Source: Fulvia fulva (Eukaryota; Ascomycota; Dothideomycetes; Mycosphaerellales; Mycosphaerellaceae). Taken from it: a DNA stretch of 64,000 bases. Below the pieces are notes generated by a model that was not told the origin of the DNA, did no database searches, and saw only the letters and a program-made list of their open reading frames with translations. This document shows, piece by piece, positions 1-64,000 of the stretch (positions are counted from its first letter, which is position 1; the number at the start of each line of letters is the position of its first letter). Both the position numbers and the translations under genes were made by a program. The stretch covers positions 4,092,001 to 4,156,000 of the forward strand of contig NC_063017.1 of NCBI RefSeq assembly GCF_020509005.1, given 5' to 3'.

Positions 1-548
1 TAGCTCGGGTTCTGAATGCTCGCCGCAGCCAGAACCATCGCAGCAGTGCCGTAATTGACAGAAGGTGCGCCGGTGATGCCGCCCATCCAGTTCGACCAGC
101 CAGTCAACCACGCTGCAAATGGTCCCCAACCAGGAGGCGCGAGCACAGCAGCAGCGTAGTACAGTCCTCCGGAAGTTGGCATGGAGCTACATAGCTCTGC
201 CATACTCGCAGCGACGGACTGGATCCCGATCATAGCGATAAGCCAGCCCCATGTCATGCCCGCTGTGCCGGCGTAGCCCATGCCATAGTATAGCGTTGAC
301 GCGAAAGATAGCAGAAGGCCGAGCACTGCGAAGCTGACACAGAAGGTCGTCCAGAGGTTGAACTCGCGCTTGAACTCTGGCTTGTAACCTAGAGCCGCCA
401 ATACTTCTTCATCAGCATCCCATGCTGCTTCGCCGTCGTTGATTGGAATATCACCGTCTTCCAGGACAGAGGTGACAGGTTCCTCGGCGACGCTGCGTTG
501 CCTTGCTGTGGTGGTGGACGTGACGCTTGCGATGCGCTTCTCCGACAT
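1..548 (-). CDS. APC-superfamily amino acid/GABA/choline-type permease, N-terminal part
   Basis: The start codon is at 548-546 and the frame stays open to the window edge, giving about 182 residues of a longer protein. It begins with a hydrophilic, Ser/Thr-rich cytosolic tail (MSEKRIASVTS...). An acidic stretch follows, then LGYKPEFKREFNLWTTF, which is typical of the segment just before the first helix in fungal GABA/choline permeases. The first helices follow, with the family-typical stretches MPTSGGLYYAAAVLAPPGW and WLTGWSNWMGG. By family this is a plasma-membrane (or vacuolar) 12-helix transporter for amino acids, GABA, choline or polyamine. The substrate cannot be read from this part. The remaining helices lie outside the window. 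Confidence 0.85.
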   Translation of the reverse strand, partial: MSEKRIASVTSTTTARQRSVAEEPVTSVLEDGDIPINDGEAAWDADEEVLAALGYKPEFKREFNLWTTFCVSFAVLGLLLSFASTLYYGMGYAGTAGMTWGWLIAMIGIQSVAASMAELCSSMPTSGGLYYAAAVLAPPGWGPFAAWLTGWSNWMGGITGAPSVNYGTAAMVLAAASIQNPS

Positions 549-1227
549 CGTTCGAAGCTGCTAGGCCGATGATCCACAGCCGCTCTGTGAGGAAGATTAG
601 CTGTCAAAGGCTGTAAAGAGGCGAAAGCACAGACTGAACTCAAGGACGACGGCCCTAAGTAGCGACAACAGCTGCAACTCAAGCCTTTTGCCCAGCGCTA
701 TCATCGTTCATGCTGTAGCTATCGTAGGCTCTGCAATGTGAAGGTGCATTGCGCGTTTTGGGAACGCATGTGTGAGGCTCACTGACCAACCAGATCCTCT
801 CACTGCAACCACCGAACTCAAACTCGCGTGCACAGCCCGGCACAGATGAGGGGTTCAGATAGGCCAGACTTCTTAGCCATCTATAGCATTGGGCATAGAT
901 AGCTTATCTTGATGTACAGCTGCAGCTTGGCAACATCCTTGCGAATCGTTTCAGGCCTCGAAGGCGTGCAGTCGCGACCGAGACATGTGGATAAATTTTG
1001 CTGAGGAAACATTGCCGGTCAGTAGTATACATGTTGAAGCGCCAGTGACGGCCAAGAAGAACAAGCAGCTTCGCATTGCACATTATCTGTGGACATAGAA
1101 CATCGTGCGGCCCTCGAGCCGTCTTACTCCGCCACCCAAACTATCGTACTCCTTCGCTAAAGTGCAGCAATAACATCATGTCTATCGTTCCGTACAGTCG
1201 TCAACTTCAGTACCATCCATAGTATCC
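549..1227. other. Intergenic: permease promoter and CAF1 3' flank
   Basis: About 680 bases between two minus-strand genes. I see no protein-like frame, RNA gene or repeat. It should hold the promoter and 5' UTR of the permease (right next to 549) and the 3' UTR of the CAF1-like gene (towards 1227). Confidence 0.5.
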
Positions 1228-3248
1228 CTACTTGCTATACTGGAAGTTCCCGAAGCCAGCGCCGTAGTGAGGCCCCGGTGTCTGATTGTTGAGCCCGGCG
1301 TGCTGGGTGGTCGGCGTTGATGGGTTATTGGGTGTAAGAGTATTGACACCCCCTAAGCCAGCCAGGCCGCCAGTACCATTCACTTGTCCTGGTGTGCTTT
1401 GCGCTGCGAAGAACTCCTCCCGGTACTGCTGACTCGCAGGAGCCGCGACGCCATGGAGACCGTAAATCTGATCGGCCAGGGTCTCGTCAAGCTGTCCACC
1501 GAAGATCTTGCTCTTCATCGCCCAAAATACCTGACCAGTCAACCAGGCGTCGGAGCCTGCTGTGTGTGCTTGTCCGATTCGGGTACAGCCCAGCTCCTCT
1601 GCAAGATCTGTAAGACCAGACTTCTGACCAAGAGCATCCACCACAGACGCAGCTTGCTCGGAGAGTCGTTGGGTACTACGCACTCGCTGAGCGTGTCGCA
1701 GGAGGAACTTGATGTCCCACAGCTTGGGGAAGTAGATCTTCACCAGGTTGAAGAACTCGGTCTGGTCCATGGGTAACGCGTCGTTGGAGAGCAGCTTGAT
1801 GAGATAGCCAAAATCGTATCCGGAATGGAAGCTGAGCCAGTGTACATCAGGATTGAAGGCTAGGCCAGACGTTGTGAGCAGTGAACCAAAGGTTTCGGGT
1901 GACATGCCATGCTCGAGATGCCGCCCGAAGTCAACACCACTCGACTTGAGCAGCTCAATAGATGAATCAGACGACATGTCCTCGTCGATATTGAACTGGA
2001 AGTTGAAGACCCATGTGCAAGGGATGTTCTGTCCGAGTAGATTGTTGCCGTACGTTTGCCTGCCATTCATCGAAGAAGAGACACTTGAGTCTTGCGTGGG
2101 TGGAAGTTCGCCTTCCGGTGTCCATAGAGTGATGCCAACCTGGATAGGCTTCAGAATGTCGACGTTACATCGTAAAGTCTGATAGTGGTATTCCGCCTTG
2201 CTGCCTTGGAAGTTGCCAATGGGTCGCGCAACGATACCTGGAAACTCGGCATCCATCGAAACGTAGGGGTACTTTTGCACCAGCTGTCGCAGTAGGTGCA
2301 TCTCAGATTCTAGATTGTGTCGCCAGACCTCTCGTATCCTTGCTGCTGCGCCAGTCTTGATAGCCATTCCCGATGCTTCCATCTGATGTCCATGTTCTTG
2401 CATCGCTGCACCTCTTGCGAAGCCGGCTTGCGCTGCGGCCGACCCTAGTCCCTGTCCTTGCCCGCCCATCATACCGCCGTTGAAGGTAGAAGTGCCTCCG
2501 CCAGCACTGAATGCAGATGTACCGTACGGAGAGCTTGGGTTGAAAGGTGAAATGCCGCCATTCAATGCGCTGTTACCAAATGCGTGGTGCGAGTTGATGG
2601 TGCTCGGTAAGTGCGATGTTTGCGATTGGTAGTGAGAGGTCTGCGGTATCGAATGTTGTGGATTGAGGTGCGCGAAAGGGTTCGACATGTGCGAGGGATG
2701 CATCCTGCCCACAGCTGGAGGCATGGTTGGTGTCGCGACGCTGGGAGACGGAGAAAGTTGTGTTTGGTCCTCTGATTCCGATGAACCAGACTCGGCGATT
2801 AACTCTTGAGCGCTTCTGTTGCTTACTCTTCCGTGGTGGCCGTGGCCGCGCCCTGCTTGCCGCTTCGTCCTTTTTCTTCGAGCCTGCCTCGTTAGATTTC
2901 GGGGCTCGAAATCACCGCTGTCTTCCCGTGGCAGTGTCCGTGCGGTGGTCGAGCTGGAGGGAGACGGTGAAGGTCGTGAAGGAGATGGTGGATGTCCACC
3001 GAGTCTTGTTACTTCTTGTAGCTGTGCCTGGAACGGTCCTGCGTCCGGGCGCTGCTGACCGTGATCTGGCGGAGGGGTGTGATTGTTGTGTTGGAAGGTC
3101 TGTGTAGGAAGATGCGGGGCTGGACTGTGAGTCTGCGATGGTTGCGCTACTACTGGCTGTGCAGTATGATCTGCACTATCTCCAGATGTTTCTGTTCGTG
3201 ACCGCCGTTCCTGGTCCTGATCTCGGATGGGGGTGTTTGAAGTATTCA
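1228..3248 (-). CDS. CAF1: CCR4-NOT complex deadenylase subunit CAF1/POP2
   Basis: A frame of about 673 residues. The first 300 are low complexity (Ser, Pro, Gln, His, Gly-rich) and probably disordered. The DEDD-type 3'-5' exoribonuclease fold runs from about residue 303 (IREVWRHNLESEM) to 580. Catalytic residues are visible: D333 and E335 in SMDAEFPG, D479 in GYDFGYL, and H562 plus D567 in AHTAGSDAW. The family shortens mRNA poly(A) tails within CCR4-NOT in the cytoplasm. A Gly/Asn-rich tail follows the domain. The long N-terminal extension is much larger than the compact animal CNOT7/8. The frame has no genomic ATG at its start (a GTG lies at 3249-3247). A branch-point-like CTAAC and an AG acceptor lie just upstream, so a first exon is likely: perhaps 3312-3429, whose final A would complete an ATG with the TG at 3248-3247. 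That exon is inferred. Confidence 0.93.
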
Positions 3249-3601
3249 CTGGCAGTCACACTCGGTTAGCAGGCTAGCAAGATGGGCACGTGAAGGTGTC
3301 TTCTTGGGTACTAGTCGCTATCGCTGCCGAGATGTGAAGTTCGTGATGAGGTTGTGGAGTTCCGGTTCGGATAGTCTCGATGGTTCGATGTGTAGTGTTG
3401 ATGGTGTGCTGTATGGCTGGGTATAGCATAGAACCACATTGATGTTGCTTGCTCCCGTATGCGGAGGGAAGCCGCGGACATGGATTGCATCTCTTGGCGT
3501 GGAGGAGCTTCCCGCCGGCGACATCACATCAACACAACTTCCTCCTAGCGACAGCCATTGCGCGCCGGATAACATCTCGCCGTACCACGAACTCTCTCAC
3601 A

Positions 3602-3936
3602 ATGTACCGAACACTCATCAGGATGGCGCCCAAGCCAAACGTCACCGGCTTCGACCCACAGAAGTTCGCAGCAGCGGCAGGACAACCGAAGAATGACCCA
3701 TGGGCACGAGCGTAAGCATCATGAGCTACTGCAGATCGCATGGCGGTGTCTAACACATCTACAGTGAGGCATGGAGATATACTGGCCCTTTCACACGATG
3801 GAACCGCTTCAAGGGCTCTTTCCCGGGACTCGGCATTGCGACAGTGGCATTCGCCGGCTACCTTGTATACGAACAAGTCTTCCTTGGCGGCGATGTACAC
3901 CACGCGACTTCAGTGGATGAAGTCAAGACGAGCTAG
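3602..3936 (+). CDS. NDUFB3: NADH:ubiquinone oxidoreductase (complex I) B12/NDUFB3-type subunit
   Basis: Two exons, 3602-3711 and 3765-3936, with an intron GTAAGC...ACAG between them. The spliced product is 93 residues. The diagnostic stretch NDPWARAEAWRYTGPFTRW spans the intron and corresponds to the conserved DPW-x-R-x-EAWR motif of NDUFB3. A single transmembrane helix follows (LGIATVAFAGYLVYEQVFL), then a short His/Asp tail. The family is an accessory subunit of the mitochondrial inner-membrane arm of complex I. A second in-frame ATG at 3623 would remove seven residues, and I cannot tell which is used. The gene diverges from the CAF1-like gene, with only a few hundred bases shared between them as promoter. 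Confidence 0.88.
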
Positions 3937-4661
3937 AGGGAAGGTGGTGGATATGTGTACAGATGCGGCATTGGCATGGCGTTCGAGGAGCATGGGAATG
4001 AGATTATACCAGTACAGGAAGATGAGCAGAGGATGAGGTGGGGAGGCTTCGTGCGAAGAGGAGGGTAGAGACCTCCACTGCTGCGAACTGCTAAAGAGCG
4101 TCCAACGATACTGCGGGTCACGAGAGGGCATGGGAAGAGCAGACAGATAAGGAAGGCACACCACACAAAGTCGGCTCTGATCATTGATTACATGTACTCA
4201 CGATGCTCAAGCCTCGAACACGTCACAATGCAAGTGCAAGACCCGTCATACATTCAAGATCTAGCCGGACGGGTTGGGCCTCGCAGCCAGGCATTACGGG
4301 TATGAGCAACAAGTACCACTTGCATTTCATCGGTGCCCCTTGTGCCAGTCTCGCTTTCGAGTAGGGTCGCCTCCGCTGTTCATAGATCAAGCTTACCTGC
4401 GGCTTAGTGCGTGAAGAAAGTAGTGAGAGCGCGCCACGCGCTCACTGCCGCTCTGTTCACACCTCCCTAGCGCGCAAAGCGTGGGCCCCTCTTCTATTTC
4501 TACCTTGCCTGCACTTCTTCTCTTCCAGCTCACCTTCAGACAGTCGGAACCGCTTCCAAGCATCGCGCATTACGACACTCTTGCAATACGCGACTGCCAA
4601 TCATCAACGCACCAAATCCATCTCCAGTCCAGCATCAGCCACTGTGCTACCCATCAGCAGA
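3937..4661. other. Intergenic, no gene seen
   Basis: Holds the 3' flank of the NDUFB3-type gene and the 5' flank and likely pyrimidine-rich 5' UTR (from about 4490) of the next gene. A frame open from 4407 starts with GTG and reads as low-complexity UTR-like sequence, so I did not count it as coding. Confidence 0.4.
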
Positions 4662-5264
4662 ATGCCCTCACCAAATAACAACCCGGCTAACATCGCTAAT
4701 ACCAACATGAGCACCGACACGTTCAAGACCGACAAGGACTTTGCCGACATTGAGCTCGGTCCAAACCCCCTCATGGCCGACACCTACTACACCAACGGCC
4801 GCGCTGCTTGGGACACCGGCTTGCCCAGTCCTCCCGAGTACACCGGCCCAGGCATCATCCAACCACGCACCGCCACCAAAGGCAAACTCCGCACCCGCCT
4901 CGCCAACTACACCACCAAGGCAAAGCGACTCCTTCCTCTTCTCGCCTACATCACCTCCGCCGCCTTCGCCCTCCCCGGCCTCATCTTCCTCGGCCGCGAC
5001 TTCCACAACAACGGCGTGTGCGGCAGCACCGACATGGAGCAGGTGCCACTTCCGCAATTCCATTGGATCGTGTACACCCTGTTGTGGATGGTTCTGATGA
5101 TGGTGGAATGTATCAATCGTCTCTACACAAGCAAGAAGGGAGAGCACGTCAAGGAGGCGGTGAGGGTTATGATGGGACCGTTGTTTTTGGGGGTCTGTAT
5201 TTTGGCGGCGGCGGCGATCGCTTGTGCTGCTAAGGGAAGGTGTGGTGAGGGAGAGCAGGCGTAG
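4662..5264 (+). CDS. Small membrane protein of unknown function, three predicted helices
   Basis: I start this 200-residue protein at the ATG at 4662 (MPSPNNNPANIAN); an in-frame ATG 15 codons further on (MSTDTF) is an alternative. The N-terminal half is hydrophilic, with a PSPPEYTGPG stretch and a Lys/Arg-rich segment just before the first helix. Three hydrophobic helices follow: LLPLLAYITSAAFALPGLIF, FHWIVYTLLWMVLMMVECI and MMGPLFLGVCILAAAAIACA. The tail is short and ends EGEQA. I do not recognise the family. The layout fits a small fungal integral membrane protein with a cytosolic basic N-terminal region. No intron is needed. Confidence 0.65.
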   Translation: MPSPNNNPANIANTNMSTDTFKTDKDFADIELGPNPLMADTYYTNGRAAWDTGLPSPPEYTGPGIIQPRTATKGKLRTRLANYTTKAKRLLPLLAYITSAAFALPGLIFLGRDFHNNGVCGSTDMEQVPLPQFHWIVYTLLWMVLMMVECINRLYTSKKGEHVKEAVRVMMGPLFLGVCILAAAAIACAAKGRCGEGEQA

Positions 5265-5590
5265 TTTGGGGTTCGAGTGAGACTTGGAAGGCGGTGCTGC
5301 TGACGAGATGGGTGGAAGCATGGGGACGACAGTAGGGATCGAGTGTGCGTGTGGAGTGCATGTGCATGTGCTTCGAGAGCGGTGATGAGGTCAGAAGCAT
5401 TGAGAGAGATTTCTGCGTCTTGAAAGCAAGGCGCGAACTCGAGATACGGAAGCAAAAGTTGACACGAGATGTTGGATGCTGCTTGCCACCTCCAAGCCAC
5501 TGAAAGGCCGCTCGGCGCCTGCAAAGTGTCACATAGTTTGGAGACACGGCAAACACAAATGACATGGCATACAAGATCCCATATCCACTT
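5265..5590. other. Convergent intergenic spacer
   Basis: About 330 bases between convergent genes, holding both 3' flanks. I see no further gene. Confidence 0.4.
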
Positions 5591-7303
5591 CTACTCCTCG
5601 TCCCCATGCTCTTCAACCCACCTCTCCATCCTCTCCACATCCTTCACCACCCTCTCCAGCGCCTTTTGATTCTTCTCAATCTCCTCTCGTACCGTCTCCT
5701 TCGCTCTCACGGCCCCTTCAGGCAACTGCTCCTCCCACTTCTCGACCTTTTCCACCTCCTTACCACTAAATTCAACCCAAAAAGTTTCCGTCTCAATCCT
5801 CTCCCTTATCCCCGGGCCACCTAGTCTCTTCCTCCCGGTCGCCTCTGCGAACGTCCTGCCCGGACAAAGGCGAGCGGCGTCTGCTTGCGCAGCCTCGAGG
5901 GCTTTGGCGTGGATTGTGGCCTTGTTCCTATCCAGACGTTGGCGGGCGAGGAATGCATCTTCGGACTCGCCTTGCCGGCGTTCGGGATCGATGCGAGGGC
6001 GCTGGACACGAAGCCATTCTCGTTCCCAGAGTGGTAAATCGCCTTCTTTCTGACATACCCCACCAGGACAGAGATGATCAGCCTTCTCCCGTCGTTCTTT
6101 CAAATCCTCAAGGTTGCGGAGCTTTCTCTGCTCGACGACCCAGAGATTAAAGCGGGCAAGCCATTCTTCATCAACATCCTTGGCATCAGCAAGTTCCTGC
6201 TGATGACGCTCGACATCTTGGGCACAGTATTTTGTCCAGCCTTCATAACATTCTACTTGTCGTAGTGGGTCCTCAGCGTCATACTTAGCGCGCTCGGCGG
6301 CGTAGGCACGGTGCTGGTCAATTTCGAAGGCTTCGCCGTTGAAAATAGTGGGCCAGCCGTGTTTGAGGTATAAAGATACGAGGACTTCCTTCGGCAGACG
6401 CCATTCTCCGCCGTTGTATTCGCCCTGCGCGGGCATGATCTTGAGCTCGCGGTAATAGCGATTGATGTCTCTGAGGACGTCTCCGGCGTGCCTGGAGTCA
6501 ATGTGTTCGAAGCTGTTGGTGTTTTGGCTTACGTCTGCTTCCTTGGCTTCACGGCTTTCTTCGTCGTTGAGGATCTCGAAACCTTCGTCGAAGTCGACAC
6601 CTTCGGTCTCTTCTTGACGTAGTTGTTCCAGCTCGTTGACACCTTCTTCATCCTCTTCCTCGTCATCGCTCCAGAACTCGCTGCTGCCATGGCTGCTACT
6701 GTCATCGTCATCAGAGCCCTCCTCGTCGTCCACATACCCACACTCGCTACTGTCATTGCCCCAGTCACTCTTCTCGCTCTCGTCCCCGATGTGTTTCCTG
6801 TACTCCGCTCTCAACCCTGGATCTGTAGTCCCCCATCCCTCCTGGTCCACAATCCAAATCCTGTGCAATCTCGCATCGTACACTATAACACTCTGATGAT
6901 TCCCCATGTTACTCAACGGCGTGAACCAAGGCCTCATGTATGGTCCATTCTCTGCTTCATAGTCCTCGCCTTGGGGACTCGCGTAGAATGGATCACGACC
7001 TTGCTCAATATCTCCGGATTCAGTAGGGTTGAAGAAGGCTCCACCATGGAAGAAGTCGCGAGCTTCGGTTTGGGTGGGGTCGATGTAGGGAAGGAGGGTG
7101 TAGAGGTGACGGATAGATGGGTCGAGACCATGTCTATCGTAGGTCTCTTGCAGGTGGACAAGTTCGTGGGGACCCCGTACGATGCTCTCGGGGTCGACGT
7201 AGCGGAGCTCTGCCAATGTTTCGTAGATCTGGAGGAGTAAGTCGGCCACTTCTTGGAGTTGTGTTCGTTGTTGGGCGGAGAGGTCTGTTAAGATTGAGGA
7301 CAT
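5591..7303 (-). CDS. Acidic protein of unknown function, coiled-coil C-terminus
   Basis: A single uninterrupted frame of 570 residues with ATG at 7303. Residues 1-160 look folded (RHLYTLLPYIDPTQTEARDF, then WFTPLSNMGNHQSVIVYDAR and IWIVDQEGW). Next comes a very acidic, Ser-rich linker (DDEEGSDDDDSSSHGSSEFW) and a central helical part with several Trp and Tyr. The last 60 residues are a charged heptad-like coiled coil (VREEIEKNQKALERVVKDVE) ending EEHGDEE. The N-terminal segment has the feel of a conserved fungal family, but I cannot name it. The length, lack of internal stops and normal codon use argue that it is a real gene. Confidence 0.75.
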   Translation of the reverse strand: MSSILTDLSAQQRTQLQEVADLLLQIYETLAELRYVDPESIVRGPHELVHLQETYDRHGLDPSIRHLYTLLPYIDPTQTEARDFFHGGAFFNPTESGDIEQGRDPFYASPQGEDYEAENGPYMRPWFTPLSNMGNHQSVIVYDARLHRIWIVDQEGWGTTDPGLRAEYRKHIGDESEKSDWGNDSSECGYVDDEEGSDDDDSSSHGSSEFWSDDEEEDEEGVNELEQLRQEETEGVDFDEGFEILNDEESREAKEADVSQNTNSFEHIDSRHAGDVLRDINRYYRELKIMPAQGEYNGGEWRLPKEVLVSLYLKHGWPTIFNGEAFEIDQHRAYAAERAKYDAEDPLRQVECYEGWTKYCAQDVERHQQELADAKDVDEEWLARFNLWVVEQRKLRNLEDLKERREKADHLCPGGVCQKEGDLPLWEREWLRVQRPRIDPERRQGESEDAFLARQRLDRNKATIHAKALEAAQADAARLCPGRTFAEATGRKRLGGPGIRERIETETFWVEFSGKEVEKVEKWEEQLPEGAVRAKETVREEIEKNQKALERVVKDVERMERWVEEHGDEE

Positions 7304-8361
7304 GTTGTCATGTGCTGTTCTCAGTGCACTGTAAGGGTATCGCAGGACAGGTGCTGTGCTTGAAGAGAAGACGAGAGCTTGCGATCAAGAGATGCGGTTG
7401 CCGGTGTTTGTGGTATGTACAAATGTGGAACGCCCACGCGTCTTACCGTCTCAAGCGTGGGCAGACGTAGGCAGAAGTGCCAATGGGAGTGATAGCCGCT
7501 AGTCGAATGTTGCTTGCAGCCTTGCGTAGCGAGGTACTGTAAGTGTTCACAATGTTCTGCGTGTGATGCCAAGGATTGCGCGCATGTGAAAGATGTGGTG
7601 GTGGGTGTTGAGGTGCTCCATGTGTCTCGGCTGTCGCAGGCCCGCGCGATGTTCCAATTCAGGATAGTTCCGTCTCAGCCGATTTATCCCAATCCATCTT
7701 GCCGTTCACCTTCACTTCCATTTCTCCGTCACGTCTCGTCCGGATGCTAGCACCCCACCTGCCCACCACGTGCCCACCCACCTGCAGTGCACTGCATTGT
7801 AGCGGCACGCCTGACCTCGGCGCTTCGCCTCTCCTCGTATTCATGACTCTGTGGCGCGCTCAATACAACAACAGCCAATACTCGCCGTTGATGCCCTGGC
7901 GTCTTTGCGCGAACGCAAACTCCATACTGGACACCACGGAAGGCGGCGCCTCACAATGTTGGCCCTTCGAACGGAAGTCATGCAAGGCAATCTATTGTCC
8001 CCCAGCCACTGCGAGTCTGCGAGGCGTTCGCCCGGGCCGGCAGTCTTGCTTCGTGACTTAGGAGGTACAGTATCTCGGCAGCCAGCCACAACATCACCTG
8101 TCGGCTCGCCTCCTGCATGGCTACAAACTCTATGTCCGCGAACGTGATGACCTATTCCAGCTAGGGGCGCTGATCAGCGAGAGTCTGCACCAGATCTTCG
8201 TGTCCCTGCTCTGACCTAATAAGCAACCAAGAGAGCTGGGCTTTGTGCTTTCTCCGCATTGAGTACTTCTCCAACACGATGTCTTCGGCCTGAGGGCGGC
8301 AGCTTTCGAACACGTTCTCCTTCTTCTTTGTTTCTGACCTGCTTCGAGCTGTGCTTGAGGC
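7304..8361. other. Intergenic between divergent genes
   Basis: About 1.06 kb with no protein-like frame, RNA gene or clear repeat. It must contain the promoters of the acidic protein (-) and of the CFEM/rhodopsin receptor (+). The region 8240-8361 is pyrimidine-rich just upstream of the receptor ATG, as in fungal 5' UTRs. Confidence 0.4.
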
Positions 8362-9666
8362 ATGAGGGTCTTCTGGTTGTGCATTCCAGCTGGCCTGTTG
8401 TGTCAGGGAAGACAGGTACTGCCGAGTCCGATCCAGAGGGCTTCTGTCCAACAAGTCACTTCGAATACCGCGCAAGGACTGGCTGCCTGCACCCAAACAT
8501 GTCTGGAACAATACCCTGGCCCACTCGTCTGTACGCACAAAGCTCTGTTCGACTCCGACATCACCAAATGCGTGCAGACGACCTGCCCTCTTCTGACAGA
8601 CCTGCTCACATGGGAGAACCGCTATGCTGAAGAGTGCGGACTGGAAGCTAGAGATGATGGCGCTAGAGAGCTTGTCATCGCATATGTCTTCTTTGGGATC
8701 TCGACTCTATCTGCAGCAGCTCGCCTGCTTTCGCGCTCTCGCTGGCTCGAGGGCCCTGGATTCTGGTGGGACGATTGGATCATGCTGGCCATGTGGTTCA
8801 TTACCATCGAGATGGCAGTCTGTCCATTTTTCTCTCGCACATATTGGAGCGGACGGGATGTCATTGGCTTCGTCACTGTCCACGACATTGAGCGAGTACT
8901 TATGTGGACCTATGTCAGCGAGCCGTTCTATCTAATCGGCACATTCGGCACGAAGCTGGTGTGGGTGTTCCTGTACCTTCGGATGTGGGAGGCTAATACT
9001 ATGTTTCGAAAGCTTTGCTGGGTTACCGTGGGCCTTTTGGCCGTAGTCATGGTAGGGTACCCCATCGGCGCAATCGTTACTCTCTGGCCGCATCGCTACT
9101 ATATCGGCGAATCAGCCATCGTCCGACAGAACTTCTGGGGAATCGATCTCATCCCTGCGGTAATAGCGATCGGCGTACAGATTGTCCTTTTCGACTTCTG
9201 GACACTTTTACTTCCCATACCCAAGCTCATCAGACTGACTGGCGTTTCAAAGCAACGACGCACAGCAATCTGTGCAGTCATTCTGCTCGGCTTCGTGGTC
9301 ACGGGTTGCAGTATCGTTCGCCTCACCGTCATCCTGCCTCTACAGGATTCACGAAACCCGAACTGGGACTTTGGGCACTTCGGCACCTGGAGCGAAATCG
9401 AGCTGCATCTGTCCATGATCAGCTGTAACCTTCCGGCGATAGCAGGTCTTGTGCATCGTATGATGTTACGACGCCGACGAATGACGAGTATTGGATTCGA
9501 AGACGAGCTCGAGGACTCCGATGGGCGGTCGAAGTCGAGAACACTCACTACTAAGACGGGCCAATCGATTGACATTGAAGAGGGAAGCACTTTCGAGGCC
9601 GAACTGGTGGAAGACGAGAGTGGCAAGATCGTGATGCGGAAGAAGAAGCGCGAACAACCGGGATGA
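8362..9666 (+). CDS. CFEM-like plus fungal rhodopsin-domain seven-helix receptor (PTH11-like)
   Basis: A single 434-residue frame. A short hydrophobic N-terminus (MRVFWLCIPAGLLCQG) may be a signal peptide. A cysteine-rich ectodomain follows, with the spacing CTQTC...VCTHK...KCVQTTC...EECG. This resembles a CFEM module, though I cannot place all eight cysteines confidently. Seven helices follow from about residue 103 (VIAYVFFGISTLSAAARLLS). The family-typical FWWDDWIMLAMW lies after helix 1, and GTWSEIELHLSMISCNLPAI comes before the last helix, matching the fungal integral-membrane rhodopsin domain (PTH11-type). The C-tail is cytosolic and charged. The family includes surface-sensing receptors of plant-associated fungi. 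The ligand is unknown. Confidence 0.87.
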   Translation: MRVFWLCIPAGLLCQGRQVLPSPIQRASVQQVTSNTAQGLAACTQTCLEQYPGPLVCTHKALFDSDITKCVQTTCPLLTDLLTWENRYAEECGLEARDDGARELVIAYVFFGISTLSAAARLLSRSRWLEGPGFWWDDWIMLAMWFITIEMAVCPFFSRTYWSGRDVIGFVTVHDIERVLMWTYVSEPFYLIGTFGTKLVWVFLYLRMWEANTMFRKLCWVTVGLLAVVMVGYPIGAIVTLWPHRYYIGESAIVRQNFWGIDLIPAVIAIGVQIVLFDFWTLLLPIPKLIRLTGVSKQRRTAICAVILLGFVVTGCSIVRLTVILPLQDSRNPNWDFGHFGTWSEIELHLSMISCNLPAIAGLVHRMMLRRRRMTSIGFEDELEDSDGRSKSRTLTTKTGQSIDIEEGSTFEAELVEDESGKIVMRKKKREQPG

Positions 9667-10598
9667 AGCTACCCACGAACTTGGACAACCACCCATGCCA
9701 CACAGGCTGACATGGATTCGAAGCGTTGAAGAATGCATCTCACGATTTTCCGCCATCGGAGATCATACAATCTTGCAATGTCCCATAACCGAGTGTCACT
9801 GTGCGCAGGACTAGCTCGATCGTCGTTTGGACACGAATACGTTCGAGGTTGCGCACCAATACAGTCACCAGGACGAGCTCCACCGCTGGTCACACTGTGT
9901 TGTAAATGCCTACTGCTTCAAGCAGTCGCCCGTGTCTCGGCCTTCCTCGACACTGGATTTACGGTCGGTACATGGAGCACACCACGGCGGCCCAAGCTAT
10001 CAACACGTGTCCGAAGGATGCAGATCTGCGGGACATTGCTTCGGGGAAGGTGGCCAGGGCAGTAGACCAAGATGAAACTTTGGTGCTCAAGGCCGTCGAA
10101 AAGAGCATGCAAGGTTCCCCTTTTCCTGGGCTGAATCAAAGCTCATTGCTTGAAGGGCGCAAGATGCTCGACACGACGAAGGAGGATGCACAGTTCCAAT
10201 GACAGATTCGCTTAGACAAGTCGCACTTCTCTACCAGAATCGACATTATTGTATGTAGATTGTTGTCAAGCATGTCAGTGCTGACATATCAGATGAACCA
10301 GTAACAGCTTAATATTAACTTGACCACGAATACATCTTTGCACTCAACAACAGGGCGCCATCATGACCCACGCCCTCTTTCTCTTCCCGTTCCCACACCT
10401 CATCGCAACTCAAACTCTCACAGCCCGATCCTACGGCATCAATAGCACGATATCCGTGAGGCTGGTTTCAATATCAGTCTGTTATCGCTGCCAGAATACG
10501 GCAGAAAAGCAGGCAGCATAGAGGGCAGACTAGTGCGATCGACATGATTTCACCAAACAATACTCAGTTACACATTGTTTCGCAATGTCTCTCTCCTC
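9667..10598. other. Intergenic, no gene seen
   Basis: Holds the 3' flank of the receptor gene and then about 800 bases in which I find no credible coding frame, no tRNA and no hairpin unit of the kind that starts at 10599. Confidence 0.4.
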
Positions 10599-10759
10599 GA
10601 CGACTCTTTGCCTCGAATGGTGCAGTCAATAAGGTCTCTGGCATGACTTTGAGACTGTAGCTGAGCTCGGACGTGGTCGGCAAAGGACCCAAGTTACCGC
10701 CCTTGGACATTCTCATCGGTCTTCGGTTGCACTTCCAGGCTGCTGGGAGATCATCTTTT
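10599..10759 (+). ncRNA. Hairpin RNA-like unit 1 of the array
   Basis: The 5' arm (from 10599) starts GACGAC and carries AATGGTGCAGTC, an A-box-like core. The 3' arm (10729-10755) pairs with it imperfectly: GATGATCT-type pairing at the base and TGCA at the top. A T4 run follows at 10756-10759 (CATCTTTTCGC). This is one of the weaker units. Confidence 0.42.
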
Positions 10760-10909
10760 CGCATTCGCTGCCGACTGATGTTTCGACTTTTGCCGTTTTC
10801 AACGTGTTGGAGATATGTGCCAAGTTTTCATGTGCCTGGGGATGGGAAAGTGGTCTCTACATCTTCTCGCAGACGCAAATTCCACCTAGATATGCACCCT
10901 ATGACGGAG

Positions 10910-11064
10910 CAGTCTTGACCATCTTGCTGTCTTGAGTGGCGCAGTCGATGCTTAGAGCTGCTTGGCTGATGTACGGCCATGCTGAAGAACCTCTAGAAGT
11001 CAGGGCTTCCGAGAGGTCCATCGGGAGCTCCGTCGCTGTTCGAGTCAGGAGGACTGTGCTCTTT
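10910..11064 (+). ncRNA. Hairpin RNA-like unit 2 of the array
   Basis: CTTGAGTGGC (10931-10940) pairs throughout with GCTGTTCGAG (11035-11044), counting G-U pairs. The A-box-like AGTGGCGCAGTCGATGC continues from the 5' arm, and the B-box-like GTTCGAGTC lies in the 3' arm. CAGTC at 10910 can pair with GACTG at 11052. The end is GTGCTCTTTGC, a weaker T run than in most units. Confidence 0.52.
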
Positions 11065-11224
11065 GCATCTTCTTCTCTTATCATATCGCAGATAGCCGGT
11101 CTGGAGATGCTCGAACAGTAAGAGATTCGAGTGAGAGCACTGATCCAACAGTCTTTGCCCTCTTTTCGTCCACCACAAGGCCATGCCATCACTGTGCTCC
11201 GGCGTATGTTACCGCTATACTTCC

Positions 11225-11397
11225 GTTGGATTCCTGGGCCCTCGAGGATCTTCTTGCCTCACGTAGCGCCATCAACATGATCACCATCATGGTCGAACGA
11301 TACACGCGAAGATCAGCTATCTAATGAAAGGGTGGTAAGTCTTGAACTTGTGAGCAATCTCATCGCTGGTCGTTCGAGCCACGGGGATCGTCTTTTT
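11225..11397 (+). ncRNA. Hairpin RNA-like unit 3 of the array (divergent 5' arm)
   Basis: The 3' half is a textbook copy: CGTTCGAGCCACGGGGATCG at 11371-11390, then TCTTTTTGC with T5 at 11393-11397. The 5' arm (11228-11250) pairs through GGATTCCT and CCTCGAGGA but lacks the usual A-box core, so this copy may be defective. Confidence 0.45.
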
Positions 11398-11528
11398 GCT
11401 CGTCTTCATACATAGCAGTGGTTTCAGTAGTGTACTTAGCCTTTTGTCCAGATCCAGTGCAAGTCTAGCTTTCTACGCGTCTGTTCCGTCGAGGAATGGA
11501 TATGAGCTTGCACGAGATGTCTGCCTTC

Positions 11529-11677
11529 GACGACTTCCACGGCTTGGATGGCGCAGTCAAAGCCAATCACTACGGCTTGACAGCGGCCTGTCACATGAGC
11601 GTTATGTACACGAGTTGCACTCTTCACCTTTCGCTCCTGGACTGGTATCCATCCGAGCCATGGCAATCGTTCTCTTT
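11529..11677 (+). ncRNA. Hairpin RNA-like unit 4 of the array
   Basis: The 5' arm 11531-11551 and 3' arm 11649-11669 pair over about 21 positions with one or two mismatches and several G-U pairs. The A-box-like GGATGGCGCAGTC overlaps the top of the 5' arm, and CATCCGAGCC is the B-box-like partner. It ends GTTCTCTTTGC. Confidence 0.62.
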
Positions 11678-11758
11678 GCGTAGTGTCAGACACTGTTATT
11701 TCTTCGATCAGCTGCCAAGTATGTTGCTTACATCTACCTCCTGACGGTACCACTCCTT

Positions 11759-11913
11759 GACGAGATCCTTGTCCCGAATGGTGCAGTCGTGAAATTGTCC
11801 AAGATGACACTTCGACTGATGCTTCTCCGGGCAAGTCCGTCGGAGGCTTTTCTGGGTCTTATCGCGGGCTTTTTTGGTGAAGATGACCTTTCGAGGCAAG
11901 GGGGTCGTTTTTT
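11759..11913 (+). ncRNA. Hairpin RNA-like unit 5 of the array
   Basis: The 5' arm 11762-11781 pairs with 3' arm 11887-11906 over 20 positions with about four mismatches. The A-box-like core is GAATGGTGCAGTC and the B-box-like core is CTTTCGAGGC. A T6 run at 11908-11913 follows the 3' arm directly. Confidence 0.62.
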
Positions 11914-12033
11914 CGCTTACGACTTTACTTTTGTGCTTCTGTTTTGCCTACGAGGGCATCCATCAGGGGCGTCGTAAGTAAACACTGTGCATCAGTCTCA
12001 AGCTGTATAGATACCCGACAAACACTAACCGTC

Positions 12034-12188
12034 GACGACTATCATGGCTTCAATAGCGCAATCGGAAGACTAACATCTGTCTCTCTGGGGCTAGGACATG
12101 ACACTAACGCGCAGAGCGCTCTAGCGCTTGCTCTCACGCTTGGTGAGCTCCTCTTAGAGCTGTTCGAGCCATGGTGGTCGTCCTTTTT
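12034..12188 (+). ncRNA. Hairpin RNA-like unit 6 of the array
   Basis: The 17-nt arms at 12034-12050 and 12166-12182 pair completely, with four G-U pairs. The A-box-like AATAGCGCAATCGG follows the 5' arm. GTTCGAGCC forms the B-box-like start of the 3' arm, and GTCCTTTTTGC ends the unit. GC-rich internal helices are possible between the arms. Confidence 0.66.
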
Positions 12189-12412
12189 GCATCTTGCTTT
12201 TTGCATCTTGAGCCATAGTGGTCGTCCTTTTTGCGTCTTGCTTTTTGCATCTTGCTTTTTGTATCTTGCTTTTTGCCCCGTATTAGGACTTCTCTTTTAA
12301 CTAGTCTCGGCATCTTGCCTAGATCTACACCCCAAATTCACTGCATCTTGCTTTTTGCATCTTGCTTTTTGCCCCGTGTTAGGACTCCTCCTTTAACCAG
12401 ACTCGGCATCTT
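12183..12412 (+). repeat. T-rich minisatellite with an orphan 3' arm of the hairpin units
   Basis: Repeats of CTTGCTTTTTGCAT run downstream of unit 6. Within them, 12210-12232 is a second copy of a unit 3' arm (GAGCCATAGTGGTCGTCC then T5). Two longer direct copies, each beginning TTTTTGCCCCGT and running through TTAGGACT to CTCGGCATCTT, lie at about 12260-12320 and 12350-12412. The pattern suggests local tandem duplication starting from a unit 3' end. Confidence 0.6.
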
Positions 12413-12452
12413 ATCTAAACATACATGTACGTCCGAAATTCATACTCCTCGA

Positions 12453-12616
12453 CAACAAGCTTGTCCTGAATGGCGCAATCGGTGCGCAGCATTCTTCGCT
12501 GGCTGTATTCGAGTGCATCAACCTGAGCTCGCGAGACCTTCGTAGCTCTCCCCATGAGAGCTCCGGGATTCTTGATGGTGGTCAATGCCATTCGGGACAA
12601 GGTGGTTGTTCATTTT
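12453..12616 (+). ncRNA. Hairpin RNA-like unit 7 of the array (best stem)
   Basis: The 24-nt arms at 12453-12476 and 12587-12610 pair with only three mismatches and one G-U. The 5' arm runs into the A-box-like AATGGCGCAATCGGTGCGC. The 3' arm holds GCCATTCGGGAC. The end is TTCATTTTGC with T4 at 12613-12616. This is the clearest evidence that the two halves were kept complementary. Confidence 0.68.
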
Positions 12617-12789
12617 GCTTTGTTTTGCCGCTTCTGCAGATAACAAGTTCTCGTTAAACACAGAATGGATCGGTGTTGTGGTGTACATGAGCCGGCGCAT
12701 TCATCCTCTTATTGTACCGTCTCTGTAAGTCACTTTTACAACAGAAGCCCCCATCTTACCTGTATAACCAATTTCATATTCTTGTACCG

Positions 12790-12947
12790 TGTCAATCATT
12801 CCGGGTCGAATGGCTCACTCGTCAGCGCGCACACCGGTGCTGGACGGCAAGATGATGGTGCCGGGATGGGCAACACGCAAATTCTTACTTTGTTTTCCCC
12901 ATTCCAGGCGTCGTCAGGCTATTCGAAGCAGGGTGTGTGATCTTTTT
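12790..12947 (+). ncRNA. Hairpin RNA-like unit 8 of the array
   Basis: The core pairing is CCGGGTCGAATGGCT (12801-12815) with GGCTATTCGAAGCAGGG (12917-12933), with bulges. The A-box-like GAATGGCTCACTCGTCAGCG and B-box-like TATTCGAAGC are present. GATCTTTTTGC, with T5 at 12943-12947, ends the unit. Confidence 0.52.
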
Positions 12948-13048
12948 GCAACATGTCATGCGCTATAACCTCATACTTGCAGATTATCTCCTTCTCCCTG
13001 CGTATACGCAGCTGAAGACACATAAGGCCTCTGCAAATGGTATCCGTC

Positions 13049-13214
13049 GACAATAGCTCTGGTCCAAGTGGGTTAGTCAGTAGAGCGTCGGCTCGACCCA
13101 TGTCTGCAGCAGAGGTTGCGTGCGCTGTGGTTTGGACTGTCCCAAATCCGGCTCTCGCGCTTTGGGGTTCATCAAACAGGAACAGGCACTTGGGCCATTG
13201 CAGTTGTCCTTTTT
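13049..13214 (+). ncRNA. Hairpin RNA-like unit 9 of the array
   Basis: The 22-nt arms at 13049-13070 and 13187-13208 pair with three mismatches and two G-U pairs, including an unbroken TGGTCCAAGTG helix. The A-box-like AGTGGGTTAGTCAGTAGAGCG follows. GTCCTTTTTGC ends the unit, with T5 at 13210-13214. Confidence 0.62.
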
Positions 13215-13496
13215 GCTTCGAAATGCGACTTGTTCTACGAGATGAGATCTATTGTCAATCCATAGTCTGACGTCTAGGATTTGGTCAGCAGAATGTGTGC
13301 ATTGGTCTTTGGGAGCTCGTGTTCTTGATCATCAACCATGCGCTGTGCATCTATGCATATATCGTAGCAGAGCCAGCGCGGCTCCAGCGATCTTCGCCCG
13401 AAGTAGTGGTATAGTACATGCTCATTCTTGCACCGCCTGAAGCGCCCTGTGGCGTGCTCTTCGTGTTATGCTCATCTTTCCCACTTTCCCAGCATC

Positions 13497-14425
13497 TTAC
13501 TCCCGTGGACCACTTCCCTCACCGGCTGGGCGACTAGCCAAAACCTGCTCGGGCCCCTGTGCACTCGCTGCCGCATCACCAGCTGCGGCTCCACCTGCTC
13601 TCGCACCTCCTCTCCTGTTGGCATTTGCCTCTGCTGCTGCGTCCTTCTCTGTGTTGATCTTCTCCACGATCTTCTCGATGTCGTCTGATGGCAGCATCTC
13701 CACGTTCTTGCCGGGTGCCATGATGGCGATCTCGATGTTCTTTGCGCCAGTCTGCACAACCTCGAGGAGGGACTTGATGGTGAGCTCAATCGTTTCGGCG
13801 CGGGTCATGCTGTCTTTATGGTTGCGTTCGAGGAACTCGCGGACTGTCTTGGACGAGCGACCGATGGCGTTTGCTTTCCTGTGAACATGAATTGTGAGTG
13901 GTGGACTGTAGTGCCTGTCTGATGGATGATAACATACCAGGCTGTGTAGATACCGGATGGCTCTGTCTGGTATAGTCGCGGTTCCTTGCTGCCTGGGTCA
14001 TATCCGACAATGAGTGTCGAGATACCAAACGGTCTCACACCTCCGGACTGTGTGTATCGCTGCTGCACACCAGCCACGTACTTGGTGATGTACTCGATGC
14101 TGACTGGGTCCTCGACAGTCAAACGATGTGATTGCGCTTCCAGTCGTGCCTTGTCCACCAGGATTCGTGCATCTGCGTTGAGACCGGCGAATGCGAGGCA
14201 GACGTGGTTGTCGACCATGGAGATCTTGGAAGGAGTGATGCGTGTATCTTGGAGCTTGAGGGCCGATCGCTTCTCACAGCCAAGCACCACCACTGACTCT
14301 TCTGGATGGCTGCCCTTCACTGCGACTGCACATGTTCCGCGCTTGACGGCTTCGAGAGCGTATTCCACCTGGAAGACGTGGCCATCGGGTGAGAAGACGG
14401 AGAGTGCTCGGTCGTAGCCCGACAT
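13497..14425 (-). CDS. PRE6: 20S proteasome alpha-4 subunit (PRE6/PSMA7 type)
   Basis: Two exons on the minus strand, 13938-14425 and 13497-13878, with an intron GTATGT...CACAG. The product is 289 residues. The alpha-ring signature is at the start ([20 protein letters not shown]). [38 protein letters not shown] and [20 protein letters not shown] follow, then [13 protein letters not shown], and [21 protein letters not shown] across the intron. These match alpha-4 better than other alpha subunits. The role is in the outer ring of the 20S core, which gates substrate entry. The Ala/Gly-rich C-terminal tail ([18 protein letters not shown]) is an extension of the kind seen in filamentous fungi. Confidence 0.94.
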
Positions 14426-14779
14426 TGTCGTGGAGTGTGTGAAGTTCTGGTGAGCTGTCTATATCAAGTTGGTATTGAGTGAGGTTGAGGAGGTGGCTGG
14501 ACCGTGGTGGTGATGGTCAGGTTGTTGTTTGAGTGTTTCGATGGTTGATGTTCGTTCATGTGAAGCTACCGGTCGAGCTCCAGCATCTCAGGCGACAGTT
14601 GACGCGACGAACATTACCTAAGCAATAACCATCAAATATTGATGCTCACCATCAACCACCACCCCACCTGTCCTCTACATTTACTCCACCACCACTTCCT
14701 CCTACACATCACACCCTCCTACAAAACACCAGGCGAACCATAGCAGCGGATCCTCACTACACGAGGATACACCGTCAGG

Positions 14780-16342
14780 ATGGTTCTCGCAGACCTGGGC
14801 AAGCGCATCAACAGCGCCGTCAATGACCTCACCCGCGGCCAGACCATCGACGAGAAGGCTTTCGATGGCATGGTCAAAGAGGTCTGCAATGCCTTGATGG
14901 AAGCCGATGTCAACATCAAACTCGTCGCCGTCCTACGAAAGACCATTAAGAACGCCGTCAAGTTTAATGAGCTCCCGCCACATGCCAACAAGAAGCGCAT
15001 CATCCAGAAGGCCGTCTTCGATGCCCTCGTCGATATCGTCAACCCACACCAGACGCCATACAACCCGAAGAAGGGGAAGAGCAACGTCATCATGTTCGTT
15101 GGTCTGCAGGGTGCGGGTAAGACGACGACATGTACAAAGTTGGCCAGATGGTATCAGGCGAGAGGCTTCAAGACATGCTTGGTCTGCGCCGACACTTTCC
15201 GTGCTGGTGCTTTCGATCAGTTGAAGCAGAACGCGACCAAGGCCAAGATCCCATACTACGGCTCCCTCACACAGACTGATCCTGTCGTGGTCGCAAGAGA
15301 CGGTGTGGCACAGTTCAAGAAGGAGCGCTTCGAGATCATCATCGTCGATACTTCTGGTCGTCACCACCAGGAAGATGCCCTCTTCGCGGAAATGGTCGAG
15401 ATTCAGGGCGCCGTGCAGCCACATCAGACAATCATGGTTCTCGACGCCTCCATCGGTCAGGCAGCAGAAGCGCAGTCCCGCGCCTTCAAGGAGACCGCAG
15501 ACTTCGGAGCCATCATCATCACCAAAACCGACGGTGCAGCAGCGGGAGGTGGTGCCATCTCCGCAGTCGCAGCAACTCACACTCCCATCGTCTTCATCGG
15601 TACCGGCGAGCACCTCCTCGACCTCGAGAAGTTCAACCCAGAGTCCTTCGTCTCTAAGCTTCTTGGTATGGGTGACATGCAAGGCCTCGTCGAACACGTC
15701 CAAAGCCTGAAACTTGACCAAAAGGAAACCATGAAGAACATCACCGAAGGCAAATTCTCCGTCCGCGACATGCGCGACCAACTTCAGAACATGATGAAAA
15801 TGGGTCCCCTCTCCAAAATGGCCGGCATGATCCCCGGCCTCTCTAACATGATGGGTGGCGTCGACGATGAAGAAGGCGGCATGAAACTCAAGCGTATGAT
15901 CTACATCTGCGACTCCATGACACAAAAGGAACTCGACAGCGACGGCAAAATGTTCAAAGACCAGCCCACCCGCATCACGCGTGTTGCCCGCGGTAGCGGT
16001 ACCTCTGTACGTGAAGTCGAGGAATTGTTATCGCAGCAGCAGATGATGGCGGGCATGGCGAAGAAGATGAAGGGCGGGATGGCCAATATGCAGAAGGCGC
16101 AGGGTGCTATGGGTGGTGCGAACCGCCAGCAGCAGATGGCGGCTATGCAGAAGAGGTTGGCGAGTATGGGTGGAGGTACGGGCGGGGCAGGTGGTATGCC
16201 GGATATCAATGCGATGATGAAGATGATGGGTGGAGGTGGTGGTGGGATGCCGAATTTGGGAGGCATGGATATGAGTAAGATGATGTCTATGCTGGGCGGT
16301 ATGGGTGGTGGTGCTGGTGGTGCGGGTGGTGGGAGGAGGTGA
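14780..16342 (+). CDS. SRP54: Signal recognition particle 54 kDa protein
   Basis: A single 520-residue frame. The N domain (helical, [20 protein letters not shown]) is followed by the G domain: P-loop [10 protein letters not shown] at about 108-117, [31 protein letters not shown] and [14 protein letters not shown]. The M domain from about residue 310 is Met-rich ([20 protein letters not shown]), with the [20 protein letters not shown] helix that binds SRP RNA and signal peptides. The C-terminus is Gly/Met-rich ([15 protein letters not shown]), as in other fungi. It is the GTPase that targets nascent secretory proteins to the ER. It is divergent from the proteasome gene, with about 350 bases between them. 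Confidence 0.96.
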
Positions 16343-17377
16343 GGGTAGGGCGTAAAGTCTTGCTTGTACTGAACTCTCGACGATGGCCCTGCTAGGACCA
16401 GACACATGCTATGCCACGGAGAGCACGCATTCTCCGAGGACTTCACGACTGGTCATATCTCTACGTCGCTCCCACTCGTGCTGTGTGCATACGTTGTGTA
16501 TCGCTCTCCTGCGGGACGTTCAGTCGTCACTGTCAATCGCCACCACGTATCACGGTTAGTCATCTAGTGTTGAGGTAGTGTGCCAGCTAAAGTCACGGGA
16601 CGACAGCAACGGCATCATGGCAGAGTCCTGGCATCTGAGAACTCAAGACCGAGCCTTTCGCTACTACCCGAATTACTGTTGTTGTCTCCATGGTTCTAGT
16701 GGTCGAGGGTGCCCTTTATCGCCGATGCATGAGTTCGAAGGCTCCATGTTGGCGACGGGGGAAAAGGAAAGGGGACACATGTACCGACTGCGCCCGAGCC
16801 TGAAGAGACTCATGAAGTCAGTGAAAGAGGTCCCATTGCGATATCTATCGACACTTCCCAATCGATGCTACACTAGTTCGAAAGCTACCCACATCGCAAT
16901 GGTCTCTGCACGGCGACAATGCCAAGACGTGCACATGTCGAATGCAGGCGATGGTGTTTGTGGCAGAAGCGACGACAAAGCCGTTGACGGACACCTCAAT
17001 ACTTCTCCTAAGGACGGATGAGTGATCCGTGATGAACGGACATACCGGGCGCAGCTGGGATGTAGGCGATATATCAACTACGTAGGCTAATATGTATTCG
17101 AGTCTATACATTGCTATACAGCGTCATCTCGCCACCGCCACAGCAGCAGGCGACACCGTACTCTGCTTCAGTATCCCCAAAGCCTCCTCAACACCTCTCG
17201 AAGTTGTCTCCTCTTCCTCTAGACAACCTCCGGTTTCTATTACGATGCACTGGCTGTGCCGTGGTGCTGCGGACCTTGTGTTTCGGGTGCTGATAGCAAT
17301 ATGCCAGTGACCAGAATTTCTGACCCGTGACAGAGTGACCGATCTACTCTGCTCTTTCACAGCGTCTTGACCATGAC

Positions 17378-17433
<56 letters not shown>

Positions 17434-17766
17434 GCTGTGGACGATATCGAGTGTTGACAGCAGGCAAGGCGGATTTTACGTCGGCCGATAGTCGGCGTTT
17501 GGTCGGACCTATACTTCAGGATCCATGTTCCTGCTTACTTCCTTCGTCTGACAACATCTATCGTTCATCTCATCAATGTTCGCGGTGCTTATCGCTTGCT
17601 GCCGAAGCATTTGAACATACTCCATTAACAGAATGGCGGCGACCTGCCTTGCTTTCCGAGCGCGTGGGGCCGCGGGTCTAATGTCAATCTTCCGCTGGGA
17701 GCATTCCCATTCTTTCGGCCTAATGTCAACCTTTTCCTGGGAACGTTCTCTCGGTATGGAGGCGCT
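16343..17766. other. Intergenic with a trinucleotide repeat, no gene seen
   Basis: About 1.4 kb between the 3' ends of SRP54 and the NRPS-like gene. Open frames here (for example 16578-17021) have no protein-like composition. Apart from the (GTT)n tract at 17378-17434 I see no feature. Confidence 0.45.
17378..17434. repeat. (GTT)n microsatellite
   Basis: An uninterrupted run of about 18-19 GTT triplets, ending where GTTGCTGTGG breaks the pattern. Confidence 0.97.
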
Positions 17767-20700
17767 TCATCCTTGAGCCTGGCGCCATTGCTGTCGCCAA
17801 TGCCTCAACCACTGGATGGAGACAGACTTGAGCTCTCTCAACGATGCACTCGTACCTTGGGCGATTGATGTGGAGAACTCGGGCCTTTTGGCATCAGGTC
17901 GCCCGATGTCGTCAAAGAAGCCGACCAGTTTGACAGCGGGAATGTCGTCGCTGACATCCTCTCGTTCAGCCACCTCTTTTAGGCTACTTAGCCACTCACA
18001 GAAGGGTACGATCTGGACGTCGCTGCTTTCGTTTTCAAAGAGGTCGTGTACAACATCCTTCCAATACGCTTTCCGAGGGTTGACGAAGTGCAGAAACTTG
18101 GCTCCTGGTTTAGACGTTTCCAAGCCTTCATCCGATGAGACAGAAGTCCTGGAGCTCAACCCTTCCGGACTTGCTGATGTACTTGGCAGCGGAGTTCCAG
18201 GTTGACTAGACGCAGCAGAAGTGGCCGCTGATGCTGCGATACATGCCTCTGGTAGAGCAAGTAGCTGTCTCACGACCTCATGCCCGATGTCTGATGGTAC
18301 TGGGCATTTAGGCAGAATTGTTTCCACTAGCATGTCACCAAGCAGGTCCACGGGGATCCAATCCATTCGGTCCATGGCGCCCAGGCTTTCCGGTACTTTG
18401 CCAAGAGTACTGGAGCTTAGCAGTACGCTTGGGAACCACTCTTGTGGGCTCCACATACCCTTTTCCGACTTCACTGGCCCAGCGATCTGGCCTAGACGGC
18501 ACACAGTCACTGGCAGGTTGTTTGCCTTACTGGCATGCGCAAACAAAAGCTCAGCGAGCTGCTTCGACTGTGCATAGCCCATACCCTCGGACACTCGGAA
18601 GTCATCCAGTAGCGTCTCCGGCACAGAGCCATCGTTGACGTACGCCCAGTTGTTTGCTGCACCTACGCTCGACATGAACATCGTTTCAACAATGTTGCTG
18701 GATGAGTTTGCCAGCTCCAACAAATTGCAGCATGATTCTAGCTGCGGATCAAATGACGACAGTGGCAAGTTGAAGTTTACTGGCCATGCATTGTGGATGA
18801 TATGACTGGTTGTCTGTGCAAGATCGTCGTATTTGCTGGCTTCGAGGCCCAGGCATGGTCTCGTCAAATCTGCCTGCAGAAATTCGACTTTGGAGAAGTC
18901 CTCGCACAAACCGCGCGTGGACGTCGCTTCGAGCTGCTTGCCACGGCAGCTGCCCAATCGATTCACGCAGATAATTCTTTCGACTGAAGGGTTTCTGACG
19001 AGGCTGTCCAGCAGAATGTAGGATCCAAGTGATCCCGTCGAGCCAGTCAAAAGGACCACGTTTCCAGAAGGAATGCGTTTGGCATCGGGACGCTTCTCCA
19101 GGCCGTCCAGACGAGCCGTGAAAGAGTCGAGCCTCGACTGCATCTCCAACATCGGGTCTGCCTCCTCACACTCATCCGCCGCAGCACCCGTCGACATTTC
19201 GATGAGCATACTGGCGAGTGATCGAGCAGACGGACTCTGGTAGATCGCCTTCGTCGTCAGGCTGCATACTTTTTCAACACCCTGTTGCCGTAAACTGGCT
19301 TTGAAGTAACGCAGCAACTTGACAACGCGCAGGGAGTCCAGTCCACATTGGAAGATGTTGTCATTTTCCGAGATCTGCGCACCTTGCAGGTAGTCTGTCG
19401 ATAAGATCCGAGTCAAAGCGATGCTCAGGCTTTGCTCATCCTGGAAGTCTAATGTCGAGGCGCAGACACTGCTCTGATCTGCCGAGTCATAAACTTCAGC
19501 GATTATCGCACTGAGAGCATCGTTCGTGGGCGCTCTTCGAACCTCGCCTTTCGCCGAACGTAGAAATGTGTCAGATGGATCGAGTACTCGAATATGCGAA
19601 GGATGAATCTGTGCGTGGGCTGGCAGGATCTCGTTGGCATGCGCGACTGCATCTACGATCGACGATCGTCTTCGCTCGAGGTCGTAACCTGGGACCTCAA
19701 GTGGCTCGATCAACAACATTGGCTGCTCTCTAGCAGACCCGACTATTAATGCGGACTTCACGGTCGGGTCCCTGGTGATGATACGCTCTGCCCCGGTGGG
19801 GTTGAACTTCTCGCCATTCGAAAGCACAATGATGTCGTCTACTCGACCTCGATACTTCCAACAGCCGGGTTTCGAGGGGTGTTGCTCGTATAAGTCCTTC
19901 ATCGAGTACTCGTCCTGGTCGGGGAACGTCCAGAATGCGCCTTGATGCCGAGCCACCCTATCGCCGCGCTGAAAGACAAGCTCGTACAGTTCCTCCGAGT
20001 GCGATCTGAAGTCGAGACCCAGAGAAGGATGATACCGATGATACTCCCACTCGTCGATCGATTTTGGCTCGAGCTCAGGGATATTGAAAGTCTCGGTCGA
20101 TCCCAGAATCTTCAATACACTTGTATGCTGCCACAAAGCGTCGCCTGCCTCCTTTGGCAATGGTCCTCCTCCAAACGCGACACTGGACCATTGTGAGACC
20201 TCGCTCAGCAGACCCTCGTCCATAGCAACTTCGGCGAGGAGTGAAGGAGGCAGTACCGCAGCATTCACGGCATGCAAGTTCAGAATTCGCTCGACGGTGT
20301 TCAGTGAAGACGGCTGATCACAAGGTCCCAGGATCAGCTGCGTTGACTGGAACACCGAGAAGCTGAAAAAGTTGATGCCTGCTGAGCGGAATGGAGGCAA
20401 TGCAGTATGCACGGATGTGTTTGCCCATCTTCGCGCAGTGACACTGCAGCCTTCTACATCAGGTAGGTCCTGTTGTGCATCGATGGTAGCGATTAGGCCA
20501 TGTGCGATACTGACAGGCTTGGGAAGCCCAGTGGACCCACTCGTGTGCAGCATCAGAAAAGTCTCAGTAGCAACGTCGTCTAATGTCTTGGTCCACGGGA
20601 AATGTTCGACGATTCGCGGGTCTAGCAACTCCTCCAAGGGTGGTATCACATCGTACATCAGATCTCGTGCGGCAACAAGAGATTCGGCAGTGCTGTCCTT

Positions 20701-21077
20701 CGATCGTTCTTGCGGTCCTAGCAGGGTCCTACAATCGGTTTTCTCCAGCAATGAAACATGAGCATCGACGTTGTTCTTGGCGACGAAAACAGTGCCTTCA
20801 GCCGGCACTTGCATGCAGCGCATGCGAGAATTAAGTACCGGACGTCGGAAGGCCCAATATAACAGATCGTTTCAAGGTCATCATGACCCACCAGTATTCG
20901 TTCAAGGTGCCATGCGAGTCGATTGATAGCATTTGCGAGGTCTGCAAAGGTCACCTCACGCAGCTCGCCCCGCGCAAATGCTTCGGGCGATACTGGATAT
21001 CGTGCCCATACTCGGCCTCCAGATGTCTTTGCAAGGTCGTCGATCGTACCTGGGAGTGTCCGCTCGCCGTGCGACAT
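17767..21077 (-). CDS. NRPS-like adenylation-thiolation-reductase enzyme, with one frameshift
   Basis: Likely ATG at 21077. The first about 100 residues (MSHGERTLPG...YIGPSDVRYLILACAACK...LFSSPR) read in one frame. The rest, NNVDAHVSLLEKTDC through the stop at 17767, reads in another. The break lies at 20770-20778 and fits loss of one base. The main frame holds adenylation motifs (LMLHTSGSTGLPKPV and YRGRVDDIIVLSNGEKF). It also has a thiolation site (FQCGLDSLRVV, with the phosphopantetheine Ser in GLDS). The C-terminal reductase has Rossmann GSTGSLG and catalytic Y..K in YAQSKQ. This is LYS2-like logic without condensation: activate a carboxylic acid, tether it, and release it reductively as an aldehyde or alcohol. 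The substrate is unknown. A facing MFS gene suggests a small secondary-metabolism locus. The break may be a sequencing error or a real lesion. Confidence 0.85.
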
Positions 21078-22174
21078 GACAGCAAGTGACGATCTCTTCA
21101 GGTCATGGGGAAATGTTTGACACCGTTGGAAGATACAAGGAGGTGTTGCTGCAGGACTGACAATACTGCGCTGCAGGTCTAGAAGGACTCTGGAGAAGAA
21201 ACGCAAACTGTACGACCCGCCCTAACAATTTTTGGGCATGGCTCGAGTGTCATCATACTAGCTCTCGCGTGATATCACCCAGCAAAGCCTAAGTGATCTG
21301 TCTAAAGAGGCCACGATACGACGCTGCTTCGGCAGATCTGCGATGACATGAGCACCTGTCGAGCTCGCCATGTTGACGCAGCGTGCACGATTTCCATGGG
21401 CTACGATTAGCCACGACATCACGATATCGCCTCATCATGACAAGGGCTCCTAGCTCTCAAGCGCATCATTTCTGCGCAAGATACGATGCTGACTACGTAC
21501 TGCGCTGGCCGTTTGCGTGTAAGCGGCGATGAAATTACCTTTCTTGGTAAGTACAGATTGGGTTCGATCCGAGTCCGCTTTTCTGTACCACCAGACGATG
21601 GCAGTCCAATCGATGTGACTTGGGTGGCATGCTCATTATCTCAACGTCGGTGGTATGCCCGACACCATCTCAGCACTCTGCGAGCGAAGCAGAATCGTCA
21701 GGTATGTTCTTTTGGAAACTGTGTGGTGCTTCGATACGAAGCTGAAAATGGCCATTGCGATCGTCGCCAAGAGTGATGACCACCGCCTTGGTGTTGGTGC
21801 TAGACAAACTCTTGTGTGTCGAAGGCTTTATTGGCTAATCCTTTGCTATCGCCGCCGAGGCAGAAGCGAGCAAAGTTTAAGTCTGCGCTGATCTTGTTAC
21901 TAACTACATGCAAGGCAGCCGTGCATCGAGCCAGCGATCTCTGCTCCAGTGCTCCGCGAAGATTTCGTATCGCTGAGGTCGTGTCCCGGAAGCATATTGG
22001 TAAAGTTCACTGGGGAGCCGAGAAGTTCGTGGCTGCATTCGTTTTGGTTACCATTCCTCCAGTTCCTGGGGCGTATTCTTGTTCTGGTTGTTGTTGAAGG
22101 AACAGTACCTACAGGACTTCAACGCTGACCTGATCCGAGTCCCCTGCCACAGGCCTGGCTGCGTTTGGTACACG
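21078..22174. other. Bidirectional intergenic region between NRPS-like and MFS genes
   Basis: About 1.1 kb separating divergent genes. I see no convincing gene. It should hold both promoters and could allow co-regulation. Confidence 0.45.
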
Positions 22175-23777
22175 ATGGCGCCAGGATCAGATGCTGGGTA
22201 TTTATCTGACCCCGAGAAAACAACAACCAGCCAGGACAAACCGCGAGGCGACAGCGTCAATCATGATGATTCAACCGTGTCTCGCAAGGATGGAGAAGAG
22301 AAGGCAGATCATACAGAGGAGGAAGCTCCAAGTGCTCCGTTGTCACCAATGCACGAGATCGCTTTCATCTCCGTGATATGCATGGCTCAATTCCTGGCTC
22401 TGGCAGGACTGGCACAAACCATTGCGCCTTTGAATATTATTGGAAGGTGAGCATACATACGTCAAGCCAAGTTCGCGCCGGTGATGCTGACACCAGGCCG
22501 ATAGGAGCTTCAATATCACCGACGAAGCAACCCTCAGTTGGTATCCAGCGGCCTTCAGTCTCACAGTCGGAACGTTCATCCTGCCCGCTGGACGTCTCGG
22601 AGACATGTACGGGCACAAAAGACTCTACATGATCGGCTTTGGCTGGTATGCTATCTGGTCTATTGTAGCTGGAGTGGCAGTCTACAGTGGAGACATCCTG
22701 TTCAGCACGGCCAGAGCATTCCAAGGGATCGGATGCGCTTTGCTTGTACCCAATGCATTGGCTCTCGTAGGACGAACATATGGTGCCAGCCCGAAGAAGA
22801 ACATGATCTTTGCGCTCTTTGGTGCTGCTGCGCCGACTGGCTGGGTTGTTGGAGCAGTCTTCTCGTCGATCTTGGCACAACTTGCTTGGTGGCCTTGGGC
22901 ATTCTTCGCCTTGGCCATTACGTGTGTAGTCATGATCTTCGTAGCAACTGCCATTCTTCCCGAGGACGAACTGCAGTCAACGAACATCATGGACTTCGAT
23001 TTCCTTGGCTGTGGTACTGGAGTTGGCGGACTGGTCCTGTTCAACTTTGCTTGGAATCAGGCAGCTGTCGTCGGCTGGCAGACGGTGTACACATATGTGC
23101 TCCTGATTGTGGGAATACTGCTGCTGGTTGCCTTCGCCGTGGTGGAAATTAAGTATGCCAAGTTCCCGCTCATCCCGCTCAAAGGATTCAAGGGAGAGGC
23201 TGCTCTGGCGTTGGGAGTCATCGCAGCAGGATGGGGCAGTTTCGGTATCTGGGTGTTCTATTTGTGGCGCCTGATCGAGAACCTGCGAGGCTATCCGGCT
23301 CTGGCGGCATGTGCCCAGAACTCTCCTGTGGCCATCTCTGGTCTTACCGCTGCCGTGGCTACTGGATTTTTGCTGTCGCACATCAAGGTCTCATACGTCC
23401 TGCTGATGGCGACGTTGTTCTTTTTGACGGGTCAAATTCTCATCGCTACGGCGCCGGTTGAGCAGACATACTGGGCACAGACATTCGTTTCTATCATCAT
23501 TATGCCTTGGGGCATGGACTTGAGCTTTCCAAGTGGGACCATCATCTTGAGCAACAGCACGCCGAAGCAGGACCAAGGTATCGCATCTTCACTGGTCAAT
23601 ACCGTGGTCAACTACTCCATCTCGCTCGGCCTGGGCATCGCTGGTACGGTAGTCAGCAACGTCAATGCCAATGGCGGAAGTGTCATAGAGGGCTACAGAG
23701 GTGCCTGGTATCTTGGCATAGGACTGGATGGCATTGCGGTCGCAATTGCGTTGTACTTCGTGTTTAGGTACAGATGA
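22175..23777 (+). CDS. Major facilitator superfamily transporter (DHA2/drug:H+ antiporter-like)
   Basis: Two exons, 22175-22446 and 22505-23777, with an intron GTGAGC...GATAG. The product is 514 residues. A charged N-terminus (SRKDGEEKADHTEEEAPSAP) precedes helix 1 (MHEIAFISVICMAQFLALAG). MFS motif A is GRLGDMYGHKRLYMIG, and motif C-like residues follow in GAAAPTGWVVGAVFSS. About 14 hydrophobic segments can be traced, with GIWVFYLWRLIENLRGYPAL and AQNSPVAISGLTAAV typical of this fungal drug-exporter group. It probably exports a metabolite at the plasma membrane. Its position facing the NRPS-like gene suggests it could export that product, which is an inference. Confidence 0.9.
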
Positions 23778-24224
23778 TTGGACATGACGAATCGTCTTGA
23801 TTGGCAAAAGTTGGTCCAAGACGCCGTATCCGCTTTCAATCTACCACCACAGATCCGCCATGCTATGCGGAATGACGTCGCCACGACTGATTTGGTCACG
23901 CCAAACAATGCCACGCACTGCAACTCGACCACTTGAAATCGAAGACAACGCTATGATCATGCTAAAACCTGGGAGAAGGGACATGATTATACTGAATGAT
24001 TGAGAATGGTCCGCGGAACAGTGCATTAGCGCGGTGACGTACTGGAGCTCATGTGGCGATATGCCAATGCACGCCGAGACATACCTGAATCCTTTCGCCA
24101 AGAGGTAGAACCGCGCCTCAATGGACACCTCGCACACTCCCACTCACAAGATGGCAAGACAAGGTCTCTTCCACTGTGATAAGATACTGACCAGAGACCT
24201 GCCGTTGTCACCAGAATTCCAACG
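23778..24224. other. Intergenic, no gene seen
   Basis: About 450 bases holding the MFS 3' flank and the promoter of the peptidase gene. Nothing else is recognisable. Confidence 0.4.
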
Positions 24225-26650
24225 ATGCTGACGTCCAGGGTTTGGGGGGTAGTTCTGGTAACATTCACTAGCCTCATCAGTGCACAAGAGGCACTTTGTG
24301 CTCAAGTCAGTGAGAGAATAGGAAGGTCCTCATCAGTCCCAGCTAGCCTGGCCTTACAATGCCTGCGATCGGTTCCACTTCAGACAGAAAGCGCACTCAC
24401 GCAGCTGACGGGACTGCGACTTTTGCTCGGCTTCCAGAGTGATCTGGCTTATCTCAACAGCTCGCAACCAGCAAGACTCTATCCTGATGTTGACATACTG
24501 GGCGGACTCGATACTTTGCAAGCGCGTCTCCAACAAGACTTCTATCCGAACGAGTACGACTTCCAGGCCGACCTGGCCCGGCTGATTGCTTCAGCCTACG
24601 ACGGACACCTGTCATACATTCCAGACATTGTCGGCACATTTGCGTTCCTTCGCATCGCTCGCTCGGGAGATAGGTTTCCTCTGATTTCGGTATCATCCGA
24701 TGGGGTCGAGCTGCCAGAAGTATATGCCTACCAAGACAGGTTTATTCTTGCAGCAACGAGCGCACGAACGACCTTTGTCCCTTCGCCAGTCGTCCAGATT
24801 AATGGCCAGGATGTTCAGGACTTCTTGAATCAGCAAGCTGCTTTAGCAGGGTCATATCATGATCCGGATGCCAACTACAACCTACTATTCCCGACCGAGC
24901 TTGCACCGGAGAGTGGAACCATCTTTGAAGAGTTTCGTTTCTTCGACGAGAGCGACGAGACAAAGTTGACCTATGCGAACGATACTGAGGTGATATTGAG
25001 CGTCAGAGCGCTCTCCACGAGTGACCTCACGGGTATCGCAGATGGTGAAAGTTTCTTCGGGAGGTGCTGCAATGGGACCATTGAGGACTTGCTCTCTGAA
25101 GAAATGGGGTCGCGAAACATGGTCTCGGCTGTTGGCCTGTCGGAGGCACTCCAGCAGTCAGCTTCAATGAACGTTGTACCAGCTCGTCCACGCCTGAGAT
25201 CTGCGGAGCTAGAGAAAAGACAAGCCGACTCAGACCGCCCGCAGTTTCCAACGGAAGTCGTTGCTTACGCGAGCCGGGTTTCTGGATACTTCCCAGAATC
25301 AAATTCAGATCTGGCGGTGCTGGCGATTTCGACCTTTCAGAACGCTCTCGACGAAGTTGCGGACTTCCAGTCTACAATTGGTGACTTTTTGGCAATTTCT
25401 GAAGAAGCAGGCAAGACTCGACTTATCATCGATCTTCGCGGGAACCCAGGCGGTCTCGGCTTCCTTGCGCACGATACATTTCGTCAGATCTTCCCTACAG
25501 CATTCCCGTATGATGCAGTGAACTTTCGGGCAGTTCCACTATTTGACCTTACTGGGCGTGTTGTAAGCCAGGCCTTTTCAAGCGCCAGTGCAGAAGATTT
25601 CGACAATCCTCTATCCGCACCTCCATTCTTCTCGGGAGCATACCCCTTTAACTATCGCCAACAGCTTGATGCGAACAACGAGACTTTCCAGTCTTGGCCG
25701 GATCTGTTTGGACCTGCCGACACTCAGCCATTGACAGCTTTACGTCTCTAGTCCGACCCAACCTGACGAACATTTTGCAGACTCAATTCCCGGTGTTCCC
25801 TGAGGGTCGAACAGCTGCTGAGGCTGCTCGTCCACAAGTATTTGATCCTCAGAACATTGTGCTACTGCAGGACGGCGGGTGTGCATCCACGTGTGCGCTC
25901 TTCAGCGAGTTCATGAAGAGCAACGCACCAGGAGATCAAAACGTACGCCAAGTAGTAGTAGGTGGTCGTCGGCAGACAGGTCCTGCTCAGGGCGTTGGAG
26001 GCATCAAAGGCGGACAGCTGGGTCTGTTGGTCGCACTGGATCAAGGGGTGTTAAGCGCAGTGAGCTCGGCGTCGATCGAAGAACTGCTCAAATTTCAAGC
26101 CGATCTCCGCCAAGACGATATCGCGGCTGCCATCGTTGCCCTGAATCGTGCGACGACTACCAGCTCCGGGGTTGGAGATGCACCACCGGGTGGTCTGCCA
26201 GCAGGGAGCGTAAACTTCCGCAACAGTATCCGCGAAGGCGACAGCACTGTGACTCCTCTTCAGTACGTCTACGACGCCGCCGACTACCGGATCTTCTATA
26301 CAGCTCCTATGTATACGTCCCAGGAAGAACTCTGGCGTAAGGTGTATGAGGTCTCATGGGAGGACGGGCGCTGTGTTGCGGATTCCACAGGCCATCCTTC
26401 AGCACAGCCAGTAACCAACTATGCCGAAATCGAGATACCAGAGAATTCTTGAAGCAGCCTGGCGACCCGGATCGGCGGGTCTAATAGCACTGATGGGTCA
26501 CCAGATGGCGGAGAAGGGTCCGACAGCAGCGCTGCTGATGATGCGCAGAGTGAGGATGGCGAAGAAAGCAAAGCTACTATGGTGAGCAGGCCGCTCGTAC
26601 AACTCGTCTGTGGTGTGGTCATGATGTTGTTATGGCTTTTCGTGCTATAG
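24225..26650 (+). pseudogene. Secreted S41-type (CPAF-like) serine peptidase, frameshifted and with an early stop
   Basis: ATG at 24225 opens with a signal peptide (MLTSRVWGVVLVTFTSLISA). The frame continues to a stop at 25751, through PDZ-like and S41 landmarks (YDGHLSYIPDIVGTF, VVQINGQDVQDFLN, LIIDLRGNPGG). The homologous reading then continues one base out of frame from about 25727 (DSFTSLVRPNLTNILQ). It includes the likely catalytic DGGCASTCALFSEF and GGRRQTGPAQGVGG, up to TGA at 26450-26452. Past that TGA the same frame stays open 65 codons to TAG at 26648-26650. It reads as a Ser/Asp/Gly-rich linker and the hydrophobic end VQLVCGVVMMLLWLFVL, which looks like a GPI-anchor signal. The ancestral product was probably an anchored extracellular peptidase. 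Either these are two lesions, or one is a sequencing error and the stop a real shortening. Confidence 0.72.
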
Positions 26651-27020
26651 TTCGCTACGGACTGTGTAGCGTGATGCCGCATTGATGTTATGCTTGCCGA
26701 TGCGTCTATCTATGGAGAAGAAGCAGCCCTTTGTCTATAGTGTACTCCTGCACCTCGCTGTGTAAAGGACAGCCCAGGAGATTTATCCCATGCATCACTC
26801 ATTTCTTAAGCCCCCCGTGTACGGAGACGTATACAACGACGACGAATCTCTACAGAATCTGTGCCAAGGCACTCTCATGATCTGCTTACTAAGAAGGTCA
26901 ACTGCGCTCCGAGTGCTCGTTAGCAACTCAGCTCACGGCAAGGTCATCAGTCAGTGCTATCTATCGTACACTATGGCTATATGCTTCATTGACCGCACCG
27001 CCGCAGCTCTGTCCATGCCA
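26651..27020. other. Convergent intergenic spacer
   Basis: About 370 bases between convergent genes. I see nothing beyond 3' flanks. Confidence 0.35.
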
Positions 27021-27980
27021 TCACTCGAGGTTGAACCCCAAATTCTCGAACTCCGCCACGTCAGTCGACTGCAGCATAAGCTCGTCGCCACGCTGTCGAA
27101 ATATTCCAAGCAGATGCGCAGCTCGAGACTCCATCGCATCATCAGCCCGTTGTGGTTCATACTCGTATAGATCCAGTTCCTCCGGGCCATCCGAAAAACA
27201 CCTCTCTACAGTCATACCGACGCCGTTCACGGTGTTCTGGTACTTGACCTCGTAGCGAATCCACCCACCTAGTCGTCCGCCAGTCACGGCTATTCCTCTG
27301 CCTCGAACCCAGCCGCCCACACGTAGGTGTGTCAATGAACCGCCAAGAGGCTGTGCTGGCGCTCTGAGTCCATGCGGGTCAGTCAACGTCGCAGCTGCCT
27401 CGATGAACCACATGTTCGATGGCTCCGTAGGCCCGTCATAGTCTTCAATCCCTTCTCTTTCGCTTAACCAGAAACCGAATCTGCAAGTATCGTAAAACAA
27501 GGGCAAGCTCTCATGACGGACCATACTCGAGACTTTGGTGATGGGTGGCTGCGCAGGAATCGCGTTGTCAACGCGGATCTGGTCAATGTCTTCGAAATGC
27601 ATCGTGTAAGTGACGATACGAAGTTCTGGCGGAATTTCCATGAACTTGTCGAGTGTCTGGCTCTTATCGGCAGTCTCGAGTCTGCGAATGAGGTCGACAC
27701 GAGGCGAACAGCCGGTTATGGCTGGGGGCGCCAGCCGTCGGCCTACGCATGATGCTCGTAACTCGTGGAGATTCCATGCTTCATAGCAGGGTAGATGGTA
27801 GAATATCTGTCGCGCAATCTTGCCTACGCGATCATGAGACATGGTCTTGCTGGAAACGAAGCCCCAGCCCTTGAGGGCTTTTTTGAGCTCCGCAGGTGTC
27901 TTGCTTTCGTTGGTGAAAAACTGTACAGGCAGTAGCTTCCAGTAGTCACTAGCATGACTCTTCCAGTTGTGAAGTACCAT
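27021..27980 (-). CDS. Fungal protein of unknown function (PPELR/ESLPLFY type)
   Basis: I start at the ATG at 27980 (MVLHNWKSHASDYWKLLPVQ), giving 319 residues. The frame is open further upstream but only with a TTG near 28136. The central part has the pattern FMEIPPELRIVTYTMHFEDI, then QPPITKVSSMVRHESLPLFY. It is found in a very large group of Pezizomycotina proteins with an F-box-like or 2EXR-like N-terminal motif. Function in that group is mostly unknown. The C-terminal half has Gly-rich beta-like stretches (THLRVGGWVRGRGIAVTGGR) and an acidic helix. It is the last ordinary gene before the transposon island. Confidence 0.7.
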   Translation of the reverse strand: MVLHNWKSHASDYWKLLPVQFFTNESKTPAELKKALKGWGFVSSKTMSHDRVGKIARQIFYHLPCYEAWNLHELRASCVGRRLAPPAITGCSPRVDLIRRLETADKSQTLDKFMEIPPELRIVTYTMHFEDIDQIRVDNAIPAQPPITKVSSMVRHESLPLFYDTCRFGFWLSEREGIEDYDGPTEPSNMWFIEAAATLTDPHGLRAPAQPLGGSLTHLRVGGWVRGRGIAVTGGRLGGWIRYEVKYQNTVNGVGMTVERCFSDGPEELDLYEYEPQRADDAMESRAAHLLGIFRQRGDELMLQSTDVAEFENLGFNLE

Positions 27981-28312
27981 GTTGGGCGAGTGTTGTACTG
28001 ATACAATGAATTTTGATGGCGCGAGTGGTCTGAGAGGTGGTCGAGAACACGAAGCTGAGTTTGGAAAGGCGAAGAACGGTCGAAGAAGTCCTAATGTATT
28101 TATGCGATCGGGGCAGCTAGCCACTGTGTTTGACAAACAACACCTAGGGGCCTAGACGAGAATTTTGTGAAGCTCGAAGGTGAATGGCATGATCCTGAGC
28201 AAAAATCCACTGGCAGTGAATGCAAAATGTCGACTGCTGACTCAAATGTTTGGGGTCTAGAAAGTCCCACTAGCCTGATGCTTCGTGTACATCTAATCTC
28301 TCTCTCTCTCTC

Positions 28313-28362
<50 letters not shown>

Positions 28363-28400
28363 TGTTAGGCAGGAGTATCCTATAGAAAAGTCAACATCCC
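27981..28400. other. Boundary between genes and transposon island
   Basis: Holds the 5' flank of the last gene, a dinucleotide repeat (28297-28365), and about 35 bases up to the first LTR at 28401. I see no gene. Confidence 0.45.
28297..28365. repeat. (CT)n(GT)n compound microsatellite
   Basis: A CT run to about 28345 with one interruption (TCCC), followed directly by about ten GT units. Confidence 0.97.
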
Positions 28401-28598
28401 TGTCACGGTTCACTACTGCCGTGACGTCGCGCGCCTTGGCGCTTCCTTATATATCTCGCGCGCTTCGCGCTTCTCTTTCGTAGCCTTACCGAACAACGCT
28501 TGTTTTACGGCAACCCTACACTGTCGTCTTACAGATCACTGCCCGTGATAGTTTGTTCGGTCTTACAAGCGGTCTATCTAGTCAGGCTAGCAGTCACA
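28401..28598 (+). repeat. Left LTR of element A
   Basis: Starts TGTCACGG and ends CAGTCACA. It includes an inverted pair GTCACGG/CCGTGAC near the start. I have no second copy inside the window, so the 3' limit is set by the TG..CA rule only. Confidence 0.5.
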
Positions 28599-28608
28599 AT
28601 TAAATCGT

Positions 28609-28820
28609 ACTAACAACAACTACAGTCGCGCAAACAAGCGCATTAGTTGAGTCAACAGATCACCTCTCTCCTTCGCGCAAAACGCGTCAAGGCAGGTCAA
28701 GTTCACCACAGTCACCAACCGTCGAGTCGCGCGTACAGGCGCACTAACAACAACTATAGTCGCGTAAACAAGCGTACTAGTTAAGTCAATAGATCACCTC
28801 TCTCCTTCGCGCAAAACGCG
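28609..28820 (+). repeat. Two direct 78-bp repeats in the leader of element A
   Basis: Copies at 28609-28686 and 28743-28820 differ almost only where CA became TA or TG became TA. Copy 2 is the more mutated. Confidence 0.75.
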
Positions 28821-28929
28821 CGCCTCCCTACTCTTATAGGGCCCTTACATGCCTACTGAGAGAGCAGTCTCATCTACTACGTAACAGTACAACATAGCTA
28901 TACCCGGTAGCACTGCTAACGGGGTGCTC

Positions 28930-30960
28930 TTGCCTAAGCAACCTCTTTATCTAGATCTTAGCAAGTATAAGCGTTAGTCGCTCGTACGCGCTAAGCTTTT
29001 CCTAACCGTATCTACTAAAACGTAGACACTCGATAACCTAGGCACCGATACCGCCCTAGGTGCCTTCCCTTCCGACGACGACTCGAACGTATTTGCCGCC
29101 GAATAATAAGAGATCGAGAAGGATCTACTACCTAAAGAACAGTAGTTTGCCTTAACCTCCGACCCTATCAACTTCGCACAATTCCTCGACGAAGAATAGA
29201 TCTTAGAAGAAGGAGGAATCAAAGTGTACAAGATCATAGAGTCAAGAGATGATATATCTATACAAGATAGTAAAACTAATAATATACGCTAACCTAAGGA
29301 GTAGGTAATCGCCTTAGAGTATACTACTATTAAGAGCCTAGCCGAGTTCGCGACTCGTGCTATAGCATACCCGGAGATCATGTTTCACCTCGTTCGCTAG
29401 ATATAGTTAGACTTCATTATACTTTTCAACAAGGTCGAGTCCCTAAAGAAGGCTAACAAGGTTATATAGCGTAAGTACGCCGATATAAAGAAGGAACGTA
29501 ACATCGTATCCGAGAGGCTTAGTCAACTCGAAAAGGATAAGGATGTCAAGGGCCTCTTTATATTCTACTTTAACAAATACTAGAAGTATTAGAGTCAGAT
29601 ATAAGACCTTAAGGAAGCTAATTAGCGCCTCCGATAGGACAACGATACGCTCTTCGGACAGGTCGAGGAGTCGTAGGTAGGCATATCACCTAAGGACATT
29701 AAAGCCCTATCTAAGCGCAATTAGGCTCTAAATAAGGAGGTAGTAGAGCTAAAGGCTTAGCTAGTAGCTAAGGACACGAACGGTACTAGCAATACTAGCG
29801 GTACTAACGGTAATAATAATAATAACCGTAGTCGTTAGGTCCGCGTCTACTCCCCTCGTCGTAACGGTGTTTCACGATCACCTACGCCTCCTACTTAGTA
29901 GGACCGTATAGGTAGAGGCACCCGACGAGGAGGTAGTAGAGGTAGTGGCAATAACGACGGAGACAACTCTAATAACGATAAGGGTAGAGATAATAGTCGA
30001 CTACGCCGTTACCTACGCCGTAACTCCTTACGACGAGAACGCTAGGGTATACCTAGTAGTACTTCTAGGGTGACTAGCAATACCGCCGTTAGCTAGTTCA
30101 CTACTATCGAACCCTCCGTCAATATTATATATACTAACAAATTAGTTAAGGACCTAGAAAGTAAGTTCGATAACAAGAATATAAACTTTGACCGTTAGCT
30201 CGATTAGCTAGAGATCAAGCTGTCCGTAATATAGTTCTAGACTATCGAGGACGGACTACGCTATATCCTTAACTACCTTAACGGGTACCCGTACTAGCTA
30301 TGTAATCCGCGAGTACCCTCTAAGCGTACTAAGCGTAATTACGTTGACCTCTTCAAGTCTATCGATAGGATAATCCAATTCCTTATCGATCGGTATAGTA
30401 AGAAGGACGTCGTAGGCAAGGCCTTCTAGAAGCTCTAGGTCTTATAGTAGGGTAAGAACGAGTCATTTTCTATCTTTATTACCAAGTACAACGAACAGCG
30501 TAACTTATACGACCTATTAGCTAAGACTAATTACCGCCTACTCGAGGGTAAGCTTAACTATAAATATATAGAGGTACTGCCTATAGAGACTAAGATCCGC
30601 GAAGACTTGGTCGACCTATACTATAAGCTCGAAGCCAAGTTCGAGCGCCTAAAGTCAAAGAGCCTAGCTATACTACGACTACCTCGTAGTACTAGCGGTA
30701 GTAACGGTACTATACCTACCGCGCCCGGCGTAGCCTAAGGTTCAGACCTTAAGCTATACGCTTAGATGCCGCGCGAATTCAAGGAACTTAAGAAGCTCGA
30801 GCCTAAGGAGAAGGCTAGCATTATCGTAGTAGGCGGTTATATCCGCTACCGCCGTATAGACTATAACTTATACTCGCTAGACTACCCTATTAAGTAGTAT
30901 AAGCGCCCTCCGCCGCGCGCGAATGCTAGCTCTATAATATAGACACCGGCTAACCCTTAG
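28930..30960 (+). pseudogene. gag-like region of element A, destroyed by RIP
   Basis: Broken reading in several frames. A charged, Lys/Glu-rich coiled-coil-like part (about 29400-29660) gives way to a Gly/Arg/Asn-rich linker (29780-30010). A helical capsid-like part (about 30150-30720) and a short tail follow. Most stops are TAG or TAA at expected CAG/CAA or TGG positions. No protein can be made. Confidence 0.5.
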
Positions 30961-30973
30961 TAATAGGGAAATA

Positions 30974-31242
30974 TATTAAGATGTAGTATCTTAAAGGGAG
31001 TTAACAATTAGGAAGTGATCTAGTAGCCTAAGGCATCTACAATAGGAAGTGATCTAGTAGCCTAAGGCATCTACGATGACTTAGCTTATAGGAAGATACC
31101 TTCTCTCCCCTTTAGCTTAGATAGACATCCAACATAATCAATATATTAGTTCCTAATATATTGCTATATACTCGTGCTATTAGTTAGTTGAAGATTGATC
31201 TCTTACTCTACTCCGCTACTATCTACCCGTACCTATTTAACA
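30974..31242 (+). repeat. 5' LTR of copia-1
   Basis: 269 bp, TATTAAG (from TGTTAAG) to TTTAACA. It is 34 bp longer than the 3' LTR because the segment AGGAAGTGATCTAGTAGCCT and the bases after it are present twice. Confidence 0.9.
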
Positions 31243-31258
31243 GGTTATAAGCCCGGGT
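31243..31258 (+). other. Primer-binding site of copia-1
   Basis: GGTTATAAGCCCGGGT directly abuts the LTR. Allowing a TG-to-TA change, it matches the complement of the anticodon arm of initiator Met-tRNA (GGGCTCATAACC), the half-tRNA priming known from copia elements. Confidence 0.65.
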
Positions 31259-31689
31259 TTATATAGGAATAAGAGCAACCTATATCAGTATAAGTTACTT
31301 ATATCCCTTACTATCGTAGCAGAAAACATCTAGGAATCAGAAGTCTACCCCGTCTATCCTATTAAGGAGCTTAGTTTAATACTAAGTAATAGGTAACCTA
31401 GACAAGGACTCTATACGGCTTACTTAAAGCCAATACCTTGAAGATACTCTATAGGTAGAACTGTATCGAGATACTATTAAGAAGGACTTCAAGTAAGTCA
31501 TTTGAAGCTCTACTAGGAGAGACAGACCTATGTCCTAGCCCCGAGACCTTATACCGCTCCTTCTTTACTTTAATAAGTAGGCCTTAGTATCTATACCTAC
31601 GAACTTTCCTATTCTATACTAGAAGCCTTAGTAGGATCTGAGCCACTACCTTAGAACATATACACCTTGTTTTATTACATCCAATTTAT

Positions 31690-34600
31690 TATAGATTTAT
31701 ACTAAGAGAAGACAGAGGAGAAGGGAGGCAAAATCCTAATTCTTAGGAGGGATAATTGGAAGAGATGGTTCAACCTTTAGAGATATAAGATAGAGAGCCA
31801 ATTAGCATTCTTTACAATTAATAACCTAATAGAAGTGTCTTTTGATAACATCAAGGGCAAGACTCTAAAACTCTAAGAAGAGGCTACAACTAAAGAGATC
31901 CTTAATACGCTAATATAGATAAGACACAATGTAGTATACAACTTTAGTATCCTTAGTAGAATTATAGAAGAAGATGAATTTGAGCTTAAGGGCTTATGTG
32001 AATCTAGAAGAGCTACTAAGAAGTAGGTGTATCTCTAGAACAAGTATAGCTAGGTGCTACCAACCTATATATATGAGCTTATAAAGCAATTTGTGACCTT
32101 TAAGATGAGTGAAGAGTTCACTATTAGATCTGTATAGACACACCTAGTTTCTCTTAGAAAAAGGATTGCTAATGTTGACCTAGAGGGTTAGTATTATAGG
32201 AAAGCTAATATAAGGATGACCTAGCTCTTAAGCTCACTGCTACCTGACTACTATATAGCTAGGGATACTATTATAGCTTAGCTAAAGATAGATTATAAAA
32301 GGACCTTAAAGATCCTTAAAGCTTAAGAAGCTAGGTTAGATCCCTCTAAGGCTAAGTATAGTATAGCAGCCACCTAGGTCAAGCCCTTAGGTCTAGTAAG
32401 ACCACTCTCCTGGCTTCTCTATAAGAAGGATCATCTAATTAAGGACTGCCCTAGTCTACCTAAGGCAAGAAAGGTCCTTAGATCTCATTCCTAACTACTA
32501 TCTTCCTAGAATATAATATATATCAAGAAGAAGAGAACTCTACTACCTACTTTAAGGAGGACACTAAGAGAGAAGTCCTCTATAGAAGAACTTAAGAAAA
32601 TAGTAAAGAAACTCAGCTCTAATATACTGTCACTCTAGAAGAACTAGGCCTAGTCTTTTACCTCTAAAGTAAAGAAGACTAGAAAAGGTTTTTCCGCCTA
32701 AGAGTCACGTGACTTATGTAGCTCATCCCTAGAGACAATGTCTAATGATGATGAGTATGATGAAGTAGCTCACTCAACTATAGAAGTCTAAGGCAAGTTC
32801 CCCTCGTTAGAGTGGTTACTTAACTCCTATACTTTATCCTATATAACTAACTAAAGCTGCCTCTTTAGATCTATAACTCCCTTAATAAGGAAGAAATAGA
32901 TCAAAGTGGGAGGTAGGTTTCTATTAGCCACTTATATTAGGAATATAGAGATGAGTAGGAGAGCTAGCAGAAAAGTTGTTTTAGAAGATGTCCTACTTAT
33001 ACCTAAGCTAGGAGTAAACCTGGTTTTATAGAACTAGTTTAGTAAGTAGTTTGGTGTACAACCTCTATCATTTTCTCTTGTTTCCCCCTCTAGTAAGACT
33101 GTTGTCTAGACAAAGCTCCTTAGGGGGGTTCTATTTATTAATGAGATTTCTCCTCTCCTATAAGAACGGGCACATTACTCATTATATGCACTACTAATAG
33201 AGAATGCCTTTATAACTGCTCAATTAGAGACCGACCTAAAGCAGTAGGAGCTTTGGTATAGAAGATTTGTACACTTTAGGAAGAATTTGCTCTAGAATCT
33301 TTATAAGGTAATAGACTTAAAAGAACCTATTCCTATCCCTAAGGATGGCTTTTACTAGTATAGAGTATGCTTAATAGTAAAGATAAAGAAGTACAAAGGC
33401 AAAGTTATAGAGAGAAGACCTAAAAGACTTGCCCTTATATCTATTAATATATGTGGCCTACTACTAATCTCAAGACTAGGATTTAAATACTAGCTTGAGA
33501 TTGTTAACAACTTCTCTAGGAAGAAGTGGACCTTTCCTCTTAGGAAAAGAGAAGATGCTCTAGTTACTCTCTAGAACTAGAAGATCAAAGTAGAGAGGAA
33601 ATCATTAGCGTAGCTAAAAGCAGTAAGACTTAACAATATAAAAGAACTTATTATATTAGTAAAGTAGTAGGAGAAGGATTTAGGGATTAGGCTCGAGCCG
33701 ACTAAGGCATACAACTCTCTATAGAATAGACTAGTTGAGAGGTCAATACAAACCTTAGAGGACTCTATAAGGGCAATGCTTGAAGAGGCTAAAATGCCGG
33801 TTAAATTTTGGCCTAAAGCACTAGAGGCCTAAACTTATATAAGGAATAAACTGCTAAATGGCCTAGATTACGATAGGTTTAAGGTTTCACTAGATAAGGC
33901 TTTTGATAGTATCAAACCGACCATTAACTATTTGAAAGTTTGGGGATACAAAGCTGTTATCTATGTAGACACAAGATCCTAACCTCAATAGGTAAGAAGT
34001 GACAAGCTAATAAATAGGGGTAAAGAAGTAGTGTTTATTAGGTATATTAAAAATATAGCTAAAGCCTAGCTCTTTTAGAAACTAGACATAAGAGCTGTTA
34101 AACAACACACATATATAGACTTCTTTAAGGACTAGCCTAGAGGTGATATAGGTCTTAATGTTCTAACATTAAATCTACTAAGTAGTATACTAGCTAGGAA
34201 GCCCTTAGGAAAGCCGAGGAAGAACGTATCCTTAGGACAATCTACCTACTATTTAGGCGTCTATTAGAGCCCCCCTAAAATAGATCAGCTAATTGAGAGC
34301 CCTAAAGTCGCTTAGCCGAGAAAGCTATTTGTGCAACTTCCCTAACCTCCGGAGAACGTAGGGGAATTTCAGAAAATCGATTAGCTAATTAAGAGGAGCT
34401 CCCTAGATCCCTAGGAAATAGACGTTACTAGGTTATAAGTGACGGTCCCTAAATCATCCCTTAGAAAGAGAAAGGCTGACTATGATGTTAAGGGCTATGA
34501 CATGAAATAGAAAGCCCTAAAATCTATAGTCCCTAAGCCCGAACTAACTACTAAAGTAGGAGAAGCAATAGACCTCTTAGAGAACCTTGCTGCTTTTCAC

Positions 34601-36360
34601 TAAGCTTTCTTTATAGCTATACAATCAGTGGACAGTTCAATACTATAGGATAGCGAATTCCTAGAAGAAGTTAAGGAAATGGCCTTTATAGCAACTATAG
34701 AAGCTATTATATATAAGCAAGAGGTCCTAATTCCAAAATCCTATAAGGATGCTATAAATGACAAGAAATGGGGACATCTTTAGAAGGAAGCAATCCAAAA
34801 GGAACTAGATGCTCTATAGAGTAACAACACCTAGGAAAATTCTGTTCTACTAAAAGGAGCAAATCTAGTTACATCAAGATAGGTCTTTGATATTAAGAGA
34901 AGCATTAGTAGAGCTATTGAAAAGTTCAAGGCTAGACTAGTTATAAGGGGCTTCTTACAGAAGTTTAGTGTTGACTTTATAGAGACATTTGCACCTATAG
35001 TAAGATAGGACACCCTTAGGGTGTTTATAGCTATTGTGTATAAGAAGGATCTTCATCTTTACTAAGTGGATATGAACAATACATTTACAGAAAGTACCCT
35101 CTATAAAGACATCTTTATGTTACTACTATTAGGAGTTGAGCTTCTACTAAACATAGTGTTCAAAATCCTTAAAAGCTTATATAGACTTAAGTAAGTAGCT
35201 AGAGATTAGAATCAACTCTATATGTTAAAGCTTAGAGAGATTGGATTCACATAGTCAGAAGTAGATCTATACCTACTTATCTATAAGAAGAGGGAGATCA
35301 TAATCCTTATATATATAGATGACATTCCAATTGCTACACTAAAGTTAATAGATGTTCTCTAGTTCAAAAGAGAACTTGGCAAGATCTTTAAGATCAAAGA
35401 TCTAGGTAAACCTGAAAAGATCCTTAGCATAAGAGTCATAAGGGACAGGAAGAGAGGAATCCTGAAACTTGACTAAGGACACTTTGTTAGGGACAGCCTA
35501 GCTAAGATAGGAATGAACTATAAGAAGGTAGCACCTACACACTTACCTATAGATAGCTATGAGGCCCTCAAACCTTCAAGCTATATAGATGAGAGATATG
35601 ACAAGGCAGAGTACTAGAGTATCAATAGTACTTAGATGTGGCTAGCAACAATTATAAGGCTAGACATTACTTTTGCCCTAGGAAGGATGAGCTTATTTAT
35701 AAGTAACCTATCCACCTACCACATAAAGGCTTTAAAGAAGATCACTAGGTACCTAAGATCATACCCTAATCTAGAACTTTAGTTCTTAAAGTCTAGAAAA
35801 GGACACCTAATTAGATACTATAATTCTGATTATATAATAGACAAAGCAGACAGAGTCTCAATCCTTAGGTATGTCTTCTTCCTCTATAGGGCACCAGTTT
35901 CTTAGATAAGTAAGAAGCAAAAGTCTGTAGCAACATCTATAATAGAGGCTGAATACATAGCTATAAATGTATATACGAAGCAGTCCTAATTCCTAGCTTC
36001 ACTACTAAGGGAAATAGATTGTCTAGAGTTAGTAGGAGACTGTTCCTATTAACTAAGAATCACTAGAAACTAGGAGACTGTATCAAATTTGAGACTAGTC
36101 CAATTAAGAGGTGACAATTAAGCTGCCCTTACCCTAGTGAAAGATGCACATGTTTATAACAAGTCGAAGCACATTAACATTGCCTATAACGCTATTAGGA
36201 AACTTTAGTAGATGAGGCTTATTGCTATTAAGTACACCCTAACCTCTGAGATAGTTATAGACGGGTTTACAAAACCAAAGACTAGTCTATACTTCTAGAG
36301 GTTTATAAGCTAGCTAAACCTGTTATAAAAAGGTCTAAGTACTATTAACAGGAAGTAAGC
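31690..36360 (+). pseudogene. gag-pol of copia-1, inactivated by stops
   Basis: A gag-like part is followed by an integrase zinc-binding region (LWYRRFVHF..NLL near 33248-33305, where LWHRRFGHL is expected). The RT starts near 34750 (DAINDKKWGHL). FKARLVIRGF and ETFAPIVR lie near 34925-35010, and the catalytic YIDDIPIA lies near 35315. RNase H follows (SIIEAEYIAI near 35940, KHINIAYNAIR near 36170). Dozens of stops, mainly TAG, interrupt it. Confidence 0.85.
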
Positions 36361-36393
36361 AGACTGTAACCTCCTATACGAGATGAGTAGGAG

Positions 36394-36628
36394 TGTTAAG
36401 ATGTAGCATCTTAAAGGGAGTTAACAATTAGGAAGTGATCTAGTAGCCTAAGGCATCCACGATGACTTAGCTTATAGGGAGATACCTTCTCTCCCCTTTA
36501 GCTTAGATAGACATCTAATATAATCAACATATTAGTTCCTAATATATTGCTATATGCTCGTGCTATTAGTTAGTTAAAGATTGATCTCTTACTCTACTCC
36601 GCTACTATCTACCCGTACCTATTTAACA
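36394..36628 (+). repeat. 3' LTR of copia-1
   Basis: 235 bp, TGTTAAG to TTTAACA, followed by the AAATA duplication. Confidence 0.9.
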
Positions 36629-36672
36629 AAATAGCTAGACTAACGCTTAAGTACGACAACCGTTAGTCCTAC

Positions 36673-37115
36673 TGTTAGGGCGAGAGCCTAGCCTATAAGA
36701 TGTAAGGGTGAAAGCGAGAATGTAGGTGCGAAGTGTAGATGCAAAAGGGTATGGTATGATTGCTACACAAAACAAAAGACGAAGAAAGCAAGAGAGGCCT
36801 AGGGAAGGCCAGATATTTATACGCGACCCTCGCGAGTGCGTGTCCCCGCATTAACAGGGCTAACCCGTGCGAAGCCGCGCTTAGCAGCTTTACTCAAAAC
36901 CTTATTCCAACCTGCCCTACGTTCCGAGTCTTCCACGTGCTTCAAGGTTTGGTAGAGGGGTGAATTTGGAGGGCTGGGTCCCGTAGTGAATGTTGCGGGG
37001 CATGTGATTCTTGGCGTTCACACACTAAGCTAGACTGTCACTTCTTGACGACTTCTGAGCGCTCTGAGGCTCTTCTGTCCCCACCTTCTGTACACTCTGT
37101 GGGGAGACTATGACA
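36673..37115 (-). repeat. 3' LTR of gypsy B (left in window)
   Basis: TGTTAGGG...CTATGACA, 443 bp. It carries the T/A version at most sites that differ from the partner LTR. Confidence 0.93.
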
Positions 37116-40100
37116 GTAGCCCCCCCAAATAAAGCTGAGTTCCTACGAAGCCGTAGTAGTTCCACATATCGAGGATGTTCAGCTTCAGTACTAGGCCTAG
37201 GCCTAATGTTATAGTCGATACACCATTAGTAAGCCCCGTCGAAGAGCTCAGATTCGAAGAGCCTGCCGATGTTGACTTCTGGGCCGTCTACGCGGGCGTA
37301 GTATTCTTCGATTGCTTGACGATTGAAGATGATATGTTGGATAGGTTCCTATAAGGTATCCCACTCAGGGCAACCTTGCCATTCGACTTCATACTTGATC
37401 GGCGGTAGTCCTTCAACGTCGTTAGGCTCTGCGCGGATTCCCCGGATCTTGCGGACGGCATAGTCGTCAGAAGGTAGGTTAACAGGCTCGTCGACTTCTA
37501 CTTCATCGGGAGGACCTAGCATGTCTTGGTTTTGGTTCGGGAATGGGTCCTCAGCCGACGGCCGAAGGCGTACGGGATAGAAGACGTCGTGGATCTTTAT
37601 GTTCGCAGGAAGAGCTAGACGGTAGGCGTGTGAACTGATACGCTCGGTGATCTCAAAAGGACCTAGGTTCTTCTAGTTCAGCTTCTTAGAGGGGCGGTCC
37701 GTCTTGATGTTCTTAGAGTTGAGGTAGACTATATCGCCTACTTAGTAGTCGGGAGCTGGCTGGCGACGACGATTGGCTTGATCCTCGTAGATTGCTTGTG
37801 CGTACACCATCTCGTCGTGAACTTCTTCATAGATCTATAAGAGTATAGTAGCGAACTTGTCTACTGCTTGCTCGTTTGCGTCTTCGGTAGGCGGGAGAGG
37901 TTCTTCTGGTTCTATACCTGTACGAGGGTGGTAACCTCTCGTAGTATAGAAGGGAGAGTAGCCAGTAGTCTCCGAGTCCCAGTTACGAGTAGCGAACTCC
38001 ACCGTAGGGATATGCTGAGGCCAATCCTTCTAGTAGTAGTCGACGAAGCAACGAAGGACCTGCTCGAGGATAGCGTTCGTAATTTCGGTCTAGCCGTCGG
38101 TCTGTAGCTGAAAACTGGTCGAGAGGTTATACTTAATGCCCAGGATAGCACACAGACGCTTCCAGAAGTGCGAGATGAACTAGGTGCCTCTATCAGAGGT
38201 GATGCTATCCGGGAGGCCTTGAAAGCGCCAGACGAATTCGTAGAACAAGCGAGCAGTCTCCTTTACGGTCATGCTCCAGCACGGGATCATGTACCGGTCC
38301 TTAGAGTGACGGTCCACGATCACTAGAAGGGCCTTTGCTTTCACGCCGCTAAAGGTCTTGCCGTGAGGAAGATCGGTGATAAAGTCTATAGTGATGTGCT
38401 TCTACGGACGATCAGGAGCCGGGAGAGGGTGCAAGAGACCGTAGGGACGGTGGCGGTTAGCTTTGGCTCTTCGGCAAGTAGCGCAGTTCAGCACGTAGCG
38501 GCGGACGTCCTTCTAGGAATGCGGCCACTAGTAATACCTAGCGAGGAGCTTGTGGGTCTTAGCTACGCCTAGGTGACCCCTAGAGGCGGAGTCGTGGATG
38601 ATTTGAAGAATCTCAGCTCGGATATTAGAGCCTTCGGGCTGCGGTACGTAAAGCTTCTTACGGAAGTAGACGACACCTTCCTAGAGCTCGTACTCGGACA
38701 GCGAGAAGCCCGGGAACGTCCTCGCGCCAGATCCAAGGGCCTGAACTAACTCTTAGGCGTCTATGTCGGCATCGTACGCTGTTCGTACTCGTGCCATGAT
38801 GCCTTCGGGCTACTCCTTATTATCAAACCCCTTAAAGTCTGATTCGGATGAGCCGTCGGTCGTTACTAAGCCCTCTTCATCGTCGTTCAAGTCCTTAGCG
38901 TCCGAGGCGTATTCTTCAGGCTCGGATTCATCGTCACTCTCGTCAAGGTAGGCAGGAGCGAGCACGAGAGTAGCAAAGGAAGCGGCGAGCGTAGGCTGGC
39001 CGTTCGATAGGTACTCTCGAAGCTCGGAAGAGAGGTTGTGCTCTTTAATGACTTGTTGCCCTACGATTTGCCGGCCCCCTCTTCGATCAACTAGAGAGTC
39101 TCCAGGGCGGCGGGTAAGGGCGTCGGCTATCGAGTTGGCCTTGCCGGGCGTGTACGAGATCACGAAGTTGAACCGGGAGAGGAACTCGCTCTAGCGGGCC
39201 TAGCGACGATTGAGCAGCTTGCTCTTCATAAAGTAGACGAGGTTCTTATAGTCGGAGCTTACTTAGACGGGCATAGCAGAGCCTTCGAGCTCGGGGCGCC
39301 ACTCTTCGAAAGCTTTGACGATGGCGAGAAGCTCCTTGTCGTAGATCTCGTAGTTACACTCCGTGGCGGTCAACTTCTTAGAGAGGAAGGCGACAGGTAA
39401 CCAGGGGGATTCAGGCGAGCGGCGTTGTAGCAGGACACCGCCCACCACGCCGTCGGATGCGTCGGTCTCTACACGGGTCTCCAGTTCGAAATCGAAGTGC
39501 TGTAGAAGCGGGTTCTTAACAAACTTCGCTTTGAGCAAGTCAAAAGCCTCCTAGCATTCGTCGGTCCAGGCGAACTTCTCACCCTTGCGCGTAAGCTTCG
39601 TTAAAGGGCGTACTACGCCCGAAAATGCGTAGATGAAGCGGCGGTAGAAGTTGGCAAAGCCTAGGAAACCCTGGACCTCTTTGACGTTCGTAGGAGCATC
39701 CTATTCGACGATAGCGTCGATCTTCTCTTAGTCCATCTTGATGCCGTCTGCGGTAATGATCAAACTAAGGAACTTGACTTCGGTCTTCTCAAACTCGCAC
39801 TTGTCGATATCGAGCTGCAAGCCGGCGTCTGCGAGCTTCTGAAGGACCTTACAGACGTGCTCGCGGTGCTCCTCCTTGGTCTCGCTGTAGACTAGGATGT
39901 CGTCGATGTAGGCAGTGTAGAACTGATCGAGGAACTCCTAAAGGATGTCGTTAATGAAGTTCTAGAAGGTACTAGGCCCGTTACAAACGCCGAAGGGCAT
40001 AACGAGCGACTCGAACAGCCCGTAGCGAGTACGGAAGGCTATAAGATACTCGTGTCCTTCTGCCATTCGTAACTTGTTGAACGTAGCGATGACATCGAGC

Positions 40101-41160
40101 TTAGTGAAGTACTTGGCCTTAGAGAGGCGCTCGAGCGTCTCCTGAATCAACGGTATTGGGTAGCGGTTCTTCTTTATAACAGCGTTCAAGCCTCGGTAGT
40201 CTACGTAGAAGCGTAGACCACCGCCGGGCTTCTTAACGAACATGACGGGACTGCTAGCGCTAGAACGGCTCGCTCGAATGAACCCCTTCTTTAGGTTCTC
40301 TTCGAGGTATCTCTTGAGGACGATAAGCTCTTCTCGGGACATAGAATATAACGGTCCGAACGGTGTCTCTGCACCTTCTTCTAGCTCAATCTTGTGGTCG
40401 TGAGGGCGATGAGGAGGCAGCTCGTCTGCGGCTTTAGCATCGAATACGTGGAGGATGTGGTGTGCCTAAGGAGGGACCTTCGTAGCAGGGTCGGTAGGTG
40501 TACGCTTCTTGTCGAGCTTCTCGAGGGCGATGTCGATATCGCGGAGAGAGGCGGCGAAGACTTGAGCTTTGGGCTGCTTAGTAGCAGTGGTGAAGGCAGC
40601 GGCGTTCACCTAGAAGATCTTAGTATACTTAGGACCGCGCTGAGGCGGCGGAGAAGGCGGAGGTGCCGGAGGAACTTCTAGAGGGAAGCTAACAGTAAGG
40701 GAAGTCCAGTCGATAATAGGTCGGTGTCGTCTGAACTAGGGGAGGCCGAGGATAAACTTCTGATGCGGTAGGGACGTAAGGAAGCTAGTGATCGACATAC
40801 GCTTGCCTCCGAGGGTGATTGACGTGTGTACAACATGAGTAATCTTACTAGTGGTAGTCTCCGTGCCGTTAAAGAGTTCAAGGGTGCGAGGGTACTTAAG
40901 TTCCTAGGGTTCGAGGTTGAGAGAGGTCGCGAGTTTATAGTCTATAAAAGACTCGCCTAGTACGCCAGTGTCTATGAGAGTGAGATTGGAAGAAGAGAGT
41001 TTCTTTGAGCCGATATTTACATTCGTGACGAACGGTTTGCAAGCGTGGTCCTTGCCCGTCTCGTCGTACAGGTCTAGCTGTGCTGTATTGATCCTCAACT
41101 TCTTTCCTCTCTTCACTTTCGGTAAACGTTGTTCTTGGTCTTCATCGCGTCGATGAGGAA
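37116..41160 (-). pseudogene. pol of gypsy B: protease, RT, RNase H, integrase, chromodomain
   Basis: Minus strand, from high to low coordinates. Protease NLTLIDTGVLGESFID lies near 40950-41010. RT at 39962-40342 includes [20 protein letters not shown] and [20 protein letters not shown], with the active-site region further on. RNase H at 39263-39538 has TDASDGVVGGVLLQRRS and YEIYDKELLAIVKAFEEWRP. Integrase lies about 37900-38800. A chromodomain-like end (KYEVEWQGCPEWDTL...PIQHIIFNRQA) lies near 37280-37400. Scattered TAG/TAA stops break it. The chromodomain would have targeted heterochromatin. Confidence 0.88.
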
Positions 41161-42366
41161 GACCTAGGCTTTTTCCTGCTCAGCGGGAGCAGCAGGAGCA
41201 GGCTCGATAGCGCCGACAGCGCCGCGAACCGGGTTGCGGGCGTTACGGGTAGCGAGCTGCGGACAGTTAGCTACGATGTGGCCTGGACCGCCGTAGTAGG
41301 TGCAGAGTCCGGCCTGGCGACGGCGAAGCTTCTCTTCGGGAGTGAGCTTACCGTTAACGAGGCCCTGGACTCGAGGGACGGCGGCACTAGCGCTAAGATC
41401 TATAGCGTCACCTACAGAGACGGGAGGGAGAGCCGTAGGAGCGGCGGCGCCTAGTGGAGCAGCGAAGTGGCTTCCGGGACCACGAGGCTGACGACCTTGA
41501 GAACGGGAAGCGAGGAGAGAGGCGGTGTGTTTCATGTTAGAGTCGAGGCGCTAGCAGGTCTCGACGAGCTCACGGAAGCTCATAGCACTAACGTCCTTGT
41601 CCTCGAGGGCTCGAAGAAGCTCTGCTGACAAACCACGGCGGAGAGTGCTCTTCTTGGTCTCTTCGTTGTAGCCGGTGAACCCGATGTCGCGGTTGAAGGC
41701 CGCGAGGTACTCGGCGAAGCTCTTGTTCTTCTAGAGGAGGTTGTGGATGGCGTTCTAGGCGGTGGCTCTACGGTCTGGATCACCAAAGGCAGCACGGAGG
41801 TCCTGCATCAAGGTGAGGACGTCCGGGCAGCCGATAGTCTACGTGGCGTTGTCGATGTAGTGTTGTACCTGAGCCGCGGCGTCTCCCCGAAGGAGGGAGA
41901 AGACGTACGTAACTTTGTCCTTCTCTTGCGGAAAGTGGTCGGCATTAGCCAACAGCTTGATGGTGAGCTGTGTCTCAAATGCCTCAAACTTGCTCTTGTT
42001 GCCGTCGAACTCGTCTAGGTCGTTGACCTTCTTAGAGAAGTGCTAGCGGCGGTTGTCGTCGGCGTACGGGGCGAGGTTCTAGAAGGTGTTCACAATACCT
42101 TGAAGGTATGTTGCTTGGTTGTTTGCTTGCTCGACCTGCTGGGCGGTCTCGCGGAAAGAGGAGACGGTGCGGTTGATGAGAGCGTAGGCGGTGTCGGGGT
42201 TGGCGTTTGCCTAAGCACCGAAGGTAGCGGCGTTCGAGAAGGGGATGTCAGTCCACTCACTAAAGTGGAATGGAGTGTCTTAGTTGTCGAGGTTGACACC
42301 TCTATCGGTGGCGTGGTCACCTATGAGGATGACTCGAGTGGTTGACGGTTTGTTGGTCTTTTGTGA
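41161..42366 (-). pseudogene. gag of gypsy B
   Basis: Minus-strand capsid-like region with few stops (FETQLTIKLLANADHFPQEK, then VFSLLRGDAAAQVQHYIDNA). A Pro/Ala-rich linker and one zinc knuckle, CTYYGGPGHIVANC, follow. There the second Cys of the CCHC pattern appears to have become Tyr (TGC to TAC). Confidence 0.8.
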
Positions 42367-42809
42367 TGTCAGGGCGAGAGCCTAGCCTATAAGATGTAAG
42401 GGTGAAAGCGAGAATGCAGGTGCGAAGTGCAGATGCAAAAGGGTATGGTATGATTGCTACACAAAACAAAAGACGAAGAAAGCAAGAGAGGCCTGGGGAA
42501 GGCCAGATATTTATACGCGACCCTCGCGAGTGCGTGTCCCCGTATCAACAGGGCTAACCCGTGCGAAGCCGCGCTTAGCAGCTTTGCTCAAAACCTTATT
42601 CCAACCTGCCCTACGTTCCGAGTCTTCCACGTGCTTCAAGGTTTGGTAGAGGGGTGAATTTGGAGGGCTGGGTCCCGTAGTGAATGTTGCGGGGCATGTG
42701 ATTCTTGGCGTTCACACACCAAGCTGGACTGTCACTTCTTGACGACTTCTGAGCGCTCTGAGGCTCTTCTGTCCCCACCTTCTGTACACTCTGTGGGGAG
42801 ACCATGACA
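42367..42809 (-). repeat. 5' LTR of gypsy B (right in window)
   Basis: TGTCAGGG...CCATGACA, 443 bp, the less mutated of the pair. Confidence 0.93.
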
Positions 42810-42929
42810 CCTACTTACGAACATAATACTAAGAAGGAAACATAGCGAGATACGGTAATATAAGGACTAGAGTACGCTTTACGTATATTAGTAAGCTCTC
42901 TAATACCGCCTATTATATAAGGGGCACTA

Positions 42930-43990
42930 GTCGACGACGAGAATCACCTATACGTGGTGTCGGCTACAAACCTCTCGTCTAGCTACGAGAGAGCCAAGTA
43001 TTCTCACGCTAGAGCGTCGTAGGCGCGACGGGCGCGTAACGTAGGCGAAGCCGCGGCGAACAGAGGACTACTAGCAAAACGGGTATGAAAACCATCCGAC
43101 GAGCGTGTACTCGTGTCGGGAGCGAGTCCCTCTTCTTTCTACGTATAAGAAGGGCGCGGAACCATAGCCTATACGCTCGATAGGACACCTCTGGTATAAG
43201 TACAGAATTTTCACCTCCGGAGACCGCAAACCGAGCGGGCTAAGCGACGAACATTAGACGAGCGGACTATAGAACAACAACTGAGCGGACTATGCAACGG
43301 CGTCGAGCGGACTACGAAACAATCTGGTGTTTGCTAGCGGGCAATGCGGTGGGTAGGTGGACACGCGACGAAGCCTATAAGGGCCTGTTGAACACCCGGT
43401 ATAGGAACGAGGGTTTTGCCTAAGGCACTGCCTGTCCCGCTACACAACGTACCTAGTCTGACATAGTAGATTGCGACGAGGAAAAGACGATAGCCTGAGC
43501 AAGGAAAAGACGGCTGTTAGGACGGGGAAAAGACGTATAATACAAGTGGATTAGTTCTGTGATCGGGGAGGATCGAGGGCAGGGTGATAAGGAACTTCAT
43601 ATTGGTTAGTAGGTAGAAACGCAAGGAGTACGCTGCCCGGCGTGGTGTGTGCCCCGAGCAAACCTGCGAGGCATGGACGGCCGCTTTCTAGAGATAGGCT
43701 GCGGTAACGCGAAGGGCGTCAAAACCTGGGGCGTGGTGTACACTGGCAGCGACGGCTGACACTGTCTGTACAGCCCGAGAGGACGGATGCGCATGTCGGT
43801 CAATAGAGAGCACTAAAGGGCTTAGGCCTATGGAGGTGGATATTGGCTTAAGGAGCAAACAGGGAGGGAGGGCGTAGAGGGAAGCTTTTGCTCCGGGCTA
43901 ACCTCTCGAAACGAGGCTACACGGTGGTGCTAGATGAGTGGGAAAGCGCGGTTAAGACTTGTCACCTTATCTCGTAGCTAGCTTGCTAAA
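42930..43990 (+). other. Unidentified 5' segment of the LINE-1 insertion
   Basis: CpG-rich sequence of unknown origin within the TSD-bounded insertion. It has four spaced copies of GAGCGG(A/G)CTA between 43231 and 43320, and three of GGAAAAGACG or close variants between 43480 and 43535. I see no coding frame, and a quick look for rRNA or tRNA likeness gave nothing firm. Confidence 0.5.
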
Positions 43991-46172
43991 TACGATTCCT
44001 TCCTTGCCAGGAAAGGCACAGGCATTGGGGAAACATTTCTTTGGCACACAGGTAGAAGCTGACCTGCAGGATCTGGAGGGCAGTGTGTATCCAACACCAC
44101 TAGAGCAATCCTGCACAGTGGGAGAGGGAGAGATCAAGAGCATCATTAAGACACTCTCAGGAAACAAGGCCCCAGGACCAGATGGGATTCCAAACTTGTT
44201 CATTAAGACATGCAAGGACCAGATCTCCCCTGCACTGTCAAACATCTTTTCACAGTGCATGGCCCAAGGACACTGCCATAAACACTTCAAGGAGTCACTG
44301 ACTGTGGTCTTGAGAAAACCACAGAAAGAGGACTACACAAAGCTAAAGGCATACAGACCTATTGCCTTGCTCAACACACTAGGCAAACTCCTGGAAAAGA
44401 TCATAGCAGAAAGGCTGACAAACCTAGCTGAAGAACATGGAATCCTTCCTGAAGAACAGATGGGAGGCAGGAAACAAAGATCAACACTAACAGCTGTGGA
44501 ACTTATCACAGAGCAGATCAAGACCCTATGGCACTTTGGGAACAACAAAGCAGCCACACTCCTCTCACTAGACATATCAGGAGCCTTTGACAATGTCTCA
44601 CACCAGAGGCTGATCCACATCCTGAAACAGAAGGCTATCCCTAACTGGACAGTCCAGTTTATCCAGTCCTTCCTCAGAGGCAGAACCACAAGACTAAGAC
44701 TGGGCAGATACAAATCTGACAGCATGCCTACAGAGACAGGAATCCCACAGGGATCAACAATGTCTCCAATCCTGTTTCTCCTCTTTATGGCAGACCTGCC
44801 AGCAAAGCTAAACTCCAGAAACACATCAGCCTCAGGGTTTGTAGATGACACAAACATCCTAGCCTGGTCAGACAGCACAGAAGAGAACTGCAGAATCTTG
44901 CAGAAGAAACACAAGGAATGTGAGGAATGGGCCAGGAAACATGGAGCCAGATTTGCCCCAGAGAAGTATCAACTCATCCACTTCAGTAGAGCCAGAAACA
45001 GACACAATATGCAAGCCCCAATCACTATTCAGGGACACACAACAGAACCCTCAAGTGAATTAAGGGTGCTAGGAATATGGATGGATCCAAAGCTCAGCTG
45101 GGGACCACAGGTCAAGAAAGCACAGGCAAGAGCAGACAACAACAGGCAATCAATTGACAGGCTTACAGCCTCCACATGGGGAGCCACATTTGCGAAAGCA
45201 AAGGTTATGTACAAGGCCATTGTGAAGCCAGCCATGCTATATGGAGCCCAGATCTGGTCAGCCCAAGACAAGATCCCAAAGAGAATTGCAGATCCCATCA
45301 GCAGAGCCCAAGCCTCCTGTCTGAAAAAGGTGCTTGGAGCATACAAGTCAACTCCAACAAGGGTGGTCGAAATGGAGTCTGGCTCCCCACCAGCCAAGCT
45401 CTACCTTCAAGGGTTGAGATACCAGTATGCAGGAAAGACGTCTGCATACCCAGCCCAGCTAGTAATCCAGAAGGCAGTCAACAAAATCAGGAGCCAGTGC
45501 ACAAGAAGGCACAGACAAGCAAGACCCAATCCAGCCCCACAGAAGCAGCAGGACCTGCAGAAGTTCAAAGAACTAACAGAACAGCTGCACCTAGCCCAGC
45601 AGGAACAGGACAGAAGGGCTCAAGGGAGAGGATCAGCAGCCAGCCAAGGGAAGAAGCAACAGTCTCTAGCTGAAAGGATAGCAGGACTCCTCTGGAAGAC
45701 TGAATGGACAAGAACCCCACAGAGGCCAGGAACCCCAAAGGCACTCCAACAGTTTGGTAGCCACAACTACCTACTGTACTCAGACCTGACCAGGTCAGAA
45801 GCAAGCATAGCAATACAAATCCGCTCTGAACACATCGGAGTCAGGGCATACCTGCATCAGAGAAAAGTCCCAGGTATCGAAGACAAGAGTTGCCTATGCG
45901 GCTACCTGTCCCAGAATGTCGAACATAGACTTCTGGTTTGCAAAGAATGGAGTACAGGGAGAGGTGAATGGAGGGCAAGGGCAAGGAACAGAAACTTCCA
46001 AGCCATGATCAGCAATAAGGGAGACCTCCAGAGAATTACAAGGTGGATCATCCACCAAGGATTTTTGGAGCAGTTCTCTCTTACTAGGGAAACAGAGAGA
46101 TGGATTGAGGAGAGAAAGAAGGAGGAGGAGAGCAGGAAGAGGGGGACAACTCTAGGGTTGCAGACAAGGTAG
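43991..46172 (+). CDS. LINE-1 ORF2 fragment: reverse transcriptase and C-terminal zinc finger, no endonuclease
   Basis: An open frame of about 725 residues with no proper start codon (the open stretch begins at a TTG at 43959). It aligns by eye with LINE-2 ORF2 from about its residue 409. RT blocks: NKAPGPDGIPN, YRPIALLNTLGKLLEK, LSLDISGAFDNVSHQRL, GIPQGSTMSPILF and catalytic SGFVDDTNILAW. A CCHC-like end, CLCGYLSQNVEHRLLVCKEW, follows. The apurinic endonuclease is absent. CG dinucleotides are missing from 43995 to 45191. It is probably not expressed as an autonomous element. Confidence 0.85.
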
Positions 46173-46352
46173 TCAGAGGCTAACCACCATGACACTAGTG
46201 CACCCTAATGGAAGGAAAACTGAGAACTCATGGCAAGGAAGCTATTAGAGAAGGAGAGGAGGTTTTTACCTAGGAATAGGTTTCCTACCTTATGCAGTAA
46301 CATATATAGACATAAATCCGCATAGGCCGGAGGGCACCACAACGGGTAAATG

Positions 46353-46367
46353 AATCATCTATCTATC
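46353..46367 (+). repeat. (ATCT)n tail of LINE-1
   Basis: ATCATCTATCTATCT, the tetranucleotide 3' end also seen on LINE-2 and LINE-3. Confidence 0.8.
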
Positions 46368-46925
46368 TATATAAGGGGCACTAAGGCCGAGAGTGTCCCC
46401 TTACCTTATAATGCCTAGTAGTATAGATAGTAATTAAGCTCTTGCCTTCCTTAATTATAGTGCTACCTCTTAGTATATAAATTCTATATACGCTCGTATA
46501 TATAATCTTCCTCGACTCTAGGAAGAACCTCTTTAATTAGGACTAGCTAATAGCGGCTCCGCTAACGAGCTTATTACCGAGTCTACATACTTTCCTTTCA
46601 ATATCGGCGGCTACGTCGAAATCCTTAGCTACTATCTAGTAGAATTACTAGAGTATAACATCGTGCTCGGCTCTAGTTAGTTCGTAGACTACAAACTAGA
46701 GATATAATAGGAGAAGGGCATTATAATAATGAATCATTTGAATTGCCGTACCTATAAGGCAAACTAGAGGTCTAATAAGCACCTAATAGTATAGTCTATT
46801 AACTATCTAGCTACGCTAGCACTATTAGGCAATTATCGACCGCCGATAGTAGAAGATAACCCCGACGAAGTCACCGCTCCTACGCTATTATTACCTAAGT
46901 ATATACCCTAACTATAGTTCTATAC

Positions 46926-47159
46926 TGTTAAGAACATATAGGCCGTAGGACAAGTATATAGGTGTAGGTATGTTATATAACTAGATCACGTAACTAGGGT
47001 TTACTAGCCTATAGGCTAGCAAACATCCGGACACCTAGTATCTACCTATACTAATACTAGCGATACTATATATAGATATACGCTATCCTATTAGGTCCTT
47101 CTTCGTCTTTTATATAATCCGCCGTCTTCTACTACTACGTAACTCGTACCTATTTAATA
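46926..47159 (+). repeat. Left LTR of copia D
   Basis: Starts TGTTAAGA like copia-1 and ends CGTACCTATTTAATA (CA to TA) like it, but is otherwise diverged. 234 bp, close to the 235 bp of the copia-1 3' LTR. Confidence 0.7.
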
Positions 47160-47280
47160 GGTTATAAGCCCGGGTTAGCAACTCGGTGTTTTACCCTCGA
47201 TAAAGTCGTATTAGAGTTATTCCTCTTTAGAACAAAAGGAAGGTAGACTAGAGGCCGCACCGGCATTATATAGGAAGCTA

Positions 47281-47464
47281 TATAAGGGCGCGCGTATTAT
47301 AGGGTCCGAACGAGATAGTTGTTATTCTACGAAGCTACGAAAGAGGAGCGCGAGGCGCGGCGAAGTTATAAAGTAAAGCTAAGCCGCGCTAACCCGATAC
47401 GGAAGGTCCGCGGTTTAGCCGGGCCGACGTAGCTATAGTAGGGGGTCGCGGGCTACCCGTGACA
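47281..47464 (-). repeat. 3' LTR of gypsy C
   Basis: 184 bp, TATAAGGG...CGTGACA. The other copy keeps TGTAAGGG at the start but has TAATA at the end, so RIP hit the two ends differently. Confidence 0.92.
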
Positions 47465-47499
47465 GTATCCCCCCTCCTAAAACACGCCTTAGTCCTCTA

Positions 47500-50400
47500 A
47501 GCGTTATCTACCTTATAAGGCTACTTGCCTATCGAGCTCTATAATCGCGCGAACGCCTAATCATCCTCTAGTGCCCTATCGTTATCCGATAACATCGCAT
47601 TCGCTCTATTAAGACTATCCTCGACCGGCTTCCTTCGAGAAACATATTGCCTAGTTAGCTAGCTTGCCCTAGACCTAAGTCTATCTTCGGCTAGTACTCG
47701 CGTATAATCCTTATAACTAAAGTTAGGTATCATTATAGGCTCTATAGGCTCTACTTAAGTATCGAATATATACGGAGCAGATTCTATTAGAGGTAAGGCT
47801 CGAGGCGACTTATTCGTAACGGTGTCTTTCGGAATGACCCTAATCGTATTAAGCCCGAGCACCTTAGTAGCTAGTAGGGACTAGTTAGATAGAGCTACGA
47901 AGCCTATAGGCGTAGACAACTCCGGCCGGTTATAGTGAAAGTCTATAATAGCGGCGGCTACGTGTTTAAGTATATCCTCTATAGGTTGCTAGGTCTTACT
48001 ATCCTCCTCGTTCTGATATCTAGCCCATTTCACCTTATACTATATATCTACCTTGCGCTTATACCCCTTCTTCACCTTGCCTACCCGCTTACGGGTATAT
48101 ATGTTAAGGATCTTTCCTACCTCGTATATATACGTAGGTACTGCTACTATATCGGCTACTATATTAGCCTCGGTAGTATTAGGTTCGATAGTTATCGGTA
48201 GTAGCGGCGCTAGATGCTGCCCTTTAAGTAGTAGGAAATCGGGGTGGTCGGCTCGTTATAGTAGTAAGGTATAGAAGTAGTTATTAAGTCCTACTAGAGC
48301 GTCTAATAGTTTTAGTTAATAAGAGAGTCTAGCCGGTATAACTTCCGTGATCTAGTAAGGGCCGGCATATTTCCTATCTAGCTTCTTAGATAGTCGAGTC
48401 GTGCGGATGTTCTTAGTGCTAAGATATACCTAATCACCTACCTTATAGTCTAGAGGAATACTTCGGTAGCGGTTTGCTACTTCTACTTAGAGAGCTTATA
48501 ACATTCGTATATTCTCTTAAAGGTGCTTATAAAGCTCGCAAATTCGACGTATAAAGGTTTCTACTAATCGCGTATCTAGTCGCTAGAGAGTGGTCAGTCC
48601 TCCCTCCTTTCTAGCGTTTAGGTCAACTCGCTCTATAAACTTAGGGTTGTAGCCTAAGGTAGCGTAGAACGGCGACATACTAGTAGTCTCGGACAGGTGA
48701 TTGTTAATCGCGAACTAAGTAAGGCATAGCTATTCTACCTAGTCATCCTATACCTTATTAGTAAATATACGAAGATACTATTCTATCGCCTAGTTAGTAC
48801 GTTCTGACTGTCTATTAGTTTCTAGGTGATACGAAGAACTTAGCTTACGATTTGTACGGAGCATCTTATAGTGTTTCTTCTAGAAGGTAGTAACCTACTA
48901 CTTACTACGGTCTAATATAATAGTATTAGGAAACCCGCGCCGACAGAACATATGTTTAAGGAAAAGCCTTACCGTATTCTATACTGTCATTACGCTAATA
49001 GGGATCAGCTCGACTTTCTTAGTAAGCCTATTAGTAACGGTCATAATGTTGTTATAGACTATACTGTTAAGAGTACTATCTAGGAGTCCGATAACGAAGT
49101 CGACTACAATATGTTTCTAAGGCCGATCTGGAACAGGAAGTGGCTATAATAATCCTAGTAGCTAGGAGTATAGAGATTTTGTTATACGGTAGGTACGGTA
49201 ATTCGCGATATATCTACGTACGGATCTCGCTAATCTAGGCTAGTAGAATTTACGTGCTACGAGTTTATAAGTACGAGCTCGTCCTAGATAGCCTACTACT
49301 AGAGCGTTATAGTTTATCTTAATTATCCTAGTCTGTAAGGCTTAGTCATTTAGTACCTATAAGCTCTAGCCGTCGTATTGATTTCGAATATATAGTAGGT
49401 CGCTATCTACTTTATAGTATACTAGGTGAATCTTCGCTCTCTATAGTAGTATAGGAGTACGGTCTTTCTATAGGTCCTTAATCGCGGTCTTAAGCTTGTT
49501 ATCGGTTACGTACGCCGTCGACATTTGATACTCGAGTTCGGCTTCCCGTTAACTTTTACGCGTCGCCGGTTATTTAGTAGGCGTATCTCGTTCTATAGGT
49601 ATAAACTCTTTAGCTTTAGGGTTTAGCTGTACTAGTTCCTCTTCTTCCGGCGCATCATCTACTATTGCCTATAGTAAGGCGATCTTAAGGAATCGCTTAG
49701 GAGGTAGTAATGTCTGATGCTAATGCTAGTTCCGAGGGTCGTTCACCCCCTACGGAAGGTCCTAGCTACGTCTCGTTAGGCTGTCTAGCTTTATACCTTA
49801 AAGTCCTAGACGGTATATTATCTTGAAGCTAAACTATGACAAGAACTTAGCCTAACGCGCTTGTCGCCGATTCAGCTACTTTGTCTTTATAAAGTATTCT
49901 AGGTTCTTGTAGTCGGTATAAATCTTAACTAGCTATAAGTCCTTATTATCTACTTCGTAGGCGAGCTCGGGTCTCTATTCCTCAAAAGCCTTAATAATAG
50001 CTAATAGTTCCTTATTATAGATTTTATAATTACACTTCTATAGACTTAACTTCTTCGAGTAGAAGGCTATAGGATATAGTATACCATTCTCGTTATACTA
50101 CGAAAGTACGCCGGCGTTTATAAAATCTAAAGAATCTATCTCTACTACCGTTTCCCTACCTAGTATATAATGTACGAGCATACCGGCTTTGCTAAACGTA
50201 GCTTTCAAATTGTTAAAGGCTCGTTAGCAATCTAGTGACTATTGAATCCTTCTGTTCTTATAATTACTTAGTCCGTCCGACTTAGTCAGGTTTATAAGAG
50301 GAGTAGCTATACGCGAAAATGCTTCGATGAACCGCCTATAGAAGTTAGTAAATCTAAGGAAGGCCTAGACATCCTTTAGGTTCTTAGGAGCTTCCTATGT

Positions 50401-51717
50401 CTAAATATATTCGAGTTTCTCGGGGTCTATCTCGATGCTATTAGGGGTTATAATTAGCCTAAGATACTTCACCTTCTGTTAGTAGAATTCGCTTTTGTCG
50501 ATGTCTACTATAAGTCTTGCATCGCGTAGCTTAGTAAGAACCTTCCGTACGTGTTCAATGTGCTCCTCTAAGGTGTTACTAAAGATAAGTACGTTATCTA
50601 GGTAGGCCGATACAAAGTCGTCTAGGTGTTCTTATAAGACCTTGTTAATATATAATTAGAACGATGCTAGTCCGTTATACAAGCCGAATGGCAGCACTAG
50701 ACACTCGTAGATGCCGTATCGTGTCGTAAACGCCGTTAACTACTCGTGCCCTTTAGCTATCTATAACTTGTTAAAGGCTACTATAATATCTAGCTTTATA
50801 AATTACTTCTTACCGTATATACGGTTAAGCGTCTCTTATATTAAGGGAATCGGATACCGGTTCTTAAAAGTGATCGTATTCAATCCTCTATAGTCGATAT
50901 AAACACGTAGCCTACCTCTAGGCTTACGTACTACTAGCACTAATGTAGGAGACTAGCTCGTCTTTTGCCCTACTTTCCGTACCTTCCCTTTAGATATTTA
51001 CTCGTCTAGCTATTTCTTGACTACCTCGTTCTCCTTCTTAGCTAGGCTATAGGGCTTGCGGTATAGTGGCTCTTATAGACTATTAGGCTTAATATGAATC
51101 TCATAATCTACACCTAGTCGGTAAGGTAGGAGTCCTTTATAATCCTTAGCTAAGAAAGCGTCCGTAATATCGTAGTATATCGGCGGTAACTTCTCCTTCG
51201 GGTTGTAATTGAACTGCTTGTTTAAGAATTAGTCTAGATTATTAGTAGCTATTATACTTAGCTTAAGCTCTCCGTCGTCGCTCTTACGCCTAGTAGGCAT
51301 AATGTAGAAGTACTTAGCCCTAGGCCGGTACGCGTACATTCCCTACGCGCGTTAAGAAACGCCCTAGTAGTCTACTTCTTCATCGTCTATATCTTCTAGG
51401 TTATATAATAAGAGGTTCAGCTCCGCCCCTCCTACTATAAAGCTCGCTACTTCTCTAGTAAAGGGCTCTAGTCCGTACCGTACTAGTGCCTACTTCTTCT
51501 TCTCGCGATAGTTTAGGGATTATACTATTGTCGATGTCTTATTCTATAGATAGTGACCAAGGCAGTAATCCGATCTAAATGCCACCTCGCCTGTCTCCTA
51601 GAAGATGTTTAGGTTATACGCTATAAGCTACGGTAGGCTAAAGACGATGTTATATTCGAGGTCGGTGACGTAGTATAACATTTGCTCGTAATAATCGCCG
51701 ATAACTACGTCTATAAG
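47500..51717 (-). pseudogene. pol of gypsy C
   Basis: Minus strand. Protease-like end near 51600-51690 (DLEYNIVFSLP). RT at about 50400-50950 ([24 protein letters not shown], and PFGLYNGLASF with further substitutions). RNase H at about 49950-50150 (YPIAFYSKKLSL, YKIYNKELLAIIKAFEE). The integrase region is downstream. Many TAG/TAA stops. Confidence 0.82.
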
Positions 51718-51929
51718 GGCCGTATATATAGATAGATAGATAGATATTTCATTAAGCTGTTGTAGTGCCCTTTGGCCTATGCAGCTATGCTATCTTGTTT
51801 TTTGTATATATAGAGGGGAAACCGTGTTGGTGAAAACCCCTCCTCCTTCCCGCCTGTCTTTTCCTCCTCATTGTCGTCTTAAATTTCCCTTGTTAGGGGT
51901 ACGCTAGTGTCATGGGCCTGCCCTGATGA

Positions 51930-54900
51930 CTACCCTATCTGCAACCCCCCTCGCTTCCGCCTCTTGTCTATCCACTCCTCCGTCTCGCTCGCGAGGCTAA
52001 ACTGCTGGAGGTATCCCTGCTGTAGTATCCACCGAGAGATTCGGCGAATGTTGCCTTTGTCCCTAATAATTGACTTGTAGTCTCTCCTTCCCGCTTGGTG
52101 CCTCCAATTTCCCCTGCCTCTCGCCCACTGCGGGCATCGTAGTAGCATATGTTCTGGGTTTTGCGATGGGTAGCCACACTGGCAGGCTGGGCTATAGATG
52201 TCTAGTGCGCGTCTCCTGAACAGGTAGGCCCTTAATCCAATGTGTTCGGACCTGATTTGGATCGCTATGCTTGCTTCGGCCCTTGTCAGGTCCCTATATA
52301 GCTGGTAATTGTGTCTCTGGAAGGCTCGGAGCGCTATCGGGCCTGTTGTCTTAGGGGGCTTCCTTTTCCAGTCCTGCTCCCATAGGCAGCTCGCTATCTG
52401 TTCCGCTAGGTTTTGGGTCTTAGCCTTGCTCCCGCCGGCCTGGCGAGTCCTACGCTCCTCCTCCTTTCGTGCTAGCCATTCGGTGCTTGTCTGTACGGCC
52501 GTAAAGGTAGTAAGGTCATCCTCTTTTTGGCTTGTCCTATATCCTGCCCCTCTCCGGTAGCGGCTTTCTATCTTATTCTTTGCCTCCTGGATCGTGGTTT
52601 GTGCTAGGTAACCTGTCGTCTTTGCCGCGTATTGAATTCTCATTCCCCGGATGTACTGGCCGATTGGTGGTATTCCTGTCTCCATTTCTACCGTGCTTGT
52701 TGACGTTGTCTTGTATGCGCCTAGTACCCTACGTAGGTTGCCTGCCTGTGTCCTGTTTAGGGGTTGCTCTATCCGTTTCGGGATCGGCTTGCCTGCGCCT
52801 CCTGTTCCCCAAATCTGTGCCCCGTACAACATAGCTGGTCTGACGATCGCCTTATACATTACTCTTGCCTTGTCGAATGTTGCTCCCCATGTAGATGCCG
52901 TAAGCCTCTTTATCGAGGCTTCATTGACTTGCGCTCGACTCTGGGCTTTCTTAATCTGTACATTCCAGCTTAGCTTCGGGTCGAGCCAGATCCCTAGTAC
53001 TCGTAGCTCCGCTGATGGCTTGGTCTCGTAGCCTTGGATTCTTACCGCCGCCTTCATATTATGGTGTGTTCTCGCTTTACTGAAGTGTATAAGTTGGTAC
53101 TTTTCAGGGGCGAACCGGGCACCATGCTTCTTTGCCCACTCCTCGCATTTCTTGTGCCTATCTTCAAGGAGGCGACAGTTCTCTTCTGTCGAGTCTGACC
53201 AGGCTAGGATGTTTGTATCGTCTACGAACCCCGATGCTGAGGTTTGCGGAGAGGTGAGTAGGGGGATTAGATCCGACATAAATATCAGAAACAGGATAGG
53301 GGAGAGAGTAGATCCCTGAGGTATTCCAGTCTCTGCCTTCACCGGGTCGGACGTGTACCTTCCTAGGACTAGGTATGTCGTCCGTTCCTGGAGAAAGGAG
53401 AAGACGAACGACGTTGCCCACTGGGGGATGCCTTTCTGCTGTAGGATATGTATTAGCCTTTGGTGTGAGACGTTGTCGAAGGCCCCTGCGATGTCGAGGG
53501 ATAGTAAGGACGCCGCTCGGTTCCTGCCGTAGTGCCAGAGGGTCTGAATTTGCTCCGTAATTAGCTCCATTGCTGTTAGTGTCGATCGCTGGCTTCTTCC
53601 CCCCATCTGTGTTGCTGGGAGTACGTGGTTGTCCTCGGCAAGCTGCGTAAGTCTCTGGGCTACTATCTTTTCTAGGACCTTCCCTATCGTATTTAGAAGT
53701 GCTATTGGTCTGTACGACTTGGGCTGAGTATAGTCTTCCTTCTGTGGCTTGCGTAGCACTACTGTCATAGACTCTCTGTACGGCTTCGGGTGATACCCTA
53801 GCCGTAGGCACGCGGTAAATAGGTTTGCAAGGCTCGGCGCGATCTCTTCTCTACACTCTTTTAGCAGTGCGTTTGGTATCCTGTCTGGGCCTGGGGCTTT
53901 TCGTCCCTTTAGCTTACTTATGACTCCTGTTACTGTGTTAGAGCTAACCGCCCAATCCATGTCCAGGGGTTCCGGGTATGTGCTCGGGTCGATGTCCGTA
54001 AGGTCTGCCTCTACTTGCGTCGAAAAGAAATGGTCGGCTAACGCTTTTGCCTTGCCCCGGGGCGTAGCCTGGGCAATCCCTTCGCGGTCTACGATTGGGG
54101 GGAAGTGAGGGGCTTGTTGCTCTTCAGGTAGTCGTGCCCATTTAGCAAGTCTCCACATCTGTTCCGGGTTTTCTGTAACGAGCCCGATCGTCGCTCTCCA
54201 GTCCTGCAGCTTATCGCGTCTTATCTGTGCCTTCTTCTCTTGTGTCGCGTGGCAGTATTGCTCCCACGTCTCTTGGGTGTGCTCCTTCGTCCACTGTCGC
54301 CTTGCCCTTCTAGCCTCCCTTACCTTCGTAGAGCATTCAGGGGTCCAGAAGGCCTTCTGCTGCGTTGAGGGCCGGAGTAACGGCGTGTATTGTTCCGCTG
54401 CTTGCCATATGACCGAGGTAATCTGTTCCGCTGCTTGATCTAGCTGAGCTGTCGTCTCGAGTTCTCTATGCTGTGGTAGGTTCGCTATTAGGAAGCCTCT
54501 TATGTCGTCCCAGCGTGCCTTCTTCCAGTTACGGCGTGGTTCGTTTGCTGGCTCCTCTATCGCCTTCACCCCTAGCGTCGTTTGGATAGGGATATGGTCT
54601 GAGGAGGCTTCTAGCGCGTAGTTCGGTCGGCATTGGACTAGTCTCTCTTCAAGTTCTCGTGATAGAAAGCATAGGTCGATCGTGCTTGCACTAGTACGGG
54701 CCTTCCACGTCTCTGTTCCCTTTGGTGTTACTAAGGCCATTCCGTAGCGTGCGGTTATGTCCAGTAGCTTCCCCCCTAGGAATGCGTGCGGGGGAGTGAA
54801 TTCGAGTCCCCACTGTGGGTGGTGGAGGTTGAAGTCGCCGAGGAGTACTTGCTTCGTGTCTTGGCTTAGGGTCCGCTCTAGGTGGGCGAGGGTTCCTAGT

Positions 54901-55283
54901 TCCCTACTCGTCCGACCCCGCGGTGGCGGGTTGTAAACGTTATGGATCTGGATAGGGCCTTGTGTCGTGTCGATCTGGATTGATGTTATGTCTCCTAGGT
55001 TGCCCTGCTGCGGTAGTATAACCTTCCACGACTCAAGGTCTATAGTCTTGCTTACGTATATACATGTCCTCGGGATGACGCCTCGTTGGCCCGCGATTAC
55101 GGTGTGGTATCTCCGGTCATTACAAGTGGCTGGGAGTCCTACGTAGGGGTTGATCCATGGTTCCTGTACCGCAATAACGTGGTGCCGTAGCGGGTCTAGC
55201 TCTTGTAGAAAGTGGCGCTGGACCTTGTCCCTACTTTTGTTTACGTTGTACTGTACGATAGTGATGTCGTCGTATAGTATCAT
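51930..55283 (-). CDS. LINE-2 ORF2: AP endonuclease and reverse transcriptase
   Basis: 1117 residues, ATG at 55283. The apurinic-type endonuclease comes first: QYNVNKSRDKVQRHF, VIAVQEPW near residue 40, LLGDFNLHHPQW near 147-158, STIDLCFLS near 200 and SSDHIPIQT near 227. A linker is followed by RT from about 455 (GRKAPGPDRIPN). Further RT blocks are YRPIALLNTIGKVLEK, LSLDIAGAFDNVSHQRL, GIPQGSTLSPILF and the catalytic FVDD at 686-689. The C-terminal zinc-finger-like CQCGYPSQNPEHMLLRC is near residue 1040. I do not see an RNase H. It nicks target DNA and copies the element's RNA there. Its ATG overlaps the ORF1 stop as ATGA. Confidence 0.93.
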   Translation of the reverse strand: MILYDDITIVQYNVNKSRDKVQRHFLQELDPLRHHVIAVQEPWINPYVGLPATCNDRRYHTVIAGQRGVIPRTCIYVSKTIDLESWKVILPQQGNLGDITSIQIDTTQGPIQIHNVYNPPPRGRTSRELGTLAHLERTLSQDTKQVLLGDFNLHHPQWGLEFTPPHAFLGGKLLDITARYGMALVTPKGTETWKARTSASTIDLCFLSRELEERLVQCRPNYALEASSDHIPIQTTLGVKAIEEPANEPRRNWKKARWDDIRGFLIANLPQHRELETTAQLDQAAEQITSVIWQAAEQYTPLLRPSTQQKAFWTPECSTKVREARRARRQWTKEHTQETWEQYCHATQEKKAQIRRDKLQDWRATIGLVTENPEQMWRLAKWARLPEEQQAPHFPPIVDREGIAQATPRGKAKALADHFFSTQVEADLTDIDPSTYPEPLDMDWAVSSNTVTGVISKLKGRKAPGPDRIPNALLKECREEIAPSLANLFTACLRLGYHPKPYRESMTVVLRKPQKEDYTQPKSYRPIALLNTIGKVLEKIVAQRLTQLAEDNHVLPATQMGGRSQRSTLTAMELITEQIQTLWHYGRNRAASLLSLDIAGAFDNVSHQRLIHILQQKGIPQWATSFVFSFLQERTTYLVLGRYTSDPVKAETGIPQGSTLSPILFLIFMSDLIPLLTSPQTSASGFVDDTNILAWSDSTEENCRLLEDRHKKCEEWAKKHGARFAPEKYQLIHFSKARTHHNMKAAVRIQGYETKPSAELRVLGIWLDPKLSWNVQIKKAQSRAQVNEASIKRLTASTWGATFDKARVMYKAIVRPAMLYGAQIWGTGGAGKPIPKRIEQPLNRTQAGNLRRVLGAYKTTSTSTVEMETGIPPIGQYIRGMRIQYAAKTTGYLAQTTIQEAKNKIESRYRRGAGYRTSQKEDDLTTFTAVQTSTEWLARKEEERRTRQAGGSKAKTQNLAEQIASCLWEQDWKRKPPKTTGPIALRAFQRHNYQLYRDLTRAEASIAIQIRSEHIGLRAYLFRRRALDIYSPACQCGYPSQNPEHMLLRCPQWARGRGNWRHQAGRRDYKSIIRDKGNIRRISRWILQQGYLQQFSLASETEEWIDKRRKRGGLQIG

Positions 55284-56629
55284 TCGTTATCCGTGAGGTC
55301 CATTTCCGTGCTGACCTGCTGTGTCTCCTGAGCCTGTATCTCGCTGTCCGGCTGGCCCTGGGGCCGCTGGGGCGCCCCAAAGATTCGCATTTGGCCTAGT
55401 TCGTTGGCAGCCCGGTTAAGGTGTCGAGGCCTACCGGGAGGTGGATGCGTTTGCGGTTGGGTTCCCTTGTTCGTCTCTTCTGCCCTCTTCCTTTTGCTCG
55501 GCTCGAAGCCCTTGTACACGGTAGGTCCCTCCTGCTGTCGTTGGGGGTACCTAGCTGGTGTAGAGATCCTTGCTTGTCTCGCTCGTTCTTGTGCTGCTAT
55601 TCTAGCCGGGCATTGGCTTGAATACGCTGGGTGCCTTCTGCCGCAGCATGCGCACCTGCTCTCCTTTTTTGGGCATTCCCTTCCCTGGTGTGGGCCTGCG
55701 CAGTGAGGACACCTTGGGGTCTTCTCCCCGCATTTTGAGGCTATGTGACCGTACTGTTGGCATTGGAAGCATTGTAGTACCCTGTGGCTGCTCTGATGGA
55801 TCTCCGTGTCCATTCTCTCGCAGTTCCAGAATAGCCCATTGTCTAATATCTGGTTAGCTTGTTCCGCTGTCTCTACCCAAATAATAAGCGATGAATGCGT
55901 CTTTTCTCGGTCTACTGTCTTGTGCAGCCATGCCGCCTTCGTTAGTCGTACTCCTGGGGAGGTGTTCTGGTTCTGTACTTGGAGGTGGGGAAGGTCTTCG
56001 ACCTTGAATGTCCTAGGGACCCCGTGGGCGATGACGGTATACTGTTGGTGGGAGACTCGTGCCGACTTCGCGACTTTAGTAGTCCACTCCTTATAGGTCT
56101 CCAGCTTTCGTCTATCAGACTCTTGTGCGGTAAAGAGTCTTACTACGCCTGTTGCCTCTACCCTCGCCCCAACTACCTCCTTTTGGCCGATTCTGTCGAC
56201 AATCTCCTTGCTTGTTAGGGCTGCGATTTCTTGTTTCTCCGCCGGATCAGTAATGTATAGGCGTACCGCCTTACTTGCCTTCGGAGGGGGTTGATTCTTG
56301 CCTGCTGCTACTGTTGCCCATGTAGTTGGTTTCTGGGCTGCCTTCTGTGTTACTTGTTGGATTGTCTTCGGGATTTGGTATGATAGCGCTTTTAGCGCTC
56401 CTAGTAGCTGTGCTATAGTGTTCTTATATGCCCGGGCTGGGTGTTCGTCATCCCCTAGTAAGTTCTCCGCCTCCGTATATAGGGTCGTCCACGCTGTGTT
56501 GTTTGTCGTTGGCCTCTGCTTTCTGTATAGTGGGCCTTGGCTTGTGTCCTGGGTTTTTTCTTGGTTTGTTCCCCGGTTTGACTCTTGGTGCAGAATGTTC
56601 GCAAGGCTGTGGCTCTCGTTGGTTGCCAT
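55280..56629 (-). CDS. LINE-2 ORF1: nucleic-acid-binding protein with three zinc knuckles
   Basis: 449 residues, ATG at 56629 (MATNESHSLANILHQ). A Gln/Thr-rich N-terminal part leads to a central RNA-binding-like region (about 120-270). Three CCHC knuckles follow: CFQCQQYGHIASKC (287-300), CPHCAGPHQGREC (307-319) and CACCGRRHPAYSSQC (326-340). The tail is basic, Pro/Gln-rich, then acidic (TEMDLTDNE). The family coats the retrotransposon RNA and chaperones it into particles. Its stop shares four bases with the ORF2 start. Confidence 0.92.
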   Translation of the reverse strand: MATNESHSLANILHQESNRGTNQEKTQDTSQGPLYRKQRPTTNNTAWTTLYTEAENLLGDDEHPARAYKNTIAQLLGALKALSYQIPKTIQQVTQKAAQKPTTWATVAAGKNQPPPKASKAVRLYITDPAEKQEIAALTSKEIVDRIGQKEVVGARVEATGVVRLFTAQESDRRKLETYKEWTTKVAKSARVSHQQYTVIAHGVPRTFKVEDLPHLQVQNQNTSPGVRLTKAAWLHKTVDREKTHSSLIIWVETAEQANQILDNGLFWNCERMDTEIHQSSHRVLQCFQCQQYGHIASKCGEKTPRCPHCAGPHQGRECPKKESRCACCGRRHPAYSSQCPARIAAQERARQARISTPARYPQRQQEGPTVYKGFEPSKRKRAEETNKGTQPQTHPPPGRPRHLNRAANELGQMRIFGAPQRPQGQPDSEIQAQETQQVSTEMDLTDNE

Positions 56630-56999
56630 CCTTCGCTGTTGTTCGGGGTCGCGCTTCCTAATTGGGCAGTTGTCCTCCGCAACTCCGCAATTCTAGGGTC
56701 TGCCTTCAGGGGAAGGGGACCTCGGTTTTGGGGTTTTTTTTTGTATCACAATTGCGCCGCCGCCAGCGCAGGCGGGTCGCTACTGCTTGAGTAGATTGCT
56801 CGTCTTGATAAGGGCTATCGATTGAATGGTCCTCGTCCTAGTACCCGAGATGGGTCGGTTCCCTGGCCGTATATATAATCTGCCGTATAGTGGCCGTTCT
56901 ATCTCCTAGTATTAGTCGTCGGCTTTACGTCAAAGGGATCAGGGGTATTATGTATTTGCGTATGAATTTCTAGTTAAGAAAGAGAGAGGTAGAAGTAGA

Positions 57000-59400
57000 A
57001 TCTATAAGGCCTCGAGCCTTTCTATATTATATTATTACGGGTAATACTATATAAGGGTATATAGCTAGCTATTGTTTATCTAGTGCCTATACCGATATCT
57101 TAAGCTCCTTACTATAGTCTGTTACCGTCTCTTACATTCTGTGTCTCTTAATCTTATACTCTTTCTATCCTAGGAAGTTCGGGTGACCGCTATCTACTAC
57201 GCTTAGGTAGCGGTCGTACTATTTCCCTACTACGGATTGGCGGCTAGGGAACTAAGGTTCGCGTTCGGATTCGGCGTAGTATTACGTAGACGCGGTAGGC
57301 GATAGTCGCTATCGTACCTATATATTAGGCATTTAGGGTTAGTCGATACGTAAGAACCTATACGGTAGCGGTAGTACTTACCCTACTTCTTAAGGTCTTT
57401 GCGCTACTTACGGTTAAGCGTAGGTAGGTTCTATAGATATGTCGGCAGATCCTCCTTCTTCTTAGTACTAGCGTACTATAGTAGGCGCTATACTAAGGCA
57501 CCTACTATACCGGTAGCGGTACTAGTAACTACGTTACCGTTATTCTAGTTATTCTAGCCGCTATTACCGTTCGAGTTACTATTACTACGGGGGCGCTCCT
57601 TCTACGGGTATAGTCGATCTGTCTCGTAGAAGCTCTCGTCTAGTACGGTATACTCCTCGATAACGTCTTATATACTATCTAGGCGGCGGTCGACTTCGCG
57701 GTCGCCGAAGGTCTTAATAAAGTACTTACGGTTTAGTCGGTTACGGAACAGTATAAGCTCGGTCTTATCGGTCTATAACATCTAGGCGCGTAACTTCGAG
57801 TAGCGTATATAGAAGGCTATAAAGGTTTCGCCTTGTTCTTACTTATAGGTAGCAATGTTAACTATAGCCTTAGTTCCTTTATTACGTATACTATATTAGC
57901 GTGTTATCTAATCTAATAACTCTTCTCTAGTCTTGAACTCGTTAAAGGACTACTGTCTAGGTATAGGGATCCTCGGCTTAATACTTCGCTAAGGATCACC
58001 TTACGTCTACCTATATATAAAGCGTAGACTATCTGCCTTAGTACGGAAGGTTACTATAGTTAGCTTTAGGAGAATACTACTATACTAGCTGTCGAAATTA
58101 GGGTTATTATCGTTCTTAAAGTGCTTAGGGTTAGGTACACCCTTGCCGATCTCTATACCGCGAGTAAGGGTACGGTTAATAGTAAAGAGACGTTCTAGAA
58201 GGTCAACTAGTAGTATCTAGGTACGGGTATTACGTATTCTCGAGTTACGACTATTATTAGGTCCTAGTTACGGACGGTCGTTATTACGTCCTCGGCTATT
58301 ATTACTACGGTCATAGTCGTCTCTATCGTTATTACTACTACTACTACCGCTACCGCTACCTCTACTAGTAGCTTCGCGATACCTACGTAATAGCTACTTA
58401 AGTAAGGTCTCGCGTAGGCGGGAACGAGAGGGTCGGCGGCCTAAGCGGCCCCTACCTCCGTTCTATATAGTGTCTCCTACCTTAAGCCGAGCCTTTAGGT
58501 CATCGACTTCTTGTTATAGGGCCTAGTTCTTTACCTTAGTATCTTGTGCCTTCTTCTTCTCCTTCTCGTAGATCTCGCTAAACTGCTTATATAGGTTATT
58601 AGCTTCCTTATATTTCTTCTCTAGCTCTTATAACTTAGCTAGGTCGTAATCCTTCTTACTCTTAAGATCTGCTACCATTTTCTGTATAACAAGCTCTTCA
58701 CTTCGTAGCATCTTGTAGATACGGTCGTATTCGGTATATAGCGTAGTGTACTAGGTGTTCTAGAGGTCGTTAGCTCGCTCTATTATATCGAGTTATCTGC
58801 CCTTAGTAATCGCCGTGTTGACTACTTATAGCACAAAGTCGTAGGTAGTCTTCGGGTATTAGGATGTAAGGGTCGTAAGGTTGTCTAGGGTAACATTCTG
58901 GTATTCGGATACGAGAATGTGTTCTACCTCGTCGAGTAATAGATATACCTCGTCTAGGTCGCCGCCTAGGTTCTCTTCGAGCTTAAACTCGAACAGTTCT
59001 ATAAAGTCAATCTTACTACCTTCTTCTCGCTCGAAGGCCTTCTAGTAAGCTTTATTAATCTCTTATTATAGCGCGACACCGGTGTCTACTATGACCCGCC
59101 GGTTGTCGTCCTATGTCTAACTCTAAGGGAAAGAGGAGAGGTCGGGGAAAAGAGATATACGCTACTTACTTTTACCCTTAGGCTTAGGTAGCGGTAGTAT
59201 ACCGCCGTTTACTATTTATAAAGTTATATTATCTAGGTTCGGGGGAGGCGTAACGGTGCCTATATCCTAACTATCTACGAGCGCGCGACTACCTACTAAT
59301 AATATCGCTACGTTACGTTCTCTAGGCATCTACGCGCTATACGCTTTACCGTGTTCTATATTCTAATACAACTCTACGCGTTCTCGAGTTCTACGGTTCT
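57000..59400 (-). pseudogene. gag of gypsy C, destroyed by RIP
   Basis: Minus-strand region with many stops between the LINE-2 insertion and the right LTR. Visible are an Asn/Gly/Arg-rich segment (near 58250-58400) and coiled-coil-like charged stretches (58500-59000). Its composition resembles the gag region of element A. Confidence 0.55.
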
Positions 59401-59465
59401 GTCTATTCCTATTATTACGCGTCCCTTACCTAGATCCGCGATCTAGGTAGGGTAGTAGAACAAAC

Positions 59466-59649
59466 TGTAAGGGCGGGCGTATTCTAGGGTCCGAACGAGA
59501 TAGTTATTATTCTACGAAGCTACGAAAGAGGAGCGCGAGGCGCGGCGAAGTTATAAAGTAAAGCTAAGCCGCGCTAACCCGATACGGAAGGTCCGCGGTT
59601 TAGCCGGGCCGACGTAGCTATAGTAGGGGGTCGCGGGCTACCCGTAATA
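59466..59649 (-). repeat. 5' LTR of gypsy C
   Basis: 184 bp, TGTAAGGG...CGTAATA, followed by the AGCTA duplication. Confidence 0.92.
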
Positions 59650-61216
59650 AGCTATAGCCGTACTATAGGTATATATAAGACGTAAAAGAGCCTAGTAAGG
59701 CACTATTAGACTCCGAGTTAGGGAGCCTATACTAATACCTTAGACAAGTAGGCGAGCTTACTAAGAAGAGTCGCTCTCCGGACATCGCGTTCGTATCGAC
59801 TAACTATTTATTCTAAGAGAGCCGTAGTGTCTTAGAAATCCCCTCTACTAAGAGAGTTACGCTATAGTGTCTTAGTACTAATACGATCCTTCGACTTTCC
59901 TCCCCTTCCCGGCGGATAGCTATCCTCTCCGCTATTAACCTCGCGTTCGTTTTATTCTATTTCGATCCGATCGCGTACGACCGAATATATCCTTTTACCT
60001 AAGGGTAGCCAACCTGTCCCTTAACTTATAAAAAATAGAGAACGAGACTAGGTTTATAAGAAAGAGAGTAGTACCTGTTCTAATAAGAGAGAACTACGAA
60101 ACATAGTTCAAGCTAATAAGAATACACCTAGTATTAAAGTAGGTTGACATTCGAAAGCTCTTATTAAGGCCATTCTAACGATATATAAAGCAGGCCACTA
60201 CCCCTAGGACTAAGGGAGTTCTACCTTATTTAATCTGGATAGCTTAAAGCTCTCCTCACCCTATTTCTTCAGCTCTAAACGCCGCGGAGGTGCCTAGCTA
60301 TATTAGGCAACTCCTAGGCAATAGTAGCCTAGGCTACGGCACTAACGGCGCCTACGGCCCTATAGGCGAAGCCCCCCTAAGACAACTAGTAGCAACTTAT
60401 AGAGGACGTAAAAAGTATAGAAACTAACGATTAGCTCCCTTACCGGTCTCTATAGGTAATGATCACTTAGCTACGTACGGCGCTTATACTGTCGTATTAC
60501 CGAGGGCAATAAGAAATAAGGACGACGTCCTAGGCGATTAGTAAGGCCACCTAGAATCAACACCCCTATAGCTAGGTATCGGTCGCGGTATCGATACTAG
60601 GCCCCCGCCTAACGCACGATGTAGTTACGATCCGTATTATAGCAAAGGAAGACTAGGCCGAAGTTACGAAGCTATTAAACAAGGAGCTCGCCTAACGAAT
60701 TAACTAACTAGGGGTAGTCGTAGTAAACTAATAGTCTAACGGCACTCTATAGATCTATACTAGCTCTACTACTACTAGGAGGTACCTAGAGGCATAGCTA
60801 TACTAGGCATCTAAGGTTACGGTATTAGCGAAGGTCTTAACGAAACAATTTACGATCCTAGTCTACGACATACCTAAGGAGTTTGACCTAACTAACTAGG
60901 GTCACCTACGCGCTCTCTAAGAGGACAACCCGGTCACTCTTAACTCTCTAATCTAGAAGGCGACTTGGCTCTATAGGAAATGGCTAGAAGGCAAGAAGGC
61001 CTCGGCGCTAATAGTATAGCTATAAGACGCGAAAGCGGCGGATCTAGCGATAGAACAAGGCCTAGTCTAGTAATATAGCCTCAAGACAGTAGAAAAGTAC
61101 TCCTTATCCTTTCGTGTCCTCTAATACTTCAAATGCTAACAGTATAGACACCAAACCTATACGTGTATAAACAAGTAGGCCTACTCGAACTATATAGGAG
61201 ACTATATATCTAGGGA

Positions 61217-63487
61217 GCTAAGGCGCGTCTACTAGCTAGTAAGTTCTTCCCGCCCCTAGTCGAGGCTGATCTAAGCGATATAAACAGCTCTACTCCCCTA
61301 GCCCCTAGCATCGCGGTCTAATAGGAGGTGTCCGAGGGAGAAGTTGCCGCTATACTAAGGAAGTTGCCGGCGAAGAAAGCCCCGGGGCCGGATAGGATCC
61401 TAAACGAGCTACTAAAGAAGTGTAGAGATCAACTAGCCCTAGTAGTTATAGCGATCTTTAACGCCTACCTACAGACCGGGTACCACCCGATAGCTTTTAA
61501 ACAATCGACGATAGTAGTCCTACGTAAGCCGTAGAAGGAAGACTATACGTAGGTAAAGTCGTACCGCCCAATTACGCTCCTTAACACTCTTAGGAAGGCG
61601 CTTAAGAAGCTAGTTATAACGAGACTCTCCGAGGCGGTAGAGGAACACTCCCTACTCCCGGACACCTAGATAGGTGCGCGCCTATAGCGATCGACGCTAT
61701 CCGCGATAGAACTTATCACCTCTTAGGTAAAGGCTATCTAGTATAAGAATAGGGACAAGGTGGCTTCCTTACTTAGCCTAGACATATCGGGAGCCTTCGA
61801 CTACGTGTTATACCCGCGGCTACTCTATATCCTAAGGTCGAAAGGACTCCCTAAGTGGCTTGTCAACTTCGTACGGTCCTACCTCTAAAACCGTAGTACG
61901 TCGATCCTAGTCGGCTAGTATAGAAGCCTATTTTAAGTAGTCTATACTAGAATCCCGTAAGGCTTAACGCTAGTACCTATTCTGTTCCTCTTCTTTATAG
62001 CGACGCTACTCCTAGCCCTAGAATCCTAGAATACCGCTACGAGCGGCTTCGTAGACGATATAAACATCCTAGCGTAGTCTTCCTCGACTAAGGAGAACTA
62101 TAGGCTACTAGAAGAGAAGTATAAGATCTACGAGGACTAGGCTATAAGGCACGGGGCTCGGTTTACCCTAGAAAAGTACAATCTAATACACTTTACGCGC
62201 CGGCCACGGTTCTATAATATATAAGCTTCTATCTAGATATAGGGGTACACGACTAACCCGGCAAATGAGCTTAGGATCCTCGGACTATAGGTAGACCCGG
62301 CGCTACGGTAGAGGAAGTACGTATAGGTAATATTACGGAAAGCTAAACAGAATATAGCATTATACTAGAGGCTCACTACGTCTATATAGGGGGCGGACTT
62401 CCGGTAGTTACGACTTCTATATACGGCTATTATACGGCCAGTCCTTACCTATAGTAGCTAAGTATAGTCCTTAGGCGAGAGGGCCTACCTATCGAAGGGA
62501 CTCGTCGCGCCGCTAGCGAAGATCTAAAACTAATGCCTAAGGAAGGTTACCGGGGTATATAAGTCGATACTAACGAGGATACTTAAGTACGAGACCGCTA
62601 TACCGCCGATCGACCTATATATCTAGGGACTACGGACCTCCTACTTAGGTAAGTCGGCATAGTACCTAGTATAGAAGGTTATCGCTAGTACAGTCGTAAG
62701 GGCCCGCGAATTAGTACTAGCGTATAGGGGTATTCGACCCGGAAACGAGCCGAACTACCGGGTAAGGGACGAACAGCTAGCAATATAATAGGAAGGTAAG
62801 AAATCGTTTATAGAGCAACTATAGAAAGAGAGGTGGAATAACTAGGTTATAGGGTATAGTAGACGCCCTTAGCTAGCGGGATAACCTAAGGAATAGTTAG
62901 CTACAAAATCCGCGGTTAAGTACCCCCCGAAGCTTATCTACTACCGCCTTACGAGGGTATAGAGTAGCATAGTAACCTAACTACGAAGCGAACATATTAG
63001 CCTCTAGGGGTACCTATTATAGAGGAAGGTTCTAGGATACACGAATACTAGCTACCCCTACGGCTATCGCTCCTAGAACGTACGGTACGTACTCCTCGTC
63101 TATCCGAGGTGGTCGCTAGGAAGGGGGGAGTAGATAGCAAAGGCGAGGAACCGGACGATTAGGGTACTTCTTAACAACGCTAAGGACCTACGGCGTATTA
63201 CGAACTAGATACTAGAGAAGGGCTAGCTAGAACAGTACCGCCTAGTAGGAACAGTATAGGAAGAGAGGACACGACGTAGCGCGACGAGACCGGCTAGGAG
63301 CGGGGGCTAACGGGGTAGTGACATAGACTACGTACGTTTAGAGGGAAAGCTAAACTAGATAAGGAGTAGTCGGGGGCGGGAAGGGTTTTTACCTATTCGG
63401 GTTTCCCTTTATATATAACAATAGATATATACCTACGTAGGCCGGATAGGGTCCTAGAACAGGGGAATAACAAATCTATCTATCTAT
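61217..63487 (+). mobile_element. LINE-3: 5'-truncated LINE inside LINE-4, RIP-degraded
   Basis: A 15-bp duplication CTATATATCTAGGGA (61202-61216 and 63488-63502) flanks it and an (ATCT)n tail ends it. Sequence begins in the ORF2 linker (AKARLLASKFFPPLVEADL) and covers RT: KKAPGPDRILNELL near 61370, LSLDISGAFDYV near 61780 and FVDDINILA near 62050. It has many stops. Confidence 0.85.
61240..63310 (+). pseudogene. LINE-3 ORF2 fragment (RT and C-terminal finger), stops throughout
   Basis: The longest intact piece is 61328-61534 (SEGEVAAILRKLPAKKAPGP to VVLRKP). The RT core retains the FVDD box, but TAG/TAA codons interrupt every domain. There is no endonuclease because the copy is 5' truncated. 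Confidence 0.8.
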
Positions 63488-64000
63488 CTATATATCTAGG
63501 GACTATATATCGACTACGAGACGGTACGCGAACTGTCCGGGGCACTACCTATCGTATAGTACGGAATGCCTATAGCGGAAACTAGCGAAAAACAAGGCAA
63601 TTATAAACAGAACCGTCGCCCTAAGATTCTACGGCGACCGTAAGACTAGCCTATACCGGAACTAACTAGCGGCGGTCGGGTATAAGCGCCCTAGGGCCGA
63701 GAACGATATAAAGGATACGTAACCTAGGGCGTACGGGAGGCTACGTACTCTACTAGCTACGGCGAGGGAATCTAACTAGGCCCGGCTCCCCTTTAGTACA
63801 TAGCTAATAGGCGTAGACTAGGACGTATAGGGCAGTAGGACATAGGACGATATAGAGGAAATGATTGTTGATGCCGATAACTAGCCTCGATACGCTTAGC
63901 ATTATCTAGTATAACGTTAACTATAGTAAGGATATAGTCCAGAACCATTTCCTATACGAGGCGGACCCGCGCGTCTACTACGTCCTTACAATCTAGGAGC

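Follow-up and report, generated by a model that had tools for sequence, protein, structure and literature searches.

The nine-unit hairpin array of contig C6 of Fulvia fulva is one cluster of a dispersed family of short genes for non-coding RNAs, present in many copies. Covariation shows that the two ends of the units form a terminal stem of about 22 bp, which is maintained while the sequence drifts. That the units form a real family of structured RNA genes is close to certain, given the retention of pairing both within the array and at distant loci.

The window analysed here is a 64-kb stretch (positions 4092001-4156000 of contig C6) in a genome of 67,169,167 bases and 14 contigs. As originally noticed, it contains nine units; they lie between a fungal-rhodopsin-domain gene and a proteasome alpha gene. 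All nine are on the plus strand, are 153-171 nt long and share a common plan, in which the 5' arm runs into TGGCGCAGTC-like letters and is followed by a variable centre, the 3' arm and a T-run. The features of the locus, in window coordinates, are as follows:

8362-9666, plus strand: fungal-rhodopsin-domain gene, one flank of the array
10596-10760, plus strand: unit 1, A-box-like TGGTGCAGTC at 10618, 3' arm and T-run, weakest stem of the nine
10914-11066, plus strand: unit 2, A-box-like TGGCGCAGTC at 10937, GTTCGAGTC at 11038, weak stem
11216-11221, plus strand: TATA-like element, 25 nt upstream of unit 3
11241-11399, plus strand: unit 3, A-box-like TAGCGCCATC at 11264, 3' arm with a strict B box, fair stem
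11526-11679, plus strand: unit 4, A-box-like TGGCGCAGTC at 11549, end CTCTTTGC, strong stem
11757-11916, plus strand: unit 5, A-box-like TGGTGCAGTC at 11779, end TTTTTTCGC, strong stem
12006-12011, plus strand: TATA-like element, 25 nt upstream of unit 6
12031-12190, plus strand: unit 6, strict B box and best stem, pairing at 21 of the 22 positions that face each other; 5' arm at 12034-12055, A-box-like TAGCGCAATC at 12054, 3' arm at 12161-12182, T-run at 12184-12188 followed by GC
12448-12618, plus strand: unit 7, A-box-like TGGCGCAATC at 12471, end ATTTTGC, strong stem
12763-12768, plus strand: TATA-like element, 25 nt upstream of unit 8
12788-12949, plus strand: unit 8, A-box-like TGGCTCACTC at 12811, end TTTTTGC, weak stem
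13046-13216, plus strand: unit 9, A-box-like TGGGTTAGTC at 13069, end TTTTTGC, strong stem with arms altered yet paired
to 14425, minus strand: proteasome alpha subunit gene, the other flank of the array
14780-16342, plus strand: SRP54 gene, next after the proteasome alpha gene

No tRNA cloverleaf was detected anywhere in the 64-kb window by ARAGORN or Rfam, in agreement with the predicted absence of this fold. At gathering score, Rfam returned zero families for the whole window and for five other loci of the hairpin family, and the array alone, searched at E values up to 10, gave a single match, to another family (E 7).

When the alignment was its sole input, RNAalifold recovered the terminal stem, with 18 pairs, 10 of which show at least one kept two-sided change. 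Unit 6 served to define 22 stem pairs, one of which has hardly any letters; over the nine units, 83.1% of the cells of these named pairs are paired, compared with 75.2 ± 1.6% in column shuffles. Displacing one arm by 1-3 columns leaves only 32-51% paired, a comparison in which the choice of unit 6 favours the named pairs over the displaced versions. The covariation score of the named pairs is 0.409, compared with 0.265 ± 0.028 after shuffling, and for both measures none of 500 shuffles reached the real value. In an alignment-free arm-swap test, with arm limits set by eye, the duplexes of the units' own arms added up to -190.7 kcal/mol, and 216 of the 362,880 permutations performed at least as well. 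The signal in this test stems from units 3, 4, 5, 6, 7, and 9, for which 2 of 720 re-pairings were equally good. The complementarity that had been described for the array is thus found in part of it: it is strong in units 4, 5, 6, 7, and 9 and fair in unit 3, but weak in units 1, 2, and 8, whose own 3' arms rank last, fifth, and fourth, respectively, among the nine as partners for their own 5' arms. In the window units other than 2, 3, and 6, the TTCGA-like letters differ, and where these units are well paired, the opposite arm has changed together with them.

A covariance model built from the nine window units (R1) retrieved from the window these nine units and the antisense shadows of two of them, the next best match having an E value of 4. 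The genome was screened with sequence-only patterns, and R1 was then run on the stretches fetched around the matches. With up to three mismatches, the 5'-arm pattern TCGACRAYNNYCCTGGNYYNRATGGCGCARTC occurs at 20 places in the genome (3 in the window) and the 3'-arm pattern CCARGGTGRTTGTTCTTTTTGC at 24 (2 in the window), compared with none for the reversed version of either pattern. An earlier version of the 5'-arm pattern had given 10 matches, 4 of them inside the array, vs. 1 for its control, and a gapped pattern yielded 10 rows corresponding to 6 distinct places, also vs. 1 for the control; these places include a weak one at C1:4297879 (L040, E 0.011). On the fetched stretches, R1 found 34 full-length matches at E values up to 0.0005, the nine training units counted, and then 14 more, whereas over 58.7 kb of unrelated loci, used as a negative control, its best E value was 0.38. 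In total, 51 units are listed, of which 48, including the nine training units, have E values of 0.0005 or better; the remaining three (L071 with E 0.0037, L067 with E 0.17, and the second C12 unit) either miss that threshold or are manual additions. Left out of the list are matches shorter than 111 nt (among them a 60-nt partial match, L064:3123-3182), antisense shadows of true units and, besides L040, the weak places L028 (E 0.054), L057 (E 0.045), and L072 (E 0.019). All these figures are minimum numbers: the patterns are narrow, and fetching was confined to the surroundings of their matches.

The listed units occupy 22 stretches on 10 of the 14 contigs (C1, C2, C5, C6, C7, C9, C10, C11, C12, and C13), where they occur singly or in tandem, with one to nine units per stretch. 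The array, the one locus seen initially, is real and belongs to a larger family. Over the 51 units, the stem comprises 19-26 pairs, with a median of 22. The first 33 nt at the 5' end are 0.60 identical within stretches and 0.57 between them (52 rows), indicating that the copies separated from one another long ago and that recent transposition is unlikely.

Pairing of the arms is a property of the family at large. For the 20 places found with the 5' pattern, the best partner within the next 200 nt averages -26.8 kcal/mol, compared with -19.3 kcal/mol when the stretches of the others are used, and for the 24 places of the 3' pattern the corresponding averages are -31.8 and -21.8 kcal/mol. In the re-pairing tests on these two sets, which include 3 and 2 window places, respectively, none of 100,000 re-pairings was as good as the real one. 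Given that the re-pairing partners are homologues with similar arms, this signal exceeds what shared ancestry would produce. A convincing partner arm is present some 100-150 nt away at 17 of the 20 places of the 5' pattern and at 23 of the 24 of the 3' pattern; the three 5'-pattern places without one rank 20th, 16th, and 12th of 20. The arms upstream of those 23 places are of the family type, lie at a distance of 105-149 nt, and mostly begin at or beside CGAC. The same result (0 of 100,000) was obtained with the 34 units found by R1, the nine included, and with the 25 outside the window alone, these sets being somewhat selected for pairing by a structure-aware model. A structure-fitted count gave 89.9% of cells paired over 35 rows, a figure that leans to the structure and would be unsafe as the sole basis for a claim. 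Selection on structure, as initially proposed, is borne out by the RNAalifold stem, by the column shuffles, and by the re-pairing tests inside and outside the window.

The distribution of promoter and terminator signals points to Pol III. A TATA word is present 15-40 nt upstream of 18 of the 27 units outside the window, compared with 80 of 1,671 control stretches, and of 3 of the 9 window units, compared with 18 of 558 control stretches, the words having been picked after inspection of the flanks. Most of them are found at positions -24 to -29. In the U6 snRNA gene of the same genome, a TATATA element lies 28 nt before the U6 match, which makes the first base of the stem, or its immediate vicinity, the likely point where transcription of the hairpin units begins. 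TATA words are also found near 5 of 18 tRNA-family matches and are thus not a unique mark of a U6-type promoter. With respect to the 3' ends, a T4 run terminates 45 of the 51 units (27 of 34 by a second script, which misplaced the 3' arms of units 1, 2, and 8), and in several units another T-run follows at a short distance. The motif T4+(C)GC follows 9 of the 18 distinct tRNA-family matches, as well as U6, compared with 8 of 756 control stretches; the tRNA-family set comprises 22 matches minus 4 exact duplicates, with two near-identical ones retained. Its occurrence behind tRNA and U6 genes makes TTTTTGC look like the Pol III stop of this genome. The units thus share both their TATA spacing and their T-run-GC end with the genome's own U6 gene, whose RNA product is unrelated, and their ends with its tRNA genes, in keeping with the proposed Pol III-type RNA family; judging from these sequence signals, the units are very probably transcribed by Pol III.

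The internal elements fit the original prediction less well. Columns 24-32 of the 34-unit alignment, which hold the A-box-like segment, show high conservation, and the combination of a TATA element with an A box some 24 nt inside recalls the layout of yeast SNR6. The 3' arm had also been described as usually holding a B-box-like sequence, but the strict consensus GWTCRANNC was found by script in only 3 of the 34 units, among them window units 3 and 6, and detection by eye in unit 2, one of the three window units whose 3' arms the script had misplaced (1, 2, and 8), brings the number to 4; TATA words at a set upstream distance are commoner, being present in 30 of the 51 listed units. With strict B boxes so rare, the postulated vault-type internal promoter made of A and B boxes fails.

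The nine window units have a mean stem energy of -23.9 kcal/mol, compared with -31.5 kcal/mol for the 25 outside units. Because their stems are weaker, with units 1, 2, and 8 poorly paired, and TATA words are rarer among them, the window array may be a partly decaying branch of the family.

Several explanations that dispense with a maintained RNA gene were considered and rejected on account of arm covariation, TATA and T-run placement, and the scarcity of B boxes, which last also counts against the vault-type promoter. A decaying, tRNA-derived SINE-like repeat spread by retroposition, as had been suggested, would account for the A-box-like sequence, the T-runs, and the many dispersed copies. 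It is nevertheless very improbable: when the array region (10500-13400) was compared with the genome at the DNA level, only the region itself and one low-complexity match (L002) came up, flanking duplications are not in excess (2 of 52 vs. 23 of 1,040 controls), the arms covary, and 18 of 27 units have a TATA word external to the presumed transcript, which a retroposed SINE would leave behind. Dispersed copies, the expected sign of an ordinary transposed repeat, do exist, but these divergent copies retain complementary arms. Inverted repeats of about 20-25 bp at the ends of a non-coding unit of 130-170 bp are also what a MITE would display, the arms then being the terminal inverted repeats of a DNA transposon. 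This explanation is slightly less probable still, as the terminal repeats of one family would share their sequence, whereas the arms vary between copies and are paired within each copy; moreover, the units are asymmetric, with the TATA element on one side and the T-run on the other, and flanking matches of 6 or more, at the same frequency as above, reveal no excess of target-site duplications. Least probable of all is a TFIIIC-binding or boundary DNA element of the ETC type, devoid of an RNA product. The arrays do contain A-box-like and some B-box-like words, but the script finds strict B boxes in a small minority of units, pairing is retained where the B-box letters are lost, and a T-run and a TATA element at set distances would have no evident use in the absence of a transcript.

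For a transcribed hairpin, the function might be that of a precursor of small RNAs. In this proposal the units are Pol III hairpin-RNA genes whose ends pair into the terminal stem of about 22 bp, and Dicer would measure from the open end of that stem and so supply Argonaute with a released duplex of about 22 nt, as may also occur with the primary transcript of milR-1 in Neurospora; this is the least certain step. The closest parallel is milR-1 of Neurospora crassa, whose primary transcript is described as a Pol III product of about 170 nt that depends on TATA-like elements both for the binding of Pol III and for its transcription; in the text of the same study, a T-run immediately follows the small-RNA sequence in milR-1 to -4 (PMC3547838). 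The hairpin units resemble milR-1 in length, in the apparent use of TATA, and in the T-run directly after the 3' arm. They differ from it in having a conserved A-box-like segment, milR-1 being presented in that text without a predicted A or B box, although the legend of its Figure 2 mentions putative A and B boxes within the set of milR-1 to -4 (PMC3547838). A further difference is that at least 48 related units, single or arrayed, occur at many loci in F. fulva. The genome encodes RNAi proteins, with Piwi domains at 6 places and the Dicer-dimerisation domain at 2, and the suggestion of microRNA-like precursors is accordingly a live option. It is favoured because size, TATA, and T-run match milR-1, the stem corresponds to about one Dicer product, and Piwi and Dicer domains are present. 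On this analysis, there is about an even chance that the units are Dicer-fed precursors, and the same holds for the entire chain from a Pol III hairpin family to Dicer-made small RNAs.

Slightly behind, and nearly as likely, comes a stable Pol III scaffold RNA, in which the stem and the TGGCGCAGTC segment would bind a protein and the variable centres would give each copy its role, in the manner of Y or vault RNAs but with a different protein partner; it is a tentative proposal, somewhat under an even chance. The Y and vault RNAs share a plan of paired ends, variable centre, and oligo-U end that resembles the hairpin units, and metazoan Y RNAs and nematode stem-bulge RNAs are Pol III transcripts with an end-paired stem, a variable loop, and an oligo-U end. 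A scaffold function would agree with the conservation pattern, as the outer TCGAC of the stem ends and the inner ATGGCGCAGTC of the A-box-like segment (alignment columns 2-6 and 24-32) are among the most conserved letters of the 34 units. It would also agree with the long centres being mildly structured, as they fold slightly better than shuffles (mean z -1.8 over the 34 units, with the 3' arm misplaced in three). Against it, Y RNAs less typically have near-perfect stems with no conserved bulge, and the Ro60 (TROVE) profile gave no match in the F. fulva genome, the same search being positive in 1 of 14 control genomes (Deinobacterium). The vault protein domain was not matched in the genome either, but none of the 14 control genomes gave a match, and this search is uninformative. 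Vault RNAs carry A-box- and B-box-like words close to their paired ends; unlike them, the F. fulva units are B-box-poor, have TATA upstream, and yield no Rfam match. Y RNAs are given a span of 84-112 nt in the text of one account (PMC8973356), compared with 130-170 nt for the units, for which neither a Ro60 homologue nor an Rfam match was found.

The hairpin family is apparently undescribed. Literature searches, whose coverage of subscription papers was limited, retrieved no description of it. The main text of a re-analysis of fungal hairpin small RNAs does not mention fulva, Cladosporium, or Dothideomycetes (PMC9757828), the 15 fungal RNA motifs of another study are of other kinds, judged by their names (PMC5640933), and the terms tRNA, non-coding RNA, and ncRNA are all absent from the main text of the genome paper of Cladosporium fulvum (Fulvia fulva) (PMC9453070). 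The units might thus represent a new fungal class of Pol III RNA, made up of dozens of fast-drifting genes, solitary or tandem, with a U6-like promoter, a terminal stem of fixed length, and a conserved A-box-like segment, that serve as scaffolds or as a source of small RNAs, differ from every RNA family described so far, and whose birth and death would generate a lineage-specific repertoire, a view that may be held with somewhat less than even confidence. With at least 48 related units and arm covariation inside one genome, the family would show with unusual clarity how selection acts on hairpin structure in a fungus. If the units do not feed Dicer, they would represent a scaffold RNA without a known partner; if they do, they would offer a ready system for studying the origin and diversification of Pol III hairpin loci.

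Behind unit 6, one of the nine hairpin-RNA units of the array in the window, the sequence is repetitive. A word like CATCTTGCTTTTTG recurs there in short copies set in tandem, and longer pieces are duplicated as well:

12166-12425, whole repetitive stretch, with the tandem copies and the duplications below
12207-12237, second copy of the end of the 3' arm of unit 6
12246-12329 and 12342-12425, direct repeat of 84 nt, the copies 87% alike

Elsewhere in the genome, hairpin units present on both strands adjoin an inverted repeat of 29 nt (L038:4198-4226 and 4301-4329), which is perfect as judged by eye.

Six tRNA-family matches of 115 nt each (stretches L015-L020, on contigs C1, C2, C4, C5, C9, and C12) have an identical score of 41.9 bits, and their 45-nt flanks, as printed, are the same in all six; they represent a tRNA-like repeat dispersed in the genome. 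On contig C13 (119170-120167), two adjacent pieces match the Piwi domain, one of them with a TGA stop in it, and this split match is perhaps a broken Argonaute copy or reflects an intron.

Some hairpin units have, 45-130 nt upstream, a word resembling an E box, which is spelled CACATG, CATGTG, or CACGTG and sometimes GATCACATGC. Of 27 units that lie outside the window, 11 have it, as compared with 132 of 1,672 control stretches; inside the window it precedes one of nine units, as compared with 35 of 558 controls. This word, exemplified by stretches L036, L038, L039, and L065, is a possible upstream control element of the units.
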